Shown here: in pieces, positions 1 through 64,000 of the stretch | How positions within the stretch are numbered: position 1 is the stretch's first letter | How the letters are laid out: every line of letters starts with the position of its first letter | NCBI RefSeq assembly: GCF_014218355.1 | Contig: NZ_AP023368.1 | Coordinates: forward strand, 1,678,001 to 1,742,000 | From: Anaerocolumna chitinilytica | Lineage (GTDB): Bacteria > Bacillota > Clostridia > Lachnospirales > Lachnospiraceae | Length of the DNA: 64,000 nt | Reading direction: 5' to 3' | Notes under the pieces: generated by a model | Database searches by the model: none | Seen by the model: only the letters and a program-made list of their open reading frames with translations | What the model was told of the DNA's origin: nothing | Program-made: the position numbers and the translations under genes

Positions 1-104
1 CGGAGGAAATCGCAAAATCCACAGAGGATGTAGCTGCATCAGCAGTTAATCTTGGTGATTTAACAAAAGAAATGGGTCAGGCAGTAGCAAAATTTAAAAT
101 ATAA
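1..104 (+). CDS. C-terminal end of a methyl-accepting chemotaxis-type protein (partial)
   Basis: The frame is open from the window edge to TAA at 102-104. The visible tail reads EEIAKSTEDVAASAVNL and then GDLTKEMGQAVAKFKI, an amphipathic helix rich in Ala, Ser, Thr and Glu. This looks like the last helix of the cytoplasmic signalling domain of a methyl-accepting chemotaxis protein, but only about 33 residues are present and the conserved hairpin tip is outside the window. The gene ends at a strong terminator. The family is inferred from composition only. Confidence 0.45.
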   Translation, partial: EEIAKSTEDVAASAVNLGDLTKEMGQAVAKFKI

Positions 105-117
105 TTTTATTTGTTCT

Positions 118-172
118 AAAAAATCCAAGGGTTCCAGAATTATTGATAAGTTCTGGAACCCTTGGATTTTTT
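118..172. terminator. Bidirectional intrinsic terminator
   Basis: Near-perfect inverted repeat with arms of about 20 bp (AAATCCAAGGGTTCCAGAA and its complement) around an 11-nt loop at 140-150. It is flanked by A-rich sequence on the left and a T-run on the right, so it can end the chemotaxis-type gene on + and the convergent LysM gene on -. Confidence 0.9.
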
Positions 173-175
173 GTA

Positions 176-1480
176 CTATTGAAACTTCTCGGGAAGCAGT
201 TTAATAATATCAAATTCGGATATCATAATAGTCCACAGCTGTTGATAGTAAACCATTAGGTTCCAAATACCCGAGCCCTTTATTCCATAATCTATGATCA
301 AATCATCATTGGCTTTTATACTTCTGGCATCAATGGACCATACAATATGCTCGAAGGACTCCCCTGTAAAGGAGGAGTAATAGTAAAAATACGGAGTTAG
401 TGATACCTCATCGAATAGAATCTGGGAACTGGTATCGCTTGCTAGAGCAATCGCTGAATTCAGAGTAAGTGCATGTGCTATTGTTTCTCCTTCTTTATAG
501 GGAAGGGCCCAATCATAAGCAATTAATTGTTTTCCTATGGAGATATTTCTAGCACTGGTTATTGATGTAATGTAATCCATAAAGGCACGCAAAGCAGCTA
601 TTGAACTTACTGGTGCTGGGGGATTCTTATTAACTCCCCAATAATATTGTATAAAAATTAACCTGTAAACAATTTCGGCAATTGATTTATAATCAAGCTT
701 TTCAAAGGTAAAGTTCCCATCTTCAACCTTAATATTGGGATTAATCGTTACGAATAATAAAAATCCTTTATCATTAAGCAAATTAAAGAATTTATTTATC
801 AGTTTAATATATAAATTCTGATTCGTTAAATTTATGCTGGAGATAACAAGATTAACTCCGCTAAGTCCCTTTTCTGTTAACAAGTTTAAGGCAGTATTTA
901 TAAGATTAGCCTGATATTCTTCATTAAGTAATACTTCATAGACAATTTCTAAATTCGTTTCACCCTGTGGTGTCAGGGTAGATATCATTAGTAATGGCAA
1001 TGTTCCATAAGCCTTTGCTAATCTAATAATTTCAGTATCGTCGCCATATGAAATGATATTACCCTTTTCTGTTACTCTATAATTAAAGATGGATAAGAAG
1101 GTCAAATATGGTAAGGACCTTTTGAGAATATCCATACTTACATAAGGATATACAAAACCATTGGTTGAGATTTCTCTTATTGTATTGTAGCTTATCACAA
1201 GGATATCCCCCGGATATATAAATTCTCTGTCATTCAATGAGGGATTATTTCTTAATAGCTGATTAATCGTAATACCAAAGCTATGGGCAATGCTGCTTAT
1301 ACTATCTCCTTCTTGGACTGTATATGTCTGGCGGGGATATGCGATGACAATGGTTTGACCAATCACAAGATTATCTGCATTTTCAAGTCCGTTATCAATA
1401 AGTAACTGATCTACGGTGACTTTATATTGTTCTGCTATTGAGGATATTGTATCCCCTTCTTGCACTACATATATATCCAT
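176..1480 (-). CDS. LysM x2 plus GH18-like protein, catalytic motif lost (SleL/YaaH-type)
   Basis: 434 residues. Two LysM repeats (about residues 3-47 and 52-97, each with the V-Q-E-G-D-[TS]-I-S-S-I-A core) should bind peptidoglycan or chitin-like glycans. The rest (about 105-430) matches the GH18 fold of spore cortex-lytic N-acetylglucosaminidases such as SleL/YaaH. The usual catalytic signature in that family is a GVN-I-D-F-E strand; here residues 207-215 read SGVNLVISS, so both the Asp and the proton-donor Glu are replaced. No signal peptide, as in cytoplasm-made spore-coat members. Likely a binding or structural spore protein rather than an active hydrolase. The gene runs alone and ends in the shared terminator. 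Confidence 0.8.
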   Translation of the reverse strand: MDIYVVQEGDTISSIAEQYKVTVDQLLIDNGLENADNLVIGQTIVIAYPRQTYTVQEGDSISSIAHSFGITINQLLRNNPSLNDREFIYPGDILVISYNTIREISTNGFVYPYVSMDILKRSLPYLTFLSIFNYRVTEKGNIISYGDDTEIIRLAKAYGTLPLLMISTLTPQGETNLEIVYEVLLNEEYQANLINTALNLLTEKGLSGVNLVISSINLTNQNLYIKLINKFFNLLNDKGFLLFVTINPNIKVEDGNFTFEKLDYKSIAEIVYRLIFIQYYWGVNKNPPAPVSSIAALRAFMDYITSITSARNISIGKQLIAYDWALPYKEGETIAHALTLNSAIALASDTSSQILFDEVSLTPYFYYYSSFTGESFEHIVWSIDARSIKANDDLIIDYGIKGSGIWNLMVYYQQLWTIMISEFDIIKLLPEKFQ

Positions 1481-1596
1481 ATAGCCTCTTAAAATCTTGT
1501 TCTAAATAATATATATGCATATCCTCCTCTAAACAGTCATTGAAATAGATTCATGGGAATAAGTGGGCATTAATTAGTAATTAGTTCATAATTTTG

Positions 1597-1625
1597 TAGA
1601 CAGAAATAGGTGTGATGCATATAAT
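1597..1625 (+). promoter_or_regulatory. Probable sigma-A promoter for the riboswitch/ATPase transcript
   Basis: TAGACA at 1597-1602, a 17-bp spacer, and a perfect TATAAT at 1620-1625. Transcription would start near 1632, about 50 nt before the metal aptamer, giving a leader of about 265 nt ahead of the ATPase gene. Confidence 0.6.
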
Positions 1626-1682
1626 ACAGGGTAATCTCTTTGCGCTGCATTACATTCTATAAAATGAATGCAAGATCAACAG

Positions 1683-1789
1683 TACAAACTGAGCAGGCGA
1701 TAAATCCTGCATTGTAGGGTTTATGGGGCCGGGCTACGAATTTAGTAGCAGCAGATTGCCGTCTTGTGCACATCTGTGGGACAGTTGTT
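1683..1789 (+). promoter_or_regulatory. NiCo (czcD) metal riboswitch aptamer
   Basis: The conserved blocks of the NiCo/czcD class appear in order: GAGCAGGC (1691-1698), GCCGGGCTAC (1728-1737), GATTGCCG (1754-1761) and GGGACAG (1778-1784). They fit a four-way junction: P1 pairs about 1684-1690 with 1783-1788 (one bulge), P2 pairs 1700-1710 with 1714-1724 (11 bp), P3 pairs GCTAC 1733-1737 with GTAGC 1745-1749, and P4 pairs CAGAT 1752-1756 with ATCTG 1772-1776. The class senses Co(II)/Ni(II) and has also been reported to respond to Fe(II). It lies in the leader of a P-type metal ATPase, the expected target type. Confidence 0.85.
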
Positions 1790-1812
1790 ATGTTCCATAG
1801 GTGTGTTTTTTT
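1769..1812 (+). terminator. Riboswitch-controlled terminator
   Basis: CACATCTGTGG (1769-1779) pairs over 11 bp, with two G-U pairs, with CCATAGGTGTG (1795-1805), followed by seven Ts at 1806-1812. The 5' arm uses the 3' strand of aptamer helix P4 and part of the conserved GGG, so the folded aptamer and the terminator exclude each other. Metal binding should therefore permit read-through (an ON switch). A further hairpin, TGTTCCAT 1791-1798 with ATGGAACA 1818-1825, could act as antiterminator. Confidence 0.85.
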
Positions 1813-1898
1813 ATACCATGGAACAGAAGATGGACCTATAATGGAGTGCCATAAGAGAAATTCAAAAACCGTAATAGACGAAAACGGAGGATTCTTTT

Positions 1899-4421
1899 AT
1901 GACAAAAATCATGAAAAACAGAACAGGATTAACAACCGCAGAAGTAGTTGAATTGCAATTGCAATTCGGAAAAAATGTACTGACACCTGATAAGCATGAG
2001 AACTTTATAAGAAAAGTTCTTCATATTATGTCTGAACCGATGTTCCTTTTATTGATTGCAGCAGCTGTAATTTATTTTATCCTTGGTGAACCCAGAGATG
2101 GTGCTATCATGCTGATATTCGTCATTGGAATTATTAGCATTGATATAATTCAGGAGTGGAAAACCGATAAAACTCTGAATGCGCTCAAGGATTTGTCAGC
2201 TCCTCATGTCACTGTTATAAGGGATGGGGAAGAGATGGTAATTGCTAGTGAGGATCTTGTTCCGGGCGATTTAATGATGATTTACGAAGGTGTTAAAATC
2301 CCGGCAGATGGAATTGTGATTAAGTGCAATGACCTTCAAGTAGATGAATCCTCTCTTACCGGTGAAACAGAAGGAGTCTGGAAGAATGTAAAGGATAAGA
2401 CAGAGTCAACAGATGATTATTGGCGAAAGGACTATTGTTACGCCGGCACACTGGTAATACAGGGAAACGGTATAATCTGTGTGGATAAGATTGGAGCGGC
2501 AACCGAATACGGGAAAATCGGAGTAAATGTAGCAACAGCTGGCGATGAACTAACACCGCTTCAGAAGCAGACCGGAAGATTGATAAAAGTATGTGCTGTA
2601 ATTGCAGTTGGATTTTTTGCCTTAGTCGGCGTTTTTACTTACTTAAACCTGACTGATCATACCCCCGGACCACGCTTGACCGAGAGCATTCTTTCCGGTA
2701 TCACCCTTGCAATGGCAATGATTCCGGAAGAATTTCCTGTGATTATGACCGTTTTTCTATCTATGGGAGCATGGCGGCTTGCCAAAAAGCATTCACTTGT
2801 CCGCAAATTACCATCTGTTGAAACCTTAGGCTTAGTATCGGTATTATGTGTTGATAAAACAGGTACTATCACAATGAACCAAATGACGGTACAAAATACC
2901 TGGACACCGGAGGGGGATGAACATACCCTTCTGGAAGTAATGGGTCTCGCTTGTGAAACGGATGCTTATGACCCAATGGAAAAAGCAATACTGGCTTACT
3001 GTGATGACCATGGAATCTCAAAGGAAACCCTTTTTGACGGAGAATTGGTGAATGAATATGCATTTACCAATGAATTAAAGATGATGGGGCATGTTTGGCG
3101 CAGGAATGAAAAATATATGATAGCTGCTAAGGGTTCACCGGAAGGAATCTTATCAATATGCAGCATGACGTCTCAAGACAGAGAACTTGCATGGAATAAG
3201 GTTCTAGAAATGTCCAAAGAGGGGCTGCGTGTAATCGCAGTAGCTGCAGTTATGCTTAAGTCAGAGTCCGAGATTCCACTGTCGATTATGGAATGCAGAT
3301 TGAACCTTTGCGGTTTGATAGGTCTTGCTGACCCGCCAAGAGAGGGTGTCAAAGAGGATGTAGAAATGTGCCGTAAGGCCGGCATACGAATCGTCATGAT
3401 TACCGGGGATAATGGGATTACTGCCTCTACCATCGCAGAAAAAATCGGCATGGAGCATAAGGATAATATCATTACCGGTGACATGCTTAATGATATGACT
3501 GAAGAAGAGCTGAAGGAGGCGGTAAAGAAAGTGTCAATCTTTTCCCGTGTAATTCCTGAGCATAAAATGCGAATAGTGAAAGCATTTAAAGCAAATGGTG
3601 AGATTGTGGCTATGACAGGTGACGGTGTAAATGATGCACCGGCACTAAAGTATGCCGATATTGGCATCGCTATGGGGAAGCGTGGCAGTGAGGTATCTAG
3701 AGAAGCTGCTGATCTTATATTGCTGGATGATAATTTCAACACAATTGTAGAAACAATAAAGGATGGGAGAAGAATATTTGATAATATCCGTAAAGCTGTC
3801 GGATATGTTTTTACAATTCATATCCCTATAGCTTTTGCATCATTATTGGCCCCAGTGCTTCATGTAACCCCCTCTGCCCTGTTATTGCTTCCCCTGCACG
3901 TTGTTTTATTAGAACTGCTCATAGATCCCACCTGTTCCATTATATTAGAGCGTCAGCCGGCTGAAACTGACTTAATGGAACGTAAGCCACGGGACTCTGG
4001 CGAAAAACTTTTAAATGTACACATCATGCTTAAAAGTATTTTACAGGGGATTACAATATTTCTGGCATCCTTTGGAACCTATTATGTTACCCTCGCTGGC
4101 AATCCAGAGAATGCATCGGTTGCACGCTCCATGGGAATTACTATACTTATGCTTGCTAATCTGCTGATAGTTCAGGTTAATAGCTCAGAGAATGATTTTA
4201 TATTCCAAACAATAAATCGTCTTATCAAAGACCGAGTCATGTGGATTGCCAATATTGGAACGCTGCTTATGCTTGTTATTATCCTCTTTACTCCTCTCTC
4301 TGGTTTATTAAAACTGGCACCTCTTTCGCCAGGACAGTTCTTTGGTTCATTCGGGATTGCAATGCTGGCAGTGTTGTGGTATGAACCAATAAAATTATTT
4401 CATAAACTTCGAAAAGGATAA
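1899..4421 (+). CDS. Cation-translocating P-type ATPase (P2-like metal exporter)
   Basis: 840 residues, full length for a P2-type ATPase. Visible in order: N-terminal cation ATPase domain, actuator loop SSLTGETE (about residue 150), an IPEEFP membrane motif in TM4, the phosphorylated DKTGTIT (Asp near 318), the hinge TGDGVNDAPA (about 573), and C-terminal hydrophobic helices ending at a short basic tail. It should pump a divalent cation out of the cytoplasm at the cost of ATP. There is no N-terminal heavy-metal (CxxC) domain, so it is not the copper/zinc P1B type. The start ATG follows GGAGG at 1885-1889. The NiCo riboswitch upstream suggests Co, Ni or Fe as substrate; homology alone would have said calcium. 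Confidence 0.9.
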   Translation: MTKIMKNRTGLTTAEVVELQLQFGKNVLTPDKHENFIRKVLHIMSEPMFLLLIAAAVIYFILGEPRDGAIMLIFVIGIISIDIIQEWKTDKTLNALKDLSAPHVTVIRDGEEMVIASEDLVPGDLMMIYEGVKIPADGIVIKCNDLQVDESSLTGETEGVWKNVKDKTESTDDYWRKDYCYAGTLVIQGNGIICVDKIGAATEYGKIGVNVATAGDELTPLQKQTGRLIKVCAVIAVGFFALVGVFTYLNLTDHTPGPRLTESILSGITLAMAMIPEEFPVIMTVFLSMGAWRLAKKHSLVRKLPSVETLGLVSVLCVDKTGTITMNQMTVQNTWTPEGDEHTLLEVMGLACETDAYDPMEKAILAYCDDHGISKETLFDGELVNEYAFTNELKMMGHVWRRNEKYMIAAKGSPEGILSICSMTSQDRELAWNKVLEMSKEGLRVIAVAAVMLKSESEIPLSIMECRLNLCGLIGLADPPREGVKEDVEMCRKAGIRIVMITGDNGITASTIAEKIGMEHKDNIITGDMLNDMTEEELKEAVKKVSIFSRVIPEHKMRIVKAFKANGEIVAMTGDGVNDAPALKYADIGIAMGKRGSEVSREAADLILLDDNFNTIVETIKDGRRIFDNIRKAVGYVFTIHIPIAFASLLAPVLHVTPSALLLLPLHVVLLELLIDPTCSIILERQPAETDLMERKPRDSGEKLLNVHIMLKSILQGITIFLASFGTYYVTLAGNPENASVARSMGITILMLANLLIVQVNSSENDFIFQTINRLIKDRVMWIANIGTLLMLVIILFTPLSGLLKLAPLSPGQFFGSFGIAMLAVLWYEPIKLFHKLRKG

Positions 4422-4503
4422 GAAGGATATATGGTCTATGATAATCACATGCTTCCTGAAAGCCTCATATAATAGTTAGAGCATTTTTTTCAGGAGAAAA
4501 ACT

Positions 4504-5049
4504 TTGAATTATAATAAAAACGGTAATTTTGATTCCTATAATTATGGGTATACCACCCCTTATATGCAAAGGGTGGATGAATCAATGACAGTACAGCAGC
4601 CTCAGCCCGGCGATAAATTTACTTATCCGCAAAATTTCACGAATGCACTGGATTTGATCGAACATGCACTTTCCGGTGAAACCGAGGACAGAGCATTTTA
4701 TACCTGGCTCATCGGGCAGGCAGATTCAGAGGATGACAGACAGATCATATCCGGAATCCGTGATGATGAAATCGGCCACTTTGCATTATTTAAACAGCTG
4801 TTCTATGAGTTAACCGGTATAATGCCCCAGCCGACCCCTGGTGAACAGTTCGTTCCTCCGGAGAGTTATTGCGATGGTCTGTCCCATGCGCTTATGGGAG
4901 AGCAGAATGCTGTACAGAAGTATCGTAAAATTCTCTATGCTATGCAATATCCCGAGCATATTAATATGATGATTGAAATCATAACGGACGAGATAAGACA
5001 TGGAATTCTTTACAGCTATCTTTATTCCAAAAATGGCTGCACAAGCTAG
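4504..5049 (+). CDS. Ferritin-like di-iron four-helix protein
   Basis: 181 residues from a TTG start preceded by CAGGAG. After a Gln/Tyr-rich N-terminus (1-50) come four helices with two metal-binding pairs: a Glu in SGETEDRAFY followed by DDEIGHF, then a Glu in MGEQNAVQKY followed by DEIRHG. This E...ExxH pattern, repeated, is the ferritin/rubrerythrin-like carboxylate-bridged di-iron site. There is no rubredoxin domain. It follows the ATPase by about 80 nt with no clear terminator between, so it may share the metal-riboswitch transcript, which would fit iron handling. The exact reaction (iron storage, peroxide reduction or other) cannot be told. Confidence 0.75.
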   Translation: MNYNKNGNFDSYNYGYTTPYMQRVDESMTVQQPQPGDKFTYPQNFTNALDLIEHALSGETEDRAFYTWLIGQADSEDDRQIISGIRDDEIGHFALFKQLFYELTGIMPQPTPGEQFVPPESYCDGLSHALMGEQNAVQKYRKILYAMQYPEHINMMIEIITDEIRHGILYSYLYSKNGCTS

Positions 5050-5177
5050 AATATATAGACCTTTGAATGCATGTATTATTTAGGCAAAGAGTGCAGTGTG
5101 AATTGTTTCAGAAATTAAATTAGCGGATAATCAGTAATGTTGAGAGTATGTTATACTGAATAAAACGAACAACTACT

Positions 5178-5215
5178 AAAATAGTCAATAGACGCATGTA
5201 TCTATTGACTATTTT
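5178..5215. terminator. 15-bp perfect hairpin, probable terminator; inverted copy near 7350
   Basis: AAAATAGTCAATAGA (5178-5192) is the exact complement of 5201-5215, with an 8-nt loop. The right arm ends in TTTT and the left begins with AAAA, so it could stop transcription in both directions after the ferritin-like gene. Part of the element recurs in opposite orientation at 7321-7357. Confidence 0.6.
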
Positions 5216-5264
5216 GGCAGTTAAATGTAAAGTATATTAGGTGATGTAAAAAAATTCTAATTTG

Positions 5265-5381
5265 ATGGTGTTTCAAGATTATTTAACAGATTATTTGGTT
5301 GGTTATGATGGTGTGTCATTTCTTTATGTTAATGATACTTTTGAATCTAATATATGGAAATTAAAGGATATTACCCCTTGA
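5265..5381 (+). pseudogene. 38-codon remnant frame, family unknown
   Basis: A short open frame (MVFQDYLTDYLVGYDGV... ending WKLKDITP) with plausible protein composition but no ribosome site. It lies in the otherwise gene-free stretch 5050-5486 and is probably the broken end of an older gene in the decaying locus. Apart from the hairpin at 5178-5215, nothing else was seen in this stretch. Confidence 0.3.
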
Positions 5382-5486
5382 GCAAGTTTTTTCGGTCTCC
5401 TCAGATTTCAACTTATCTTTTGTATCAGTACTCTTCAATTTATTACCCAAAGTTTAATATATGATAAAAATAGTCTGGAGGTATCT

Positions 5487-6020
5487 ATGAAAAAATTATT
5501 AATATCCTTATCTTGTTTCTTAATCATGATGAGTTTATTCGCTTGTAGTAGCAAGAAAACTGAAATAGAAGATACGAATAAGAATAATACAGAGGAATCT
5601 AAATCAGATATAAATAATTTATTTATAGATATAGAAGATATAGAGTCGATAATAACTATGCGTATTGATATTCAATATACATTAAAGACTGAAAAACAAA
5701 TAAATGAACTTATGAAACTACTTAAGAGTACAGAATATACGGAGTATGACACTGATTCAAAAGATGAGATGGAAGCTGAGGAGCCCGAAAAAACTGGCTC
5801 AAGCGACAATGGTATTAGTCTTACTTTTGCTTATAAAGACGGGGCAAAAAGATTCCTGGAGTTTTCAACTAATAATGAAGTAAAAGTCGCAGAATATACT
5901 GAGCTTTCGTATAATCCGGATTTGAGAAAAGACAATGAGTATACTACAAATGCTGAGGTATGGCGTGATGTATTAAAGATTATGTTAAAAGGTGAAATGA
6001 AAGATTTAAATAAAAATTAA
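5487..6020 (+). CDS. Small lipoprotein, family unknown
   Basis: 177 residues. N-terminal lipoprotein signal with a lipobox (SLFAC, Cys at about residue 20), then a Lys/Glu/Asn-rich linker and a mixed alpha/beta domain from about 50 (the stretch EDIESIITMRIDIQYTLK is the most ordered part). Ribosome site TGGAGG. It should be lipid-anchored on the outer face of the membrane. A beta-rich domain with YTEYDTDSKDEMEAEE in its middle suggests an acidic loop. No family recognised. It sits at the start of a locus of toxin and transporter fragments, so it may be a lipoprotein immunity factor, but nothing in the sequence proves it. Confidence 0.7.
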   Translation: MKKLLISLSCFLIMMSLFACSSKKTEIEDTNKNNTEESKSDINNLFIDIEDIESIITMRIDIQYTLKTEKQINELMKLLKSTEYTEYDTDSKDEMEAEEPEKTGSSDNGISLTFAYKDGAKRFLEFSTNNEVKVAEYTELSYNPDLRKDNEYTTNAEVWRDVLKIMLKGEMKDLNKN

Positions 6021-6049
6021 ATAGCAAAATTTATGAAAGCTAGTTTGGC

Positions 6050-6154
6050 ACAGATATCGATTTTATGGGACCAGAAGCAGCAGTTTACATATATATTATA
6101 GAGGAAAAGATGACTATGTGATGAACTTTGCGCTGATAACTCAGCGTGCTACGG
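6050..6154 (+). pseudogene. Fossil fragment of an ABC substrate-binding protein gene
   Basis: This stretch is a diverged copy of 6931-7033 inside the truncated substrate-binding gene downstream: both contain a CAGATAT...TTTTATGGG block, a GCAGTTTAC block and an AACTTTGC...ACTCAGCGTGCT block. Frame breaks and missing ends make it non-functional. It shows that this locus was once duplicated. Confidence 0.75.
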
Positions 6155-6187
6155 GCATCAGAGCACAATGCATATTGGAGGATGTTT

Positions 6188-6496
6188 ATGAATGATTTAA
6201 TTGAATTTTTATATAAAATACGTAACAAACCTGTATTATATTTTGGTAACAGAAGAAACCTCACTCATTTATCAAACTTTATATTGGGATTTTTGATTGG
6301 ACGAGAAGGTACGAACAAAGAAATTGAAGGAAGTACAAATTGGTTTACTAATGGTTCTTTTCAAGATTTTGTGGCTAAAAAGTATCAGATAACTTTTTCG
6401 CAATCATGGGACAATATCATTGAATTTCATTCATCTTCAGAAAACGAAGCATTTGATTTGTTTTTTAAATTGCTCGATGAATTTCTAGGGAAGTAA
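6188..6496 (+). CDS. Small immunity-like hypothetical protein
   Basis: 102 residues from ATG 6188, chosen because TTGGAGG ends six bases before it; a longer in-frame start at 6146 has no ribosome site. The protein begins MNDLIEFLYKIRNKPVLYFG, a helix followed by a basic KPxxYxG turn found in small cytosolic proteins near polymorphic toxins, and ends in an amphipathic helix (FDLFFKLLDEFLGK). No signal peptide. It lies between two fossils (transporter and toxin), the place where an immunity gene for the lost toxin would be. The role is an inference from context. Confidence 0.55.
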   Translation: MNDLIEFLYKIRNKPVLYFGNRRNLTHLSNFILGFLIGREGTNKEIEGSTNWFTNGSFQDFVAKKYQITFSQSWDNIIEFHSSSENEAFDLFFKLLDEFLGK

Positions 6497-6510
6497 TTTA
6501 TAATTTGCAG

Positions 6511-6612
6511 AATTTAGATGAGCCTACAGCACTTACAACTCAAAATACTTACCAAGAAGAACAACCATTAAGCAGTGATGTATTGTTTGAACTTATAAAT
6601 GATGAAGTAAAT
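6511..6612 (+). pseudogene. Fossil N-terminal fragment of a second toxin gene
   Basis: Translates to NLDEPTALTTQNTYQEEQP and then LSSDVLFELINDEVN, clearly a paralogue of the mature N-terminus of the intact secreted protein encoded from 7524 (NLDGHTSLTNQNMYLQEEQP..., nucleotides about 7604-7705). It ends in a TAG after about 34 codons and has no start or signal sequence. Confidence 0.8.
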
Positions 6613-6686
6613 CTGGCATAGACATGCACAAAATCATTCTTGTAAAAATATACATATTGTAAGCTTAAGTTACAAGGAGAGATGCA

Positions 6687-7136
6687 ATGAAGAGAAAGGG
6701 AATCGCAGTACTGGCAGTCATTCTGCTTGTAGCGGTATTTTTACCCGGCTGTGCTAAGAATGATGGTAGTATGACCAAGGTACAATTAAACGAAGTAGCT
6801 CATTCCATTTTCTATGCTCCTCAATATGCGGCAATTGAACTGGGATATTTTAAGGACGAAGGTATTGATTTGGCACTTGTAAACGGACTTGGCGCCGACA
6901 AGACGATGACAGCTGTCCTCAGCGGAGATGCAGATATTGGTTTTATGGGTCCGGAGGCAACAGTTTACGTATATAATGAAGGAAAAGAAGATTATGTAGT
7001 GAACTTTGCCCAGTTAACTCAGCGTGCTGGGAATTTCTTAGTAACCAGGGATAAGAACGAAACTTTTGCCTGGGATAATCTGAAAGGTAAAACGGTTGTA
7101 GGCGGCCGTGCAGGGGGGCGCCAAAGCATAATGTAA
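6687..7136 (+). pseudogene. Truncated ABC transporter substrate-binding protein (NMT1/SsuA-like)
   Basis: 149 residues of a protein whose family usually has about 320. It has a lipoprotein signal (PGCAKND, Cys near residue 23) and the start of a periplasmic-binding fold: KVQLNEVAHSIFYAPQYAAI, then GYFKDEGIDLALVNG, AVLSGDADIGFMGPE and NLKGKTVVGGRAGG. This layout is the NMT1/THI5-like group binding pyrimidine precursors, sulfonates or taurine. The frame stops within the hinge region right after GGRQSIM, so the second lobe is lost and it cannot bind ligand normally. The gene keeps a good ribosome site (AAGGAGAG). Confidence 0.85.
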
Positions 7137-7284
7137 ATTATGAGTCTATTGTTTTAATTTGTAATTGGGTTAATAAGATTACAAGACTTAATAACTTTCA
7201 ATATATTAATTAAAGTGTGATATCAAAGATTTTGTGTATCAAATCGTGCGATATCAAGTATAAGAAATGGCCACAGTGCTATAT

Positions 7285-7320
7285 AAAAGGGATTGAAAGA
7301 AGCAATCTCTTTTTTATTTT
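7285..7320 (+). terminator. Intrinsic terminator
   Basis: AGGGATTG (7288-7295) pairs with CAATCTCT (7303-7310) around a short A/G-rich loop, followed by a T-rich run TTTTTATTTT. It would end the transcript of the truncated binding-protein gene. The surrounding gene-free stretch 7137-7523 otherwise holds only the repeat at 7321-7357 and the toxin leader. Confidence 0.75.
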
Positions 7321-7357
7321 AGTAGACATATGTGTCCATTGACTATTTTAGTAGTTT
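7321..7357. repeat. Inverted copy of the 5172-5200 sequence
   Basis: The run CATTGACTATTTTAGTAGTT here is the complement of AACTACTAAAATAGTCAAT at 5171-5189, and similarity continues more loosely inward (both hold an ACATATG/GCATGTA-like core). The two copies bracket about 2.2 kb of lipoprotein, fossils and truncated gene, as terminal inverted repeats of a degenerate insertion would, but no transposase remains. Confidence 0.5.
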
Positions 7358-7523
7358 CTTATAACATATGTATGTGACAATCTATACATTTAAAACTGAT
7401 ATATCAGACTAAATCTTACGATTTTATAAACAATATAACAATATATAGTAAATAATGTATAAAAATGGTATAATACTTTTGAAAAGTATATCTTACATTA
7501 CAAGCAAAAAGGAGTATGATGAT

Positions 7524-8405
7524 ATGACAAAACTTAAAGTGTTTTTATTGATAGGTAGTTTCGGTATGTTTATATTTAGCGGACCAAATGTGTTAGCCGA
7601 TAATTTAGATGGGCATACATCACTTACAAATCAAAATATGTACTTACAAGAAGAACAGCCCTTAAGCAGTGACGCATTGTTTGAACGTATGACGGATGAA
7701 GTAAAGAGTGAACTTAGTATTTCAAAAAAAGCAACTAATAATATCACAGGTTCCACCTATAACTTTTTGGATAGCTTAGAAAAGCAGCAATATGATAGTT
7801 TAAGTAATATCGATGGGTTGACAAATGAAAACAAACTTATTTTAGCTAAAGCTATTGTGTATAGATATAGAGAAGCTCAGTATTTTTCTGAATTAGCCAA
7901 TACAAAATTGGAACAAATAAGTCAAAAGGAAGCGGAATTAAATATACCTATGGCTGTGATATATAATACAGATATGAGAGTAGCTGCTTATTATGTTGAT
8001 AATGTAAAAGTTGCAGATAAAATATATGATGACTATCTTTATCTTTTAGCTCTTCATAATGGTGGCACTGCAGTAGCTTATAGAAACGCGATATTTATAA
8101 TGAATGTAAAAACAGGAGGCCCATGGGACTTAAAACAATACCTTGGTTTAAATAATTACTATATGTTGTTAAATAACAACAGAACTGGTGAGTACATCGG
8201 AAATCATCATTTTGGTTATATGGGGGAGCATTGTGGATTTGCTCTGTCGTATCTTCAATTTGGTGCAGGTCTTTATCAAATAGTTTCTGGAACATCAGAT
8301 TGGTCATTTGTAAGTAGCTATTTTGATGACCCTAGAGATTCAGCAGCCATTAGTGATGGATACAGTAACGCTAACATTGATGTAGGTTACGGAATATTTT
8401 ACTAA
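7524..8405 (+). CDS. Secreted protein with C-terminal domain like polymorphic toxin type 44
   Basis: 293 residues from ATG 7524 (ribosome site AAGGAG at 7509-7514). Signal peptide of about 26 residues ending VLA-DN. The middle is helical. The C-terminal 100 residues carry KTGGPWDLKQYL, then GNHHFGYMGEHCGFALSYLQ, GAGLYQIVSGTS and SYFDDPRDSAAISDGY. The pattern K-GGPWD-K, GN-H-GY-G, GAG-QI-GTS and FDDP-D is what I recall of the bacterial polymorphic toxin type 44 domain (putative nuclease-like toxin). Downstream lies a DUF5412-like membrane protein, and upstream a fossil paralogue, as expected for a toxin/immunity locus. Enzymatic activity is not shown by the sequence alone. Confidence 0.7.
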   Translation: MTKLKVFLLIGSFGMFIFSGPNVLADNLDGHTSLTNQNMYLQEEQPLSSDALFERMTDEVKSELSISKKATNNITGSTYNFLDSLEKQQYDSLSNIDGLTNENKLILAKAIVYRYREAQYFSELANTKLEQISQKEAELNIPMAVIYNTDMRVAAYYVDNVKVADKIYDDYLYLLALHNGGTAVAYRNAIFIMNVKTGGPWDLKQYLGLNNYYMLLNNNRTGEYIGNHHFGYMGEHCGFALSYLQFGAGLYQIVSGTSDWSFVSSYFDDPRDSAAISDGYSNANIDVGYGIFY

Positions 8406-8472
8406 AATAAATATTACATAGATTAAATGTAACTATACTTTTCATATATTTTATTTTATGGAGTGGATTATC

Positions 8473-8835
8473 ATGAAAAAACCTTTAAGAATTGGATTGA
8501 TTTTATTACTCATTAGTGTACTAGTGTTTTATGGTATATACTGGGCATTCTATGATATGAATAGACTTCCAAAAGGAGATCTTATATCGGAGATAGTATC
8601 ACCAGATGGTGAATATACATTAAAAGCTTATTTGGTCAATGGTGGTGCTACGGTTGCGTATTGTATACGAGGTGAATTGAATTACAATTTAAGGAATAAG
8701 AAACCCAAAACCATATACTGGAATTATAGAGAAACTGAAGCTAAAGTCGAATGGAAGGATAAAGATACAGTTGTAATAAACGGACACCTTTTGAATGTTG
8801 AAAAAGAAGTATATGATTGGAGAAGAGAAAACTAA
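8473..8835 (+). CDS. DUF5412-like membrane-anchored protein, candidate immunity partner
   Basis: 120 residues from ATG 8473, preceded by GGAGTGG; an in-frame ATG at 8458 lacks a ribosome site. One N-terminal membrane helix (about residues 7-25) followed by an extracytoplasmic domain with YDMNRLPKGDLISE, SPDGEYTLKAYLVNGGATVA and KKPKTIYWNYRE. These match the DUF5412 pattern (LPKG, SPDG-YT, NGGAT, IYW-Y, W-D-V-ING). The gene starts 67 nt after the toxin-like gene, on the same strand with no terminator between, then ends at a strong one. A protective role against the secreted neighbour is inferred from order only. Confidence 0.65.
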   Translation: MKKPLRIGLILLLISVLVFYGIYWAFYDMNRLPKGDLISEIVSPDGEYTLKAYLVNGGATVAYCIRGELNYNLRNKKPKTIYWNYRETEAKVEWKDKDTVVINGHLLNVEKEVYDWRREN

Positions 8836-8854
8836 AGACTTATTTTAATAATTT

Positions 8855-8897
8855 AAAGATATTGAAAGTATATATTACTTTTCAATATCTTTTTTTA
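8855..8897 (+). terminator. Intrinsic terminator
   Basis: AAAGATATTGAAAGT (8855-8869) pairs, with one bulge, with ACTTTTCAATATCTTT (8877-8892), followed by T-rich sequence. It closes the toxin/immunity locus and is the last feature before the mobile element. Confidence 0.85.
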
Positions 8898-8938
8898 TTG
8901 CTGTCCTATCGGCACGACGGGGAATATACTCTCTCCTA

Positions 8939-8968
8939 ATAAGGTGGTGTTGCGCAACACCACCTTAT
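8939..8968. repeat. 30-bp perfect palindrome upstream of parA
   Basis: Each 15-base arm (ATAAGGTGGTGTTGC on the left) is the exact complement of the other, with no spacer. It ends 48 bp before the parA start. No T-run follows, so it is not a simple terminator. Position and symmetry suggest a ParA/ParB operator or centromere-like site; a cruciform or replication-related role is possible. Confidence 0.75.
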
Positions 8969-9016
8969 ACATATGTAAGGAGATGAGTCAAATCAAATAA
9001 AAGGAGAGATATAATT

Positions 9017-9805
9017 ATGTGTGAAATCATCGCTGTAGCAAATCAGAAAGGTGGAGCGGGTAAGACTACCACAACTAAAAATTTAGGAAGAGCTTTATCT
9101 GAAAATGGAAAGAAGGTATTAGAAGTCGATTTTGATCCTCAGTTCAGTCTCTCGACATCATTAGGTTATACGAATACTGACAGTGAACAATTTACGATAG
9201 GTGACCTTATGGATAGGGCCATTGAAATGAAGGAGTTACCAGATAAGGAAGAGTACATTAAACATACCGCTCATTTTGACATATTGTTGAGCAATATTGT
9301 ATTATCTTCAACCGAAATGAAGTTAGTAGGTATCTTGGAACGAGAATATATACTAAAAAGTATACTTGATGATTTAAGAGGGGATTATGATTATATTCTT
9401 ATTGATTGTAACCCTTCTTTAGGGATGTTGGTTATTAATGCTCTGGCAGCTTGTGACAGTGTTATTATTCCTGTTGATAGCAATTACTTGGCTTCAAAAG
9501 GTTTAGAATTGTTTTTACGGACTTTCATTAGAATATTAAAAAGAATTAATACTAAATTATATATTAAGGGTATATTACTTACTAAATTTAACGGATTAAC
9601 TAATATATCTAAAAAGACATTTAGAAATATAAATGAATCTTATGGTTCCGGTATTAATATATTTGAAACTAAAATCCCGTCCTCTGTAAAAGTTGGTGAA
9701 TCTGATGATCAAGGGCTTAGTATTATAGATTTTACCCCTGAGAATCCCGTAGCGATAGCATACTTGGAATTAGCCAAGGAGGTCATAAATTATGTCGGAC
9801 AATAA
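9017..9805 (+). CDS. parA: ParA/Soj-family partition ATPase
   Basis: 262 residues. Deviant Walker A motif NQKGGAGKTTTTKNLG (residues 10-25), switch region VDFDPQFSLSTSLG, and Walker B-like YDYILIDCNPSLGML. These are the hallmarks of ParA/Soj ATPases that move or position DNA with a ParB partner. Short N-terminus without an HTH domain, so it is the Soj type rather than the P1 ParA repressor type. The ribosome site AAAAGGAGAG ends shortly before the ATG. Overlaps parB by 14 nt, so the two are co-translated. Within the element it probably ensures maintenance of the circular form. Confidence 0.92.
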   Translation: MCEIIAVANQKGGAGKTTTTKNLGRALSENGKKVLEVDFDPQFSLSTSLGYTNTDSEQFTIGDLMDRAIEMKELPDKEEYIKHTAHFDILLSNIVLSSTEMKLVGILEREYILKSILDDLRGDYDYILIDCNPSLGMLVINALAACDSVIIPVDSNYLASKGLELFLRTFIRILKRINTKLYIKGILLTKFNGLTNISKKTFRNINESYGSGINIFETKIPSSVKVGESDDQGLSIIDFTPENPVAIAYLELAKEVINYVGQ

Positions 9806-10802
9806 ACTAACCGCACTAGATGTTCTATTTGGTGAATTAAAAGAGACAAATAACGATGAAAAGGGCAAGGTTATGAAAGCTTCAACTAAATCCCTTGTAC
9901 CTTTTAATAAGCATCCGTTTAAGCTTTATACAGGACGAAAGTTTGATGAAATGGTGCGTAGTGTTAAAGAGTTTGGTATACTGCAGCCTATCATAGTAAG
10001 AGCATACATAAGTGATTCTGTTCAATTTAAAGATTATAATATTGAAACAAATAAGTTTGAAATCTTAGCCGGACACAATCGATGGAATGCTGCAATAACC
10101 GCCGGATTAGAGGAAGTACCTATTGTTATAATGAAAGGTCTTTCTGATGAGGAAGCGAAGTTAGTTGTTATTGAAACAAATCTATTACAAAGATCATTCA
10201 CAGATTTAAGTTATTCTGAAAGGGCATTAGTAATTGACGAGCACTATAAATCATTAAAATCTCAAGGAAGAAGAACGGATATTATTAATCAAGTTAAAGA
10301 GTTGCTTGAATCAAATAGAGAAGATGAAGAAGAGACTTGTGGACATGATGTCCACAAGTCCAATTCAAGAGATCAGGTAGGGGAAGAATACAATCTGGAT
10401 GGCAGGACGATAGCCAGATATATAAGAATAAATATGCTTTGTGATGAAATGAAAAAATTTATTGACAATAAAATGATTAGCTTTACAGCTGGAGTTCAGT
10501 TATCTCATCTAACAGAAGAAAATCAACTTTATCTAATTGATATATTGAATAATAGCAAAATAAAAATTACGCCAGATATAGCTTCAGCATTAAGGGAAGC
10601 AGAAGAAGCTGGAAAGCTTGATGAAGCTGCTATTAAAAAAATATTAGTTGAAAGTAATGTAAAACAAGAGAAATCAGGATTTAAGGCAGTGAAGGTAAAG
10701 CCTAATATTGTTAAAAAGTACTTCAACAATAATCAATCAACTGAAGAAGTTGAAAGTATTATTGACAAAGCTTTGGAATTATATTTTTCACAAAATAAGT
10801 AA
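9792..10802 (+). CDS. parB: ParB/Spo0J-family partition protein
   Basis: 336 residues. ParB/Sulfiredoxin N-terminal domain (NKHPFKLYTGRKFDEMVRSV, LQPIIVR, EILAGHNRWNAA, IETNLLQRSF) with the GHNRWNA CTP-binding motif, then the HTH region (DQVGEEYNLDGRTIARYIRI, SFTAGVQLSHL) and an acidic C-terminus. The start is ATG 9792 behind AAGGAGG, inside the end of parA. The linker at about residues 183-191 (CGHDVHKS) is encoded by a 25-bp palindrome that recurs just downstream of the gene, a candidate for the protein's own binding site. Confidence 0.92.
   Translation: MSDNKLTALDVLFGELKETNNDEKGKVMKASTKSLVPFNKHPFKLYTGRKFDEMVRSVKEFGILQPIIVRAYISDSVQFKDYNIETNKFEILAGHNRWNAAITAGLEEVPIVIMKGLSDEEAKLVVIETNLLQRSFTDLSYSERALVIDEHYKSLKSQGRRTDIINQVKELLESNREDEEETCGHDVHKSNSRDQVGEEYNLDGRTIARYIRINMLCDEMKKFIDNKMISFTAGVQLSHLTEENQLYLIDILNNSKIKITPDIASALREAEEAGKLDEAAIKKILVESNVKQEKSGFKAVKVKPNIVKKYFNNNQSTEEVESIIDKALELYFSQNK
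10335..10359. repeat. 25-bp palindrome inside parB (candidate parS copy 1)
   Basis: Arms ACTTGTGGACAT and ATGTCCACAAGT are exact complements around a single central G at 10347. The same site occurs 554 bp downstream at 10889-10913 with two changes. Embedded in coding sequence for the CGHDVHKS linker of ParB. Confidence 0.7.
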
Positions 10803-10888
10803 TTAGCAGAAAGTCAGGTGGCGGAATGAAAAAGAGTCGGGTCAAATATCTATGTTTGACTTAGAAGATGAATTAGAAATAGGATGAA

Positions 10889-10913
10889 ACTTATGGACAT
10901 CATGTCCACAAGT
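10889..10913. repeat. 25-bp palindrome downstream of parB (candidate parS copy 2)
   Basis: Arms ACTTATGGACAT and ATGTCCACAAGT around a central C at 10901; differs from the copy in parB at one arm base and the centre. It lies in a 170-bp gap that also holds a short open remnant (GQISMFDLEDELEIG, ending at 10887) of an unidentified gene. Two near-identical palindromes at a ParB gene are the usual sign of ParB binding sites. Confidence 0.7.
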
Positions 10914-10975
10914 AGTGATTTAATGGAAGGTTATTCTTAGGGCTATATAATTAAGGTCTATTCGGGGGAATGATA

Positions 10976-11161
10976 ATGCGGTACATTTATGATGAAGTTG
11001 CAGGAATTGGATTCTTTGGAACTTGTGCAGTTTTAGTATTAATTCTTTTGGTGAATCCAACCAAATATAAGCGTAGTATTTGGATTGTGCTATTTATGGT
11101 TGCTGCTTTTATTTTTGATATTATTTGGTTTTTCATTTTATTGTTAAATGCAATATATTAA
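10976..11161 (+). CDS. Small membrane protein, unknown
   Basis: 61 residues from ATG 10976, chosen because GGGGGAA ends six bases before it; an ATG at 10970 is too close to that site. Two hydrophobic segments (GFFGTCAVLVLILLV and SIWIVLFMVAAFIFDIIWFF) separated by NPTKYKRS, so both ends probably face the same side. No family recognised. It stands between the partition genes and the large helicase gene of the element. Confidence 0.55.
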   Translation: MRYIYDEVAGIGFFGTCAVLVLILLVNPTKYKRSIWIVLFMVAAFIFDIIWFFILLLNAIY

Positions 11162-11224
11162 CCTGTTAGCATCTTTTTTCTGGATATACATATCACAACT
11201 GTTGCCATGAAATGACCAACTTAT

Positions 11225-11243
11225 CCGGCGGTTAAGCCGCCGG
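11225..11243. repeat. GC-rich hairpin in leader
   Basis: CCGGCGG (11225-11231) pairs with CCGCCGG (11237-11243) over a 5-nt loop, unusually GC-rich for this region. No T-run follows; the next gene's ribosome sites (GAAAGGAG, AAAGGAGG) start about 6 and 20 bases later. Probably a leader structure; it lies in the gene-poor stretch 11162-11566. Confidence 0.5.
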
Positions 11244-11272
11244 TAGAAAGGAGTTAGTTTAAAGGAGGAAAA

Positions 11273-11463
11273 TTGTTTAAAAACTTAGAGAAATATTTAA
11301 TAATATCTTTATTGAAACCCAAGAAGAACAAATTTCTGGTATTTCTTCATATCACGATACACATAACAGAAGATGTGAAGATTTAGTTCAGATATGTTCT
11401 GTTTGTGGTTTTGTTTTATTATTTGCTAATTTTGAAAAGCAACAACGAATCGAGAAGGAATGA
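11273..11463 (+). pseudogene. Frameshifted small Cys-containing gene
   Basis: AAAGGAGG (11261-11268) is followed at the right distance by TTG 11273, but that frame stops after 37 codons. The adjacent frame is open from 11284 to TGA 11461-11463 and reads like real protein: REIFNNIFIETQEEQISG, then SSYHDTHNRRCEDLVQ and ICSVCGFVLLFANF, with three Cys and two His. One extra A in the A-run at 11279-11283 would join start and body into a protein of about 64 residues. Either a one-base deletion killed the gene or the run allows slippage. Confidence 0.5.
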
Positions 11464-11566
11464 CAGAAACGAACACGGATTAGTATAATGCTATTTCTTT
11501 TTTTATAAGTTTTTAAAGTCAGTGAAGATTTATAAAAGGAGGAATCCCAATTAAGAGAGGTGACAT

Positions 11567-14500
11567 ATGAGTAAACTAGAAAATTTAAGACAGCTATATT
11601 ACCAGACAGTACAAGAAATGCTTGAAGATACAGATAAGTGGAAAGCTTTTCTTCAATATGCTGGAAATATGTACAAATACGACTTTGCAACTCTTGTTAC
11701 AGCCTATGCTCAGAATCCACAATTAACCCAGCTTGCTTCCTATGATGACTGGAAGGCAATCGGAAAACAAGTCAGAATGAATGAAAAAAGTATTCCGGTA
11801 ATGATTAAGAATAATAATGGGGTAGCACATTTTTTTGATGCATCTCAGTTGCAAGGTAACCCAAAGCTGAAGGACTGGGCCATTACAAAAGAAGAGTTTG
11901 AGAAATTCAATTACCAGTTTATGAAGAGAAACCAGCATTATCTTGATGATTATATCCAGTCAGCCGATGATATACGTCATCAAATGGTTGTAGAGCAGCT
12001 AAGACAGGCCTATACTAAAGCTAAACAGCTAGAAGTAAAAAGTGCCTTGTTATCAGATTTTATTATTAACAGTGTGGATTACATGGTACAATATAGATAT
12101 CAAAATCAGGATCCACGAATTGAGGTACATAATGATGGTGAAATTAAACCTGAGAATATTGGAACCGTTGGTTATTATACCGTAAAAACTGCTAGGGAGA
12201 TTCTTTTAGCCAGCAAAGATATTGTATTAGAAATGAGGAAGGAGAAGCAGAATGGTCAACAACAGGAAAATCGAAACCTTACAAAATGGGATGGAGATGG
12301 AATACGAGGAGAGAGAGGGTCTCTGGTTCGGAGTAGTGGAAGAGGAGAAGAACAATCAAGCGAGTCTGAATCAGCTAACCAAGTATGGCAATCTGGCAAT
12401 GAAGTATTGGGAGGAAGAAAAGCCAGTAGAATTACAACAACTTCTAGTAGACGGAATAATGGTAGAAACCATGTTAAAGATACAGGAAAGGGCCGAACAG
12501 ATGATGGAACAGCTCCAGGAGCAAATGATGAAGGAAAAACCCATAAAGAATCCGTCGGATACCATGGAAGCCTATCGTCACAGGCAGAGAATCCACGATC
12601 AAGCCGAGGAAATCGTCCTTCAGGAGATAGTGTACAATTAAAACTTAATCTGGAAGAACTTAATACAGATATTGAAGAAGAAACTAATTCGGTTTCTTCT
12701 TTTTTAGTTAGTAGAAGTTTTGGACAGGCTATGCTACCAGATGAAATACTTATCAATGTAATTAATTATGGAACCGGTTTTGAAGGCAGTCAGTCAGGTA
12801 TATTACAACTTTACAACAACGGATCTGTTTATACAGATAAAGTAGGATATCTAAAGAAAGCTTATGAGAAAACTGACTTTTATGATGAAAACGGGTCTAA
12901 AGGGTTTATTGGTATTCAGACTATAAATAATATGGGTATTAAAGTAACATGGTATGAAAATTCAAGGTTTAGTAATGAAATTATACATTGGAGCAAATTA
13001 GAAAGCATCTTAGAAAAGATGATTCTTGCTGATAAATACATAGTACCTATTCTTGCTGATAAGACCAGTAATAATGAAGTCGACAATTTAGAGAACGAAA
13101 ATAAACAGCTTAAAACACTACAGCCAATTTATAACACCGATCTAATTAATTATAAGTATCATGAAGATACAAGTGATGGTGGGCCTAAAAAGAAATTCCT
13201 TAATAACGTAGCGGCTATAATGCTCTTAAAAGAGATTGAGAATGAACAGCGCCTTGCCACAATAGATGAACAGATTATATTAAATCGTTATGTTGGATGG
13301 GGTGGCCTTTCAGCAGCCTTTGATGAGAAAAATACTACATGGACAAATGAGTATTTTGCACTAAAGGAACTGCTGACAGATCTGGAATATAAGAGTGCAA
13401 GAGCTTCTACAACAACAGCCTTTTACACTCCACCAGAGATTATTAAAGGCATATATCAAGCATTAGATCAATTAGGGTTTAAGGGAGGTAACATATTAGA
13501 GCCGGCTCTTGGCACCGGAAGGTTCTTTTCCCATATCTCTGATGAGCTAGAAGTTAAGTCTAGGTTATACGGAGTTGAATTAGATAGCCTTACTGGAAGG
13601 ATTGCAAAACAATTATATCAGAAAGCAAATATCCAAATTTGTGGGTATGAACAATCAAAGCTTCCTGGTAACTTTTTTGATTTGGTAATAAGTAATGTAC
13701 CATTTGGTGACTTTAAGGTCTTTGACAAGAACTATAGCAAATACAACTTTCATATCCATGATTATTATTTTGCAAAATCATTGGACAATGTGAGAGTTGG
13801 TGGATTGATTGTTTTGATATCGAGTAAAGGTACACTCGATAAAGCAAATCCATCCTTTCGTAGATATCTGGCAGAACGAGCTGATCTGATTGGCGCTATC
13901 AGGCTACCAAACAACATCTTTAAAGAAGCAAATACGGATGTAACCAGTGATATACTTTTCCTGCAGAAAAGAGAAAGACATCAGGTCATGGAACCGTCTT
14001 GGGTATTTACAGGACTTACGAATGATAAAGTACCAGTTAACCTGTATTATTTGGAGCATCCGGAAATGATGTTAGGCAAAATGGTTTTTGACAATAGGAT
14101 GTTTGGAGAAGATAGTAATTACACAACACTTATTCATGAGAATACTGAACATTTACAGGAAGACTTCATGGCAGCTATTCACAGTATTAAGGGTAAAATA
14201 AAAAATCTGAACGATGTAATTATGGAAAAAGAAGAAGTATCAGCAGACTTAATACCAGCTGATCCGAAGGTTAAAAACTACTGTTATACTATTTTTGATA
14301 ACAGGATTTATTACCGTGAAAGTTCGGTTATGAAAGAAATATCTCTATCTGATGTAAAAAGAGAGCAGATGATGGGACTTATAAATCTAAGGATAGTAGC
14401 CAGAGAAATTATAGAAGCTCAGCTTCAGAACTGTTCTGATGAGGAGCTTTCTAATCTGCAAAAACAACTTGATAGTCAATATAATACCTTTGTAAAAAAA

Positions 14501-17500
14501 TATGGGGTATTAGGCCATAAAAATAATACGCTCTTTAAGTTGGATGCTGACTATCCATTACTACTTTCTCTTGAATATGTGAATAAGCAGAATAAAGTTG
14601 AAAAAGCTGATATCTTTAATAAAAGGACAATCAAGCCTTACAAATCAATAGAGTTTGTAGAGACAGCCAGAGAAGGTTTGATGGTATCACTTACGGAAAA
14701 AGGAAAAGTAGATATACCATATATTGCAGGATTAGCAGGTATTACAGAAGATCAGGTTATAATTGATCTAACTGGACAAATTTTTCTTAATCCAGAGAAG
14801 CAAGATAAGGAAAATCCATATGCTGGTTATGAAACGGCAGATGAATACTTATCAGGAAATGTTCGGGCAAAACTTAAACTGGCTGAACTATTTGCTAAAA
14901 ATGATAAGGTATTTGAAATTAATGTAGAAGCTTTGAATAATGTGCAGCCAGAAGACCTAAAGGCAGGTGAAATTGCTGTCCGGTTGGGGACAACCTGGAT
15001 TGAAGAAGAAGATCTTAATCTGTTCATGTATCAACTTCTGGAAACACCGGATAATTATCGGTTAAAGGGCGGAAAGAATGGACAAAGGGTAACTGCAATT
15101 CATTACAATAGTTTCACTTATGCGTATTCTGTGACAAATAAAGTTTATGATGTTACCAGCCGTATTAGAGCATCGGAAACCTATGGCACCAGTCGTATGA
15201 ATGCTTATATGATTATAGAAGATAGCCTAAATTTAAAGACAGTTGTAGTTAAGGACCGGTTGGTAAATGAAGATGGTAATTTCTATTATGTTGTCAATAA
15301 AGCTGAAACAATTTTAGCAAGAGAGAAACAAGGCATCATAAAAGATAAATTTCAAGAGTGGTTTTGGTCTGATATAAACAGACGTGAAAAGTATGTTAGA
15401 AAATACAATGATTTATTTAATAATATCAGACTTCGAGAGTATGATGGATCACATCTGCAATTCCCAGGTATGAACCCGGCAATTATATTGGAACCCTATC
15501 AGAAAAATGCCGTTGCTAGGGTTTTATATGGTGGGAATGCCTTATTAGCTCATTGTGTTGGAGCCGGCAAAACCTTTGAAATGATAGCAAGTGCCATGGA
15601 ACTTAAGAGGGTAGGTCTTGCCAGTAAGTGTATGTTTTGTGTGCCTAAACACCTGACGATGCAAATTGGAAATGATTTTATAAAGCTTTATCCGGCAGCT
15701 AATATATTAGTAGCTTCAGCGGATGATTTTGAGCCGTTGAATCGTAAAACATTCATCAATAAAATAGCTACAGGTGATTATGATGCTGTAATACTTGGGT
15801 ATACACAATTTGAAAAAATCCCAATCTCACCAGAACGGGAACAGGCTATGCTGGAGGGACAGATAAAACAAGCTCAGGCTGCTATAGAAAGAATTCATGA
15901 AGAAAATGGAGAGAATTGGTCCATCAAGCAGATGGAAAAATTTAAGAAGAGCCTAGAAACTGAACTATTGTCCTTACGAAACAGTGAACGTGACAATACA
16001 ATATTTTTTGAGGATTTGGGTATTGATGCTCTATTTGTGGATGAAGCACATTATTATAAAAATTGTCCAGTTTTCTCTAAAATGCGTAATGTGGCAGGAA
16101 TATCTACCAGTAAGGCTAAGAAGTCAACGGATATGTTAATGAAGTGTCATTACATTAAAGAAATTAATAATGGAAGAGGGGTAGTTTTTGCAACAGCAAC
16201 CCCGATATCAAATTCTATGACTGAATTGTATGTCATACAACGTTACTTACAAAATGAAAGATTAATAGAAAAAGGAATTGATAATTTTGATGCTTGGGCC
16301 GCAAATTTTGGCGAGGTAATATCTTCTTTGGAATTAGCACCAGAGGGTACAGGTTACCGCTTTAAAAACAGATTTGCTAAATTTACAAATGTGCCGGAGC
16401 TATTGACAATGTTCCGAGAGATAGCAGATATTCAGCTACCTGAAATGCTCAATTTACCAGTACCAAAACTGAGGGATGGTAAATACAAAGTTATAGTTTC
16501 TGAACCATCTGAATATATCCGGAAAGCGATGACAGGCTTTGCAGAAAGAGCAGAAGATATCAGGAACGGTGCAGTAAAGCCGTATGTTGATAATATGCTA
16601 AAGGTAACGAATGAAGCGAGGCTGCTTGGAACAGATCCCAGATTGCTTGACCCAAATGCACCAAATGATCCTGATAGCAAGGTAAACCAATGTACGGCAA
16701 TTGTATATGAAGAATATCTTAAAAGTTCGAAGATAAAAGGTACTCAGATTATTTTTTGTGATGTAGGAACACCTAATAAGAACAAGAGATGGTCTATCTA
16801 TACTTATATTAAAGAAGAACTTATTCGTCTAGGCATACCAGAACAAGAGATATGTTTTATACATGATGCAAAAACAGATAAACAAAGGGAAAAGCTTTTT
16901 GAATATTTACGAAATGGTAAAGAAAGAGTTATCGTTGCCAGTACACCAAAGATGGGAACAGGGGTAAACGTACAGGATAGGATAGTAGCGTCACATGACC
17001 TTGATTGCCCTTGGAGGCCAAGCGACCTGGAGCAACGTTCCGGGCGCTCTCTACGCCAGGGAAATATGAATGATGAAGTAGCAATGTATCGTTACGTGAC
17101 AAAAGACACATTTGATTCGTATAACTGGCAATTGGTGGAACAGAAACAGAAATTTATTTCACAGCTTATGTCCAATAAGATGGTTGATCGTACTTGTGAA
17201 GATATCGATGAAACGGTTTTGTCTTACGCAGAGGTAAAAGCCTTGGCAACCGGTAACCCTTATATTAAAGAAAAGATGGACATAGATACAGAGGTTGCTA
17301 GACTTAAGATGTTAAAGGCGGGATTTTTGAATGAAAAATACAAATACGAGGAAGGATATCACAGGATATACCCTGAACAGATTGCGGATTATAAGGCAAA
17401 AATACAAGCCACAGAAAAAGATATTAAGCTCAGAGATTCTTATCCAATAGGAGAAGATAGCTTTAAAATAAATCTTTTAAATGCTGTATTTACTGAAAGA

Positions 17501-17992
17501 GCCAGAGCAGGTGAAACTATAATTGCTATTATGGGCATGAATGAAATACCAAAAGAAATTGGTACTTATCGTGGTTTTCGCTTGCTTTCAATATCAACTG
17601 AAAATACGCAGAATAGAAGTAATATCCTCGTTGAAGGCAACCGTACATATACGCAAGATTTAGGCACCAGTGGTGTTGGTAATATATATCGCCTTGATAA
17701 TCTTTTAAATGGACTAGAAGATAAACTTGAAATCTTTAAAATGAATTTAAGTATTGCCCAAGATAATCTGTTAGAAGCTCAGAAAAATTGTGACAAAACT
17801 TTTCCTTATGAGGATGAGCTGACGCAAAAAATCAAGCGCCAGACAGAACTAAACCAGTTGCTTGAACTGGATAAGAATGATGAGGTATTGGCAGATGATG
17901 ATATAGATATGGAAAGAGAGAATAGTAGCTTGACTATCAAGGAAATTATGAGTACCTACATAATTGAGGATGAAATGGATATGGAGCGATAG
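11567..17992 (+). CDS. Giant ArdC-like / N6-methylase-like / SNF2 helicase protein
   Basis: 2141 residues. An N-terminal ArdC/LtrC-like region (1-120, KWKAFLQYAGNMYKYDFATL) is followed by a Ser/Gly/Arg linker (about 225-345). Then a methylase-like domain with motif I EPALGTGRF (about 645) and NVPFG (about 709) in place of the usual NPP[YF], so methylation is doubtful. Then an SNF2/superfamily II helicase with GAGKT (about 1330), DEAH (about 1491), ATATPISNS and SGRSLRQG (about 1824). Large proteins of this layout are typical of clostridial integrative and conjugative elements, and probably process or protect transferred DNA. ATG 11567 follows AGAGAGGTG. A second gene is encoded in another frame across the linker. 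Confidence 0.85.
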   Translation: MSKLENLRQLYYQTVQEMLEDTDKWKAFLQYAGNMYKYDFATLVTAYAQNPQLTQLASYDDWKAIGKQVRMNEKSIPVMIKNNNGVAHFFDASQLQGNPKLKDWAITKEEFEKFNYQFMKRNQHYLDDYIQSADDIRHQMVVEQLRQAYTKAKQLEVKSALLSDFIINSVDYMVQYRYQNQDPRIEVHNDGEIKPENIGTVGYYTVKTAREILLASKDIVLEMRKEKQNGQQQENRNLTKWDGDGIRGERGSLVRSSGRGEEQSSESESANQVWQSGNEVLGGRKASRITTTSSRRNNGRNHVKDTGKGRTDDGTAPGANDEGKTHKESVGYHGSLSSQAENPRSSRGNRPSGDSVQLKLNLEELNTDIEEETNSVSSFLVSRSFGQAMLPDEILINVINYGTGFEGSQSGILQLYNNGSVYTDKVGYLKKAYEKTDFYDENGSKGFIGIQTINNMGIKVTWYENSRFSNEIIHWSKLESILEKMILADKYIVPILADKTSNNEVDNLENENKQLKTLQPIYNTDLINYKYHEDTSDGGPKKKFLNNVAAIMLLKEIENEQRLATIDEQIILNRYVGWGGLSAAFDEKNTTWTNEYFALKELLTDLEYKSARASTTTAFYTPPEIIKGIYQALDQLGFKGGNILEPALGTGRFFSHISDELEVKSRLYGVELDSLTGRIAKQLYQKANIQICGYEQSKLPGNFFDLVISNVPFGDFKVFDKNYSKYNFHIHDYYFAKSLDNVRVGGLIVLISSKGTLDKANPSFRRYLAERADLIGAIRLPNNIFKEANTDVTSDILFLQKRERHQVMEPSWVFTGLTNDKVPVNLYYLEHPEMMLGKMVFDNRMFGEDSNYTTLIHENTEHLQEDFMAAIHSIKGKIKNLNDVIMEKEEVSADLIPADPKVKNYCYTIFDNRIYYRESSVMKEISLSDVKREQMMGLINLRIVAREIIEAQLQNCSDEELSNLQKQLDSQYNTFVKKYGVLGHKNNTLFKLDADYPLLLSLEYVNKQNKVEKADIFNKRTIKPYKSIEFVETAREGLMVSLTEKGKVDIPYIAGLAGITEDQVIIDLTGQIFLNPEKQDKENPYAGYETADEYLSGNVRAKLKLAELFAKNDKVFEINVEALNNVQPEDLKAGEIAVRLGTTWIEEEDLNLFMYQLLETPDNYRLKGGKNGQRVTAIHYNSFTYAYSVTNKVYDVTSRIRASETYGTSRMNAYMIIEDSLNLKTVVVKDRLVNEDGNFYYVVNKAETILAREKQGIIKDKFQEWFWSDINRREKYVRKYNDLFNNIRLREYDGSHLQFPGMNPAIILEPYQKNAVARVLYGGNALLAHCVGAGKTFEMIASAMELKRVGLASKCMFCVPKHLTMQIGNDFIKLYPAANILVASADDFEPLNRKTFINKIATGDYDAVILGYTQFEKIPISPEREQAMLEGQIKQAQAAIERIHEENGENWSIKQMEKFKKSLETELLSLRNSERDNTIFFEDLGIDALFVDEAHYYKNCPVFSKMRNVAGISTSKAKKSTDMLMKCHYIKEINNGRGVVFATATPISNSMTELYVIQRYLQNERLIEKGIDNFDAWAANFGEVISSLELAPEGTGYRFKNRFAKFTNVPELLTMFREIADIQLPEMLNLPVPKLRDGKYKVIVSEPSEYIRKAMTGFAERAEDIRNGAVKPYVDNMLKVTNEARLLGTDPRLLDPNAPNDPDSKVNQCTAIVYEEYLKSSKIKGTQIIFCDVGTPNKNKRWSIYTYIKEELIRLGIPEQEICFIHDAKTDKQREKLFEYLRNGKERVIVASTPKMGTGVNVQDRIVASHDLDCPWRPSDLEQRSGRSLRQGNMNDEVAMYRYVTKDTFDSYNWQLVEQKQKFISQLMSNKMVDRTCEDIDETVLSYAEVKALATGNPYIKEKMDIDTEVARLKMLKAGFLNEKYKYEEGYHRIYPEQIADYKAKIQATEKDIKLRDSYPIGEDSFKINLLNAVFTERARAGETIIAIMGMNEIPKEIGTYRGFRLLSISTENTQNRSNILVEGNRTYTQDLGTSGVGNIYRLDNLLNGLEDKLEIFKMNLSIAQDNLLEAQKNCDKTFPYEDELTQKIKRQTELNQLLELDKNDEVLADDDIDMERENSSLTIKEIMSTYIIEDEMDMER
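12252..12641 (+). CDS. TnpV-like protein nested in another frame of the helicase gene
   Basis: 129 residues read in the +1 frame relative to the surrounding gene. It has its own excellent ribosome site (AGGAAGGAG at 12236-12244, seven bases before ATG). The protein resembles TnpV: an EYEEREGLWF start, QLTKYGNLAMKYWEEEKP, LLVDGIMVETM, then QMMKEKPIKNPSDTMEAYRH and a C-terminus DQAEEIVLQEIVYN, the segment best conserved in TnpV proteins. Meanwhile the host frame across the same bases is a low-complexity linker. So the linker of the large protein appears to be a by-product of overprinting a TnpV gene, or the reverse. TnpV has no known function; it was named from a clostridial transposon. Confidence 0.75.
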   Translation: MVNNRKIETLQNGMEMEYEEREGLWFGVVEEEKNNQASLNQLTKYGNLAMKYWEEEKPVELQQLLVDGIMVETMLKIQERAEQMMEQLQEQMMKEKPIKNPSDTMEAYRHRQRIHDQAEEIVLQEIVYN

Positions 17993-18057
17993 AAATTCAA
18001 GTGAGGATAATAGATGGAGTATTATATTGATCATATTAAATCTGGTAACCCTAAGAC

Positions 18058-18082
18058 GAACAGTATAAACTGTTCTTTTTTT
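18058..18082 (+). terminator. Intra-operon intrinsic terminator 1
   Basis: GAACAG (18058-18063) pairs with CTGTTC (18070-18075), extendable with flanking A-T pairs, followed by TTTTTTT. The next ribosome site (AAAGGAGG) begins about 10 bases later. It sits between the helicase gene and the next gene of the same strand. Confidence 0.7.
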
Positions 18083-18103
18083 ATTTAAAAAGGAGGAAGA
18101 CTT

Positions 18104-20554
18104 ATGGCCGAAACGGGTACAAAGGTCAAGCAAAATCAAAAAGGAAGGGAGGATGCAAAAGTTGAAGTTGCAAATAGTATAAGTATACTTGATTATGCAA
18201 ACAAAAACGAAATGAATATCCTGTACGAAGACAGCAGTATTGCCAGGATAGAAGCGGCTGGTGGTAATTTGTTAACGGTTTTCAAAGATAATAACTCATG
18301 GTCCTCATCCAATGGAGAGGAAGAGATAAAGACCTATGGCAATACCATTCGATTTGTTGCAAAGATGGAAAACATCGAATGGAGAGAAGCGATTGACAAA
18401 TTGGTAGAAGAAAGAGGGGATTACCTCTCATCCAGTGAATACAATGCTGCATATGAAAAAATGTATGCAATTAACAATCAGGAACCTTTAGTTGCCAATG
18501 TACAATCAACAGAAAGCAGAAATTTGAATAATGTAGAGAAGCATAAAGTTAGAAACATAAGTATATCTGATTATGCCAGGGCTTTGGGGCTGCCGGTTGA
18601 AGAGATAAACAGAGGTAAAATTTCGATAATAAAAGATCCCAGATTTGAAGGTTTGCTGATTTATAATTCAAGCAATAAATGGGATTGGAATTCAAAGTTC
18701 GTACATGATGGTGATTCAATCAAATTTGCTGAAAGAATCCAGAACATAAGTAGGGAAAAAGCAATTGAATCACTCACAGCTTATGCAGACACAGGAGAAA
18801 TTTCAGGTAATAGTACGGAAAAAGAAATAGTAGAAGCTCCTGATGAACCGGTTGAACTAAGTGAATCAAAATCTGAAGATCTAAATGATAAACCTATTAT
18901 TACTGAAAATGAGCCAGAAACTAGTCAAAATTTACAACACTCCAGGATTCGCAAAACAATGACCAAAGAGCAGCTGTCAGAGCTTCTATCCGGATATCGT
19001 AGAAACATTGATGTATCTGCATTTGACAACCCAAATCTATCACCGAGCCAGATGAGACAACTTCGTATTGCAAAACAGAATGGCATAAACCCGGAGGACT
19101 TTAATGATCCATCTCTTACAGCTGATTATATGAAAGAAATACGTTTAGCAGCTGAAAACGGAGTGGACTTAAGTGTTTTTAAGAATGACGAGAATAAATT
19201 TATTTATTCTGCTGAACAAGCTAAAGAGATACGACTTGGGAAACAAAATGGCTTGATGCCTGAAGAAGTTGCTACTTTTGCTAAAGAAGGACTTGATTCT
19301 GAAGTTATGAAAGAAATGAGGCTTGGACTTCAAGATGGCATGGTTCAAATGAGAAATTTGGGAAATGGCAGTTATTCAGCTAAAGATATTCACTCTATTA
19401 GAATGACTATTATGGTTAATCATATCGTGGAAGCAATAAAGATTCAGCTTAGAAATTTCTTTGATAGTCTTATCTCTATATTTAAAGATAAAGTTATTCA
19501 TGATCAAAGTCTTGGCAGGAATAACCAAGTACCAGGAAGTGAGATTAATGGCCCTTCTGAACTAGCTCCAAATACAAATGTTGAAAAAGTGGCCATCAAT
19601 GAAGTTAAAAATGCTATTGAAAGTATTTATGAAGCTATTGCAGATGAGATTCAGAATCTACCCTTGGAAGAGAAAAAAGATGCTATTATTTCCGCTCTAA
19701 GGACGGTATCGAATCAGGTCAATGAAAATGATATTACAAAAAAATCCGACATTGAAAAGAGTCAGGCACTTGAAGAAGCTATAAACTCCTTAGTTGATGA
19801 AAAACAAGAAGAAGCGCTTAAGCAAGCGGCACTAGAGAGGTTGGAAGAAGATTATGTTGAGCAATTTTATCAGAATGAAATTGATTATAACGATAACATA
19901 ATGGAATTTACAAATTCTATAGTCAATAATTCAACGATGCCCTCGGAGGTTAAGAAATCTATACTTGATCGTACAATTGAAAGAGTTTTCGGTGACGGAA
20001 CAACTGAAAAATTAATAAGTCGTTTATCGCCTGATGACTTTATTCCAGAGCTGCCCAAACAATCAGTAGAGGAGATGCTTCTAAATGATCAGGAAAGGTC
20101 GTTGTTAACTAATATGCATGAAAAACTTCAACCATTCCTGGATTTGGATCCTACCAAAGAAGCTGATAAAGTTAACTTTATAAATAATAGCGAAACTGGC
20201 ATAAAGAAAGTGTATAAAAACACAAGCGATGTGGTAAGTGATATCTCAGAATTTTTGAAATCTCAGGACCATTCAAAGACACTGTTTGCAGATGTGCCTA
20301 ATGAGGCCAGCGGTTTTATACGATTTGAGGAGACAGGTATGCAAATGTCTTTAGAAAATTATAAAGAGTTTCGTAATAAAGTAGTCGAGCTTTATAATAA
20401 TTCAGATATGACTTATGAAGAAAAAGCAGGAATAATTATAAGTACAGTGTCACCAACTTTTGGCAAGGAACTGAGTGCTGCTATTATATCTTCAATGCAA
20501 ACGGAAGAGATATATCAAGAAAAGATAGTACAAGAACTTATGGTCGAACAGTAA
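18104..20554 (+). CDS. Large helical-repeat protein of the conjugative element
   Basis: 816 residues. Two N-terminal modules (about 25-100 and 148-225; SISILDYANKNEMN and NISISDYARALGLP, each followed by a WxS/WxW core) resemble the small DNA-binding-like domain that precedes DUF3991/Toprim proteins, as in the gene at 20625. A charged linker leads to four or five 24-36-residue repeats (about 285-420) of the form M-KEIRLA--NGVDLS-F, shared with the gene at 22665. The rest is helical, with Glu/Lys-rich segments. Cytoplasmic; no catalytic motif seen. Start ATG 18104 behind AAGGAGGAAG. Probably a DNA-processing accessory of transfer. Confidence 0.7.
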   Translation: MAETGTKVKQNQKGREDAKVEVANSISILDYANKNEMNILYEDSSIARIEAAGGNLLTVFKDNNSWSSSNGEEEIKTYGNTIRFVAKMENIEWREAIDKLVEERGDYLSSSEYNAAYEKMYAINNQEPLVANVQSTESRNLNNVEKHKVRNISISDYARALGLPVEEINRGKISIIKDPRFEGLLIYNSSNKWDWNSKFVHDGDSIKFAERIQNISREKAIESLTAYADTGEISGNSTEKEIVEAPDEPVELSESKSEDLNDKPIITENEPETSQNLQHSRIRKTMTKEQLSELLSGYRRNIDVSAFDNPNLSPSQMRQLRIAKQNGINPEDFNDPSLTADYMKEIRLAAENGVDLSVFKNDENKFIYSAEQAKEIRLGKQNGLMPEEVATFAKEGLDSEVMKEMRLGLQDGMVQMRNLGNGSYSAKDIHSIRMTIMVNHIVEAIKIQLRNFFDSLISIFKDKVIHDQSLGRNNQVPGSEINGPSELAPNTNVEKVAINEVKNAIESIYEAIADEIQNLPLEEKKDAIISALRTVSNQVNENDITKKSDIEKSQALEEAINSLVDEKQEEALKQAALERLEEDYVEQFYQNEIDYNDNIMEFTNSIVNNSTMPSEVKKSILDRTIERVFGDGTTEKLISRLSPDDFIPELPKQSVEEMLLNDQERSLLTNMHEKLQPFLDLDPTKEADKVNFINNSETGIKKVYKNTSDVVSDISEFLKSQDHSKTLFADVPNEASGFIRFEETGMQMSLENYKEFRNKVVELYNNSDMTYEEKAGIIISTVSPTFGKELSAAIISSMQTEEIYQEKIVQELMVEQ

Positions 20555-20580
20555 TAATCTCAAAAATATACTTAAGGTTA

Positions 20581-20610
20581 GGGTAATGGCTTATGCTGTT
20601 ACTCTTTTTT
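20581..20610 (+). terminator. Intra-operon intrinsic terminator 2
   Basis: GGGTAATGGC (20581-20590) pairs over 10 bp, with several G-U pairs, with GCTGTTACTC (20595-20604), followed by TTTTTT. GATGAGGTGATT, the next ribosome site, starts directly after. Confidence 0.75.
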
Positions 20611-20624
20611 GATGAGGTGATTAT

Positions 20625-21647
20625 ATGGAAAATAAAGTACGTTATACAAGAGAAGGAGTACCGATTAATTATTTCATCTACAGTGATGAAGATATTGCAA
20701 AGGCAAACTCGGTGAGTATAGTGGACATTGCAAGAGATAAGAAATATGAAGTTAAAGAGAAGGGGCGTTGGGCGGAGATTAAGGGCCAAGGTGGGCTATC
20801 AATTGATAAGCTCGGTAATCGATGGTATTGTCACACCGCCTATATAGGTGGAGGCCCTATACAATTAATAATGTACTTGGACGGTGTAACTTGGCAGGAG
20901 GCCATGGCAGAACTACTTAATGGTGAAAGCTCTTATAGCCATCATGTACCCACTAAGACCAACTCTGAACATGATAACAAGGTGCTGGTTATGCCTGAAA
21001 AAAATGATACCTACCGGCATATCTTTGCATACTTGGTACAAACTCGTAAGATTCATCAGGAAGTTGTTAAAGAATTTGTAGACAAAAAGCTTATTTACGA
21101 AAACAGTAAAAGAAGTTGTGTATTTATAGGTACTGACAAAAATGGTACAGAAAAGTATGCGTCTATCAGGAGTACTAATACAGCCGGCGAACCTTTTAAG
21201 GGAGAGGCATCCGGATCTGATAAAAGGTTTGGATTTGCAAAGATTGGAACGAATGACAGATTAACGATAGTAGAAGCTCCAATTGATCTGCTAAGTTTTA
21301 TGTCAATTTATCGTTATCATGGAGTGCAGCATCTTATAAGAGACGATCACATACTGTCATTAGGTGGCGTAAGTGATGTTGCATTGAAGCAGTACCTGCA
21401 TGATCATCCGGAGATAAAAACAATTCAACTGGGCTTGGATAATGATAAGGCAGGAAATGAAGCATGCAATAGTATATATAAGAACTATTCTGAAAAGTAT
21501 CAAATAAAAAGGATATCGTTCAAGAAAAAAGATTTTAATGAAGTTTTGAAAGCAGACTTGGCTGCTATTAACTTTAAGAGAGCTGAACAATTGCAGTCTC
21601 AGCAGTTAGAAGAAAATGAACTGAGCCAAGGATGTGAGCCGGCTTGA
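20625..21647 (+). CDS. DUF3991/Toprim primase-like protein
   Basis: 340 residues. The N-terminal part (about 18-95, VSIVDIARDKKYEV...GNRWYCHTAYIGGGPIQLI) is the DUF3991-associated DNA-binding-like domain; a DUF3991 core follows (HIFAYLVQTRKIHQEVVKEF, YASIRST), then a Toprim_2 domain with TIVEAPIDLLSF and LGLDNDKAGNEA. The Glu and the D-x-D of these two motifs are the metal-binding residues of Toprim primases. So it probably makes primers or handles single-stranded DNA during transfer. Such proteins are common in clostridial conjugative elements. Good start at ATG 20625. Confidence 0.85.
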   Translation: MENKVRYTREGVPINYFIYSDEDIAKANSVSIVDIARDKKYEVKEKGRWAEIKGQGGLSIDKLGNRWYCHTAYIGGGPIQLIMYLDGVTWQEAMAELLNGESSYSHHVPTKTNSEHDNKVLVMPEKNDTYRHIFAYLVQTRKIHQEVVKEFVDKKLIYENSKRSCVFIGTDKNGTEKYASIRSTNTAGEPFKGEASGSDKRFGFAKIGTNDRLTIVEAPIDLLSFMSIYRYHGVQHLIRDDHILSLGGVSDVALKQYLHDHPEIKTIQLGLDNDKAGNEACNSIYKNYSEKYQIKRISFKKKDFNEVLKADLAAINFKRAEQLQSQQLEENELSQGCEPA

Positions 21648-21702
21648 GTTATAATAATGAACCGCATTAAAATTTTGTATGTAGTTTTTATGGAAAGGAG
21701 AA

Positions 21703-22140
21703 GTGTTTTGCACTGTTTCTAGGATGAATTCAAATGCGCTATTACGGTTGATAGGAGCTGCAGGAAATGAGAAAGTTTTGATAGATACCCTGGTTAAAGA
21801 TTTAGGGATTAAAACGTTCCTGGAAAATACAGACTCCATTGTTTTAAGTATTAAAACGAAGAGGGCTATTGAATGGCTAAATAATATTTTAGTTCATAAA
21901 GGTAATCTTCTTGAGAGTATATCGGGATTAACAGAAATACCAGTGAAATTTCTACCTCATAGCAAAGAGAGTGCAGCAGAGTTACTTATTATAGCAGAAC
22001 ATCCGGAATTATTAGATGTTGATGCTAGGCAATTTTTCAAACTTCTGTGTTTAAAAGAAGTTATTAAAGACTTTGAAGAAGAACAGGATTATGCCGCAGA
22101 AAATGATGGTCAGGATATGGGTTACAATCAAGAACCTTGA
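21703..22140 (+). CDS. Hypothetical helical protein
   Basis: 145 residues from GTG 21703; AAGGAG ends only two bases before it, so the true start may be ATG 21724 (138 residues). Mostly alpha-helical (NALLRLIGAAGNEKVLIDTL, VLSIKTKRAIEWLNNIL), with an acidic C-terminus ending DGQDMGYNQEP. No signal peptide, no membrane segment, no recognised domain. It follows the Toprim gene by 55 nt and precedes the structured non-coding block, so it belongs to the DNA-processing part of the element. Confidence 0.6.
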   Translation: MFCTVSRMNSNALLRLIGAAGNEKVLIDTLVKDLGIKTFLENTDSIVLSIKTKRAIEWLNNILVHKGNLLESISGLTEIPVKFLPHSKESAAELLIIAEHPELLDVDARQFFKLLCLKEVIKDFEEEQDYAAENDGQDMGYNQEP

Positions 22141-22330
22141 TTCTTTTTCCATATCGCCCCTCGAAGGGAGGGTAACTCACCATAGGTGTATAACTGGCAA
22201 GATTCCCCTTTGTGTGACTGTTGTCACACAAAGAGATCTTGTCGGGAGACCCGAACCCCAGAAGTGGGAAGAATCCCACACCCTCTTGTAACAGTAAAGG
22301 AAGTACTATAAAAATTACTGAAACAGTGAG
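22141..22330. other. Structured non-coding block, candidate oriT
   Basis: About 190 bp without a supported gene but with dense dyad symmetry: GGGTAACTCACCATAGGTG, then CAAGAT ... ATCTTG enclosing CTTTGTGTGAC (22207-22217) and GTCACACAAAG (22222-22232), then GTCGGGAGACCCGA and GTGGGAAGAATCCCAC. It lies in the middle of the DNA-processing genes and about 2 kb before the MobC/relaxase pair, in the same block. This is what an origin of transfer looks like (nick region beside relaxosome-binding inverted repeats). A structured RNA is an alternative. Confidence 0.45.
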
Positions 22331-22351
22331 TATAAAAAAGGAAGGAGTTTT

Positions 22352-22648
22352 ATGGGGATTATATTTACTGATAAATTTGAAAATGTAGAAATTGATTGTG
22401 AATTTTTCGAAGTAGTTTGTAGTTGCTATGGTGGTGAACTACCAAGTTATTATCTTATAGGAACTGCTTATGGTGGTAATACAGCTGTAATTGAAATTCT
22501 AATTAACGAAACTGATGTTTCAACTATAAAAAAATTGTGTGATAAGGCTGAAAGATATGCAGAGCAAGCCGAAACGTTACGGGATAAGAAATTGGAACAA
22601 TATGATCCCACCTTAAAAGCAATAAAATTTTTAGAACCAGATCATTAG
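22352..22648 (+). CDS. Hypothetical protein
   Basis: 98 residues behind GGAAGGAG. Predicted as a small mixed alpha/beta protein (TDKFENVEIDCEFFEVV, GTAYGGNTAVIEILI) with a C-terminal coiled segment (CDKAERYAEQAETLRDKKLE). Two cysteines in VVCSCYGG. No family recognised. Separated from the next gene by 16 nt, so likely translated as part of the same unit leading into the mobilisation genes. Confidence 0.65.
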   Translation: MGIIFTDKFENVEIDCEFFEVVCSCYGGELPSYYLIGTAYGGNTAVIEILINETDVSTIKKLCDKAERYAEQAETLRDKKLEQYDPTLKAIKFLEPDH

Positions 22649-22664
22649 AGGAGGTAAAGAATAT

Positions 22665-23372
22665 TTGGATAAGAACAACTTCAAAATAGGGGAGTTGCTT
22701 CGAGATGAATTTAATGAAAAACAATTGGATGAAATCATGATTGGAATCCTTTCAGAGATTGATATAAGTAAGATTGCCAAAAGCTACTATCATCATGCTC
22801 AAATACGTGAATTACGGATCGGTCTGGAACATGGGTTGGATATAACCTGTTATTCTGACCGATTTTTACATTCAAAGGATATGGCTATTATACGCAAGGC
22901 TATGGAACAAGGATTTGATGTCGGGTTGCTTTTGGACAGAGACTTAAACTTTAAACAGAGAGAGCAAATTTATCTGGGTATGGTTTCTGGTATTCGTTAT
23001 CAATCTTATTCTTCTTCTGTAAACAATGAGTGGAAGATGCTTGAAGTAAGAGTGGGTTTAGAGGAAGGGTTTGATTTGACAAGCTATCTGAACACACACA
23101 ATCACAATCAAATTCATCAAATAAGAGTTGGCTATGAAAAAAAGTTGGATGTACATATTTTTGATGATCCAAGATTTAAGCAGGCACAAATGGCAGAAAT
23201 AATAGATGGTTTGCTTCAGGGATTAGAGGTTTCACAATATGCGGATTACAATTTATCAATCGAGCAGATGCGTGCTAAAAAAGCTGATCTAAAGAGAGAG
23301 AATGTACGAAACAAACAACGATCAAGAAAGGGTGAGCGACTAAATGACAAAAGAAATTACAAAACAATTTAA
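22665..23372 (+). CDS. Helical-repeat protein, related to the 18104 gene
   Basis: 235 residues from a TTG behind GAGGTAAAG. It is built of about six units of 28-38 residues with the core [AQ]I-E-LRIGLEHGLD--[CS]Y-D (for example IRELRIGLEHGLDITCYSDR, MLEVRVGLEEGFDLTSYLNT, IHQIRVGYEKKLDVHIFDDP), each ending in an aromatic or hydrophobic residue. The same unit occurs at residues 285-420 of the large protein encoded at 18104-20554. The repeats should stack as a helical solenoid. The end is strongly basic (KRENVRNKQRSRKGERLN). The next gene starts 29 nt inside it. Role unknown; a protein- or DNA-binding scaffold is likely. Confidence 0.7.
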   Translation: MDKNNFKIGELLRDEFNEKQLDEIMIGILSEIDISKIAKSYYHHAQIRELRIGLEHGLDITCYSDRFLHSKDMAIIRKAMEQGFDVGLLLDRDLNFKQREQIYLGMVSGIRYQSYSSSVNNEWKMLEVRVGLEEGFDLTSYLNTHNHNQIHQIRVGYEKKLDVHIFDDPRFKQAQMAEIIDGLLQGLEVSQYADYNLSIEQMRAKKADLKRENVRNKQRSRKGERLNDKRNYKTI

Positions 23373-24078
23373 TATGGATGACATGAAAAACAATATTATT
23401 TTACGATTAGTGAACCAGGAAGGGAATAAAGAGTTGATGAAATCCCATCCATATAAGCTACAAAATAATCTGCTTATTACATATAGGATGGTTGCTATGA
23501 AAGATTCTGAAGGAATCCATTCTGCTTTAATTAATAATCAGACGATGAATGGACTTGGGTTTAGTTTGAACGAATTACATGAGTTGGCTGTAAAAAACAC
23601 TATGAGATTTTATCCGGCGAGAGTAGGTAACATGGATCAGGTACTACGCAATTCGTTAGTTACAATTGATGAGTTTAAAATAGATAAAGGATTTTCAGCT
23701 GACATGACCATGTATGTACTAACTAACGAACACAATAGCAATGGGGCTTCCTCTTTAGTCTATCCTGGTTTGCTTGAAAAACTTTCAGAAAAGTTTGGTT
23801 CCAGTATTTATATACTTCCATCATCAGTTGATGAAGTAATTCTACTAGCTGACAATGGTAAGATAAACGTAAGGCAGCTTGAACTTATGGTAAGGTCAGT
23901 TAATCAAGAACAGGTAGATCCTAAAGATAGGCTTTCAGATTATGTTTATATGTTTGATAAAGATAAGAAGTGTATTGAGAAAGTTATTGATCAGGCAGCT
24001 ACAGCGAATAAAGAGTTTGTAGATGTTTTTTTAAGAGGATACGACAATCAAGAAAATGACTTAGACCTGGAACCTTAA
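23344..24078 (+). CDS. DUF5688-family protein
   Basis: 244 residues, start ATG 23344 overlapping the previous gene by 29 nt. The sequence carries the DUF5688 pattern: KNNIILRLVNQEGNKELM near the start, LGFSLNELHELAVKNT, then VYPGLLEKLSEKFGSSIYIL, PSSVDEVILLADNG, LELMVRSVNQEQVDPKDRLS and DYVYMFD. The family is found widely in clostridial conjugative elements and is of unknown function; a soluble cytoplasmic fold is expected. No catalytic residues are evident. Ends 18 nt before the mobilisation protein. Confidence 0.8.
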   Translation: MTKEITKQFNMDDMKNNIILRLVNQEGNKELMKSHPYKLQNNLLITYRMVAMKDSEGIHSALINNQTMNGLGFSLNELHELAVKNTMRFYPARVGNMDQVLRNSLVTIDEFKIDKGFSADMTMYVLTNEHNSNGASSLVYPGLLEKLSEKFGSSIYILPSSVDEVILLADNGKINVRQLELMVRSVNQEQVDPKDRLSDYVYMFDKDKKCIEKVIDQAATANKEFVDVFLRGYDNQENDLDLEP

Positions 24079-24096
24079 ATCGAGCTGGTGATCATC

Positions 24097-24600
24097 ATGG
24101 AAAAGCAAATCAGTACTAAAACAAAAAGGATTGAATCCAGAGTCACACCAGAGCAAAAAGTAATTATTCAGCGCAAAGCAAAGGAAGCAGGATTTATAAA
24201 AGAAGGTGAATATGTGCTTGCTTGTTGTCTGAATGGAGAGGTTCCATTACAATCGCCAGCAATGCTTAATACAGTTATAAATAGCGATTCGCGGAATATT
24301 CACATAAGAGTTAACGAAATTGAGAAGAAAGCTATTGTTGAAAAATGGAAGACTTCTGGCATAAAAAACTTCAGCCGGTTTGTTCGACTTTGCTGCCAAG
24401 ATAAGCAAATTATTGTGATAAATGATTTAAAGGATTTTAGCAAAGAACTGAATAAAATAGGTAACAATTTGAATCAGCTGACTATGCTCTGCCATCAAGG
24501 ATTAATACAGACACCGGATATTACGGAGACAAAGGAGTGTTTAAGCAGGCTGTATCAAGAGCTTGTGAAAATAAACCAAAGAATTAAACCAGGCAGGTGA
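24097..24600 (+). CDS. MobC-like relaxosome accessory protein
   Basis: 167 residues from ATG 24097; an in-frame GTG at 24088 is possible. Basic, with two ribbon-helix-helix-like modules: RIESRVTPEQKVIIQRKAKE (about 8-30) and NIHIRVNEIEKKAIVEKWKT, followed by NFSRFVRLCC. Then DFSKELNKIGNNLNQLTML, the conserved MobC (PF05713-type) helix 'L-kIGNNLNQ', and a C-terminal helix. It should bind oriT and help the relaxase, whose gene starts 4 nt after its stop. Confidence 0.85.
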   Translation: MEKQISTKTKRIESRVTPEQKVIIQRKAKEAGFIKEGEYVLACCLNGEVPLQSPAMLNTVINSDSRNIHIRVNEIEKKAIVEKWKTSGIKNFSRFVRLCCQDKQIIVINDLKDFSKELNKIGNNLNQLTMLCHQGLIQTPDITETKECLSRLYQELVKINQRIKPGR

Positions 24601-24604
24601 CATT

Positions 24605-25669
24605 ATGGCAATCATTGCTTTTTTTAATAGAAGAAAGAATAAAAAAGGTGAAAAGCTTACCTATAAAACGCTTGGAAGTGTAAGACGGCTGATAAATTAT
24701 ATTCTACAGGAAAGTAAAACGAGAGAAGAGCTAATGGGAGGCCTATTATGTAATCCCAAAACAGCCTTTGAGGAGTTTGTCTTGACAAAAGCAATTCATG
24801 GTAAATTACCTGAAGGAGCAATTTCAAAATCAGAAGAAGTTATTCATTTTACACAGAGCTTTAAGATAGAAGAAATTACTCCGGAACTTGCAAAAGAGAT
24901 TGCAGATAAATTACTTACGCATAAATTGTTTGAGAGATTTCAGATTGTTTATGCAGTGCATACGGATCAGAAGCATATTCATACGCACTTTGCAATTAAC
25001 TCGGTAAATTATGAAACAGGACTAAGGTGGCATATCTCAAAGAATGACCTTCAGTGTATTAAGGATTGGAGCAATGAGTTGTGTCGAGAAAATAATCTCT
25101 CTATACTGCCTAAAATGGAGAGAAACCGGATACCCAAGAGTAGAACGGAGAATCGCTTACATGAGCCAGTTTTGCATGGTGAATACCGTGCTATAAAGGA
25201 TGGCCGGAGTTGGAAGGCAGAAACCCTCTACACTGGAATGGCTACAAAAAGAGTATCTCGTAATCGTGAAGAATTTATCGACCTAATGAAGCAGTTTGGA
25301 TATGAAGTTCGTTGGGAAGATAGCCGGAAGGATATTACTTTTACTAATTGGGATGGTAAAAAAATCAACTCAGATAAATTGGGCTTTCCGTCCAGAAATT
25401 TTACGCCCCTTACAAAAGAAGCACTTGAAAAGCAATTCGCCATCAACCGTCAGGTAGAGGAAAATAAAAATCATAGTATCCAAGTGGAGCAATCTATGTT
25501 AAGGAGCCAGTTATTTAAGTTGGCCAATACTCTGACACATGATTACAATAATCAATACCCATTTCAAAATAATGTAGCCTTTAAACCTTTTTATGTTGAA
25601 GGGCAAGCATTAAGAGATAGAGCTATTGAATCACAGAAAGGAAAAGGCCTGGATTGGGAAAGAGAATAA
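24605..25669 (+). CDS. MOBP-type relaxase (VirD2/MobA-like)
   Basis: 354 residues. The relaxase fold is at the N-terminus: a candidate nicking Tyr at residue 32 in LINYILQESKT, then motif III at 119-130 (HTDQKHIHTHFA) with His124, His126 and His128 as the metal ligands, and NSVNYETGLRWHISKNDL. It nicks one strand at oriT and stays attached to the DNA 5' end. The C-terminal part (about 160-354) has no helicase domain; it is shorter than many chromosomal relaxases, so the giant helicase upstream may supply unwinding. ATG 24605 is preceded by GGCAGGTG inside the end of the MobC gene. Confidence 0.92.
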   Translation: MAIIAFFNRRKNKKGEKLTYKTLGSVRRLINYILQESKTREELMGGLLCNPKTAFEEFVLTKAIHGKLPEGAISKSEEVIHFTQSFKIEEITPELAKEIADKLLTHKLFERFQIVYAVHTDQKHIHTHFAINSVNYETGLRWHISKNDLQCIKDWSNELCRENNLSILPKMERNRIPKSRTENRLHEPVLHGEYRAIKDGRSWKAETLYTGMATKRVSRNREEFIDLMKQFGYEVRWEDSRKDITFTNWDGKKINSDKLGFPSRNFTPLTKEALEKQFAINRQVEENKNHSIQVEQSMLRSQLFKLANTLTHDYNNQYPFQNNVAFKPFYVEGQALRDRAIESQKGKGLDWERE

Positions 25670-25679
25670 GGAGATTACA

Positions 25680-27932
25680 GTGAATAAAAAGAAATGGATT
25701 CCCTATAGTTTTTTAATCCTTGTATTCTCAATAGCAGCTTTATACTTCTCCGCTTTCTTTGATAGTGTGCTGCTAAAGAAAAAGCTAAAAAATGAGGATC
25801 TTCTATATATTATTAATTATGTAGCTTCCAGTAAAAATGCAGGGAAGCTTTTTTTAATTCTACTTACAGGTATCATAATGTTTGTAATAGTAACAGTGTT
25901 GCAGGATAGTAAAGATTATCAAAGCAAGCAAATATTTGTTACTCCGGATATCTCAACTCCAGCGCCTGCAGGGCAGGGGCAATGTGGTAATGCAAAGTGG
26001 TTAAAATCAAGTAACTTTGATACAGCTTTTGATAATTTTACCCTAGATCACAGTAATAAACTTTTAAAGCAGATTGCAGAAGCGAGCCTTAATGATATTA
26101 AATATGAACTCAAACGTATAGAAAAAGTAGAGGCAGAAATTGATGAATTAACAATGGAAAAAGATCAAGAAGATGATTTGAACCGTGTTAAAGAGCTTGA
26201 AGCAATCATCGACCTAAAACAACATGAGCTGGTGGATCAAGATAAGATCATTAAAGAAGTGAGCAATCCAGAAGCTTATGATGATATAAAGAAAAGAATT
26301 AGGAAAGGGGAGTTAAATAAATTTGCTCCACAGAAAGGTGGGGTTGTATTAGGAAAAAAGGAGCCTAATGAAAGCAATGTAATCCGCAGCCTTATAGAAC
26401 TTGTATCCGGTAAAGTGGAATCAAAAGAAGTAATTTATACTATTCTTAAGGATGTACATACACTGGTACTTGGAGCAACACGAGCTGGTAAAGGAAGAAC
26501 TGTTGTAATGCAAACGATTGGTTCATTGCTTTTAGCAGGAGAAAGTATTATAGTAACGGATCCAAAGGCAGAATCATATTACTACTATAAAAAAATACTG
26601 GAGCTGTTAGGATATAATACAATAACTATTGATTTTAAGAATCCCAGAAAAAGTACAAGGTTTAATTATCTACAACCTATTATTGATAGGGTGGATGATG
26701 ATGATATTCCTGGTGCCATTGATGCCACATGGGATTTGGTATCACAGCTCGTAGGCGAACCTAAAGGTGAACGACTTTGGAACGATGGTGAAGCCTCAAC
26801 TATTGCTGCCTGTACTATGGCAGTTGTTTATGATAACAGGTCACCTGAAAATCATATATACCGAAATTTAACCAATGTTTATTATTTTTTAAGCCAAATG
26901 TGCACTCCTGTTCAGGTTGGTAAAGAACTTGTGCTTCCTATATCAAAATATGTACAGGATCTGCCTTATGAACACCCCTCTAAAGGATTACTTGCCGTAG
27001 CCGATATTGCACCATCCAGAACAAGAGGTAGCTTCTATACATCTGCCTTAATGACTTTAAAATTATTTACGAATCCGCTGATAGCAGATATGACGTCTAC
27101 AACTGATTATGATCCTATGAAAGTTGGAGATGGGAAGACAGCCATATTTATTATATTACCCGATGACAGAAAAACCTACTATTCCTTAGCTACATTGTAT
27201 GTTACACAGCAATACCAGCTGTTAAGTCGAGCAGCTGATTTAAGAGGAGGGCGATTAAAACGTAGGGTCAATTATCTTTTAGATGAGTATGGTAACTTTG
27301 CTAAAATTCCTAACTTTACTACTATGCAGACAGTTGGTGGAGGTAAGGGAATACGTTTTAACCTCTTTGTTCAGGATTATAATCAGGTTGATGACGTTTA
27401 TGAACCCACACAAGGCAAGATTATCCGAAGCAACTGTGAAAACTGGATATACCTGCAGACAGACGATCCCGACACATTAGAGGGCTTGTCTAAAAAACTG
27501 GGTAAATACACTATTAGTACTTACTCCCTCAGCGCTAATCATCAGAAATTCAGTAATCCTAGCTCTTCCCATAATGTTAGCCTAACCGGGAGGGAGCTAT
27601 TAACAACGGATGAAATTAAAAAAATCAAAAGGCCATATTCACTTGTAACTAGCCGCAATGATCCGGCTATTTTATATTCTCCGGATTTATCTAGTTGGTA
27701 TTTTAATGAACTTTTGGGATTAGGCAATGAGGAACATAACAGAAGAGTTCGCATGGCAAGAGATAATATCAGAACAATAAGAAGTGTATCACATAAGCTT
27801 GAGCTTTGGGGTATTTGGGATGAATATAAGATTTTACTGGTAAAAGAACAAAAAGAAAAATCAGCTAAAATGATGAAAGAAATGGCAGAGCAGATGGCTG
27901 CAGCACAGGCAGGACAGTTTTTTGATACTTAA
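25680..27932 (+). CDS. VirD4/TraG-type coupling ATPase (T4CP)
   Basis: 750 residues from GTG 25680; AAGGAG lies six bases before it, while the open frame extends upstream into the relaxase gene without a ribosome site. Two N-terminal membrane segments (about 5-25 and 50-75), a coiled region (about 120-210), then the ATPase: Walker A LGATRAGKGRT (about 264-274) and Walker B-like NYLLDEYGNF (about 529-538). It links the relaxase-DNA complex to the secretion channel. The family is unmistakable, including RGSFYTSALMTLKLF and the nearby PSRTRG. Confidence 0.95.
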   Translation: MNKKKWIPYSFLILVFSIAALYFSAFFDSVLLKKKLKNEDLLYIINYVASSKNAGKLFLILLTGIIMFVIVTVLQDSKDYQSKQIFVTPDISTPAPAGQGQCGNAKWLKSSNFDTAFDNFTLDHSNKLLKQIAEASLNDIKYELKRIEKVEAEIDELTMEKDQEDDLNRVKELEAIIDLKQHELVDQDKIIKEVSNPEAYDDIKKRIRKGELNKFAPQKGGVVLGKKEPNESNVIRSLIELVSGKVESKEVIYTILKDVHTLVLGATRAGKGRTVVMQTIGSLLLAGESIIVTDPKAESYYYYKKILELLGYNTITIDFKNPRKSTRFNYLQPIIDRVDDDDIPGAIDATWDLVSQLVGEPKGERLWNDGEASTIAACTMAVVYDNRSPENHIYRNLTNVYYFLSQMCTPVQVGKELVLPISKYVQDLPYEHPSKGLLAVADIAPSRTRGSFYTSALMTLKLFTNPLIADMTSTTDYDPMKVGDGKTAIFIILPDDRKTYYSLATLYVTQQYQLLSRAADLRGGRLKRRVNYLLDEYGNFAKIPNFTTMQTVGGGKGIRFNLFVQDYNQVDDVYEPTQGKIIRSNCENWIYLQTDDPDTLEGLSKKLGKYTISTYSLSANHQKFSNPSSSHNVSLTGRELLTTDEIKKIKRPYSLVTSRNDPAILYSPDLSSWYFNELLGLGNEEHNRRVRMARDNIRTIRSVSHKLELWGIWDEYKILLVKEQKEKSAKMMKEMAEQMAAAQAGQFFDT

Positions 27933-27950
27933 GAATTTCGGAGGGACAAT

Positions 27951-28265
27951 ATGATTGATAGCGATAAGATAGCAATAATTTCCGCACTCTGTAGAGATAT
28001 TATGAATATGAACTCTCAATATGGAGACAAAGTATTTTTTGATTACTACTCTGCTATCGTAGGTCTGGAAATAGTTAAGGAGGTGATGCAGGAAACAGTG
28101 AGGTATCCAAAACCGGAAAGACTTCCTGATAATAGTATATGGTATGAAAGGCCTTATGGTATAGAGGGAGAACCAGATCCTTATGTTTTTAATGGATTTA
28201 TGGACCCCGAAGATTTTGAGCGATGGCAAGACTTGATGTTAGGAGTGGAGCCAGATAGAGATTAG
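27951..28265 (+). CDS. Hypothetical protein
   Basis: 104 residues, behind GGAGGGAC. Acidic and soluble, without membrane segments: an N-terminal helix (DKIAIISALCRDIMNMNSQY), a second one (FFDYYSAIVGLEIVKEVMQE), then a Pro/Glu/Tyr-rich tail (KPERLPDNSIWYERPYGIEG). No family recognised. Placed between the coupling ATPase and the pilin-like genes, so probably a small cytoplasmic partner of the transfer system. Confidence 0.6.
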   Translation: MIDSDKIAIISALCRDIMNMNSQYGDKVFFDYYSAIVGLEIVKEVMQETVRYPKPERLPDNSIWYERPYGIEGEPDPYVFNGFMDPEDFERWQDLMLGVEPDRD

Positions 28266-28299
28266 AAGGTATTACTTTAGAAAAGGAGTATTAAGCAAC

Positions 28300-28659
28300 A
28301 TGAAAAAACTGAATATGGCTCATTTAAGCCGAAAGAAATTAAGAAGTAAAGTCACTTATCTATTGACTTTACTTTTTTTATTGAGTAATAGCGTGATTGT
28401 TAAAGCGTCAAACCCAATAGCTGATAGCCAGGGAGGAAAGGGATTGATTAGATTGTTCAATGATGCTTCCCTATTCTTATTAGTTCTTTCACCTGTATTT
28501 GGCGGTCTAACTGCACTTTATTTCCTCATTCGAAAAAATGCTGCAGATGAGCAGGATCAAAAGCAATGGAATAAAAGGTTGACAATAACCGGCATATGTG
28601 TTGTTGGTGCGGTACTCGTTTCAAGTTCCATTAATCTTTTTACAGGATATTTTAAATAA
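28300..28659 (+). CDS. VirB2/TrbC-like small membrane protein (pilin-like)
   Basis: 119 residues. A long basic N-terminus, then a signal-like hydrophobic stretch (YLLTLLFLLSNSVIVKAS, about 26-43) with a likely cleavage site after VKA-S. The mature part has two membrane helices (SLFLLVLSPVFGGLTALYFL and ITGICVVGAVLVSSSINLF) separated by a charged cytoplasmic loop (RKNAADEQDQKQWNKR). This signal-plus-two-helix layout is that of VirB2/TrbC-type conjugative pilins, and the location between VirD4 and VirB6 genes fits. Confidence in the role is moderate because no sequence signature is diagnostic. Confidence 0.6.
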   Translation: MKKLNMAHLSRKKLRSKVTYLLTLLFLLSNSVIVKASNPIADSQGGKGLIRLFNDASLFLLVLSPVFGGLTALYFLIRKNAADEQDQKQWNKRLTITGICVVGAVLVSSSINLFTGYFK

Positions 28660-28676
28660 AATTGGAGGATAACGAT

Positions 28677-28925
28677 ATGAGAAAATTTAATGAATTTACA
28701 CAGAAAAAAATAATAGCTTTTAAAGTTAAAGCTGCAAAGGTAGTTGAGGCAGCTATCAATAAGTTATCAGAGAATAACGGAAACTTCCTCGAAGAAGCTC
28801 TTAAGTATATTATTGGACTTGTTATAGGTGCTTTGTTTATGGGGGGTATTTATCTGCTTTTCAAAAACGTAATCATACCGTCAGTGGGGACAAAGGTACA
28901 AGACTTTTTCAATTTCTCCGCTTAA
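28677..28925 (+). CDS. DUF6133-like small membrane protein
   Basis: 82 residues from ATG 28677, with GGAGG ending nine bases before it. Basic amphipathic N-terminal half (KIIAFKVKAAKVVEAAINKL), one membrane helix (IIGLVIGALFMGGIYLLF) and a short tail ending TKVQDFFNFSA. Size, topology and position match the small DUF6133-type proteins encoded next to pilin-like genes in Lachnospiraceae conjugative elements. Role unknown; probably a membrane component of the transfer channel. Confidence 0.6.
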   Translation: MRKFNEFTQKKIIAFKVKAAKVVEAAINKLSENNGNFLEEALKYIIGLVIGALFMGGIYLLFKNVIIPSVGTKVQDFFNFSA

Positions 28926-28932
28926 GAGCAAC

Positions 28933-28965
28933 AGTACGGTACCAATACTTATCTGGTACCGTACT
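28933..28965. repeat. 12-bp perfect hairpin before the surface-protein gene
   Basis: AGTACGGTACCA (28933-28944) and TGGTACCGTACT (28954-28965) are exact complements with a 9-nt loop. No T-run follows; the next gene's AAAGAAAGGAAC ribosome site starts about 13 bases on. Could protect or process the mRNA between the small membrane genes and the very long gene. Confidence 0.65.
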
Positions 28966-28993
28966 ATGAATAATATAAAAGAAAGGAACTGGA

Positions 28994-31900
28994 ATGAAGA
29001 ATAAAAATATAAAACAATTAATGGTAATTATCTTACTAGTTGCCATAATTTTTCAGCCCATGCAGATGACAGTTAATGCAGCAACAGGTGCAGTCGTTAC
29101 AGGTGCAAGTGGAACACAATATACCTTAAATCATCAGTATGTTAAGCAGTTAAATATCAATACTGGTAATATAACCATTTCTGATACGGGGTATACTCAG
29201 ACAAATGGTGCTACAGAGAGCTGGGATGCATCAAGTGATGCATATGTTATTAAAGGACAAGGAAGTAGTGCAAATACAATAACAATAACTAATGTAAATT
29301 ATGTACCAACAATTTATTTACTAGAGACCGAGTGGTCAGGTTATATTAATATACAATCAAGTATCGGGTGCAAGCTGGTAATAGTAGGTAATGTTAAAGC
29401 GAAAAATGCATCTTCTTGTGGGTTAGTTTACGTCTCAAATACTTCTACGTCTAATACAACAAAATTAGAAGTAGTTGGTTTGGATAAGGCAACCTCTTTT
29501 TTAACAGCTGATTACGTCATGGGTTATAGCAGTAATCCACTGAAATATATCGGAAGCGTGTCACTAAATAATTTAAATATTAACTGTATGTCTTTGGAGT
29601 CGGGAGTACAAACATTAGGCACTTTTGATATGAACAATATTAAACTCACTGAGAGTAAGACTTTGGTTAGCAATGAATCAATAAGATTGTTTAGTAATAA
29701 TAACTTGACAATAAATAATGTTATTGCAAATCATCTTGTAGTAATAAGGGCAAACAGTAGTTCCACTACAACAATTAATACATTTATTAGCAATTCAGAA
29801 ATTGATAGTTGCTATATACAAAATTCACAAACTTCCAGTATAACAGTAGAAAATTCATATTTTAACTATTTTGGGGGAATTAATCAAAATAAGGCTACTT
29901 TTAAGAATGTAGTAATAATCAATTTTTGGTCAAACTTTAGTGCAAGCTTATTTAATTTAATCGACAGTACATTGGCAAATACCACAATAGCGACTTCGAA
30001 TTTTTTAATTGGAACTTATAAAATAAACCACAGCAGTTTCAATGATGCGGGCGAAGGTTGGGTACTAGATTCAACACCAACAGATGACAATGCAAATGAT
30101 GTCTTTTTAAAGAAAGTAAGATTTAGGGATAACCCGAATACCTATTTTCTTGTAACCTTTCCAGATGGGCATATTTCTAAATTGCTATCTGATACAAATG
30201 GATATTTATATCCTTTTGTTCCGAAAAATAGCACTAATCTATTGTTTCAGGCCACAGACGAAACGGGGACAGCTAATTTTGGAGGTTACAAGCTCGATTA
30301 TGCAGCCATAACTACTAACGATACCACTTCAAATGAGCCTTCCATTCTTATACAGCCAACAACAATTACTTTCAGTCCATATGCTAACACACAAATAAGC
30401 TATTCTTTTGATAAGAGCACTTGGACACCAGTGACCACAGATTCGAACTGTCAGTTCAAGGTGGTTTTTCCAGATGGAATTGGTACGATATATCTGAAGT
30501 ATAATGGTAAATTGTATTCAGTAACGAAAGATGAATCTGGAAATGCAGGTAGTCTAATAGAGCTAAAACCTAAAATTGTATCCCAATCTGCTGGAAATGT
30601 ATCGCTGATAAAGGGAAGCCAGGGAACCATATTTGTTAATGCAAAGCCTGTTAATGCAAATGATACATTGCAGATGCAATGGTATAAAGATGGTAGTCCT
30701 TTAACGGGGGAAACTAATAATGTACTAACCTTTTCAAATCCGAATGATGCAGACATTGGAACCTATACATGTAATGTATCGGAAGATGGATTAGGAACTA
30801 CAACCTCTTCACCAATAGCAGTATCCGTTGTAGATAGTACGAATGCAATGTCTTTGAACATCCTAGCTCAGTCAGGAAATAAGACTGTTACAGAAGATTC
30901 AACAACGGAATTCTATGTAGTACCGAACATAACCGAGGGAGTTAGTTATCAATGGCAAAAAGATGGTGTAAATATTAATGGAGCTACTTCATCAAAATAT
31001 AATATTAGTACCGTTAAGCAATCAGATGAGGCTACATATACTTGTATTTTGAAGAAAGATAGTGAAGCTATAACATCTAATCCGATTACATTGACAGTTG
31101 TACCAAATCCACTTTCGGGTAATGTTTCTGAACTTCAGGATACGGTTAATAACTTGACTACTCAAGTTAATACTTTGCAAACACAGATCAATACTGCAAA
31201 TGAAAGTTTATCTGATTTACAGGATATGATTGATACACTTACAGGCCAGATAAATAATTTGAACAATCAGATAACAGCTCTGAATGGTCAAATAAATGAC
31301 TTAAGTGGCAATGTATCGAACCTTCAAGACCAAGTCAATGCCTTAATCATTCAAAAAGGTAAACTGCAGGGAGACCTGGATAATGCAAATACAGAAAAGG
31401 CAGCACTTCAAATCACTATTAATGATTTGAATACAGAAATTACAAATAAGGATAACCAGGTAACCTATTTACAGTCACTGTTGGATGCAAGTGAACATGA
31501 TAATGAGGAACTACAAAATCAGATTGATTCATTAAATGTACAGATAAGTGATATGACGATACAGATTAATAATCTGGTATCTCAAGTAACTACATTAACC
31601 TCAGAACGTGATTCTCTTCAGACTCAATTAGATACTGCTAATAATACTATTACTAATTTACAGCAGAAAATTATAGATTTAACGAATGAAAATCATGATT
31701 TGTCATCGAAACTTGATTCTGCACTTCTTCAGATTATTATTTTACAGGGACAGGTAAATGCACTGACCACACAGAATACGAATTTAGAAGGTCAAGTTAA
31801 TACTTTGCAGGCTCAAATAGTGGATTTACAACATCAGCTTGACAATACTGGATCGGACAATGTTGAATTGCTACAACAGATTAGTACCCTAAATACCCAG

Positions 31901-34528
31901 GTTAATAATTTGACTACACAAATAAACCAAAAGGATTCTCAGATTGTTTCGCTTAATGTACAGATTAGTAATCTGAATACTACAATTACAAATCTCCAGA
32001 CAGCGGTTAATAATGCATTGGATAGCCTGTCTGAATATGAAGGTACCGTTCTTCAGGATAAAATAAATAAAATCCTACAGGAAAACAGTGAACTCAAGAA
32101 TGCCCTTACAACTTTAGTACAGGACAAAAACTCTCTGCTCACACAAATCACTGATTTAAACAATTTAATCCTAAGCCTGCAGGGAGAGAATAGTTCCTTG
32201 AGTCAGCAGTTACAGGCCGCAGAAAATCAAATTACTGCCTTACAAAGCAGCTTGACTTTGGAGATAGCTAAAAGCAATGCGCTTCAGACACAAGTAGATA
32301 CTTTGAATGGACAGATAACAGATTTACAAACACAGCTCGGACAAGCTGACAGTGATAAAGATTCTCTTATTAATCAGATAACTGTTCTTCAGGGAGATCT
32401 GACGAGCCTAAACAATCATTTGACTATATCCAATACAACTATTGCTGACTTGAATACTCAAATATCAAGCATGAATAGTACCATTGTCAATCTTCAGAAT
32501 CAGATTAATAATGCTCTGTCTGAGTTATCAGAGTATGAAGGGAATAACCTGCTAGAGAAAATACAAGATATTAAAAATAAACAGACGGATATAACCGCTG
32601 ATCTAAATGAAGCCAATGCCCTGAATTCCAGCCTAAATTCGCAATTAGACACAGTGAACACGCAGCTGACATCGTTACAACATCAAATTGATGTATTGAC
32701 TGGGCAGTTGGGGGATAAAGATGCTCAGATAACAGAATTACTTGCTTTGATAGCACAAAAAGATACTGAAATTGCTGGAAAAAATACGCAAATTAACAAC
32801 CTCCAGAATCAAGTGCAGTCCTTGCAGGATACGATAGATTCACTTACAGGTGGAAATGATATTGTCGCTGAACTTACACAACAGGTTAACTCTCTGACAC
32901 AGCAGATTAACATACTGAATACGAAGGTAAATGATTTAACTGGGCAATTGAATGTAAAGGATGCCCTAATTAATGACCTTACAATTCAGCTGGCTGCAAA
33001 AAATGCTCAGATTATTGATCTGTTAAAACAGATTCAGGATTTACAGAATAGTAGCGGCAACCAGGATGAAGTCAACAAGCTAAAAGATGATATTAATAAG
33101 CTAAATGACGAATTGACTAATGCATACGACAATATAGAGAAGCTCAAACAACAGTTGGAAGATTTGAAAAACAATCCGGTAACGGTTGTTGTACCTGGTA
33201 GTTCTGGTGAAGGTGGAACGGATACAATAGCTGATCCTTCTGTTCCTAGTACAATAATTAAAGAAGTAAACCCTGATAATGTAAATGAGGTTGTCACTAA
33301 TCCTGTTATTAAGAATGGTGTTAATACAGATGTTGTGGCACAGAACGGCTGGGAGCTATCTTCTTCTCTTTCAAAAAATGCCATTTGGTCTGATTCCTTA
33401 TCACCCGTAACAGAAAGCTACACCGGTCTGTATACCTTTTTTGATAATGGACTTAATTCGGACACCGGAGTTTTGGGAGCGGCCATGACAGTTGGCTATA
33501 ATGGAGTACCAGTAGCCGGTCTGATTGATACAAAAGATGGTTATATGAAATACACCTTCTATGCTAGAAAAGTAGCAGATAAAAACAATATCTATGTATG
33601 CTCTGTTGATATTGAAAAAGAGAATTACACAACACCTGTTACAAGTATAACTTCATCCTTATTAAAAGAACCTCGAAGCTTTACTCCAGAGAATAGTTAC
33701 AATACATTGGCCGATAAAGCAATAACCTTAAAACTTAGTGCAGATTATGGAAAGTATGGAAGAGCAGCTATAAAATACCAGATAGTACCTGAAAGCATGG
33801 ACTTTGATCCGGACGGCACCTGGAAGGACGTGGAGGGGAATACAGTTACTATTCCGAAACAGCAAGAAAACTTCCGTGTTTATGTGAAATTCATTGATAA
33901 GAATGGTAATTATACCGTTGATAAAACAGTGGGATTTAAAGTATCCACTGAAAAAAGCAATGTTACTTCACCCGTATTTACTATGTATAAAACCGTTTAT
34001 CTGGGATATGACTACCAGGTACAACTAGCAAATGTTGATGGCAAGGTAAGTTACAGTTCATCTAATAAAAAAGTAGCTAGTGTCAATAAGTCCGGTGTTA
34101 TTACATCGGTGAACTATGGTAATGCTGTTATCTCATGCACAGTGAAAGGGAAAACGAATTATACATACAAAGTAATTGTTACAGTTGCAGATGGTAAAGG
34201 TAAACCAACACTGAATTTTATTGCACAAGAACTACAAACTTCCAGCGACAGTCCAGTACTTATGATGTATAAGCAGCTGAAAAAGGACTCAAGTACAAAG
34301 CTTGATATCAGTGGTTTAAGTAAAAATGCTCGTATTACTTATGTGAATACCGATTCAAATATAGCTTACATTTCGAAGTATGGTACAATAACAGGTCTTA
34401 AGAAAGGAAATACCGATATACTGGCCATTGTTGACCAAGAAGGTCGTAGCTACATTTATTATATCAAAGTCAGAGTAGATGATGGCACAGCGGATCCGGA
34501 GTACTGGACATATCTAACAGCTGCTTAG
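28994..34528 (+). CDS. Giant secreted coiled-coil surface protein with Ig-like and Big_2-like domains
   Basis: 1844 residues. Signal peptide (about 1-30, ending VNA-AT). Residues about 30-440 are Asn/Thr/Ser-rich and probably a beta-helix. Then two Ig-like domains (about 530-615 and 620-705; each with a QW-KDG core and YTC near the end). Then an almost unbroken coiled coil of about 690 residues (about 708-1395) made of LxxQIxxLxxQV heptads; it would be of the order of 100 nm long. Then a Gly/Ser linker and two Big_2-like domains (about 1650-1835). No LPxTG motif or C-terminal membrane helix, so the anchoring is unexplained. It sits inside the transfer genes and probably acts as an adhesin in mating-pair contact. 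Confidence 0.8.
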   Translation: MKNKNIKQLMVIILLVAIIFQPMQMTVNAATGAVVTGASGTQYTLNHQYVKQLNINTGNITISDTGYTQTNGATESWDASSDAYVIKGQGSSANTITITNVNYVPTIYLLETEWSGYINIQSSIGCKLVIVGNVKAKNASSCGLVYVSNTSTSNTTKLEVVGLDKATSFLTADYVMGYSSNPLKYIGSVSLNNLNINCMSLESGVQTLGTFDMNNIKLTESKTLVSNESIRLFSNNNLTINNVIANHLVVIRANSSSTTTINTFISNSEIDSCYIQNSQTSSITVENSYFNYFGGINQNKATFKNVVIINFWSNFSASLFNLIDSTLANTTIATSNFLIGTYKINHSSFNDAGEGWVLDSTPTDDNANDVFLKKVRFRDNPNTYFLVTFPDGHISKLLSDTNGYLYPFVPKNSTNLLFQATDETGTANFGGYKLDYAAITTNDTTSNEPSILIQPTTITFSPYANTQISYSFDKSTWTPVTTDSNCQFKVVFPDGIGTIYLKYNGKLYSVTKDESGNAGSLIELKPKIVSQSAGNVSLIKGSQGTIFVNAKPVNANDTLQMQWYKDGSPLTGETNNVLTFSNPNDADIGTYTCNVSEDGLGTTTSSPIAVSVVDSTNAMSLNILAQSGNKTVTEDSTTEFYVVPNITEGVSYQWQKDGVNINGATSSKYNISTVKQSDEATYTCILKKDSEAITSNPITLTVVPNPLSGNVSELQDTVNNLTTQVNTLQTQINTANESLSDLQDMIDTLTGQINNLNNQITALNGQINDLSGNVSNLQDQVNALIIQKGKLQGDLDNANTEKAALQITINDLNTEITNKDNQVTYLQSLLDASEHDNEELQNQIDSLNVQISDMTIQINNLVSQVTTLTSERDSLQTQLDTANNTITNLQQKIIDLTNENHDLSSKLDSALLQIIILQGQVNALTTQNTNLEGQVNTLQAQIVDLQHQLDNTGSDNVELLQQISTLNTQVNNLTTQINQKDSQIVSLNVQISNLNTTITNLQTAVNNALDSLSEYEGTVLQDKINKILQENSELKNALTTLVQDKNSLLTQITDLNNLILSLQGENSSLSQQLQAAENQITALQSSLTLEIAKSNALQTQVDTLNGQITDLQTQLGQADSDKDSLINQITVLQGDLTSLNNHLTISNTTIADLNTQISSMNSTIVNLQNQINNALSELSEYEGNNLLEKIQDIKNKQTDITADLNEANALNSSLNSQLDTVNTQLTSLQHQIDVLTGQLGDKDAQITELLALIAQKDTEIAGKNTQINNLQNQVQSLQDTIDSLTGGNDIVAELTQQVNSLTQQINILNTKVNDLTGQLNVKDALINDLTIQLAAKNAQIIDLLKQIQDLQNSSGNQDEVNKLKDDINKLNDELTNAYDNIEKLKQQLEDLKNNPVTVVVPGSSGEGGTDTIADPSVPSTIIKEVNPDNVNEVVTNPVIKNGVNTDVVAQNGWELSSSLSKNAIWSDSLSPVTESYTGLYTFFDNGLNSDTGVLGAAMTVGYNGVPVAGLIDTKDGYMKYTFYARKVADKNNIYVCSVDIEKENYTTPVTSITSSLLKEPRSFTPENSYNTLADKAITLKLSADYGKYGRAAIKYQIVPESMDFDPDGTWKDVEGNTVTIPKQQENFRVYVKFIDKNGNYTVDKTVGFKVSTEKSNVTSPVFTMYKTVYLGYDYQVQLANVDGKVSYSSSNKKVASVNKSGVITSVNYGNAVISCTVKGKTNYTYKVIVTVADGKGKPTLNFIAQELQTSSDSPVLMMYKQLKKDSSTKLDISGLSKNARITYVNTDSNIAYISKYGTITGLKKGNTDILAIVDQEGRSYIYYIKVRVDDGTADPEYWTYLTAA

Positions 34529-34576
34529 GGTGGATATTTTGAGTAAGAAGGTATCCGGAAGAAAGTAGGTGGCGAA

Positions 34577-35452
34577 TTGTTTTCAGTAAATGGATTGAAA
34601 GATACAATATCGAATATTTTTAATTTCGGTTTCGAAGGTTTTATTTCACACCTTCTGAATGAAGCTCTAAAAGCATTTGATACAAGTTTAATAAATATAG
34701 CAGACATTTCATTTAATGCAGAAAAGTATATGACCAGTTATCTTGGCATGAACTTGAACTCATTATTTACAGTAATTCGGTTATTTGGCTTATATTTTAT
34801 TGTGTTGAAAGCTTTAAAAAAGGGTTTTGATGTATATATTTTATGGACGGATGGGGATTCAGAAATGGATCCCTTTATTCTATTCACAGGCTTTTTTAAA
34901 GCAATTGCACTGGCCGTTAGCTTCAATAGCTTGTATGGGTTTGCTGTAGATATCATTGTGGATTTTATGAATCAAATTTTAGGATCTATAAATAATGTTG
35001 ATCTAAATAACATCTCCCTGACTTCTGTATTGCACCAGTATCTGCTAAATGGAATTATTATGATGATCTTTGCCGTAGTGTATATTATTTGCTACATCAT
35101 ACTATATTTGCAGTTTATAAAGCATGGGCTTGAAATTTTTGTATTAAAGCTTGGCGTTCCCCTGGCATGTGTCGGTCTAATGGACAGTGATGGGGGAGTA
35201 TATAAAGCGTACCTCAAAAAGTTTTCTCAAGAGTTCCTTACAGTGCTATTACAGACTTTTATGTTGAAATTGTCCCTTGCATTGATGATAAACGGCCATT
35301 ATATGTTTGGAATGGCAGCCATCATGTTATCATTAAAAGCTCCGCAGTTCCTGAACGAATTTGTTATGGCATATTCCGGTGGGCCGGGTGTTGTTCAGAG
35401 AGCCACATCGACGGCCTATACCGCTAATATGATAAGAAGTTTTGTAAAGTAA
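34577..35452 (+). CDS. TrbL/VirB6-like multi-pass transfer protein
   Basis: 291 residues from TTG 34577 behind GGTGGCGAA. Five to six membrane helices are visible (SLFTVIRLFGLYFIVLKALK, FFKAIALAVSFNSLYGFAV, GIIMMIFAVVYIICYIILYLQF, VLKLGVPLACVGLMDS, a last one around ALMINGHYMFGMAAIML). This is the layout of VirB6/TrbL inner-membrane channel proteins of Gram-positive conjugation systems. The 9-residue frame just upstream (34542-34568) is too short to call. It starts a run of four tightly packed membrane genes. Confidence 0.75.
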   Translation: MFSVNGLKDTISNIFNFGFEGFISHLLNEALKAFDTSLINIADISFNAEKYMTSYLGMNLNSLFTVIRLFGLYFIVLKALKKGFDVYILWTDGDSEMDPFILFTGFFKAIALAVSFNSLYGFAVDIIVDFMNQILGSINNVDLNNISLTSVLHQYLLNGIIMMIFAVVYIICYIILYLQFIKHGLEIFVLKLGVPLACVGLMDSDGGVYKAYLKKFSQEFLTVLLQTFMLKLSLALMINGHYMFGMAAIMLSLKAPQFLNEFVMAYSGGPGVVQRATSTAYTANMIRSFVK

Positions 35453-35462
35453 AGGAGTCTGA

Positions 35463-35672
35463 ATGAGAACATTACTGAATGCAATAGAGTTCTTGATTAT
35501 ATTGGCTGATGGTGGTGCTGCACTCCGGATCCTTTATTGCCTTTTGAGGTTAATGGGAAGCCCAGATGAGAAAGAGTCCTATGTAAAAAAGATCTTACAT
35601 GTCCTTATCTATGCAGCATTTGCTAATAGCAGTTTGGCTTTGATGATTCTGACAGAATCGTATTTTCTTTGA
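35463..35672 (+). CDS. Small two-helix membrane protein of the transfer system
   Basis: 69 residues behind AAAGGAGTC. Two hydrophobic stretches (AIEFLIILADGGAALRILYCLL and ILHVLIYAAFANSSLALMIL) separated by a charged loop (GSPDEKESYVKK). It has no signal motif and no known family, but its size and its place between VirB6-like and PrgI/VirB3-like genes make it a likely membrane subunit of the transfer apparatus. Stop is 13 nt before the next start. Confidence 0.6.
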   Translation: MRTLLNAIEFLIILADGGAALRILYCLLRLMGSPDEKESYVKKILHVLIYAAFANSSLALMILTESYFL

Positions 35673-35685
35673 AAGAGAGGTGAAA

Positions 35686-36015
35686 ATGATGGATGAAGAA
35701 CAGAACAAAGAAGGTCTTTATATACCGCAGGGCATTAAGACAAAGAGAGAGTATTTTTATGGATATGGAAAGAAAGAATTCACTATAACGCTACTAGCCA
35801 CTTTTATAGCTCTTGCGATTGGCTTTCTGATTTATATTCCCTTTAAGAGTATTATTGCTTCCGTGTTTGAGGTGCTTGCATTACCCACTGCCACAGTATT
35901 TGTAATAGTAAAGAATAACTGCAATATCTCAGTTGCTGATCAAGTCAAGTTTATGCTTGATTATGCAAGAGTACAGAAAAAATATTTTTATGTCTATCAG
36001 GATGAATGGCAGTGA
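35686..36015 (+). CDS. PrgI/VirB3-like membrane protein
   Basis: 109 residues from ATG 35686 (GAGAGG lies six bases before). N-terminal IPQGIKTKREYFYGYGKKEF, two membrane helices (TITLLATFIALAIGFLIYIP and ASVFEVLALPTATVFVIV), and a C-terminal tail with DQVKFMLDYARVQKKYFYVY. That is the PrgI/VirB3 pattern of the inner-membrane platform next to VirB4. Here the VirB4 gene is far downstream (50.8 kb), with the Tad-like block inserted between. Overlaps the next gene by 10 nt. Confidence 0.7.
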   Translation: MMDEEQNKEGLYIPQGIKTKREYFYGYGKKEFTITLLATFIALAIGFLIYIPFKSIIASVFEVLALPTATVFVIVKNNCNISVADQVKFMLDYARVQKKYFYVYQDEWQ

Positions 36016-36431
36016 TTACTTTAGGGCTATATTTTATGATTCTTTTCTATGCTTCCGTTTATGATAGAAAATATATGATAGTAGAAAATCGGGTTCACTT
36101 TGTGTTATTCTTGTTAACCATTTTATCCGGAAACATGAATTTGGAGAAGCTTCTAGGAGCGGTAGTAATAACAATACCGCTTATGCTTTTAACATTATAT
36201 AAGGATGGTATCGGTGGAGGGGATATTAAATATCTCTTTTTCAATACTCTGTTTTTAGGCTTTTCGGCAGCCTATACTGGCATTGTTGCTGGATTATCTG
36301 TAGCCGTTCTTTATGCTTTATTTACAAAAAACAGATCGGGAAAGAGCAAATATCAAAGGAAAATACCCTTGGTTCCATTCCTCTCTACAGGCTTTCTCCT
36401 ATCCATACTATTAAGGGCTACTGTAACATAG
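36006..36431 (+). CDS. Type IV prepilin peptidase (TadV/CpaA-like)
   Basis: 141 residues, hydrophobic throughout with about five membrane helices. Both catalytic aspartates of the A24 family are visible: Asp20 in YDRKYMIVENR and Asp73 in GIGGGDIKYLF (the GxGD motif). The short form without the N-terminal methylase domain is the TadV/CpaA type, which cleaves and prepares Flp/Tad prepilins. Its substrates are probably the two pseudopilins at 41450 and 41872, which carry G-xxxx-E sites. Begins inside the preceding gene. Confidence 0.9.
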   Translation: MAVITLGLYFMILFYASVYDRKYMIVENRVHFVLFLLTILSGNMNLEKLLGAVVITIPLMLLTLYKDGIGGGDIKYLFFNTLFLGFSAAYTGIVAGLSVAVLYALFTKNRSGKSKYQRKIPLVPFLSTGFLLSILLRATVT

Positions 36432-36450
36432 AATAATGGCCCTTAATAGT
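36407..36450. repeat. 12-bp perfect hairpin after the prepilin peptidase gene
   Basis: ACTATTAAGGGC (36407-36418) and GCCCTTAATAGT (36439-36450) are exact complements; the left arm lies in the end of the gene. No T-run, so it is a structure between coding regions rather than a terminator. It is followed by the CpaB gene. Confidence 0.6.
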
Positions 36451-36475
36451 AATTTGACAAATGAAAGGAAGATAT

Positions 36476-37366
36476 ATGAAATATTTAAAAAATAAAACTG
36501 TTATCGGTATAATAGCCATTGTTGTTGGTTTGCTATTATGTTTTATTGTGAGTCCTTTATATAACAGGGCTTCTGAGGCTAAAACAAAGGTTGTTAGGGT
36601 AGAGAAGTTCATTGAAAAGGGAAGTCTTATAAGTAAGAGCGATGTAAAAGTGGTGGAAGTCGGCAGCTACAATATGCAGGATGATGTATTACATACAGAA
36701 AAAGATGTGGTTGGAAAGTATGCAGTTGACAACATGTATCAAGATGAAAATATTCTAAAAACCAAGCTTTCGGATGAGCCGCTATCCGGAATGGAGTATT
36801 TGGAAGGAATGAATGGTACTTATGGAGCTATTAGCATTACACTGCAATCCTTTGCAGCTGGTCTATCAGGAAAATTATTACCCGGAGACATCGTAAGTGT
36901 TATTTCAACAAGCGACACCACACAAGATACAAATATTATGCCGGAACTACAATATGTGAGGGTCCTTGCTAGTACAACACAAAAAGGGAAGGATATTAAG
37001 GAAAGTGACAGTAAAAAAAACAATGATGATGAAGACAATCTTCCTTTAACCGTCACTTTACAGGTTACAAGAAAACAAGCCCTTGCCCTGGCACAAATAG
37101 AGCAGTTGGAGAAAGCACATTTGGAACTTGTTTTCAGAGGAACTAATCAGGAGGCGAATGTGTTTTTAGAACAACAGAAAAAGATAATAGAGGAGCAACT
37201 TCAAAATGATTCTTCCTCTAATTCCGATACGGCAATACAGTATAATAATTCTGCTGAAGTTAACACAAATACAGAACAGAATGTATCTGGAAAACAGAAC
37301 GCTGAAGAAAAGTCTACAACAGAAACGGGGCAGAATACTATAGGGGCAGGTGATAAGAATGAGTAA
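36476..37366 (+). CDS. CpaB/RcpC-like Tad pilus assembly protein (SAF domain)
   Basis: 296 residues from ATG 36476 (AAAGGAAG before it). An N-terminal membrane helix (about 6-26) is followed by an SAF domain: KVVRVEKFIEKGSLISKSDV, VGKYAVDNMYQDENILKTKL, and a second part with LSGKLLPGDIVSVIST. This is the CpaB/RcpC group that works at the cell surface in Flp/Tad pilus assembly. The C-terminus is Asn/Gln/Thr-rich and disordered (about 240-296). The next gene starts 8 nt inside its end. Part of the Tad-like block 36006-42435. Confidence 0.8.
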   Translation: MKYLKNKTVIGIIAIVVGLLLCFIVSPLYNRASEAKTKVVRVEKFIEKGSLISKSDVKVVEVGSYNMQDDVLHTEKDVVGKYAVDNMYQDENILKTKLSDEPLSGMEYLEGMNGTYGAISITLQSFAAGLSGKLLPGDIVSVISTSDTTQDTNIMPELQYVRVLASTTQKGKDIKESDSKKNNDDEDNLPLTVTLQVTRKQALALAQIEQLEKAHLELVFRGTNQEANVFLEQQKKIIEEQLQNDSSSNSDTAIQYNNSAEVNTNTEQNVSGKQNAEEKSTTETGQNTIGAGDKNE

Positions 37367-38258
37367 CGGTAAAGTAATTTCTGTATGGGGAAGCAAGGGG
37401 TGTGGAAAGACTACTGCCGCAGTAAAAATCGCATCGGAATTTGCTGAAAGAAAGATTGATACGATACTTGTATTGACTGATATTCTTGCTCCGGATATTA
37501 ATTGTTTAATGCCTGCTAGAAAGGATCTACAAACGATGGGCCATTTGTGGTCTACTCCGGACTGCAGCATGGATACCATCTTAAAGGCATGTAATGTTAC
37601 GGATTCCAAACATCTGGCAGTGTTAGCTTTTAAGAGTGGTGAGAATGTTTTTTCATATCCAGAGTATACCAAAGAAAATATTCTGGATATTTTTGTGAAG
37701 CTGAAAAGCCTTGCAGATTATATCATAGTAGACTGTGTGGAGGAATTTGCTTTCAATATATTGACTATGGTATCTTTGGAACTGGCTGATAAGGTAGTCA
37801 GGTTACATGAACCATTGATGAAATCCTTTTCTTTCTTTGACTCAAACATGGCTCTTTTAAAGGATAGCCGGTACAAAACTGACCAGCACTATAAGGTACT
37901 TGCAAAGGGAAAGAGAAGCCAGGCAAAAGAAATTGCAATAAGCCATTTCGGAGGTATACAGGCAGAATTACCTTATTCAGAAGATTTGGAAAATCAGATG
38001 TTAGAGGGTGAGCTATTTAAGAAAGCGGAAGGTAAGGCAATGAAGGAATACAATGAAGGTCTTAATAAGATTATTGCATTTATCATGGATGAAGAAATAG
38101 TGGAACTTACTAAAGATAAAGAACATGATAAGCCGCTTTGGAAGAAATCAAGTAAGAAAGAAAAAGTACAGAAGGATAAGAAATCTGGGAAAAACGCCGC
38201 ATCTGACTTGAAATCTGTCCGATCTGCCTTTAAGTTCCGGAAAAAGGAGGTATTGTAA
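37359..38258 (+). CDS. CpaE/MinD-like P-loop ATPase
   Basis: 299 residues from ATG 37359, overlapping the CpaB gene. Walker A-type motif ISVWGSKGCGKTTAAVKIAS near the start, then switch segments (VLTDILAPDINCL) and YIIVDCVEEFAF (Walker B-like). The SIMIBI/ParA-MinD fold is common to CpaE/TadZ, which place the Tad pilus. Basic C-terminus (KKSSKKEKVQKDKKSGKN). Sits between CpaB and CpaF genes, as in Tad loci. A second TadZ-like gene lies at 53784. Confidence 0.8.
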   Translation: MSNGKVISVWGSKGCGKTTAAVKIASEFAERKIDTILVLTDILAPDINCLMPARKDLQTMGHLWSTPDCSMDTILKACNVTDSKHLAVLAFKSGENVFSYPEYTKENILDIFVKLKSLADYIIVDCVEEFAFNILTMVSLELADKVVRLHEPLMKSFSFFDSNMALLKDSRYKTDQHYKVLAKGKRSQAKEIAISHFGGIQAELPYSEDLENQMLEGELFKKAEGKAMKEYNEGLNKIIAFIMDEEIVELTKDKEHDKPLWKKSSKKEKVQKDKKSGKNAASDLKSVRSAFKFRKKEVL

Positions 38259-38263
38259 TCATA

Positions 38264-39619
38264 ATGGATAATTATTTATTAAATGAAATAGACTTTCGAG
38301 AAAAAAACTTTATGGAGGTTTTTAATGAAGTACAAAGTTATGTAGCGGAGAATTTCTCCAAGTTAATTACAGAACAGGAAACAGATAAGACCAAAGAGCA
38401 GTTAAAAAATACTGTAAAAAAATACCTAACTGATCGGAAACTAAAAGCTGAAGAATTATCACTGGAGGAAACCATTGAAAAATTATACAGTGAAATGACG
38501 GAATTTTCAGTGCTGAATGCTTATTTGGATTCTGATAGGACAGATATTGAAGAGATAAATATCAATGCCTGGAATGATATAAAAGTGAGCTTTTCTAATG
38601 GAACCACAAAAAGCGTCGAACATTTTTCCGGCCCTAGACATTGTGAAAATATAGTCCGAAGAGTATTGAATAAAGAATCCAAGATGATACTAGATAAATC
38701 TAGGCCTATTGTAAGAGGTCATTTATCCAATAAGATACGTATCACTGTCATGGGAGATGGTGTTGTTGACAAAAGTATCGGTCTAGCCGCTTCTATCCGA
38801 ATTGTTAATCCAAAAAGCCTTGATAAGTCAGATTTTGTTCAGAAAGGAACTGCAACAGAAGAGATTATCAGTACACTTGAAACACTATTTCGAAATGGTG
38901 TATCTATGTGCATTACAGGAGAGACCGGATGTGGAAAGACAACAATAATGAGTCACTTATTAAAGCAGGTTCCATACAAAAAACGTATCTTTACCATTGA
39001 AGAGGATGTAAGAGAGTTTGACCTTGTAGTTTACGATGAAAATGGGAATGTTCTTAACAATGTAGTACATACCTGTACGAGAAAATCGGAAGATCCTTCA
39101 AAGGTAATTGACCAGGAGAAATTGCTTGAGACAGCCATGACTATGAATCCGGATGTTATATGTGTTGCGGAGATGAAGGGTAAAGAAAGTTTTGCTGCAC
39201 AGGAAGCAGCTAATACGGGGCATACCGTGATAACTACTACCCATGCAAATGGCTGCAGAGAAACTTATTCACGTATGGAAGATCTTTGCCGGCTTAAGGT
39301 TAATCTTGATAGTACTACATTAAGAGAAACCCTTATGAAGGCCTTCCCAATTGTAGCATTTGTTGAAAAGTATGAGGATAATGTTAGAAGGATAACTGAG
39401 ATAACTGAATGTGTGTGGGATGAAGAGGGACATAGTAAGATTGTTACTCTGTATGAATATGAAATTGAGTCATCCACTAAAGATGAACAAGGGCATATTC
39501 ATTATTCCGGAAGATTTGTAAAAAAGAATAATATCAGTAATCGATTGATTAAGTTACTTTTAAAGAGGGGTGTTCAGAAAAGCGAGATGTGTTTTCTAGA
39601 GAAAGGAGATAATCAGTAA
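38264..39619 (+). CDS. CpaF/TadA-type secretion ATPase
   Basis: 451 residues. Type II/IV secretion ATPase: N-terminal domain (about 1-150; IEEININAWNDIKVSFSNG), Walker A TGETGCGKTT (about 220), the Asp-box/Walker B stretch MNPDVICVAEMKGKES (about 293) and NTGHTVITTTHANG with the His box. This is the CpaF/VirB11 family that powers pilus extension. It is well above the length of VirB11, matching CpaF. ATG 38264 lies 5 nt after the previous stop; its own stop overlaps the next start. Confidence 0.92.
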   Translation: MDNYLLNEIDFREKNFMEVFNEVQSYVAENFSKLITEQETDKTKEQLKNTVKKYLTDRKLKAEELSLEETIEKLYSEMTEFSVLNAYLDSDRTDIEEININAWNDIKVSFSNGTTKSVEHFSGPRHCENIVRRVLNKESKMILDKSRPIVRGHLSNKIRITVMGDGVVDKSIGLAASIRIVNPKSLDKSDFVQKGTATEEIISTLETLFRNGVSMCITGETGCGKTTIMSHLLKQVPYKKRIFTIEEDVREFDLVVYDENGNVLNNVVHTCTRKSEDPSKVIDQEKLLETAMTMNPDVICVAEMKGKESFAAQEAANTGHTVITTTHANGCRETYSRMEDLCRLKVNLDSTTLRETLMKAFPIVAFVEKYEDNVRRITEITECVWDEEGHSKIVTLYEYEIESSTKDEQGHIHYSGRFVKKNNISNRLIKLLLKRGVQKSEMCFLEKGDNQ

Positions 39620-40548
39620 TGTTGGGGATTATTAGAATTCTGTCATTTGCCCTGTATCTTCTTGGGATTTTTTATCTGTTAAGATTAAACGTTGCAGAAG
39701 TAATGCAGGAGCTATCAGAACCTTTTAGTGCAAGGGAAAGCTTAAAAAACCGGATACTTCTTGCAAAGGGAAAGCGTAAGAAAAATACATTTTCTCTTAT
39801 GATTGAGGATACTAGAAATATATTAAAACTGAACGGGAAAGAAGAAGATTTCCCAAAAGTATGTGTATTTTCTGTTACTCTTTCCATAGTAGGAATGCTT
39901 TTTGGACTTACGTTATCCAATTTTTTTATCGTTCCTGTACTGTGTGCTGGTTTGTGTACTGTTCCATTTATCTACATCAAATACCTTGGGATTAGGCTTA
40001 AAAAGCAACAAAACGAAGAATTAGAAACAGCTTTATCCATTATTACTTCCTCCTACATACGCTCTGAAAATATCGTAACAGCAATAGAAGAGAATAAGGA
40101 TTATTTGAACCATCCGGTGAAAGAGGTTTTTCAACAATTTGTTCTACAGGCAAATCTAGTAAATCCGGATGTCAAAGTATTATTGTACAACATGAAGATG
40201 CAAATAGATAATACCGTCTTTGAAGAATGGTGCGATGCAGTTGTTGCCTGCCAGGATGATGGGGCACTTAAAACAACATTACTTCCAATAGTCAAGAAGC
40301 TCTCTAATATACGACTAGTCAGTGTAAGATTGGATGCTATGCTTTATGCGCCTGTTAAGGAGTTTATTACAATGGTATTATTGATTGTCGCCAATGTACC
40401 GTTAATGTACTTTATTAACCGGACATGGTTTGAAATTCTGGTTTTCCATACTGCTGGTAAGTTGGTTCTTGCGCTTTGCGCTACAGTAATATTTATTTCT
40501 ACTATTAATGTTATTAGGATATCAAAGCCAATTGAATATAAGAGGTAA
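39619..40548 (+). CDS. TadB-like membrane protein (GspF domain)
   Basis: 309 residues. An N-terminal membrane helix, two more at about 80-120 (VCVFSVTLSIVGMLFGLTL, IVPVLCAGLCTVPFIYIKYL), then a cytoplasmic GspF-like domain (ETALSIITSSYIRSENIVTA, DDGALKTTLLPIVKKLSNI) and two C-terminal helices. TadB and TadC are the inner-membrane platform of the Flp/Tad pilus. Starts on the A of the CpaF stop codon. Confidence 0.8.
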   Translation: MLGIIRILSFALYLLGIFYLLRLNVAEVMQELSEPFSARESLKNRILLAKGKRKKNTFSLMIEDTRNILKLNGKEEDFPKVCVFSVTLSIVGMLFGLTLSNFFIVPVLCAGLCTVPFIYIKYLGIRLKKQQNEELETALSIITSSYIRSENIVTAIEENKDYLNHPVKEVFQQFVLQANLVNPDVKVLLYNMKMQIDNTVFEEWCDAVVACQDDGALKTTLLPIVKKLSNIRLVSVRLDAMLYAPVKEFITMVLLIVANVPLMYFINRTWFEILVFHTAGKLVLALCATVIFISTINVIRISKPIEYKR

Positions 40549-40571
40549 TTGAAAGGAGGAGCACTAACTCT

Positions 40572-41435
40572 ATGATTATAGCAGCAATAGCAGTCACTTT
40601 TCTTTTGACTGCATATGGAAGTTATACGATATTAACCAGTGTACTTGGTTTGGCTTCAGCCAAAGCAGAAAAAGCAGCCCAGGTATATCACAGCCGTTAT
40701 AAGAAACTTCAGGAACCCGATGTGTTTCTTGAAACATTGGCTGTTAAACTTTCGAGATATATCCGGATGGATTCTTACAAACGTAAAAAGCTCGAAGCTG
40801 ATCTCAAAAGTCTTAATAAGACAGAATCACCCGAAATTTATAAAGCTAAAACACTGATAGTACCAATATTTTTATTATTGGGTATTATACCTTGCGTTCT
40901 GATTGCACCAATACTATCCATTGTATTTGTTGCAGCTGCAGTAATTGTTTATTTTAAGGGAGATATGGACGTCCAGGAGCAACTGAAAAAGAAAAGAGAA
41001 AGTATTGAATTTGAACTTCCGCGATTCGCCAGTACTTTGAAACAAGAGCTTGTAAGTAGCCGAGATGTTCTGACGATACTGGAGAGCTATACAAGAAATG
41101 CGGGGGAAGCTATGAAAGCAGAATTGGATAAGACGGTAGCAGATATGCGTTCAGGTAATTATGAAGCCGCTCTGATTCGCTTTGAAAGTAGAATTTCGAT
41201 TCCAGCATTGTCAGACATTACGCGAGGTCTGGTAGGCGTTTTAAGAGGAGATAACAATGTAAGCTATTTTGATATGCTTAGTCATGATTTGGATGTCCTT
41301 GAAGTACAGCGCTTAGAAAATATTGCGATGAAACAGCCGGGCAAGATTAAGAAATATTTGTTTTTACTGCTTATGTCACTACTTGTTATGTATTGTACTA
41401 TATTGGCCGTATACACTTTGGTTATGGTCAGATAA
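40572..41435 (+). CDS. TadC-like membrane protein (GspF domain)
   Basis: 287 residues behind GAAAGGAGGAG. N-terminal helix, then cytoplasmic stretch, two membrane helices (about 96-136; TLIVPIFLLLGIIPCVLIAP), a GspF-like domain with FELPRFASTLKQELVSSRDV and LTILESYTRN, and a C-terminal helix (LFLLLMSLLVMYCTILAVYT). With the preceding gene it forms the TadB/TadC pair. The next gene follows directly. Confidence 0.8.
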   Translation: MIIAAIAVTFLLTAYGSYTILTSVLGLASAKAEKAAQVYHSRYKKLQEPDVFLETLAVKLSRYIRMDSYKRKKLEADLKSLNKTESPEIYKAKTLIVPIFLLLGIIPCVLIAPILSIVFVAAAVIVYFKGDMDVQEQLKKKRESIEFELPRFASTLKQELVSSRDVLTILESYTRNAGEAMKAELDKTVADMRSGNYEAALIRFESRISIPALSDITRGLVGVLRGDNNVSYFDMLSHDLDVLEVQRLENIAMKQPGKIKKYLFLLLMSLLVMYCTILAVYTLVMVR

Positions 41436-41449
41436 TAGAAAGGAATGCA

Positions 41450-41881
41450 ATGACCAAGAAAAATAAGTTGATTAGGGTGCTAAAGGATCGGTCAGGCGCA
41501 ACCTACATAGAAATGGTTATAGGAATTCTAATTTTTGTCCTAGCTATTGTCTTTGCAATAAAATTTTTACCTGTTCTTATTCTTAAAAACCAGTTAAATA
41601 CATTTGCTACACAAGTAAGTAAAATTGTTTCTGTTGAAGGTTGTTATGACAGCCACGTTCAAGAAATGATAGAAGAGTTGCGGGTAAAAAGTGAGATCGG
41701 GAATGTAACTATAGCGACGGATGGAACAGATTTTATTTCAGGTACAAAAAAAATTCAATTAGACAATGAAATCAACATTAAAGTTACTACCCAATATGAT
41801 ATTGGGATATTTACCTTTGGGAGTTTTCCTATAACCGTAAAAAGTGTTGCACAGGCAAGGAGTGATGCATATTGGAAATAA
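41450..41881 (+). CDS. DUF4320-type pseudopilin
   Basis: 143 residues from ATG 41450 (GAAAGG before it; the open frame extends further upstream without a ribosome site). After a basic N-terminus comes DRSGATYIEMVIGILIFVLA: a Gly, then Glu at mature position +5, then the hydrophobic helix, as in type IV prepilins and pseudopilins. The rest is a small beta-rich domain with one Cys. This is the DUF4320 type seen in clostridial conjugative elements. A target for the prepilin peptidase at 36006. Confidence 0.8.
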   Translation: MTKKNKLIRVLKDRSGATYIEMVIGILIFVLAIVFAIKFLPVLILKNQLNTFATQVSKIVSVEGCYDSHVQEMIEELRVKSEIGNVTIATDGTDFISGTKKIQLDNEINIKVTTQYDIGIFTFGSFPITVKSVAQARSDAYWK

Positions 41882-42435
41882 GAAAAAGATTACAAAGGAA
41901 ATTAATTGATAAAAAAGGATTCGGACTCATTGAAGCAGTAGTGATTTTTCTCTTTGTCATGATTCTTATTTCCGTAGCTTTTGAATATTTACGGGTGCAA
42001 ATAATTGCTAATGGAGTAAGAGATAGCTTTGAAAGAGCATCTCTTACGGTGGCAGCCGAAAACTACAATGAAGTATATGCAGGATTCAGAGAAGAATACA
42101 ATATTGGAGGTTTCTATGATGGCGGACCGGCTGGAGGAGGAAACCAAGATGAGGTACCTGAATGGGTAGCTATTAATGATTATGGTGATGTAGAAGACGA
42201 GCTGCGGGATCTCCTCAAGTTAAAGGAAGTGGATAATGCCATTAAGAATGATAAGGATAATTATACATTGGAGAATATTCAGGTTGAAGTAAATAACTCT
42301 AGCGTTAATGCTGGAGGAAGATATGAAATTCGAGGAAAGCTTAAACTAATTCTCCCCTTACATTTTGCAGGAGTTAAGATTATGGATATAAATTTGCCAG
42401 TGTCTATACAGACGGCCTATACACCAAAATACTAG
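41872..42435 (+). CDS. TadE/TadF-like pseudopilin
   Basis: 187 residues from TTG 41872, overlapping the previous gene by 10 nt. After KLIDKKGFGLIEAVVIFLFV: Gly, then Glu at +5, then a membrane helix, the prepilin pattern. The mature part contains an acidic Gly-rich loop (YDGGPAGGGNQDEVPEWVAI) and a beta-rich end. TadE/TadF minor pilins look like this. It closes the Tad-like block. Confidence 0.75.
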   Translation: MEIRKRLQRKLIDKKGFGLIEAVVIFLFVMILISVAFEYLRVQIIANGVRDSFERASLTVAAENYNEVYAGFREEYNIGGFYDGGPAGGGNQDEVPEWVAINDYGDVEDELRDLLKLKEVDNAIKNDKDNYTLENIQVEVNNSSVNAGGRYEIRGKLKLILPLHFAGVKIMDINLPVSIQTAYTPKY

Positions 42436-42451
42436 GAAGGAGGTTAATTTT

Positions 42452-42922
42452 ACGTTTAAAAATCTATTTGACTTTGTACATGCTTTCTTTGCATATAACT
42501 GGTGGATTGTAGTTATTATCTTTTTAGGCTTGTATAGTTTAAAGAGTCTATATTATTTATTGGTGAAGAAAAATCGCTCTTATAAAATAATGAGCATCAT
42601 TACTTTGGGGATTGTTCTTATATTGCCAATTATTAACTTGTATATCAGTAATCCAATATCAGAATTCAGAGTTTGTATTATATTGATTTTAAGTTTAGAA
42701 GTCAAGGTTATAATCGCTGTTACTGAAATTAAAAAACAAACAATTATTACATGTTTTTCAGATAATAAAATACAATGGTACAGTATGTTAGCACTTGCAT
42801 GCATTCTTGGGTTTTATATAAATATCGGATTGATTCCAATTAATATGAAGTTTGGTATTTATTCACCTCATCTTGCCTATTATGGATATTTATGTTATTA
42901 TTTCAAGAAAAAGAGGGATTGA
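42452..42922 (+). CDS. Membrane protein with apparent ACG start (possible start loss)
   Basis: 157 residues if read from ACG 42452. AAGGAGGT (42437-42444) sits at the right distance from this codon, and the frame reads TFKNLFDFVHAFFAYNW then WIVVIIFLGLYSLKSL, but no ATG/GTG/TTG occurs until a TTG at 42530, in the middle of a membrane helix with no ribosome site. So either translation starts at ACG, or ATG was mutated to ACG. Three to four membrane helices; family unknown; low-GC like the next gene. It follows the Tad block by 17 nt. Confidence 0.55.
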   Translation, partial: TFKNLFDFVHAFFAYNWWIVVIIFLGLYSLKSLYYLLVKKNRSYKIMSIITLGIVLILPIINLYISNPISEFRVCIILILSLEVKVIIAVTEIKKQTIITCFSDNKIQWYSMLALACILGFYINIGLIPINMKFGIYSPHLAYYGYLCYYFKKKRD

Positions 42923-42949
42923 TGTAAAATAAAGAGTCTAGATAAATTC

Positions 42950-43810
42950 ATGTATTTTATATTAAGATGTCAGAGCAAGGTAGCTGTATTTGATAAATTA
43001 TATTGTAATAAGAAGAAAGTTTTAATAATCAGTGGTTCAGCTTTGGGAGGAATATTGCTTTCACTATTTCTTAAATTTAATGGCTTTGCTATTATACTAC
43101 TTATGTTACTTTTATTTTTTATATCTTATTATCCTGTGCACAAATGGCATTCTTCAGTGAGACAAATGTTAAAACTATTGTTTAGCTATAACATAATTAT
43201 GGTGTTCTTGGTCGTATATGAATTAGTCATATATTTAGAGCATTATAAACACCTTTTTCTTAATAAAGCATTCGTCTTCATATTTACACTTGTTTATTTT
43301 GGATTATGGTATTTTACTTCTTTGGTTGCCAAGAGTGAAACGGCTAAACTAGTCAATGAAATAATATCAGTGTTATTGACTATATTGTTTACTGCTGGAA
43401 CTTATATAAGTTCATTATATTTAAGCTCATATCCGTCACTTGAAACATTAGAAAAAATGTATAAGAATGAACAGGAACTTGAAGTTGCCCTCTCAACTAA
43501 CAGTGAATTAATAAGAAATATGTTGCCGTCTATATTTAATTACATATTAACAAAGATATATCTTTTAATACTACCCTTTTTGTGTATATCTCTTTTTAGC
43601 ATGGTTACCATTAGTATAAAAGCATATTGGCTAAAAAGGAATAATAGGCATGATATATGGGATGATATTGATGATTATAGTAGTGAAAATAATGCAAAAA
43701 GTAAAATAATAAATTGTATGGATAATATTCCAGACAATATTACTGATGAAACAGAAATACTAATTTATCTTATTAAACAGTTAAAACAGGGTAATATAAA
43801 AGAAGATTGA
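42950..43810 (+). CDS. Multi-pass membrane protein with antitoxin-like C-terminal tail
   Basis: 286 residues from ATG 42950, though an AGAGGGA site (42912-42918) points to an in-frame ATA at 42929 (293 residues). It is in the same frame as the preceding gene, separated only by a TGA. About six hydrophobic helices fill residues 25-215. The C-terminal 35 residues (NCMDNIPDNITDETEIL then IYLIKQLKQGNIKED) resemble the start of the antitoxin encoded next (HLKMVPDDITSETEIL then NRLYMLLRLEHSKE). No known family. Confidence 0.6.
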   Translation: MYFILRCQSKVAVFDKLYCNKKKVLIISGSALGGILLSLFLKFNGFAIILLMLLLFFISYYPVHKWHSSVRQMLKLLFSYNIIMVFLVVYELVIYLEHYKHLFLNKAFVFIFTLVYFGLWYFTSLVAKSETAKLVNEIISVLLTILFTAGTYISSLYLSSYPSLETLEKMYKNEQELEVALSTNSELIRNMLPSIFNYILTKIYLLILPFLCISLFSMVTISIKAYWLKRNNRHDIWDDIDDYSSENNAKSKIINCMDNIPDNITDETEILIYLIKQLKQGNIKED

Positions 43811-43861
43811 TTGATCTCATTGATTTATGTTATACTCTGATTATGAAAGAGAGGCGATAAT

Positions 43862-44074
43862 ATGAGTGAGGCCAAAGCTAAAGTTTTAGAACATTTAAAA
43901 ATGGTTCCGGATGATATTACAAGTGAAACAGAAATACTCAATCGTCTGTATATGTTATTGAGATTGGAGCATAGCAAAGAGCGGGTTGAAGTAGAAGGCA
44001 CCTTGACAGATGATGAACTTGCCGCACACTTTGCAGAGAAAAGAGAGCAAACACAGAGGTCATTATGCAATTAG
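43862..44074 (+). CDS. Antitoxin of a ParE/RelE-type system
   Basis: 70 residues, behind GAGAGGCG. Begins with an ordered segment (VLEHLKMVPDDITSETEILN) and ends acidic (DDELAAHFAEKREQT), the usual layout for an antitoxin that wraps round a ParE/RelE toxin. Its last 10 bases overlap the toxin start, the classic antitoxin-first arrangement. It should bind the toxin and repress its own promoter. Confidence 0.75.
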   Translation: MSEAKAKVLEHLKMVPDDITSETEILNRLYMLLRLEHSKERVEVEGTLTDDELAAHFAEKREQTQRSLCN

Positions 44075-44376
44075 AATGGTCAAAAGATGCTGTGGAAGAC
44101 TTGGATACTATATGGGAGTACATTGCTGAAGATAATATGGATAGAGCTTTTTCATTTATAGAAGAGTTAAGAGCTGAAGCAAGAAAATTACCTGATAATC
44201 CTATGATGGGAAAGAAAATACCAGAATTGAATGATGAAACTTACAGGGAATGGTTCTATAAAGAATATACTCTTGTTTATCAGGTGACAGAAAAAAGTGT
44301 AATTATCCATGAGGTCTATAATCAGAAAAAGTACTTTATCCGGTCTATCAATAGATATGATGATAAGTCAATATAA
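44065..44376 (+). CDS. ParE/RelE-family toxin
   Basis: 103 residues. MQLEWSKDAVEDLDTIWEYI at the start and NPMMGKKIPELNDETYREWF, then YTLVYQVTEKSVIIHEVYN are the ParE/RelE core: two N-terminal helices and a beta-sheet with Arg/Tyr near the end of the sheet. The family includes gyrase poisons (ParE) and mRNA cleavers (RelE); the length and the absence of a clear RelE catalytic set favour ParE. Overlaps the antitoxin by 10 nt and is followed by a terminator. Helps retain the element. Confidence 0.85.
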   Translation: MQLEWSKDAVEDLDTIWEYIAEDNMDRAFSFIEELRAEARKLPDNPMMGKKIPELNDETYREWFYKEYTLVYQVTEKSVIIHEVYNQKKYFIRSINRYDDKSI

Positions 44377-44388
44377 AATTAATTACTG

Positions 44389-44425
44389 AAACCATCTGTA
44401 TTATTACAGGTGGTTCTTTATTTTA
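44389..44425 (+). terminator. Intrinsic terminator after the toxin gene
   Basis: AACCATCTGTA (44390-44400) pairs, with one G-U, with TACAGGTGGTT (44405-44415) over a 4-nt loop, followed by a T-rich stretch. The 169-bp gap to the next gene otherwise holds nothing recognised. Confidence 0.75.
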
Positions 44426-44545
44426 GTTCCTAAGAAATTACTGTAAAAAACTTGCCAACCAAAGCATTATGATGTATAATTAAATTGGAAATATTTAACC
44501 TTAATGCTGTTTATTGGCTAAATTATCGAAAGTGAGGTTAAATTA

Positions 44546-45148
44546 ATGGAAATAAAATCCGAAATAAAAAGTAAAAGAGTCAGCAAGTTAACAATTATCG
44601 CAGTGGCTGTAATGCTTATTACTACTGTGATTATTACTTCTTTGATAATATTTAATAAAAATAAAAGCACATCAGTTAACAACAAGCATACAAGTTTAGC
44701 TGCTAAAAATAATGAAAAGGTAAAAGAATCTTCTAAGCCTGAAAAAAGTAGTAATACAGATACAAAGCAGGACCTTAATCTTGTTGATTATGATGACATT
44801 GTAAATCTGAATAAGTCATTTAATAATCCGGCGGTAGACAATAATGGAAATGAAGACAGTAAACTAGATCCTGATCAAACAATAAAAGATAATGCATCAA
44901 CTTCATTTGACAAAAGCAATGATAAAAGCAGTGCGGTAGGAAGTAGCACTGAAAAAGCTATAACGAATGGAAAATCCGTTACTATTGATGAATCGTCTGA
45001 AACTATAAAAGATGAAAGCAAACAAAACGAATATAAGGGTGGAGAAAACCAAGGGCCTATTGAATTTTTTGATGTAAAGCCAGAAAAAGGAGCAGATGTA
45101 AAGGGTGATGTTCCTGCAAGTGGTGAGCACGTAGGAAAATGGAATTAA
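44546..45148 (+). CDS. Membrane-anchored disordered protein with a C-terminal tag
   Basis: 200 residues. One membrane helix (about 16-36; LTIIAVAVMLITTVIITSLI), then a long Ser/Lys/Asp/Asn-rich disordered stretch (40-170), and a C-terminal 27-residue segment starting EFFDVKPEKGADV and ending GDVPASGEHVGKWN. The next gene ends in the same segment (two to three differences). No other motif seen. The basic N-terminus suggests the long part faces outside. The shared ending is probably a sorting or docking signal. Confidence 0.7.
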   Translation: MEIKSEIKSKRVSKLTIIAVAVMLITTVIITSLIIFNKNKSTSVNNKHTSLAAKNNEKVKESSKPEKSSNTDTKQDLNLVDYDDIVNLNKSFNNPAVDNNGNEDSKLDPDQTIKDNASTSFDKSNDKSSAVGSSTEKAITNGKSVTIDESSETIKDESKQNEYKGGENQGPIEFFDVKPEKGADVKGDVPASGEHVGKWN

Positions 45149-45175
45149 TACACATTTAGAAAGGGGAAGATTTAG

Positions 45176-46345
45176 ATGAAGAAAGGGAAATATGTTGGTT
45201 TTGGATGTATATGTTTACTAATTACAGTTATTACCGGTGTTGGTGTTTACCGGCATTATCAGATGGAGCTTATAACAGATCCAGTTGTGACTGAGTTGGG
45301 GGAGTCACTTAGTACGAACGTATCTGAGTATGTTAAAGGAAATATTACACATGCGCAAATGGATATGTCAAATGTATACATTGAAAAAACAGGATTATAT
45401 GAAGCTCATATAACAAATGGTGCGACAGAGCTAGATCTTCATGTAAAAGTAACGGATACTACACCTCCAACAGCAACTGTTTTATCAGGAAAAGAATTTT
45501 TAACCAATGAAGTGGTTAAAGCAGCTGCTTTAGTAACTAATGTAAAGGATACAAGCAATTCTGTATCAATAACTTTTGAGGATGGTAAGGAAAGCCATAC
45601 TTATGTAGAAGGTGGAGAAATTAGTGAAGTAGTGGTTCTGACTGATGCTTCAGGTAATAAAAGCAATTTAGGTACTACGTTTAAAGTAATTGGTGATACG
45701 ATAAAGCCTACTTTAAGAGGAATAAAACCCATAAAAACTTTTATGGAAGATAAAGTTGATTATATTAAAGGAATAAGTGCATCGGATGACCGGGATGGTG
45801 ATTTGACTACAGAAATAAGAGTCAACACAGAAAATGTAGATTTAAAAACACCTGGTAAATATATAATTACGTATTCAGTTAGTGATCGTTCTGGTAATGA
45901 AGTAAAAAAGCAGACATATGTTAGAGTTTTGGAAGATAAAGCACCAGTGTTTAAAGGATTAAAAAACAAGACAGTTTATGTTAATAGTAAAATTAAATAC
46001 TTAGCTGGAATTAGTGCATTTGATGATAGAGACGGAAATCTTACCTCTAAAATACAAGTGAACAATGATGAAGTGAATCTTTCAAAGGCAGGAATTTACA
46101 ACGTTGTATACATGGTAAAGGACAGCGCTGGGAATACAACTACTAAAACCATTACAGTAAATGTAAAAAACAAAGAAGCAATCTCAACTGGTAATAATAA
46201 AACATCAGAAGATGATAAAAAAAATAACACCAATGATAAAGATTCTTCAGGTGGATTTAAGTTCTTTGATGTTGATCCTGAAAAGGGAGCTGATGTAAAC
46301 GGAGATGTTCCGGCTAGTGGTGAACATGTTGGAAATTGGGGGTAA
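45176..46345 (+). CDS. Surface protein with DUF5011/Ig-like domains and the shared C-terminal tag
   Basis: 389 residues, behind AAAGGGGAAG. N-terminal membrane helix or signal anchor (about 7-25), then three tandem Ig-like units (about 95-175, 178-255 and 258-335). The last two repeat YIKGISASDDRDGDLTTEIR and YLAGISAFDDRDGNLTSKIQ, then YSVSDRSGNE and YMVKDSAGNT: the DUF5011/HYR-like pattern. A Lys/Asn/Asp linker leads to KFFDVDPEKGADV and GDVPASGEHVGNWG, the tag of the neighbouring gene. No LPxTG or C-terminal membrane helix, so the tag may be how it is held or exported. Confidence 0.8.
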   Translation: MKKGKYVGFGCICLLITVITGVGVYRHYQMELITDPVVTELGESLSTNVSEYVKGNITHAQMDMSNVYIEKTGLYEAHITNGATELDLHVKVTDTTPPTATVLSGKEFLTNEVVKAAALVTNVKDTSNSVSITFEDGKESHTYVEGGEISEVVVLTDASGNKSNLGTTFKVIGDTIKPTLRGIKPIKTFMEDKVDYIKGISASDDRDGDLTTEIRVNTENVDLKTPGKYIITYSVSDRSGNEVKKQTYVRVLEDKAPVFKGLKNKTVYVNSKIKYLAGISAFDDRDGNLTSKIQVNNDEVNLSKAGIYNVVYMVKDSAGNTTTKTITVNVKNKEAISTGNNKTSEDDKKNNTNDKDSSGGFKFFDVDPEKGADVNGDVPASGEHVGNWG

Positions 46346-46360
46346 TTTATAGTAATTAAA

Positions 46361-46387
46361 AGCATAGCCGAAAGCTATGCTTTTTTT
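46361..46387 (+). terminator. Intra-operon intrinsic terminator 3
   Basis: AGCATAGC (46361-46368) pairs with GCTATGCT (46374-46381), then a T-run up to 46387. The next ribosome site (GGAGGAA) begins three bases later, so the T-run runs straight into the leader of the following gene. Confidence 0.85.
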
Positions 46388-46400
46388 ATGGAGGAATACA

Positions 46401-48251
46401 ATGCAAAGAAGAAGAGAATTATTTATTTTAATTTTTATTGTTTTATTATTATTTCAAGGCAACAGAATGGTTTTTGCAGATTCAAACATGGATGGAGGAG
46501 GAAGTGGTGGCGGAACACAAGATGGAACTTGTGATAATTATTATTCATCTGGAGATGATGGAGTCAGAATAACTGTTATAAACATAAAAACAGGAATAAG
46601 GGCCAATGGTACCTGGACAATTGATTATTTCAGAAAATCCAAAGAGAATAAAGCAATTGTCCATTTCGGAAAGTATTCGAAACTAGAATATATGGGAGTT
46701 GCAGGTTATTCATCTTCAAAGGCATTACAGCAATCTTCAGAAGGGTATAGAGTTGATTCCGGTGGTAAAACTGTTGCATATCAAGTAGAGGAAATGCCAA
46801 CGATTGTAAGTAGTTCCCTTGGTAATTCTGATATTGATGAAATAAAGAACTATTTTGATGATAAGGCGCGCTTAGAAGTTATTGCTTCACGCGTTGGTAT
46901 GTCATATGGAGAAATGACAAATGGTAATTATAAACTTATTATTGAACCAATTATATACCTTACCTATGAAGGAAAATATATGGCCATGACAGCGCATGAA
47001 GTTGCTCTTCTGGATTTGGCTCTTGGCGGTACCGCGACAACAGGCGGACAGTTGAGAGCCAAATTTGTTTCTTTTACACACAAGAATTTACCACTATCTA
47101 TATTCTTAAAGAAGAAGGAATTTGGAGTGAATCGTTGGACAGGGAGCAAAACTGACAGAGTTCAAAATGCACAAATCCTTAAGTATTTGGGAATCGGAAT
47201 ATTATCCTTTGAACCTGATACAGAAGTACAGGTTGGGGGAGGATCATATTGGTACAGACCCAATACTGATGTTATTACGGCAGTTAATGTTAGTGTAGAT
47301 GGTGCTGGAGATGGAGCAACCTGTGACAATCCAATAACAGTCAAGTTTTCAGGTGCAATGATCCCTACAACTACGATTTCAGGGATAGTAATTCCCCCCG
47401 GTGGTTCAAGACCTGTATGGATTAAATGGAGAACACCAGACTTGAAGCTACAGACATCATCAACAATACATGTATCGATAACAGGAGGGAGTAGCACGGT
47501 ATCTACATCGGATCTGGATATTGTGATAAAACCATTAGTAGAACAGGAACCGCCTAATCCAACAGCGGATGACACAAAACCAAAGAATTTCGATGACACG
47601 TTGCCAGCATTTCCAAAAATGTGGGAATTAAGAAATTATACGTCACCGATTACTACAACTTCCTGGCATACTTATACCTGTACAAAATCTTCTGTTTGGA
47701 CAGGAGGTTATGAAACTGATGCGTATGGAAATTATGTCCATGATTATTATGGTAACAAGATTAAGATATATGAAACCGTATACACTTTCACTACCAATAA
47801 TTATTCTGCTTCACTTACTTCGCAAAATGCATCAATTGTGACAGATACAGCTGTAAAGGAAGCTAATCCATCTAGTGGAACTATAAAGAGTGGCTATGGT
47901 ATTGAACTTCGTGTAAATACTAAAATCACTGGTGATGCAGATGTAACAGGAATGCAGAATGCTGCATTTTATTTTCCTGAATTTAATTATAAGACATGGC
48001 GAAGATTAGGGAAACTTGCTGGTGCAAGCTTGAATGAAACTATTCAATTTCCTGTAAATTTGTATTCAATAAATAAAAGCAGAATACATTTTCTACCTAT
48101 ATGGTTTCCAGATAAGACTTATACCGTGTACGTTGAGACATTAGATGCATGGACACCTGGTGGAATGCTGAGTTACTATGCCACAGCCAGCATTAATGTT
48201 CAAGGTTCAATGTGGGATAACTGGCATATTAGCATCTTACCAAATTATTGA
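46401..48251 (+). CDS. Large secreted protein of unknown family
   Basis: 616 residues from ATG 46401 (GGAGG at 46390-46394). Signal peptide (about 1-26, ending VFA-DS), then a Gly-rich stretch (NMDGGGSGGGTQ) and a long beta-rich body. Single Cys residues at DGTCDN and GATCDN may pair. A middle region (about 290-375; VNVSVDGAGDGATCDNPITV, VIPPGGSRPVWIKWRT) and a C-terminal part with many Tyr/Trp/Thr residues look like Ig-like sandwich domains. No anchor. It follows the two tagged surface proteins and is likely a partner in the cell-contact layer. Confidence 0.65.
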   Translation: MQRRRELFILIFIVLLLFQGNRMVFADSNMDGGGSGGGTQDGTCDNYYSSGDDGVRITVINIKTGIRANGTWTIDYFRKSKENKAIVHFGKYSKLEYMGVAGYSSSKALQQSSEGYRVDSGGKTVAYQVEEMPTIVSSSLGNSDIDEIKNYFDDKARLEVIASRVGMSYGEMTNGNYKLIIEPIIYLTYEGKYMAMTAHEVALLDLALGGTATTGGQLRAKFVSFTHKNLPLSIFLKKKEFGVNRWTGSKTDRVQNAQILKYLGIGILSFEPDTEVQVGGGSYWYRPNTDVITAVNVSVDGAGDGATCDNPITVKFSGAMIPTTTISGIVIPPGGSRPVWIKWRTPDLKLQTSSTIHVSITGGSSTVSTSDLDIVIKPLVEQEPPNPTADDTKPKNFDDTLPAFPKMWELRNYTSPITTTSWHTYTCTKSSVWTGGYETDAYGNYVHDYYGNKIKIYETVYTFTTNNYSASLTSQNASIVTDTAVKEANPSSGTIKSGYGIELRVNTKITGDADVTGMQNAAFYFPEFNYKTWRRLGKLAGASLNETIQFPVNLYSINKSRIHFLPIWFPDKTYTVYVETLDAWTPGGMLSYYATASINVQGSMWDNWHISILPNY

Positions 48252-48266
48252 AATGGAGAGTTAATG

Positions 48267-48467
48267 ATGGATGAAAATCAATTAAATGAAATGTTTTTTA
48301 ACATAATGGAAGTACAGCAGGAAGATCGTAATGAGATAGAACAGTATTTGCAAAGCAATAACTTAGTAGTACTTCTTGAGCAACAACCCAAACTACAAAT
48401 CTCTGAGGAGACTACCGGAAAATTGAAGCTGTTGGCTGAAATGATAGCTTTTAGGGAGGCCCTATGA
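48267..48467 (+). CDS. Small acidic protein, unknown
   Basis: 66 residues from ATG 48267 (GGAGAG is six bases before; ATG 48264 is too close). Rich in Glu, Gln and Leu (MFFNIMEVQQEDRNEIEQYL, LVVLLEQQPKLQISEET), helical, soluble. Its last bases overlap the start of the RadC-like gene (ATGA), so the two are translationally coupled. No known family. Confidence 0.55.
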   Translation: MDENQLNEMFFNIMEVQQEDRNEIEQYLQSNNLVVLLEQQPKLQISEETTGKLKLLAEMIAFREAL

Positions 48468-49159
48468 ATATCATGCAAACCAATAAAGAAGTATTTATAA
48501 AGGGACTTTGTAAATTTGTTGGTTTAAGCAGTAGTAGGCTTAAACATATGAGTGAAGCAGAACTTCTGCAGATAATGGATCACCCTATGCTAATTGATGC
48601 TACCAGCAGTCAGGAGCAGAAGCTTTTAATGTTAAAGCAATTTATTAACTCATATCAATATTATCGAAAAGGGAACTCTGAAATGCAAAGTTATAATTCT
48701 CCGGAGAAGATAGCAGATTATTTCTTCTCAAAGGTGAACTATCAAAAAGACAGAGAGTCTTTTATGATAGCTTATTTAGATTCAAAGATGCAGCTTATGT
48801 GCTGTGATGAATATCAAGGGAGTGTTAATATGTGTTCAGTACAGCCTAGAGACTTAGTGAAGAGGGCCTTACAATTTGATTGTGCATGCATTATTATTGG
48901 GCATAATCATCCATCTGGTGACCCGCATCCCAGCAAAGAAGATATTACTATTACCAAAAGACTTGTTGCTATTTTTGATTCCATGGGTATACCTTTACAG
49001 GATCATATAATAGTTGGAAGAGAACGCTATTTATCAATGAAAGAACAAGGATATATGGACAATATGAAGCAACTGCCAAAGATGTCGGATTATATGCCTA
49101 TTGCAATCAGTAAGATTTCTGAAATCTCTGAAAGAGAGGAAGAATTCGAGCCAGAATAA
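48464..49159 (+). CDS. RadC-like JAB/MPN domain protein
   Basis: 231 residues. The C-terminal half is the RadC/JAMM domain: DRESFMIAYLDSKMQLM, RDLVKRALQFDCACIIIGHN, then HPSGDPHPSKEDITITKRLV. The H-N-H-x7-S-x2-D metal motif is complete (about residues 147-160). The helix-hairpin-helix of chromosomal RadC is not evident in the N-terminal third, which is predicted helical. Element-borne RadC-like proteins are common in mobile DNA and of uncertain role. A good GGAGG precedes ATG 48464. Confidence 0.85.
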   Translation: MNIMQTNKEVFIKGLCKFVGLSSSRLKHMSEAELLQIMDHPMLIDATSSQEQKLLMLKQFINSYQYYRKGNSEMQSYNSPEKIADYFFSKVNYQKDRESFMIAYLDSKMQLMCCDEYQGSVNMCSVQPRDLVKRALQFDCACIIIGHNHPSGDPHPSKEDITITKRLVAIFDSMGIPLQDHIIVGRERYLSMKEQGYMDNMKQLPKMSDYMPIAISKISEISEREEEFEPE

Positions 49160-49193
49160 TAAGAGGATTCAGAAGAAGAATACTATTTAAAAT

Positions 49194-49218
49194 GCAGCTG
49201 CTTACAGCTGCTTTTTTT
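49194..49218 (+). terminator. Intra-operon intrinsic terminator 4
   Basis: GCAGCTG (49194-49200), loop CTTA, CAGCTGC (49205-49211), then TTTTTTT. The SSB gene's ribosome site (TTGGAGAG) begins about five bases on. Confidence 0.85.
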
Positions 49219-49235
49219 AAACTTGGAGAGTGTGT

Positions 49236-49556
49236 ATGAATAAGGCAGTATTAATGGGAAGGCTAACCAGAAACCCAGTAGTCCGAGTCAGTACTAAGGG
49301 ATTACCCTTTGCTGGTTTTACACTGGCTGTAATCAGAAGAATTGAAAATAATGGTGAAGAGGAAACAGATTACATAAAATGCATCACCTTTGACAAGCAG
49401 GCTGAATTTGCAAAGAAGTATATTAAACAGGGTAGCAAAATACTTGTAGTAGGGAGGATGCAAAATTATAGTTACATAGGAAACAATGGCCAATCAATCT
49501 TAGGATTACAGATTATTGTAGAAGAAGTGGAATTTGCTGAAAGTAAGGTAAGATAA
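49236..49556 (+). CDS. ssb: Single-stranded DNA-binding protein
   Basis: 106 residues from ATG 49236 behind GGAGA. OB-fold pattern of bacterial SSB: NKAVLMGRLTRNPVVRVSTK, FAGFTLAVIRR, then EETDYIKCITFDKQAEFAKK, YIKQGSKILVVGRMQNYSYI. It is short, without the acidic C-terminal tip of chromosomal SSB, typical for element-encoded copies that coat the transferred strand. It comes after a terminator-like hairpin, so its expression may differ from the upstream gene. Confidence 0.9.
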   Translation: MNKAVLMGRLTRNPVVRVSTKGLPFAGFTLAVIRRIENNGEEETDYIKCITFDKQAEFAKKYIKQGSKILVVGRMQNYSYIGNNGQSILGLQIIVEEVEFAESKVR

Positions 49557-49591
49557 TTATATATTACAGTTAAAGAAAGTGAGAGATAATT

Positions 49592-50071
49592 ATGGGTATA
49601 TCTAAAGCAGAGCAAAACGAGGTTAGCGTGAAGGATTTCACTTTAGCCACATCGGATGTGATAGAAAGAATTCAATCTGCGAATAAAATGACTAATGAAA
49701 CCAAACATTCCATGATATCAAATGGTTGTTCGCATCATGTAAAAAGTAATCTTACATACCTGACGAAAGATGAAGCTAACGTAGCACTTAACCTTAAAAT
49801 TAAAATTGGTTATGCTGATTCGGTTGAGGATTTTCATGGAACCTGGGAGGACTACTATAGTTATTATTCTATTAATTCGCCAGAGAGAATTAAATCCTGT
49901 AACAGTCGAATTTCAATTGACCCGGCATATGATTTAGCAAAATCCATTTATGGAACGAAAGACTTAAAGCTAATTATACAAAATATAAATATGCTTGAAA
50001 AAATGAATGAAATGCAATCACTAGTCGATGTCTTACATGAAGTACAATACGAAATGGAAGAAGAAATGTAA
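49592..50071 (+). CDS. Hypothetical protein
   Basis: 159 residues from ATG 49592, behind GTGAGAG. Soluble, mixed secondary structure: DFTLATSDVIERIQSANKMT, NEANVALNLKIKIGYADSVE in outline, a Tyr-rich stretch (WEDYYSYYSINSPERIKSCN), and a C-terminal helix ending MQSLVDVLHEVQYEMEEEM. No motif recognised. Placed between SSB and the transfer ATPase genes, so likely part of the same unit. Alternatives cannot be judged. Confidence 0.6.
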   Translation: MGISKAEQNEVSVKDFTLATSDVIERIQSANKMTNETKHSMISNGCSHHVKSNLTYLTKDEANVALNLKIKIGYADSVEDFHGTWEDYYSYYSINSPERIKSCNSRISIDPAYDLAKSIYGTKDLKLIIQNINMLEKMNEMQSLVDVLHEVQYEMEEEM

Positions 50072-50093
50072 AAAATAATGAAAGGATAACAAT

Positions 50094-50792
50094 ATGAGAG
50101 AGTTAATATTTCCGTTAGTAATGATTGTATTATGTATCGTAGCAGTGATACTTATGCTTATTTATTTGAAGCGTAGTGCTAAGAAATCAGAGAACAGTCA
50201 AAAAATTTCCCCTGAAGTCCCGCAGAAAACAGCGCAGGACTTTGTTAATGTTCGGGATATCAATGATATTTTCCTATATAACCGGAGTGGCTATGTTATT
50301 AGTTATATTAAGGTTCAGTCCTTTGAAAAGGATCTTCTAAGCAAAAATGAAGAAAAACTGCTAACAAAAAAATTGACAGCTGCATTTTCAGAATTAGAAG
50401 AGGATTTTAAGTTTCTGGCCGTAAGCCGGCCTGTAGATATAACACCGCTTGTTTTGGAATATACAGAAATGATTAAGAATACCAACAATCTGATAAGAAA
50501 AGAAGTTCTCAGGAACGAAATTTCAGTGATTTCAGATTTTTCTCTTTCAGGGGAGGTAGTACAGAGAGAATTTTATTACATGTTGTGGGAAAAACAAACA
50601 GAGGATGCGGAAACTGATTTACGTAAAAGAGCTAAAGACTTTTCAGAGAAACTGAATGCATGCGGTTTAAAAGCTGAAGTAATAAAAAAGCCTGAAATCA
50701 TAAGGCTTTGTAATCTAATCAATAACCCGGCTTTTGCCGCGATTGAAGATACAAGAACCGAAGCAGTTATACCAATCTTAGATGAGTATTAA
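50094..50792 (+). CDS. Membrane-anchored VirB4 N-terminal-domain-like protein (TraC-like)
   Basis: 232 residues. One N-terminal membrane helix (LIFPLVMIVLCIVAVILMLI), then a domain starting TAQDFVNVRDINDIFLYNRS, like the N-terminal domain of VirB4/TraC ATPases (YVISYIKVQSFEKDLLSK, LEEDFKFLAVSRPVDITPLV). The ATPase itself starts 16 nt downstream and lacks this region, so the usual single protein appears split into a membrane-bound N-part and a soluble motor. Resemblance is from motif order only. Confidence 0.65.
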   Translation: MRELIFPLVMIVLCIVAVILMLIYLKRSAKKSENSQKISPEVPQKTAQDFVNVRDINDIFLYNRSGYVISYIKVQSFEKDLLSKNEEKLLTKKLTAAFSELEEDFKFLAVSRPVDITPLVLEYTEMIKNTNNLIRKEVLRNEISVISDFSLSGEVVQREFYYMLWEKQTEDAETDLRKRAKDFSEKLNACGLKAEVIKKPEIIRLCNLINNPAFAAIEDTRTEAVIPILDEY

Positions 50793-50808
50793 GCAGAGGA
50801 GTACTACC

Positions 50809-52650
50809 ATGAAAAAGAATGCAGAACATATAAATAATGCTCTATTAAATCTTATATCTCCTATTGGATTATACTTTCAGAAAAATAGCCTTTCCGTAGG
50901 AGAAAATATCGGGAAAATATATGGTTTGATAAAATATCCTGCAAAGCCGGATTATGGCTGGATGTCTAAAATAACAAATATTCCAGGTACATTGGCAAGT
51001 TTTCATTTTAAGCCAATTAATAACAGTGATTTTGTAGATGCTCTTAACAGAAATATAAGTTTTGAAAGAGGTGTTGAGAAGACTACAAAAGATACCTTAA
51101 GTAAGCAGAGAGCAAAAAAGGCTGCCGATGATGGTGAAAGGCTACTAGAAAATATTGATCAAAATGGTGAATTAGTAGGTTTATTAAGTACTACCATTAT
51201 GCCCTTTGCTACAGAACCTGTAATGTTTGAAAAAGTTAGGCGTAAGGCTGTAGGATCAGTAATGGCCTCGAAATGTAAGTTACGACTTTTATCAGACCTG
51301 CAGCACAGAGCTTTACAGCATATGTCTCCAATGTATACGACGGATGATTATATACAGCAGGTAACAGAAAGAGTTGTTCCACTTTCAGCTGTTATGGGAG
51401 GGTTTGCTAATGCCAGTTCCGGTTTTAATGATGGTAGCGGTTATTATGTTGCAAAGGATGCTTCCGGTGGATTAGTCATTTTGGATTTTTGGTTGCGCTC
51501 CGGGGATAGAACAAATACTAATTTTGTTATCCTTGGAATTCAAGGCCAAGGAAAATCTACTGCCATAAAACATATTGTAATTTCTGAATTTATGAAAGGA
51601 ACGAAGATTATTTTAACTGATCCACAGGGCGAGTATAAATATCTCTGTAAAAAGCTAGGGGGAGATTTAATAAATGCCGGTGGTGGCGAGGATGGAAGAA
51701 TTAACCCTCTTCAAATTCGTGCGATTCCAAGAGACACCGATGAAGATGCAAGTGATGAAACAACGAAGGTCTATGCAGATGAGGGCTTTGGAATGGGAGA
51801 TATGGCATTATACATAAAGCATCTTGAAGTTTTCTTTGCAATTTATCTACCTTCGCTTACTGCGATTGAAAAGGCATTATTAAAATCTACTATTATTGAA
51901 CTATATAACAATTTTAACATCTTTTGGGATACTGATATCTCTTTGTTGAAACCGCAGGACTTTCCAATAATGGAGGATTTGTATAACCTTTTAATAAAAA
52001 AAGCTGAAGAGAAGGATAAAGTAAGAAAAGGCAATGATATCAATGCATTTGAAACATTATCTATTTTGCTAGAAGACGCGGCGAAAGGATCAGACAGTGC
52101 TTTATGGAATGGATACACTACAATTAACCCTAAATCAAGAGTAATATGTCTGGTAACAAAAAGCCTTCAGGATGCTCCTGATAATGTAAAGCGCGCTCAG
52201 TATTTTAATATTGATAGTTGGACATGGGAAATTATGACGGCGGATCCTACAGAACCTGTTTTGAGCTTATATGATGAGGCTTACTTAAAAATAGATTCTA
52301 ATGTTCCTCAGTCATTAGCGTTCTTAAGGAATAGTGTTAAAAGTTCCAGAAAATTTGAAGCCGGAATCGGAGTAATATCACATTCCGTAGTAGATTTCCT
52401 TGATCCTTCTATAAAAATGTATGGACAAGCCCTCATGGATTCACCTTGTTATAAAATCATATTTGGATGTGATGGACAAAATCTAAAAGAGATTAAAGAA
52501 TTATATGACTTAACCAGTGCTGAAGAAGAACTGCTACTGAGTAAACAGCGAGGACATGCATTGATGATGATTGGCTCTAAAAGGCTTCATGTGAATTTTG
52601 ATATTCCGGAATATAAATTCGAATATATCGGAACGGCAGGTGGAAGATAA
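50809..52650 (+). CDS. VirB4-type transfer ATPase
   Basis: 613 residues from ATG 50809 (GAGGAG eight bases before; the open frame reaches further into the previous gene). Walker A at GIQGQGKSTAIKH (about 241-253), a Walker B-like segment PVLSLYDEAYLK (about 484), a preceding arm with GDRTNTNFVILG, and FEAGIGVISHSVVDFLDPS, all typical of the VirB4/TraE ATPase family. It should drive assembly and DNA transport in the conjugation channel. The N-terminal part is short, because a VirB4-N-like domain is encoded separately upstream. Confidence 0.92.
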   Translation: MKKNAEHINNALLNLISPIGLYFQKNSLSVGENIGKIYGLIKYPAKPDYGWMSKITNIPGTLASFHFKPINNSDFVDALNRNISFERGVEKTTKDTLSKQRAKKAADDGERLLENIDQNGELVGLLSTTIMPFATEPVMFEKVRRKAVGSVMASKCKLRLLSDLQHRALQHMSPMYTTDDYIQQVTERVVPLSAVMGGFANASSGFNDGSGYYVAKDASGGLVILDFWLRSGDRTNTNFVILGIQGQGKSTAIKHIVISEFMKGTKIILTDPQGEYKYLCKKLGGDLINAGGGEDGRINPLQIRAIPRDTDEDASDETTKVYADEGFGMGDMALYIKHLEVFFAIYLPSLTAIEKALLKSTIIELYNNFNIFWDTDISLLKPQDFPIMEDLYNLLIKKAEEKDKVRKGNDINAFETLSILLEDAAKGSDSALWNGYTTINPKSRVICLVTKSLQDAPDNVKRAQYFNIDSWTWEIMTADPTEPVLSLYDEAYLKIDSNVPQSLAFLRNSVKSSRKFEAGIGVISHSVVDFLDPSIKMYGQALMDSPCYKIIFGCDGQNLKEIKELYDLTSAEEELLLSKQRGHALMMIGSKRLHVNFDIPEYKFEYIGTAGGR

Positions 52651-52651
52651 G

Positions 52652-53488
52652 ATGGGAGTGGTATCTGCCGCAAAGATTGCTGCAGAGGCAGCAAGGGTTT
52701 TAAAGGACGAAAAAAAAAGAGAAGCAATTATTGCAATCGTTTTAGTCCCCATTTTTATAGTATTTATGCTAATATCTACACTTCTTTATATTGTTTTTGC
52801 TCCTTTAGAAGATATATTGGGTGACAATAAGGATACAGTGGGGTTGACTGAATTAAAAAGTCAGGTAAGCATTGAATACTCAGATGAATCTAATGACGAT
52901 GGAAGTTATACGATGGACTATGAAAAAACAGTCATCAAAAGCGGAAAAGTAGATGTTACATATTATAATCAGAATGATAATCCATGGAAAAGCATGATGT
53001 ATGGAACTGTTCGAACGATAGGTATAAGTGGTTGTGGACCAACTTCCATGGCGATCGTATTATCTACTTTTACAGGGCAAGAGATAACACCGGAGATAAC
53101 CGCTAATTGGTCCTTCCAACATGGATACCTAGTACAGGGTTATAGCGACGGAGTGCCATATGCCATGTCGAGCCACGCTTTAATACCGGCTCTGGTAGAT
53201 GAATATAATCTTAGCTGTACAGGTATAAACAAGGATAAGGAAACCGCTAAAAGATTATATGAGGCATTGTCTGAAGGTAAACTTGTAGTTGCTATCATGG
53301 GGCCTGGACATTTTACAAGTGGAGGGCACTTTATTGTTTTACGTGGAGTAACAGAATCAGGGAAAATATTAGTCGCTGACTGTGCGAGTAGGCAGCGTAC
53401 CAACCGGGAGTGGGATATTGAAACAATAATTAATGAATCGAAAGGGAGTGCAGGAGCTGGTGGTCCTTTCTGGGCAATAAGTAAATAA
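52652..53488 (+). CDS. Membrane-anchored C39-like cysteine peptidase
   Basis: 278 residues from ATG 52652, directly after the VirB4 stop. An amphipathic N-terminus, a membrane helix (about 31-53; IIAIVLVPIFIVFMLISTLL), a linker, and a C39-like papain fold: VTYYNQNDNPWKSMMYG, then GISGCGPTSMAIVLSTF (Cys about 127) and TSGGHFIVLRGV (His about 225), with an Asp in VADCAS. In conjugation operons such enzymes are usually peptidoglycan hydrolases that open the cell wall; a peptide-cleaving role is also possible. Confidence 0.8.
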   Translation: MGVVSAAKIAAEAARVLKDEKKREAIIAIVLVPIFIVFMLISTLLYIVFAPLEDILGDNKDTVGLTELKSQVSIEYSDESNDDGSYTMDYEKTVIKSGKVDVTYYNQNDNPWKSMMYGTVRTIGISGCGPTSMAIVLSTFTGQEITPEITANWSFQHGYLVQGYSDGVPYAMSSHALIPALVDEYNLSCTGINKDKETAKRLYEALSEGKLVVAIMGPGHFTSGGHFIVLRGVTESGKILVADCASRQRTNREWDIETIINESKGSAGAGGPFWAISK

Positions 53489-53512
53489 TTTAGCAACTAG
53501 GAACGTGACATA

Positions 53513-53614
53513 ATGAATGAATTATATGAACAGGATAAAATAACGAATAGTGATTACGTAGCTACTCCACGGTATGTAGTAGAAGTAAATTATATGAGAG
53601 GTGAATTATATTGA
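53513..53614 (+). CDS. Very short acidic protein
   Basis: 33 residues (MNELYEQDKITNSDYVAT then PRYVVEVNYMRGELY) from ATG 53513, with TAGGAA 7-12 bases before. It is overlapped by the next start (TTGA), a sign of translational coupling. No family. It may be a leader peptide or a small real protein; the coupling is the only evidence. Confidence 0.4.
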   Translation: MNELYEQDKITNSDYVATPRYVVEVNYMRGELY

Positions 53615-53784
53615 AAGATAATAAAATAATAACGCTCATTCTTTGGGGTGTTATAGCAGTAGTTGTGATAGCTGCAGGCATCCTTCTTAATTTAAAAGAT
53701 GTAAAGAATAGACCGGATAAGGATGTCCCTGCTGTTGTTTATGATGGCAGTGAAAACAATCCGGTAATTGAGGGGGTACAATAA
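53611..53784 (+). CDS. Small single-helix membrane protein
   Basis: 57 residues from TTG 53611, behind AGAGGTG. One membrane helix (TLILWGVIAVVVIAAGILL), then a charged tail (NLKDVKNRPDKDVPAVVYDG). Its stop overlaps the next ATG by one base (TAATG). Such one-helix proteins are common as accessory parts of transfer systems; no family recognised. Confidence 0.6.
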   Translation: MKDNKIITLILWGVIAVVVIAAGILLNLKDVKNRPDKDVPAVVYDGSENNPVIEGVQ

Positions 53785-55046
53785 TGTTTTTTTATATAAC
53801 AACAGAAGCCAAAGAAAAGAAATTTGATTTCCTGCAGGAAAGTTTCATACTAAGTAAAGAAGTCAAAAAGAATATGAATTACGATATATTTATGAAATAT
53901 CTTAAAAAAGAAATGAGGAACCTTAAAGTTGATTCTCTATTACTTGATCTTAACTGCTTTGAGATTGATGATTATATGGTATTAAAAGATGCTTTTGAAT
54001 CGTTTTATTTGTTATATCCGGAGAGCCGAATTATAATTTTGCCTGAAGATGAGGGTAAGAGAGATACTTTGTATCAGCTGCAGGCTGAGTATATCAATAA
54101 GCTATTTATAATAGCTGAACCTGATAATCCTGAAATAGAAATCTATAATATCATAGATAAAATTAATTCTGAAGAAACACTAAATAATGAAAGGGATGAA
54201 GAAGTAGAAGCGAATCCGATTGAGGATACAATAAAAGCTAAGAAGATGGACAAGCAACTGCAAACTAAAGATCCGGAAGTTCCACCTAAATTGGCTGACG
54301 ACTTTGTTAAAAAGCCTATAAAGGTAAATCAAGGCATTCCTTTGAAAGCTAATACTAACCAAAAGAAACCAAAGGAAGTATTAGCTTACACGGTGCCTGA
54401 ATTTGAAAGAAAATCGGAAATTAAGACACTTCAAGATTTTATTAAGGAAAAGAAAATTAAAAATAAATGGGAATGCCAGAATTTTATGATTGGCATTATG
54501 GGGGTAGAAAGAAAGGTAGGTACATCTACTGCAGCAATCCAGCTATCTAATTATTTACAGTCTATCGGTGCCAAAGTATCATATGTCGAAGCTAATGCTC
54601 ATAACCATCTGGAGCTTATTGCAGGTGATTACGAATTCCTAAAAGTAAAGGACCATTATTTGAAAAAAGCAGTTTCATACTTTCAAGAGTATAAATATGA
54701 TTCAAATGCCGGCAATAATTTTATCATTTTTGATCTTGGATGTATTAATGAGTATGAAGATAAAGTTAATCAATTTGTTGATACTATGGATAGTGTTATC
54801 CTGGTATCAGGAAGGCAATCTTATGAACAATTAGCGCTTGATACGGCAATAAATATGATTGCAGATAACACTAAGATTAACTTGCTTTTTAATTTGGTTA
54901 TGGAAAATGAAATAATAAAGCTAAAAACGAAATATCAGAATGAAGCTAGACTTATAACGTACATAAAATATTGCCCAGACTTATTATTACCTTCCGGCTT
55001 TGCTGGTAATAAAATTATTGAAGAATTTTTAAATGAAATCGAATAA
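53784..55046 (+). CDS. TadZ/CpaE-like protein with receiver-like and P-loop domains
   Basis: 420 residues. The N-terminal domain (about 1-125) has the alpha/beta pattern of a pseudo-receiver (VDSLLLDLNCFEIDDYMVLK, SRIIILPEDEG). A charged linker (130-225) leads to an ATPase-like domain from about 230: FMIGIMGVERKVGTSTAAIQ, then KVSYVEANAH, NNFIIFDLGCINEYEDK and DSVILVSGRQSYEQLALD. The P-loop is altered (G-V-E-R-K-V-G-T-S-T instead of KGGxGKT), as often seen in TadZ. It would place the Tad-like pilus. A similar ATPase lies at 37359. Confidence 0.75.
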   Translation: MFFYITTEAKEKKFDFLQESFILSKEVKKNMNYDIFMKYLKKEMRNLKVDSLLLDLNCFEIDDYMVLKDAFESFYLLYPESRIIILPEDEGKRDTLYQLQAEYINKLFIIAEPDNPEIEIYNIIDKINSEETLNNERDEEVEANPIEDTIKAKKMDKQLQTKDPEVPPKLADDFVKKPIKVNQGIPLKANTNQKKPKEVLAYTVPEFERKSEIKTLQDFIKEKKIKNKWECQNFMIGIMGVERKVGTSTAAIQLSNYLQSIGAKVSYVEANAHNHLELIAGDYEFLKVKDHYLKKAVSYFQEYKYDSNAGNNFIIFDLGCINEYEDKVNQFVDTMDSVILVSGRQSYEQLALDTAINMIADNTKINLLFNLVMENEIIKLKTKYQNEARLITYIKYCPDLLLPSGFAGNKIIEEFLNEIE

Positions 55047-55056
55047 AGACAAAAAA

Positions 55057-55083
55057 ATAAACGCCAGGGCAAGTGGCGTTTAT
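55057..55083. terminator. Hairpin after the TadZ-like gene
   Basis: ATAAACGCCA (55057-55066) and TGGCGTTTAT (55074-55083) are exact complements around a 7-nt loop. The long A-run is on the left and there is no T-run after it, so it looks stronger for the minus strand; it still marks the end of the gene run. Confidence 0.6.
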
Positions 55084-55103
55084 CTAGCCAGTAAACTGAC
55101 TAT

Positions 55104-55232
55104 ACTAAAAAACTAATAGCTAATTTTATTATATCATATGTATAAGAATAGTAAATAGCTACCCTATAGTTTTTTAGTATTTAGTCCTGGTTTTTGTATT
55201 TTTATTTTCAATAAAAACTAAAAAACTAATAG
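55104..55232. repeat. Three copies of a 15-16 bp repeat before an HTH gene
   Basis: ACTAAAAAACTAATAG occurs exactly at 55104-55119 and 55217-55232, and inverted with one base missing at 55164-55178 (CTATAGTTTTTTAGT). The last copy overlaps the start of the downstream gene's ribosome site (TAGGAG). The spacing and the gene that follows suggest operators for its HTH product, or replication iterons. Confidence 0.75.
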
Positions 55233-55243
55233 GAGAATTGAAT

Positions 55244-56023
55244 ATGGCCATGAAAAAATTTAAGATGTTGAATCTTATCTGTGAAAGCTGCACCCTAACA
55301 TCCAAGGAAAAGTTAGTGGCACAGTATTTTGTCTATAAATCAAACCAATCTGGTGAGTGTTATCCTTCAGTTAATACGATTGCAAAGCATTGTGGAGTCT
55401 CTGATCGAACAGTACAGAGAGCTACTAAAAAGCTTCAGGAAAAGAATTTTATAACGATTGAAAAAAGGATTTACAGAGGTAGGCAGTCCTCTAATGAATA
55501 TAAGCTTAATACAAACATAACTAATGATAATGAGATTGAAGTAGTAGAAGCAACAGAGAACTGTTTAGTATTCGAGATTGTTTCGATTGATGAATTACTC
55601 ATGGAAGCATCAGTGAAAACAGAAGTGCATGCGCAAGGGTTAGAATGGCCAGTATATGACGAATCAGATACTGAGGTATTTATGAGCTATAATGAAAATC
55701 AAGATGACCATAATATACCAATTATCTATGAATCCACGCAGCAATTAGTATTTATTAATATACCCGAACATAAAGCCATTACAATTGAGAAAAAGAAAGA
55801 TGTAAGAGAAAGTGTTGATTTGTGCTGGAATATCAAATGGCTGCTTATTCTAAAGTTGAATGAAGCTTTCCTTTGCTTTGACTTTTTAATGAGAAATGAT
55901 ATAGAACTATGTGAATATGGTTGGTATATTAAAGAAAATTTAGCTTCTACGAAATACATAAGGATTATCATAGTGATATTTAAGGTAGGATTTTTTATGC
56001 CCTTATTAGGGGTGACATGGTGA
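55244..56023 (+). CDS. HTH_36-type DNA-binding protein (possible replication or regulatory protein)
   Basis: 259 residues from ATG 55244 (AGGAG eight bases before). N-terminal winged-HTH: TSKEKLVAQYFVYKSNQSGE, then YPSVNTIAKHCGVSDRTVQR and ATKKLQEKNFITIEKR, typical of HTH_36 proteins in plasmid Rep and element regulators. Residues about 100-180 are acidic. The last 75 residues (IKWLLILKLNEAFLCFDFLM and a hydrophobic end) look unlike a soluble protein and may come from a frame change or fusion at the element's edge. It should bind the three repeats just upstream. Confidence 0.7.
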   Translation: MAMKKFKMLNLICESCTLTSKEKLVAQYFVYKSNQSGECYPSVNTIAKHCGVSDRTVQRATKKLQEKNFITIEKRIYRGRQSSNEYKLNTNITNDNEIEVVEATENCLVFEIVSIDELLMEASVKTEVHAQGLEWPVYDESDTEVFMSYNENQDDHNIPIIYESTQQLVFINIPEHKAITIEKKKDVRESVDLCWNIKWLLILKLNEAFLCFDFLMRNDIELCEYGWYIKENLASTKYIRIIIVIFKVGFFMPLLGVTW

Positions 56024-56200
56024 CACCCAAATTATACGATAAAAATAGATATTGGAAAAGAGTATATTTATTTATACAAAAAGTCTTAATAAAAAAACAC
56101 TAGTCCTATATGTAAATATATGGCATAATTGCATTGTAATATTATTACAATAAGGACAAAGTATATAACAAAGGAGGTGTTTCTTAAGATATAAATATAT

Positions 56201-56623
56201 ATGAGAAAAAAACAGCTATTTATATGCGCTATTATTATTTTTTTAGCAATATTTACTGTAATTATCATACTACTAACTAGACATGCCGGTGATAAAGATT
56301 TGGTTTACTTGAGTTTGGTTAAGGAGGTGTATGATAAAAAAGAGAAAGAAATCACAATAAATATTCATAATGATACAAAAGAACAATATATCTACGGAGA
56401 ACGATATGATTTTCAAGTATATAAAGATAATAAATGGGAAGACGTAGCATATGTTGATAATAACCTTAACTTGTATTTCGCAGATGTTGGATTAGTTTTA
56501 GGACCTAATTCAGTAAAACATGATATACTTCGCTTAGATCTTTATAGTATATCACCTGGCCAATATCAATATATAAAAAAAGTCAATAACAAAGAACTTA
56601 TTGTTAAGTTTATAATAAAGTAA
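56201..56623 (+). CDS. Membrane-anchored Ig-like (Big_14-like) protein
   Basis: 140 residues. N-terminal membrane helix (LFICAIIIFLAIFTVIIIL), then an Ig-like fold: VYDKKEKEITINIHNDTKEQ, YGERYDFQVYKDNKWEDVAY, LNLYFADVGLVLGPNSVKHD. This reads like the small bacterial Ig-like domain family with a K-W-V core. An AAGGAGG site is 22 bases before the ATG, further than usual, so the start is uncertain. Followed at 5 nt by the protease gene. Confidence 0.65.
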   Translation: MRKKQLFICAIIIFLAIFTVIIILLTRHAGDKDLVYLSLVKEVYDKKEKEITINIHNDTKEQYIYGERYDFQVYKDNKWEDVAYVDNNLNLYFADVGLVLGPNSVKHDILRLDLYSISPGQYQYIKKVNNKELIVKFIIK

Positions 56624-56628
56624 AGGGC

Positions 56629-57294
56629 ATGAATAGGAGTTCTCAGAATAATTCTAATCCAATTTCGATTGTGGAAGATAATGATTATCAAAAAACAGAG
56701 GCCACTAATTTAGTTGGAGGAGATGTTATAATTCACAATGGATATTATTTTACATTAAGTATCGGAGGAAGTGCTTATGGCAGTAAAGCTATTTTATTTA
56801 ATGGCCATTTTACAGCCCCAGGCTATGAAGTAGACACTGCATCAGGGACAAGATTAGGGACTTTAGCTGCTAAACAATTTAGTAATAATCAAGTAGGTGA
56901 TAACAGTATTGCAACTGTAAACAGTGATTTTAACACTACAAATCTTGTAAAAGGATCATCTCAGAATTTTGCTATCACTGGTACTTACAATAACCCTCCA
57001 GTAGGAACGCTTTTATATAAATATGGTGGTACTTCTGGTATAGCTGCAGTTACAGTTACTGGAACAAATCAATCAATGAGTGTTGTGTCAGATGGTACAA
57101 CATATGTTATAAAGGGAATGACAAATGCAAATATTACGTCCGGATCAAGTGCTGGTGGTGATAGCGGAGGTCCATATTATTCATGGTACAATAATGGTTG
57201 GGCATATTCAGGTGTACATTCTGCGAGTGATTCTACTTCAGTTTCTTTTACACCACTAATTAATATAACAGGATTCTCAGTTAAAACAAACTAA
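56629..57294 (+). CDS. Trypsin-fold (S1) protease without visible signal peptide
   Basis: 221 residues. The catalytic set of chymotrypsin-like proteases is recognisable: His60 in LFNGHFTAP, Asp91 in VGDNSIATV and Ser179 in AGGDSGGPYYSW. Sequence around it (GTRLGTLAAKQFSNNQ, then YSGVHSASDSTSVSFTPLIN) fits the streptogrisin-like bacterial branch. These are normally secreted with a prodomain; here the start (AAAGGG then ATG) gives no signal peptide, so the N-terminus may have been lost. The His context differs from the usual TAGH, so activity is uncertain. Confidence 0.7.
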   Translation: MNRSSQNNSNPISIVEDNDYQKTEATNLVGGDVIIHNGYYFTLSIGGSAYGSKAILFNGHFTAPGYEVDTASGTRLGTLAAKQFSNNQVGDNSIATVNSDFNTTNLVKGSSQNFAITGTYNNPPVGTLLYKYGGTSGIAAVTVTGTNQSMSVVSDGTTYVIKGMTNANITSGSSAGGDSGGPYYSWYNNGWAYSGVHSASDSTSVSFTPLINITGFSVKTN

Positions 57295-57309
57295 TTTTAT
57301 GACTGATAA

Positions 57310-57741
57310 GCAACATCCGAAATCTGTAGACATTTTGGTTATCATGCCATACGTCTGCCGGATAATTCTGATGGCGGAAATTATATATTTAAGTTTAAGA
57401 AAAAAATAACCCAGGATAATGCAGCAGACCTTGCTATTACTTTGGATGGGCCGCTTGGACCATATCATGTCCCCAAATATTTTCCGTTCGCGATTGCCTA
57501 TTTGACCAAACGAAATATAGTGCCGATTTCGGTACAAGTAAAGAGAATGATAGAGCTGAAAAGAAGGTGGGACGCTTTTAAAATCCCATTTCCGTTTAAC
57601 AAAGTGGAGATTAGTTTTCATGAACCGGTGAAAGTGACAAAGGAAGATAAGGATGAGAAATTTGTTTCATTGATACAATATGTACAGCAGAATTTGGAAA
57701 AAATGTTAATTAAAGAATGTATTTTTAAACAAAATATCTAA
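57310..57741 (+). pseudogene. C-terminal remnant of a DUF374 acyltransferase-like gene
   Basis: The frame is open from a TAA at 57307 to TAA 57739-57741. It has no start or ribosome site at its beginning. It contains ADLAITLDGPLGPYHVPKYF, IVPISVQVKRMIE, then RRWDAFKIPFPFNKVEI and HEPVKV: the DGP-GP and WD-F-IP-PF motifs of DUF374-type lysophospholipid acyltransferases. The N-terminal half, with the HxxxxD catalytic box, is missing, so it is inactive. Probably a chromosomal gene cut by the arrival of foreign DNA. Confidence 0.75.
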
Positions 57742-57793
57742 TAAAACTTGTCAAGAGATTTTAAACTCTGAATCTCTGGTTCATATTACATTG

Positions 57794-57836
57794 GAACATA
57801 TGTTTACTATATTCTGTAAATATGTGTTCTTTTTTG
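57794..57836 (+). terminator. Intrinsic terminator after the acyltransferase remnant
   Basis: GAACATATGTTTAC (57794-57807) pairs over 14 bp, with two G-U pairs, with GTAAATATGTGTTC (57816-57829), followed by TTTTTT. The rest of the gene-free stretch 57742-58069 shows nothing else recognised. Confidence 0.85.
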
Positions 57837-58069
57837 ATGAGCAGAAATGTATAACTACTAAAAAATAGGTATTAGCATACTTGAATTTGCTGTTGCTACG
57901 GGATTAATCTGATTCATAATTGGTATTATTACAGTAGTTTTCAATATGTAAGGAGAAAAACTATAAAAGATTTGTACTTTCTTATATAACAGCAAATTTG
58001 AAATATAAAACGTGAATTAATAAAATGATCATTCATAAATATATATAAATAATGCAATGAGGGATTTAT

Positions 58070-59104
58070 ATGTATATTGGTAAAAATGTAAATACTTTAA
58101 ATACAACACGCATATGTGGAGGTAATCACTTTCAAAATGCTGTTGCAATATCTGATGTCGTTTATGCAGACAAATCGCCAGATTCTATCATAATTACGAA
58201 TGGAGAAATAATACATGATGCAATAATTTCAACATCTGTAATTCACTTTCCTTACAATGCTCCTATTTTATTTTCCCATACCGATTATATCGATATAAAT
58301 ACCTTAAATCAAATTTATAAATTAAATCCACAAGGGGTAAATGGGATTCAAATATTTTTAATAGGCGGTATATCTGAAGCTATTGGGCAGTATCTAATAT
58401 CATTAGGGTTTGCTGTAAAGATAATATCTGGAGCAAATATCTATGAAACAGCAGCTAATGTAGCAAGATTTCTTGACAACCTGGATAATATAATTATTTT
58501 ATCTTCTCAAAATTATCTTAACGGGCTATCAGCCTGTGCTTGGGCTGCACATATGGGTGTACCTATTCTATTTACGGAAAAGAATCAACTGCCGTATGAG
58601 ACAATTAATGTTATTGTAAATGCAAATCACGCCAATGTATTTTTGTTTGGCAATACAGATGATATTTCAGAACAGGTAGAAAAAGAACTAACCGGATTGA
58701 ATATAAATTATCTTGAGCGAATTACAGGTAATGATCCATATGATGTATCTGTAAATTTTTCTAAATATAAAAGCCCTGATGGTAAATTTGGTTGGGGAAA
58801 AACCAATCGAAACGGGCACGCTTTTACCTTTACCGCTATCGAAAATCCATTTAATAGCGTATCAGGTGCGCTGTTTGCTCATTTAGGAAAGCATAGCCCT
58901 ATCCTCATAATAGATAAAAACAGACTACCTAGTGTTATCCGTAATTATATAGAATCAGTTAAGCCAATATCTCAGGCTGAACCGCAGCCGCCTTTTATGC
59001 ATGGCTGGATTATTGGTTGTGAAAATGATATTTCATTTCAGACCCAGATTGAAATTGAAAAAGCACTATCCATCGATACAGCTCATATGCATGGAATGAG
59101 CTGA
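58070..59104 (+). CDS. Cell-wall-binding repeat 2 (CWB2) protein without signal peptide
   Basis: 344 residues. CWB2 (PF04122-type) repeats: TTRICGGNHFQNAVAISDVV, then SIIITNGEIIHDAIISTSVI, NAPILFSHTDYID, and again INVIVNANHANVFLFGNTDD, ERITGNDPYDVSVNFSKY. CWB2 domains hold S-layer proteins on secondary wall polymers, but this one begins directly in the repeat with no signal peptide or membrane segment. The C-terminal part has W-G-K-T-N-R-N-G-H and an LGKHSPILIIDKNRLPSVI segment. Start ATG 58070 after a weak ATGAGGG. Probably a cytoplasmic or spore relative of the wall-bound proteins. Confidence 0.8.
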   Translation: MYIGKNVNTLNTTRICGGNHFQNAVAISDVVYADKSPDSIIITNGEIIHDAIISTSVIHFPYNAPILFSHTDYIDINTLNQIYKLNPQGVNGIQIFLIGGISEAIGQYLISLGFAVKIISGANIYETAANVARFLDNLDNIIILSSQNYLNGLSACAWAAHMGVPILFTEKNQLPYETINVIVNANHANVFLFGNTDDISEQVEKELTGLNINYLERITGNDPYDVSVNFSKYKSPDGKFGWGKTNRNGHAFTFTAIENPFNSVSGALFAHLGKHSPILIIDKNRLPSVIRNYIESVKPISQAEPQPPFMHGWIIGCENDISFQTQIEIEKALSIDTAHMHGMS

Positions 59105-59327
59105 ACTTTTAATATAATTTGTCAAGTTTTAATTTACGATAATTAATTCTGAATCAATAGCATCTCCGGCAAATTTTTTTCCAGATTATAAATTATTACT
59201 TACTCACTTAAATAACTTCTAATACTGAAATAATAAGAAGAATAGGAATGTAAGCGTATAAATTTATGATGAGGGTGGATAATAAATTTGTAACAAAAAT
59301 GATTATTTTTACTAGGAGGTCATAACT

Positions 59328-59699
59328 ATGTTTGCAACTATGGAAAAAATGCCGGTATCACTTATGCAGAATGGAAATCCTCATCAAACTTGTATTGATG
59401 CTTGTGTAAAATGTGCTCAGATATGTCAGGAATGTCTTACAATGTGTTTACAAGAGGATGATGTAAAAGCTAGACTAAGTTGTATTAAGTCATTACAGGA
59501 TTGTTCAGAAATTTGCTCAATAACAGCCTGCTATATGTCAAGAGGAAGTCAGAATATACAGGAAATCTGCAATGTATGTGCTACAATCTGTGAGCAATGT
59601 GCAGATGATTGCAGTATGTTTCAAGATAATCATTGCCCAACATGTTCAGATACATGCAGGCAATGTGCTAGTGAATGTAAAAACATGGTTAACATGTAA
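59328..59699 (+). CDS. Four-helix Cys-rich copper-storage-like protein (Csp/DUF326)
   Basis: 123 residues behind TAGGAGGTC, with 20 Cys spread along predicted helices in CxxC, CxxxC and CxxxxC spacings (for example HQTCIDACVKCAQICQECLT, EICNVCATICEQC and CPTCSDTCRQCASEC). This is the signature of copper storage proteins (Csp), which hold many Cu(I) ions inside a four-helix bundle. No signal peptide, so a cytosolic Csp3-like type. It lies about 3.5 kb upstream of a multicopper oxidase gene, which supports a copper role. Confidence 0.9.
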   Translation: MFATMEKMPVSLMQNGNPHQTCIDACVKCAQICQECLTMCLQEDDVKARLSCIKSLQDCSEICSITACYMSRGSQNIQEICNVCATICEQCADDCSMFQDNHCPTCSDTCRQCASECKNMVNM

Positions 59700-59740
59700 A
59701 AAATCAATCTAATTTTAAAGGTAAGTGTTAGATTAAAATA

Positions 59741-59782
59741 CGAACATTTAGTAGTTAATTTAGCTAAATGTTCGTTTTTTTA
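59741..59782 (+). terminator. Intrinsic terminator after the copper-storage-like gene
   Basis: CGAACATTTA (59741-59750) pairs with TAAATGTTCG (59765-59774), followed by TTTTTTT. A clean stop for the monocistronic gene. Confidence 0.9.
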
Positions 59783-60108
59783 GTATTGAAAAATTATATA
59801 ATGAAGCTATGGTGAATAAGGATGAATTGGTATAAATAAGGATTCGTAAAATGCCGTATCGGTAACTTGAGATACCCGTTGTATAATTCCTTTACAAGTC
59901 TCCTATAATTCTTTCTTGCCCATTTAGTTACATACTTTGAAACATAGCTATTGTTTGAATAATAAGACGGGGGTATATACCCATAAGGAATGTAATATTA
60001 ATTATCATAACTATTTTAATTTTTAATTGGATAATTTAAAGCATAACGCAGGTATCAATTTTAATTCACAATGGATTTCATATTCGTTATGTTAGAAAGA
60101 GTGCAGTT
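59783..60108. other. Gene-free stretch with a GGGTATATACCC palindrome
   Basis: No supported gene. The only notable feature is a 12-bp palindrome GGGTATATACCC (59971-59982), preceded by CGG. It lies beyond the 3' end of the minus-strand zinc-ribbon gene, with no gene on + nearby, so an operator role is unsupported. Confidence 0.5.
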
Positions 60109-60363
60109 TTATTTTAAAACTGCCCTTAACCATGCATTGAACTCATCAATGCGTAATTTATCTTTTATTTCTGCTTTAACTTTATTTTTACAATGAGGAC
60201 AGTAATTCCAATTGGTTTTTATTTCTTGTCCGCAGTAGTTGCATACAATGGAGACAACCGGAGTTTTACAGTAAGGACAGATATTCCAATCATATTCTAA
60301 ATTCTGCCCGCAGTTTTTGCAGGCACTTATTAAAACAATCTTGTTATCTTTCTCATAGTTCAT
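60109..60363 (-). CDS. Double zinc-ribbon protein
   Basis: 84 residues from the ATG whose complement is at 60361-60363, with AGGGGGTG before it on the minus strand. Two zinc ribbons: CKNCGQNLEYDWNICPYC and CNYCGQEIKTNWNYCPHC, each CxxC-x12-CxxC, followed by a basic helix (KDKLRIDEFNAWLRAVLK). Soluble, no membrane segment. The same ribbon type ends the protein at 62657. Zinc ribbons of this kind serve in protein or nucleic-acid contacts; the job here is not known. Confidence 0.75.
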   Translation of the reverse strand: MNYEKDNKIVLISACKNCGQNLEYDWNICPYCKTPVVSIVCNYCGQEIKTNWNYCPHCKNKVKAEIKDKLRIDEFNAWLRAVLK

Positions 60364-60523
60364 ATGATTACACCCCCTATATTCATATACCAAATAATAC
60401 ACGATATTATATGTTCTTGTCAAAAGCGAAAAATAGCAGGTTATACGTGATTTTGTTGGAAATTAGCTGTATTGAAAAAAATTAAAACTAGCTTTATAAA
60501 TTACAATATATGTAAAATAAATC

Positions 60524-60552
60524 TTGAATTTGTAAGATAGACAAGATATAAT
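60524..60552 (+). promoter_or_regulatory. Sigma-A promoter for the parM-like gene
   Basis: TTGAAT (60524-60529), exactly 17 bp, TATAAT (60547-60552). The transcript would have a leader of about 125 nt, with hairpin-forming segments (GGTTA ... TAACC near 60570-60592 and GGGAAAT ... ATTTCCC near 60602-60645). Confidence 0.75.
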
Positions 60553-60683
60553 AATTCTACATAAAGATCGGTTATCGTAATACATTAACCGGGTTGATAT
60601 AGGGAAATTACGCTTTTCGTGATATGAAATATAAGAGTATTTCCCATGCATATACTATACTTAACGGTACAAGGGGGATATAC

Positions 60684-61826
60684 ATGAAGAACAATATTTT
60701 AACTGTCGGTGCGGATATGGGAAATGATGCCTTTAAAATCATCGGTCCAACAAAAAGAGAATTATTTATCATGAACATTCTGGCACCATGGCATGAAAGA
60801 AGGATTGTAAATGAAGATACCAGGTTTCCTTTAAATTTGCTTGAAGTTGAAGTGATTAGTAATAATCAGAATTTTGGTAAATATTTTGTTGGAGGTATGG
60901 CTTATAATTTTAACAGGGGCATATTAAAGGAACGTTCAGTTGCCGACCGTCATAATGGTAAAGCTAACGATTCTGAAACTATGATTGTATTATTAACCTC
61001 AATCGCCTTGTCTTTATTAAAACCCAATGTTAGGATTATCAAAGAAAAAGTTATTTTAGGTACCATGCTGCCTACGGAAGAGTACTTTAAAAATCAGAAA
61101 GAAAATGTTACAGTATTGGAAGAAAAGCTGAAAGGTACTCACCGCGTAAGATTTTTAAATCCTGTTTTTAACGGAGTGGAAGTTGAATTTGAAATCCTGG
61201 GTGTTAATACGCAGCCGGAAGGTTTATGCGCTATGAATGCCATTATGTATGACGATGATGGGAACCTATTGGCAGAATATGAAAACAATTATTCGGAGCG
61301 TACCATTCTCGGTTTTGATATCGGTGCATTGACTTCGGATGTTACAGTTGTCCATAATTTTGAGCTGCGGACCTTTTTTGGTATTGATAAGGGAACCATT
61401 GATCCGTTAAACAGAATTATAGATTATATTAAAACTGATTACAAAGTAACCGTACCAAGACATAAGCTTGATAATGCTATCACCAGGAGAGAGAAACTTC
61501 TTATTTACGGAGAAGAAATCCCTAATTTACATAATATCTGCAAAGAATATATTGATTATGAAGCCAGACAGTTGGTCGATGAATTTACTTCCAAAGCTGC
61601 GGCGGCGGGTATACAGCTTCCGGACATCGGACTTATCATTTTATGCGGAGGAGGTTCCCTGTTATTTAAAGAAGTGGTTAAGAAGAACCTAAATAGAATT
61701 CCTATGATATTTAGCGAAAATGCCATAATGCTCAATGCAATCGGTGCCTGGAAAAATGCAAACCGATTAAAGAACGATTTACAGGAAGAATCCGCTTTGG
61801 ATTATACGGCGGCCACCCGAATTTAG
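60684..61826 (+). CDS. ParM/StbA-like actin-family protein
   Basis: 380 residues from ATG 60684 (AAGGGGG before it; the frame upstream lacks a ribosome site). Actin-fold motifs: VGADMGNDAFKIIGPTKREL (phosphate 1) at the start, RTILGFDIGALTSDVTVV (phosphate 2, about 207-224) and IGLIILCGGGSLLFKEVV (adenosine motif). Length and order match ParM/Alp-type filament proteins that separate DNA copies. A small partner gene follows 16 nt on, in the place of ParR. Being in a chromosomal region, it may belong to another integrated element, or serve the chromosome. Confidence 0.85.
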   Translation: MKNNILTVGADMGNDAFKIIGPTKRELFIMNILAPWHERRIVNEDTRFPLNLLEVEVISNNQNFGKYFVGGMAYNFNRGILKERSVADRHNGKANDSETMIVLLTSIALSLLKPNVRIIKEKVILGTMLPTEEYFKNQKENVTVLEEKLKGTHRVRFLNPVFNGVEVEFEILGVNTQPEGLCAMNAIMYDDDGNLLAEYENNYSERTILGFDIGALTSDVTVVHNFELRTFFGIDKGTIDPLNRIIDYIKTDYKVTVPRHKLDNAITRREKLLIYGEEIPNLHNICKEYIDYEARQLVDEFTSKAAAAGIQLPDIGLIILCGGGSLLFKEVVKKNLNRIPMIFSENAIMLNAIGAWKNANRLKNDLQEESALDYTAATRI

Positions 61827-61842
61827 AAAGGATGATTTTTCT

Positions 61843-62175
61843 ATGTACAATATACCAAAACATATATTTTCGATAAGTCTTCCTTCCGAAACATCAAAGG
61901 AGATTACGGAATGGTTTGAAGTCATGGAAAGCAGGAACCAACTTTCTGATGAATTAATAGGGCTGGTTCATAACCATATCATGACTGGGAACTATCAAAA
62001 CAAAACCATGAACGAAAACCACGTACAGAGTGACCCGTTAAAGTTAAGTGACAAAAAGGTAGAAATACAGGACGACTTCCTGGACAAACTGTATAATTGG
62101 CAGGATTCAAACAGTGCCGTATTTAAAGAGGATAAAATAGAAAAAAAGGAAAAGAAAAAAATGTTAAGTATATAA
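61843..62175 (+). CDS. Small ParR-like partner of the actin gene
   Basis: 110 residues, ATG 61843 after GAAAGGATG. N-terminal half has an HIFSISLPSETSKEITEWFE start, suggestive of a ribbon-helix-helix DNA-binding module; then acidic and a very basic end (KEDKIEKKEKKKMLSI). ParR adaptors bind a centromere and cap the ParM filament; this gene's place just behind the actin gene and its size fit, but sequence support is weak. A strong terminator follows. Confidence 0.6.
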   Translation: MYNIPKHIFSISLPSETSKEITEWFEVMESRNQLSDELIGLVHNHIMTGNYQNKTMNENHVQSDPLKLSDKKVEIQDDFLDKLYNWQDSNSAVFKEDKIEKKEKKKMLSI

Positions 62176-62182
62176 AAAATTT

Positions 62183-62229
62183 AAGGACAGTCTTCGGAAC
62201 TTTGTAGTTTCTAAGACTGTCCTTTTTTT
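62183..62229 (+). terminator. Intrinsic terminator of the parM-like operon
   Basis: AAGGACAGTCTT (62183-62194) pairs exactly with AAGACTGTCCTT (62213-62224) with an 18-nt loop, then a T-run up to 62229. Confidence 0.9.
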
Positions 62230-62345
62230 ATTAGGTACAAATAAACATAATTTTAATCTACATATAAGTTACACATACTCATATTATTATAAACTAATGA
62301 TTCATATGGTAAATAAGACCATAATACGAACAGGAAGTTATCTGA

Positions 62346-62498
62346 ATGGGATTTCGAAAGAAAATATTGATAGGTTTGTCTGCTGTGATGGTTATTATGG
62401 TGTTTCTTGGAGGAATCGGTCTCAATGAAATGAATAAGACACCTTCGGGTGTCTATTTTATAACTGTTCAAAATTCTACAGCCAGCTGTAATTTTTAG
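62346..62498 (+). CDS. Small single-helix peptide (doubtful)
   Basis: 50 residues from ATG 62346 with CAGGAAG before it. MGFRKKILIGLSAVMVIMVF, then LGGIGLNEMNKTPSG: a basic start and one membrane helix. The second half overlaps a UUCG-loop hairpin (AGACACC/GGTGTCT at 62437-62454), so the true product may end earlier or the hairpin may be a terminator. No family recognised; the gap 62176-62656 otherwise holds nothing. Confidence 0.35.
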   Translation: MGFRKKILIGLSAVMVIMVFLGGIGLNEMNKTPSGVYFITVQNSTASCNF

Positions 62499-62656
62499 TA
62501 CATATTAATTTAAAAAAATGACTTTAAGTTTGAAAAATGAAGAATACGCTAAAGATTCCGTTTTGGCATACTTATTGCTATATCTATTGGTAAGGGATAG
62601 AAATTAATATTTGTAAACCCCTTGTAACATAATTACACTATAAAGGAGGAAATAGT

Positions 62657-62935
62657 ATGTATTCAAGCGGAAGTCTTGGGAGCGGATTAGGTTTCATATC
62701 CGTAGGATTAGTTTTTTTCATTAAGCTGTTGGTTGTTGTCTTTATATTATCCTTAATAATTGGGTTAGTTATTGTAGCAAAGAATTTTATTTTCAATGCG
62801 CAGGATATAGCGGCATTTAAAAGTGTTTTTGTTCCGGTAGCAAGAGAGAAAAAGACCTGCAGTGTATGTGGTAAGACATTAGAGAATGAGTGGAAAGTTT
62901 GCCCTTACTGTGCAGAATCAGAAAAGTTGGATTAA
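62657..62935 (+). CDS. Membrane protein with C-terminal zinc ribbon
   Basis: 92 residues behind AAAGGAGGAAA. Gly/Ser-rich start, one long hydrophobic helix (FFIKLLVVVFILSLIIGLVI), and a C-terminal zinc ribbon CSVCGKTLENEWKVCPYC. The ribbon resembles those of the minus-strand gene at 60109. Probably a membrane-bound zinc-ribbon protein facing the cytoplasm. In front of a Met-rich peptide and the multicopper oxidase; may relate to metal handling. Confidence 0.7.
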   Translation: MYSSGSLGSGLGFISVGLVFFIKLLVVVFILSLIIGLVIVAKNFIFNAQDIAAFKSVFVPVAREKKTCSVCGKTLENEWKVCPYCAESEKLD

Positions 62936-62956
62936 GAGAGGTAACATCAAAATGGT

Positions 62957-63088
62957 ATGCAAATTTCAATGAATAATAGTGGCAATAGCACATACATGCA
63001 GGGAAATATGGGCATGCCAAGTAATAGTTCAGGTATGGGCATGATGGACAATATGAATAACAACCAGAAAAGTATGGGTATGCACTAA
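62957..63088 (+). CDS. Met-rich small peptide
   Basis: 43 residues with 11 Met (MQISMNNSGNSTYMQGNMGM, then PSNSSGMGMMDNMNNN, then QKSMGMH). Met clusters bind Cu(I); this composition is like the Met-rich tails of copper proteins and the Met-rich stretch of the oxidase at 63215. GAGAGG at 62937-62942 is 14 bases before the ATG, a weak link. It is in frame with the zinc-ribbon gene upstream but after its stop codon. Confidence 0.45.
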   Translation: MQISMNNSGNSTYMQGNMGMPSNSSGMGMMDNMNNNQKSMGMH

Positions 63089-63214
63089 GGAATACCCAAA
63101 TACCGACTTTAACAGGGGCGAACCAGGTGAGTATGAAAATACAAACTTAGGTTAGCTCCTATTGGAGCTTATAAATTTATAAGAAGGAAGATTGTATGAA
63201 AGGGGGACTTAATT

Positions 63215-64000
63215 ATGAATAAAGCAATAGGGATTTTATCGATCCTTGCATTTATTGTTGTAGTCTTATCTGCTATAACCTGGAATCATAATAGAAGCAT
63301 GGAATTACAAAATAATAAAAATTTAGCTGAAGCCCAGGAAGAAACAGAGGTAACTGAAACAGTTTCTGACAAGGAGGAATCCCAGACAATAAAAAAAGAA
63401 GAACAGACTGTGGATACGGAAGAACCCCAAGAAGAACAAAATGTCAAGGATTTTAATCTTATTGCAAAGGAAACACAAACTCAAATTGCACCGGGTGTAA
63501 CATTGCCTGTCTGGACTTACGGAGGTACTATCCCGGGCACAGAAATCAGGGTAACCGAGGGTGATTATGTTAAGGTTCATGTAACAAACCAGTTGGACGT
63601 ACCCATAACTATCCATTGGCATGGATATCCGGTAACTTCGGATATGGATGGAGTTCCAGGCTTTACACAGGATGCTATATTACCAGGACAGAGCTATACT
63701 TATGAATTTAAAGCCGATGTGCCGGGAACTTACTGGTACCATTCGCATCAGGAAAGCTCAAAGCAGGTTGATAAGGGGCTGTACGGAGCCCTTGTTGTAT
63801 TGCCGAAAGATAAATTAGAAGCTGATGAAGATTATACTTTAATACTTGATGAGTGGGCAGAAAACGGTGAGGGAGAGATGACCATGTCCTCAGAAAGCTC
63901 GGATATGCAGGGTATGGGAAATGAGATGGATACTTCATCACAGAGTAATGGAGATATGGATAGCAAAGATTTGGAGCTACAAGAAGAGCAGATGATGAAG
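63215..64000 (+). CDS. Multicopper oxidase (5' part, runs off window)
   Basis: 262 codons are present from ATG 63215, behind AAAGGGGG. An N-terminal membrane anchor (about 3-22), an acidic Glu/Thr/Gln linker (about 30-75), then the first cupredoxin domain: VWTYGGTIPGTEIRVTEGDY, ITIHWHGYPV (about 132-141) and YWYHSHQES (about 173-181), each HxH giving copper ligands. A Met-rich segment follows (TMSSESSDMQGMGNEMD). The second and third domains and the type 1 copper site lie beyond the window. Probably detoxifies Cu(I) at the cell surface, in concert with the Csp-like protein. Confidence 0.9.
   Translation, partial: MNKAIGILSILAFIVVVLSAITWNHNRSMELQNNKNLAEAQEETEVTETVSDKEESQTIKKEEQTVDTEEPQEEQNVKDFNLIAKETQTQIAPGVTLPVWTYGGTIPGTEIRVTEGDYVKVHVTNQLDVPITIHWHGYPVTSDMDGVPGFTQDAILPGQSYTYEFKADVPGTYWYHSHQESSKQVDKGLYGALVVLPKDKLEADEDYTLILDEWAENGEGEMTMSSESSDMQGMGNEMDTSSQSNGDMDSKDLELQEEQMMK

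Follow-up and report, generated by a model that had tools for sequence, protein, structure and literature searches.

A tnpV gene nested out of frame in DarB-like methylase-helicase genes of integrative elements and phages, often followed by a terminator-like hairpin

Introduction

Small genes that lie wholly inside another gene, in a different frame, are exemplified by the embedded Rz/Rz1 spanins and by comS of Bacillus subtilis, a small out-of-frame gene in srfAB, which is a huge multidomain enzyme gene. To our knowledge, nested bacterial genes are mostly single, lineage-bound cases, and comS in srfAB is not known beyond a single lineage.

TnpV (Pfam PF14198) is a protein family of Tn4451-type transposons and ICEs. 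In PMC3158075, TnpV is regarded as Xis-like, with a role in excision, only as a postulate, and PMC9815147 describes IMEs with TnpV inserted in snf2. DarB-like methylase-SNF2 helicase dyads are treated among the polyvalent proteins in PMC5512222; the outer gene studied here likewise appears to combine an N-domain, a putative adenine methylase and an SNF2-type helicase. A term search of the main text of that paper returned zero occurrences of TnpV and no ‘overlapping gene’. DarB-like phages are treated in PMC5633684, PMC9144972 (which also mentions the embedded Rz1 spanin gene of phages), and PMC6630229, and P1 DarB is covered in PMC9024508. Elsewhere, TnpV is encoded by a separate gene, whereas the copies described below sit in a methylase-helicase gene, in another frame. 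Literature searches found no account of a nested tnpV; none appeared in the available portions of PMC5357655 and PMC12942858, and a term search of the available text of PMC5009743 gave no match.

A tnpV Gene Overprinted in a Methylase-Helicase Gene

The window analyzed here is the whole stretch of 64,000 nucleotides from Anaerocolumna chitinilytica. The locus comprises the following features:

11567..17992, forward strand: outer gene, DarB-like, 2141 aa, with an N-domain, a linker, an adenine-methylase-like domain, and an SNF2-type helicase
11567..12256, forward strand: outer N-terminal domain, weakly ArdC-N-like (Pfam ArdcN, E 0.02, 15.5 bits, under the cut-off of 22.6)
12236..12244, forward strand: ribosome-binding site AGGAAGGAG of tnpV, read from the sequence, within outer codons
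12252..12641, forward strand: nested tnpV, 129 codons plus stop (Pfam PF14198, E 3e-18)

The initial annotation had proposed a TnpV-like protein encoded entirely within the helicase gene, and both the identity and the nesting hold. The ORF listing and a frame check place tnpV fully inside the outer ORF at offset +1, and its product matches profile positions 2–111 of the 111 in PF14198 with 66.2 bits, above the curated cut-off of 27. By sequence homology, the window ORF is confirmed as a predicted full-length TnpV protein gene overprinted in the methylase-helicase gene. It is the single TnpV match in the whole 5.6-Mb genome, and an NCBIfam scan of its frame gave nothing relevant. The ribosome site, initially described as near-ideal, is indeed a good one, with 7 nt between the 3′ end of AGGAAGGAG and the ATG. 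AlphaFold2 predicts N-terminal strands and five helices for the window TnpV, with a mean pLDDT of 89.4; among the structural relatives of this model, none points to a function, and one viral entry (Q8W6J4_2) is a weak fold match.

The outer protein matches Helicase_C (39.0 bits) and ResIII (26.8 bits), both above cut-off, and Methyltransf_11 at 17.3 bits, under the cut-off of 21.2; its relatives bear names such as N12 class adenine-specific DNA methylase or helicase-related protein. An antisense ORF of 166 aa (12256–12756, reverse strand) is likewise open across the overlap, and many other nested loci have long antisense ORFs too, perhaps due to codon structure. Elsewhere in the element, adjoining transfer genes, 28994–34528 on the forward strand encodes a protein of 1844 aa, a long part of which is repetitive and looks like a coiled coil.

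Spread of the Nested Arrangement

The suggestion that the arrangement is widespread in its element family is borne out: among DarB-like outer ORFs from Clostridia-type elements and phages, 118 of the 150 that were distinct and testable contain a nested TnpV, the window locus (L001) included, although sequences within a group are related, so that these counts are non-independent. An outer ORF was testable if at least 150 aa precede the methylase domain, and a nested match was called with an iterated HMM at E<1e-3, in helicase loci drawn from genome contigs (80), viral contigs (80), and annotated phage records. The first census stood at 125/158 (genomes 50/68, IMG/VR 61/74, annotated phage records 14/16), after 11 outer ORFs with less than 150 aa before the methylase were set aside; because it held the window locus and some phages twice, the loci were recounted after merging identical methylase stretches. 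The IMG/VR set is not purely phage, since some of its contigs are ICE-like. All 125 raw matches lie in one relative frame and are distinct from the outer ORF; more broadly, the same-strand-enclosed TnpV matches share one relative frame in 182 of 182 cases.

The 32 distinct outer ORFs without a nested match include Streptococcus snf2 (L196), phage 8P (L195), and Ruminococcus-type genes. Three missed phage loci (L135, L124, and L172) look TnpV-like in the +1 frame by eye, and P1 DarB lacks both an upstream linker and a nested ORF. The one Streptococcus snf2 locus examined lacks the nested gene, whereas snf2-inserting IMEs reportedly carry TnpV (PMC9815147).

A protein search with the 129-aa frame (~5.8 billion proteins, 14 candidates scored) gave five matches, one being the window itself and the other four TnpV relatives with 63–74% identity. 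Two of these lie on contigs of 947 and 503 bases; the other two, named TnpV, come from Anaerocolumna cellulosilytica and Anaeromicropila herbilytica, and the helicases of both species are among the outer homologues. A separate TnpV is annotated in one of 17 annotated records with a nested match (Kocuria), and TnpV appears among the NCBI-derived names for a few of these sites (P0126, P0127, and Kocuria). A nested-type TnpV relative, P0124, is named phosphohistidine phosphatase SixA, apparently a misannotation, and L036, a Clostridia-type helicase with nested tnpV, sits on a contig binned as Alphaproteobacteria, possibly a misbinning.

Phages and Plasmids

Compared with the initial annotation, the occurrence of predicted nested copies in tailed phages, the same frame relation on an Actinomycetota plasmid, and the frequent terminator-like hairpin (described below) are additions. 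In phages, the outer genes are mostly 3,600–5,600 aa where complete, and the nested ORF lies just upstream of the methylase domain. They are annotated as DarB-like antirestriction, DNA methylase, lytic transglycosylase, and similar, and among the annotated phage records with a match, 14 in all, not one lists a separate nested gene; in Itty13, only opposite-strand genes are annotated over the nested stretch. In the Sinorhizobium phage PBC5 (L197, about 1635–1943), the annotated orf33 ends, in frame, with the TnpV-like stretch, over which the methylase ORF runs in the other frame; this points to a sequence error or a split gene.

Taken alone, phage-class nested ORFs score against Pfam TnpV with 46.9 (L170), 39.1 (L166), 32.9 (L121), and 31.8 (L148) bits; L163, at 22.6 bits, is below cut-off, and L138 gave no match. 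An HMM built from standalone TnpVs alone detects nested copies, with E-values down to 6.6e-47, and phage nested ORFs among them (L170, E 8e-9; L180, 2.5e-5; L166, 7e-4). Similarly, a profile-profile comparison of TnpV with the phage nested set gave 98.9% probability over 86 columns. Helices are predicted at residues 44–56, 58–67, 70–95, and 104–127 of the window TnpV and at 3–17, 19–28, 31–58, and 69–105 of the phage L138 protein (mean pLDDT 83.7), so that the order of long helices in the two predicted models is matching.

On a Kocuria rosea (Actinomycetota) plasmid, an annotated TnpV lies directly upstream of the annotated helicase, and frame inspection found the helicase frame open through tnpV in the same +1 relation. 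A nested TnpV is also present on plasmids of Virgibacillus and Ruminococcus albus, in genes whose sole annotation is SNF2-related. No nested match was found at 7 of 8 plasmid loci from outside Firmicutes, several of which have little sequence before the methylase. The Alphaproteobacterial DarB-like methylase-helicases at L301 and in the plasmid matches H85, H86, and H89 are annotated lactate dehydrogenase, apparently in error.

Ribosome Sites

A ribosome site of at least 6 nt precedes the nested start in 60 of 100 ICE/genome units and 18 of 35 phage-class units, so that such sites are enriched across copies; among background starts in the same frame and genes, 0.6% of 8444 and 0.8% of 4455 have one. 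With 2.5 candidate starts per unit on average, chance would supply a site in about 2% of units. The count covers 139 units, four of them without an in-frame ATG or GTG in the scanned stretch; here and in the hairpin counts, phage class means an outer ORF above 3300 aa or a phage record, and includes a few long Clostridia-type genes (L059, L117). The outer codons that encode the site vary between copies (RS 41, KE 19, and GG 10), and a site written in differing outer codons is no by-product of one outer motif.

These sites bear on whether TnpV is instead made as a frameshift fusion to the N-domain, as the upstream orf33 of PBC5 running on into the TnpV-like frame would suggest. PBC5 is, however, one record that may contain a sequence error, and strong ribosome sites stand right before the ATG in most copies, which makes the fusion highly improbable and favors an internal start. 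In the stretch that reaches from 300 nt before the tnpV start to 100 nt past it, promoter-consensus matches are somewhat commoner than elsewhere in the outer genes, an excess that could mean an internal tnpV promoter.

A Terminator-Like Hairpin inside the Outer Gene

Downstream of the nested gene, the window holds two further features:

12674..12702, forward strand: terminator-like hairpin, 12-bp stem and 5-nt loop, 32 nt past the tnpV stop, inside the outer ORF
12700..12705, forward strand: T-run (T6) at the hairpin foot, found in the sequence and by scan

The site thus has the stem-loop and T-run of a candidate intrinsic terminator, and it is the one site returned by a terminator scan of the window; its stem contains only 3 G-C pairs and its fold z is -3.0. 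To judge from the sequences and the literature searched, the putative terminator after the nested tnpV, inside the helicase ORF, is new here.

A hairpin with a stem of at least 8 bp and at least 5 T in 8 was found within 110 nt downstream of the nested tnpV at 49 of 104 ICE/genome loci, the window included, counting only units whose outer ORF runs on for a further 110 nt (104 + 35 units). As background, random windows from these genes yielded 4 of 794 and shuffled sequences 4 of 1040; opposite-strand hairpins numbered 4 of 119. Along the outer gene, hairpins peak only after tnpV (49/110, versus 0–5 per bin elsewhere, in 110 ICE-type units selected with a slightly different filter from the 104). 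Among the phage-class units, 1 of 35 has a hairpin (L117), shared with the Clostridia genome locus L227, and L117 itself looks Clostridia-type; because the phage class nearly lacks the hairpin, any idea of attenuation is inapplicable to phages. Standalone TnpVs are followed by such a hairpin in 22 of 62 cases.

Stem sequences differ from clade to clade. In 13 related loci, 5 of 19 stem pairs have changes on both sides, a number reached in 6 of 500 shuffles; when the stem partner is slid along, the paired cells fall from 96% to 38–58%. When the window's outer codons were recoded synonymously, the hairpin was kept in 16 of 1000 trials, with a stem of at least 12 in one; at five other loci, it was kept in 6 to 37 of 500 (up to 7%).

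Selection in the Overlap and the Open Outer Frame

We compared codon-position rates in outer-frame alignments, using only pairs at 2–45% divergence, which are non-independent. In the overlap, all 11 groups (7 ICE/genome and 4 phage) have their highest rate at first positions and their lowest at third positions, whereas third positions are fastest in 22 of 22 flanking control stretches. For instance, in the window clade, the rates at positions 1/2/3 are 0.52/0.29/0.12 in the overlap and 0.23/0.11/0.59 downstream. In a sliding scan of this clade, first positions exceed third positions more than 1.3-fold only in five windows overlapping tnpV (outer codons 229–359), and in the Lachnospiraceae group L051, the five flagged windows are likewise only those over tnpV (codons 264–389). 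Codons 126–190 of the window gene contain two sliding windows with about equal first- and third-position rates; the outer N-domain is mostly ordinary, and six pairs of linkers without a nested gene have ordinary codon-position rates.

The inner NN/NS ratio is 0.08–0.62 in ten groups and undefined by saturation in the window clade; the outer NN/SN ratio in the overlap is 0.82–2.09 in the 11 groups, compared with 0.03–0.50 in the flanks where defined. The inner ratio in phages (0.27–0.62) overlaps that of control stretches (0.36–1.01), so that the phage case rests on the position reversal, the ribosome sites, and homology. Taken together, these rates indicate that TnpV is the protein under selection in the overlap and that the outer linker evolves as if neutral. 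The initial expectation that both frames would be constrained thus fails for the outer frame, which carries no amino-acid constraint there and seems to be kept only to stay open; the companion idea, that the linker is a by-product of overprinting, agrees with these rates.

Of the 113 TnpV matches upstream of a methylase, 112 lie where the outer frame is open, as do 28 of the 96 others, many of these 28 coming from loci too short to reach a methylase. This count replaces the absence of outer stops in 120 nested units, which holds by construction and was not counted as evidence. All 30 standalone tnpV copies compared have 2–11 stops in the equivalent frame. With the TnpV protein fixed and its codons redrawn, the outer frame stayed open in 0 of 20000 trials; with the outer protein fixed, the inner frame stayed open in 0.5%. 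The position reversal, together with an outer frame that random codons never left open, argues that TnpV is selected and that the linker looks like a tether held open.

Two other readings of the overlap are met by these data. A chance ORF, or a dead transposon tnpV inserted in the linker, might be entertained since the antisense frame is open too and the stretch is therefore permissive in several frames. The single relative frame of all enclosed matches speaks against it, and the position reversal in every group, with its confinement to tnpV along the gene, refutes it. Alternatively, the outer frame might not be read through at all, the N-domain and the methylase-helicase being separate products and the openness of the linker incidental. 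Such a division would suit the neutral outer amino-acid sequence and the terminator-like hairpin after tnpV, as well as the relative P0022, whose helicase is listed as shorter (1634 aa) and starts past the linker, and Kocuria, where the annotated helicase begins after tnpV. Against it stand the near-universal open frame over TnpV matches that precede a methylase, compared with the other matches, and the failure of random TnpV codons to leave that frame open, and we regard it as improbable.

Standalone TnpVs and the TnpV Tree

A TnpV match was present in 140 of 391 genomes of the class. Among 125 sampled matches, 51 are nested (48 in an ORF with a helicase-profile match) and 74 standalone, in a sample picked non-randomly from score-ranked lists, with duplicates kept and at least one place drawn twice. 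In a tree of 189 rows, from which rows below 55 bits, under about 75 aa, or identical had been dropped, all 64 standalone copies fall in one clade of 126 rows (99/90), together with 61 nested copies and one phage-class copy. Every deeper branch is nested or phage, and 63 of the 125 nested or phage rows lie outside the clade that holds the standalone copies. The branching makes it likely that nesting is ancestral to standalone TnpV, and the known free-standing TnpVs may descend from the nested form. The standalone label needs six changes on the tree, so that several exits or returns are possible, and with few columns, long branches, and a midpoint root, the nested-first order is no more than likely.

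Proposed Function

We consider it probable that tnpV is a genuine out-of-frame gene in the linker of DarB-like methylase-helicases, with its own signals, internal initiation, translation-set attenuation, and a partnership with the helicase; a gene-within-gene that works with the helicase is the most likely interpretation of the sequence comparisons. In such a scheme, internal initiation on the helicase message would yield TnpV. Ribosomes in the tnpV frame would stop 5–70 nt before the hairpin, leaving it free to end transcription, and those in the helicase frame would cross it, allowing transcription to continue, so that the ratio of the two ribosome streams would set the output of TnpV versus helicase. 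TnpV, a small helical protein, would then act with the methylase-helicase encoded adjacently, and the linker, neutral but open over the overlap, could serve as a flexible tether.

The partnership is suggested by position, because TnpV precedes the methylase in ICEs and phages while the N-terminal modules differ. TnpV could instead be an excisionase-like recombination accessory, the role proposed for it in Tn4451, with the helicase gene providing no more than a location; we judge this unlikely. A broader history can be offered tentatively, with rather less confidence than the gene-within-gene reading: TnpV may have long been kept overprinted in one frame of the antirestriction methylase-helicases of phages, ICEs, and plasmids, the transposon TnpVs would be escapees, and the Firmicute nested gene and its terminator would form a translation-controlled attenuator.

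Significance and Comparison with Known Systems

The nested tnpV keeps to a single frame in ICEs and phages alike; it has a clean selection signature and a ribosome site of its own, and is often followed by a hairpin. It points to a possible partner for a large group of enzymes presumed to protect mobile DNA as it enters a cell, and gives the orphan TnpV family a context. It also offers a possible example of a gene that has left its overlap, and a coding region that appears to carry a terminator across which it must be read.

Among gene-within-gene systems, the nested tnpV differs from Rz/Rz1 in that the linker of its host gene is neutral and the inner gene conserved. Furthermore, it occurs in both ICEs and phages, a terminator-like hairpin follows about half of its ICE copies, and free relatives exist. 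Compared with comS in srfAB, the nested tnpV arrangement spans distant lineages.
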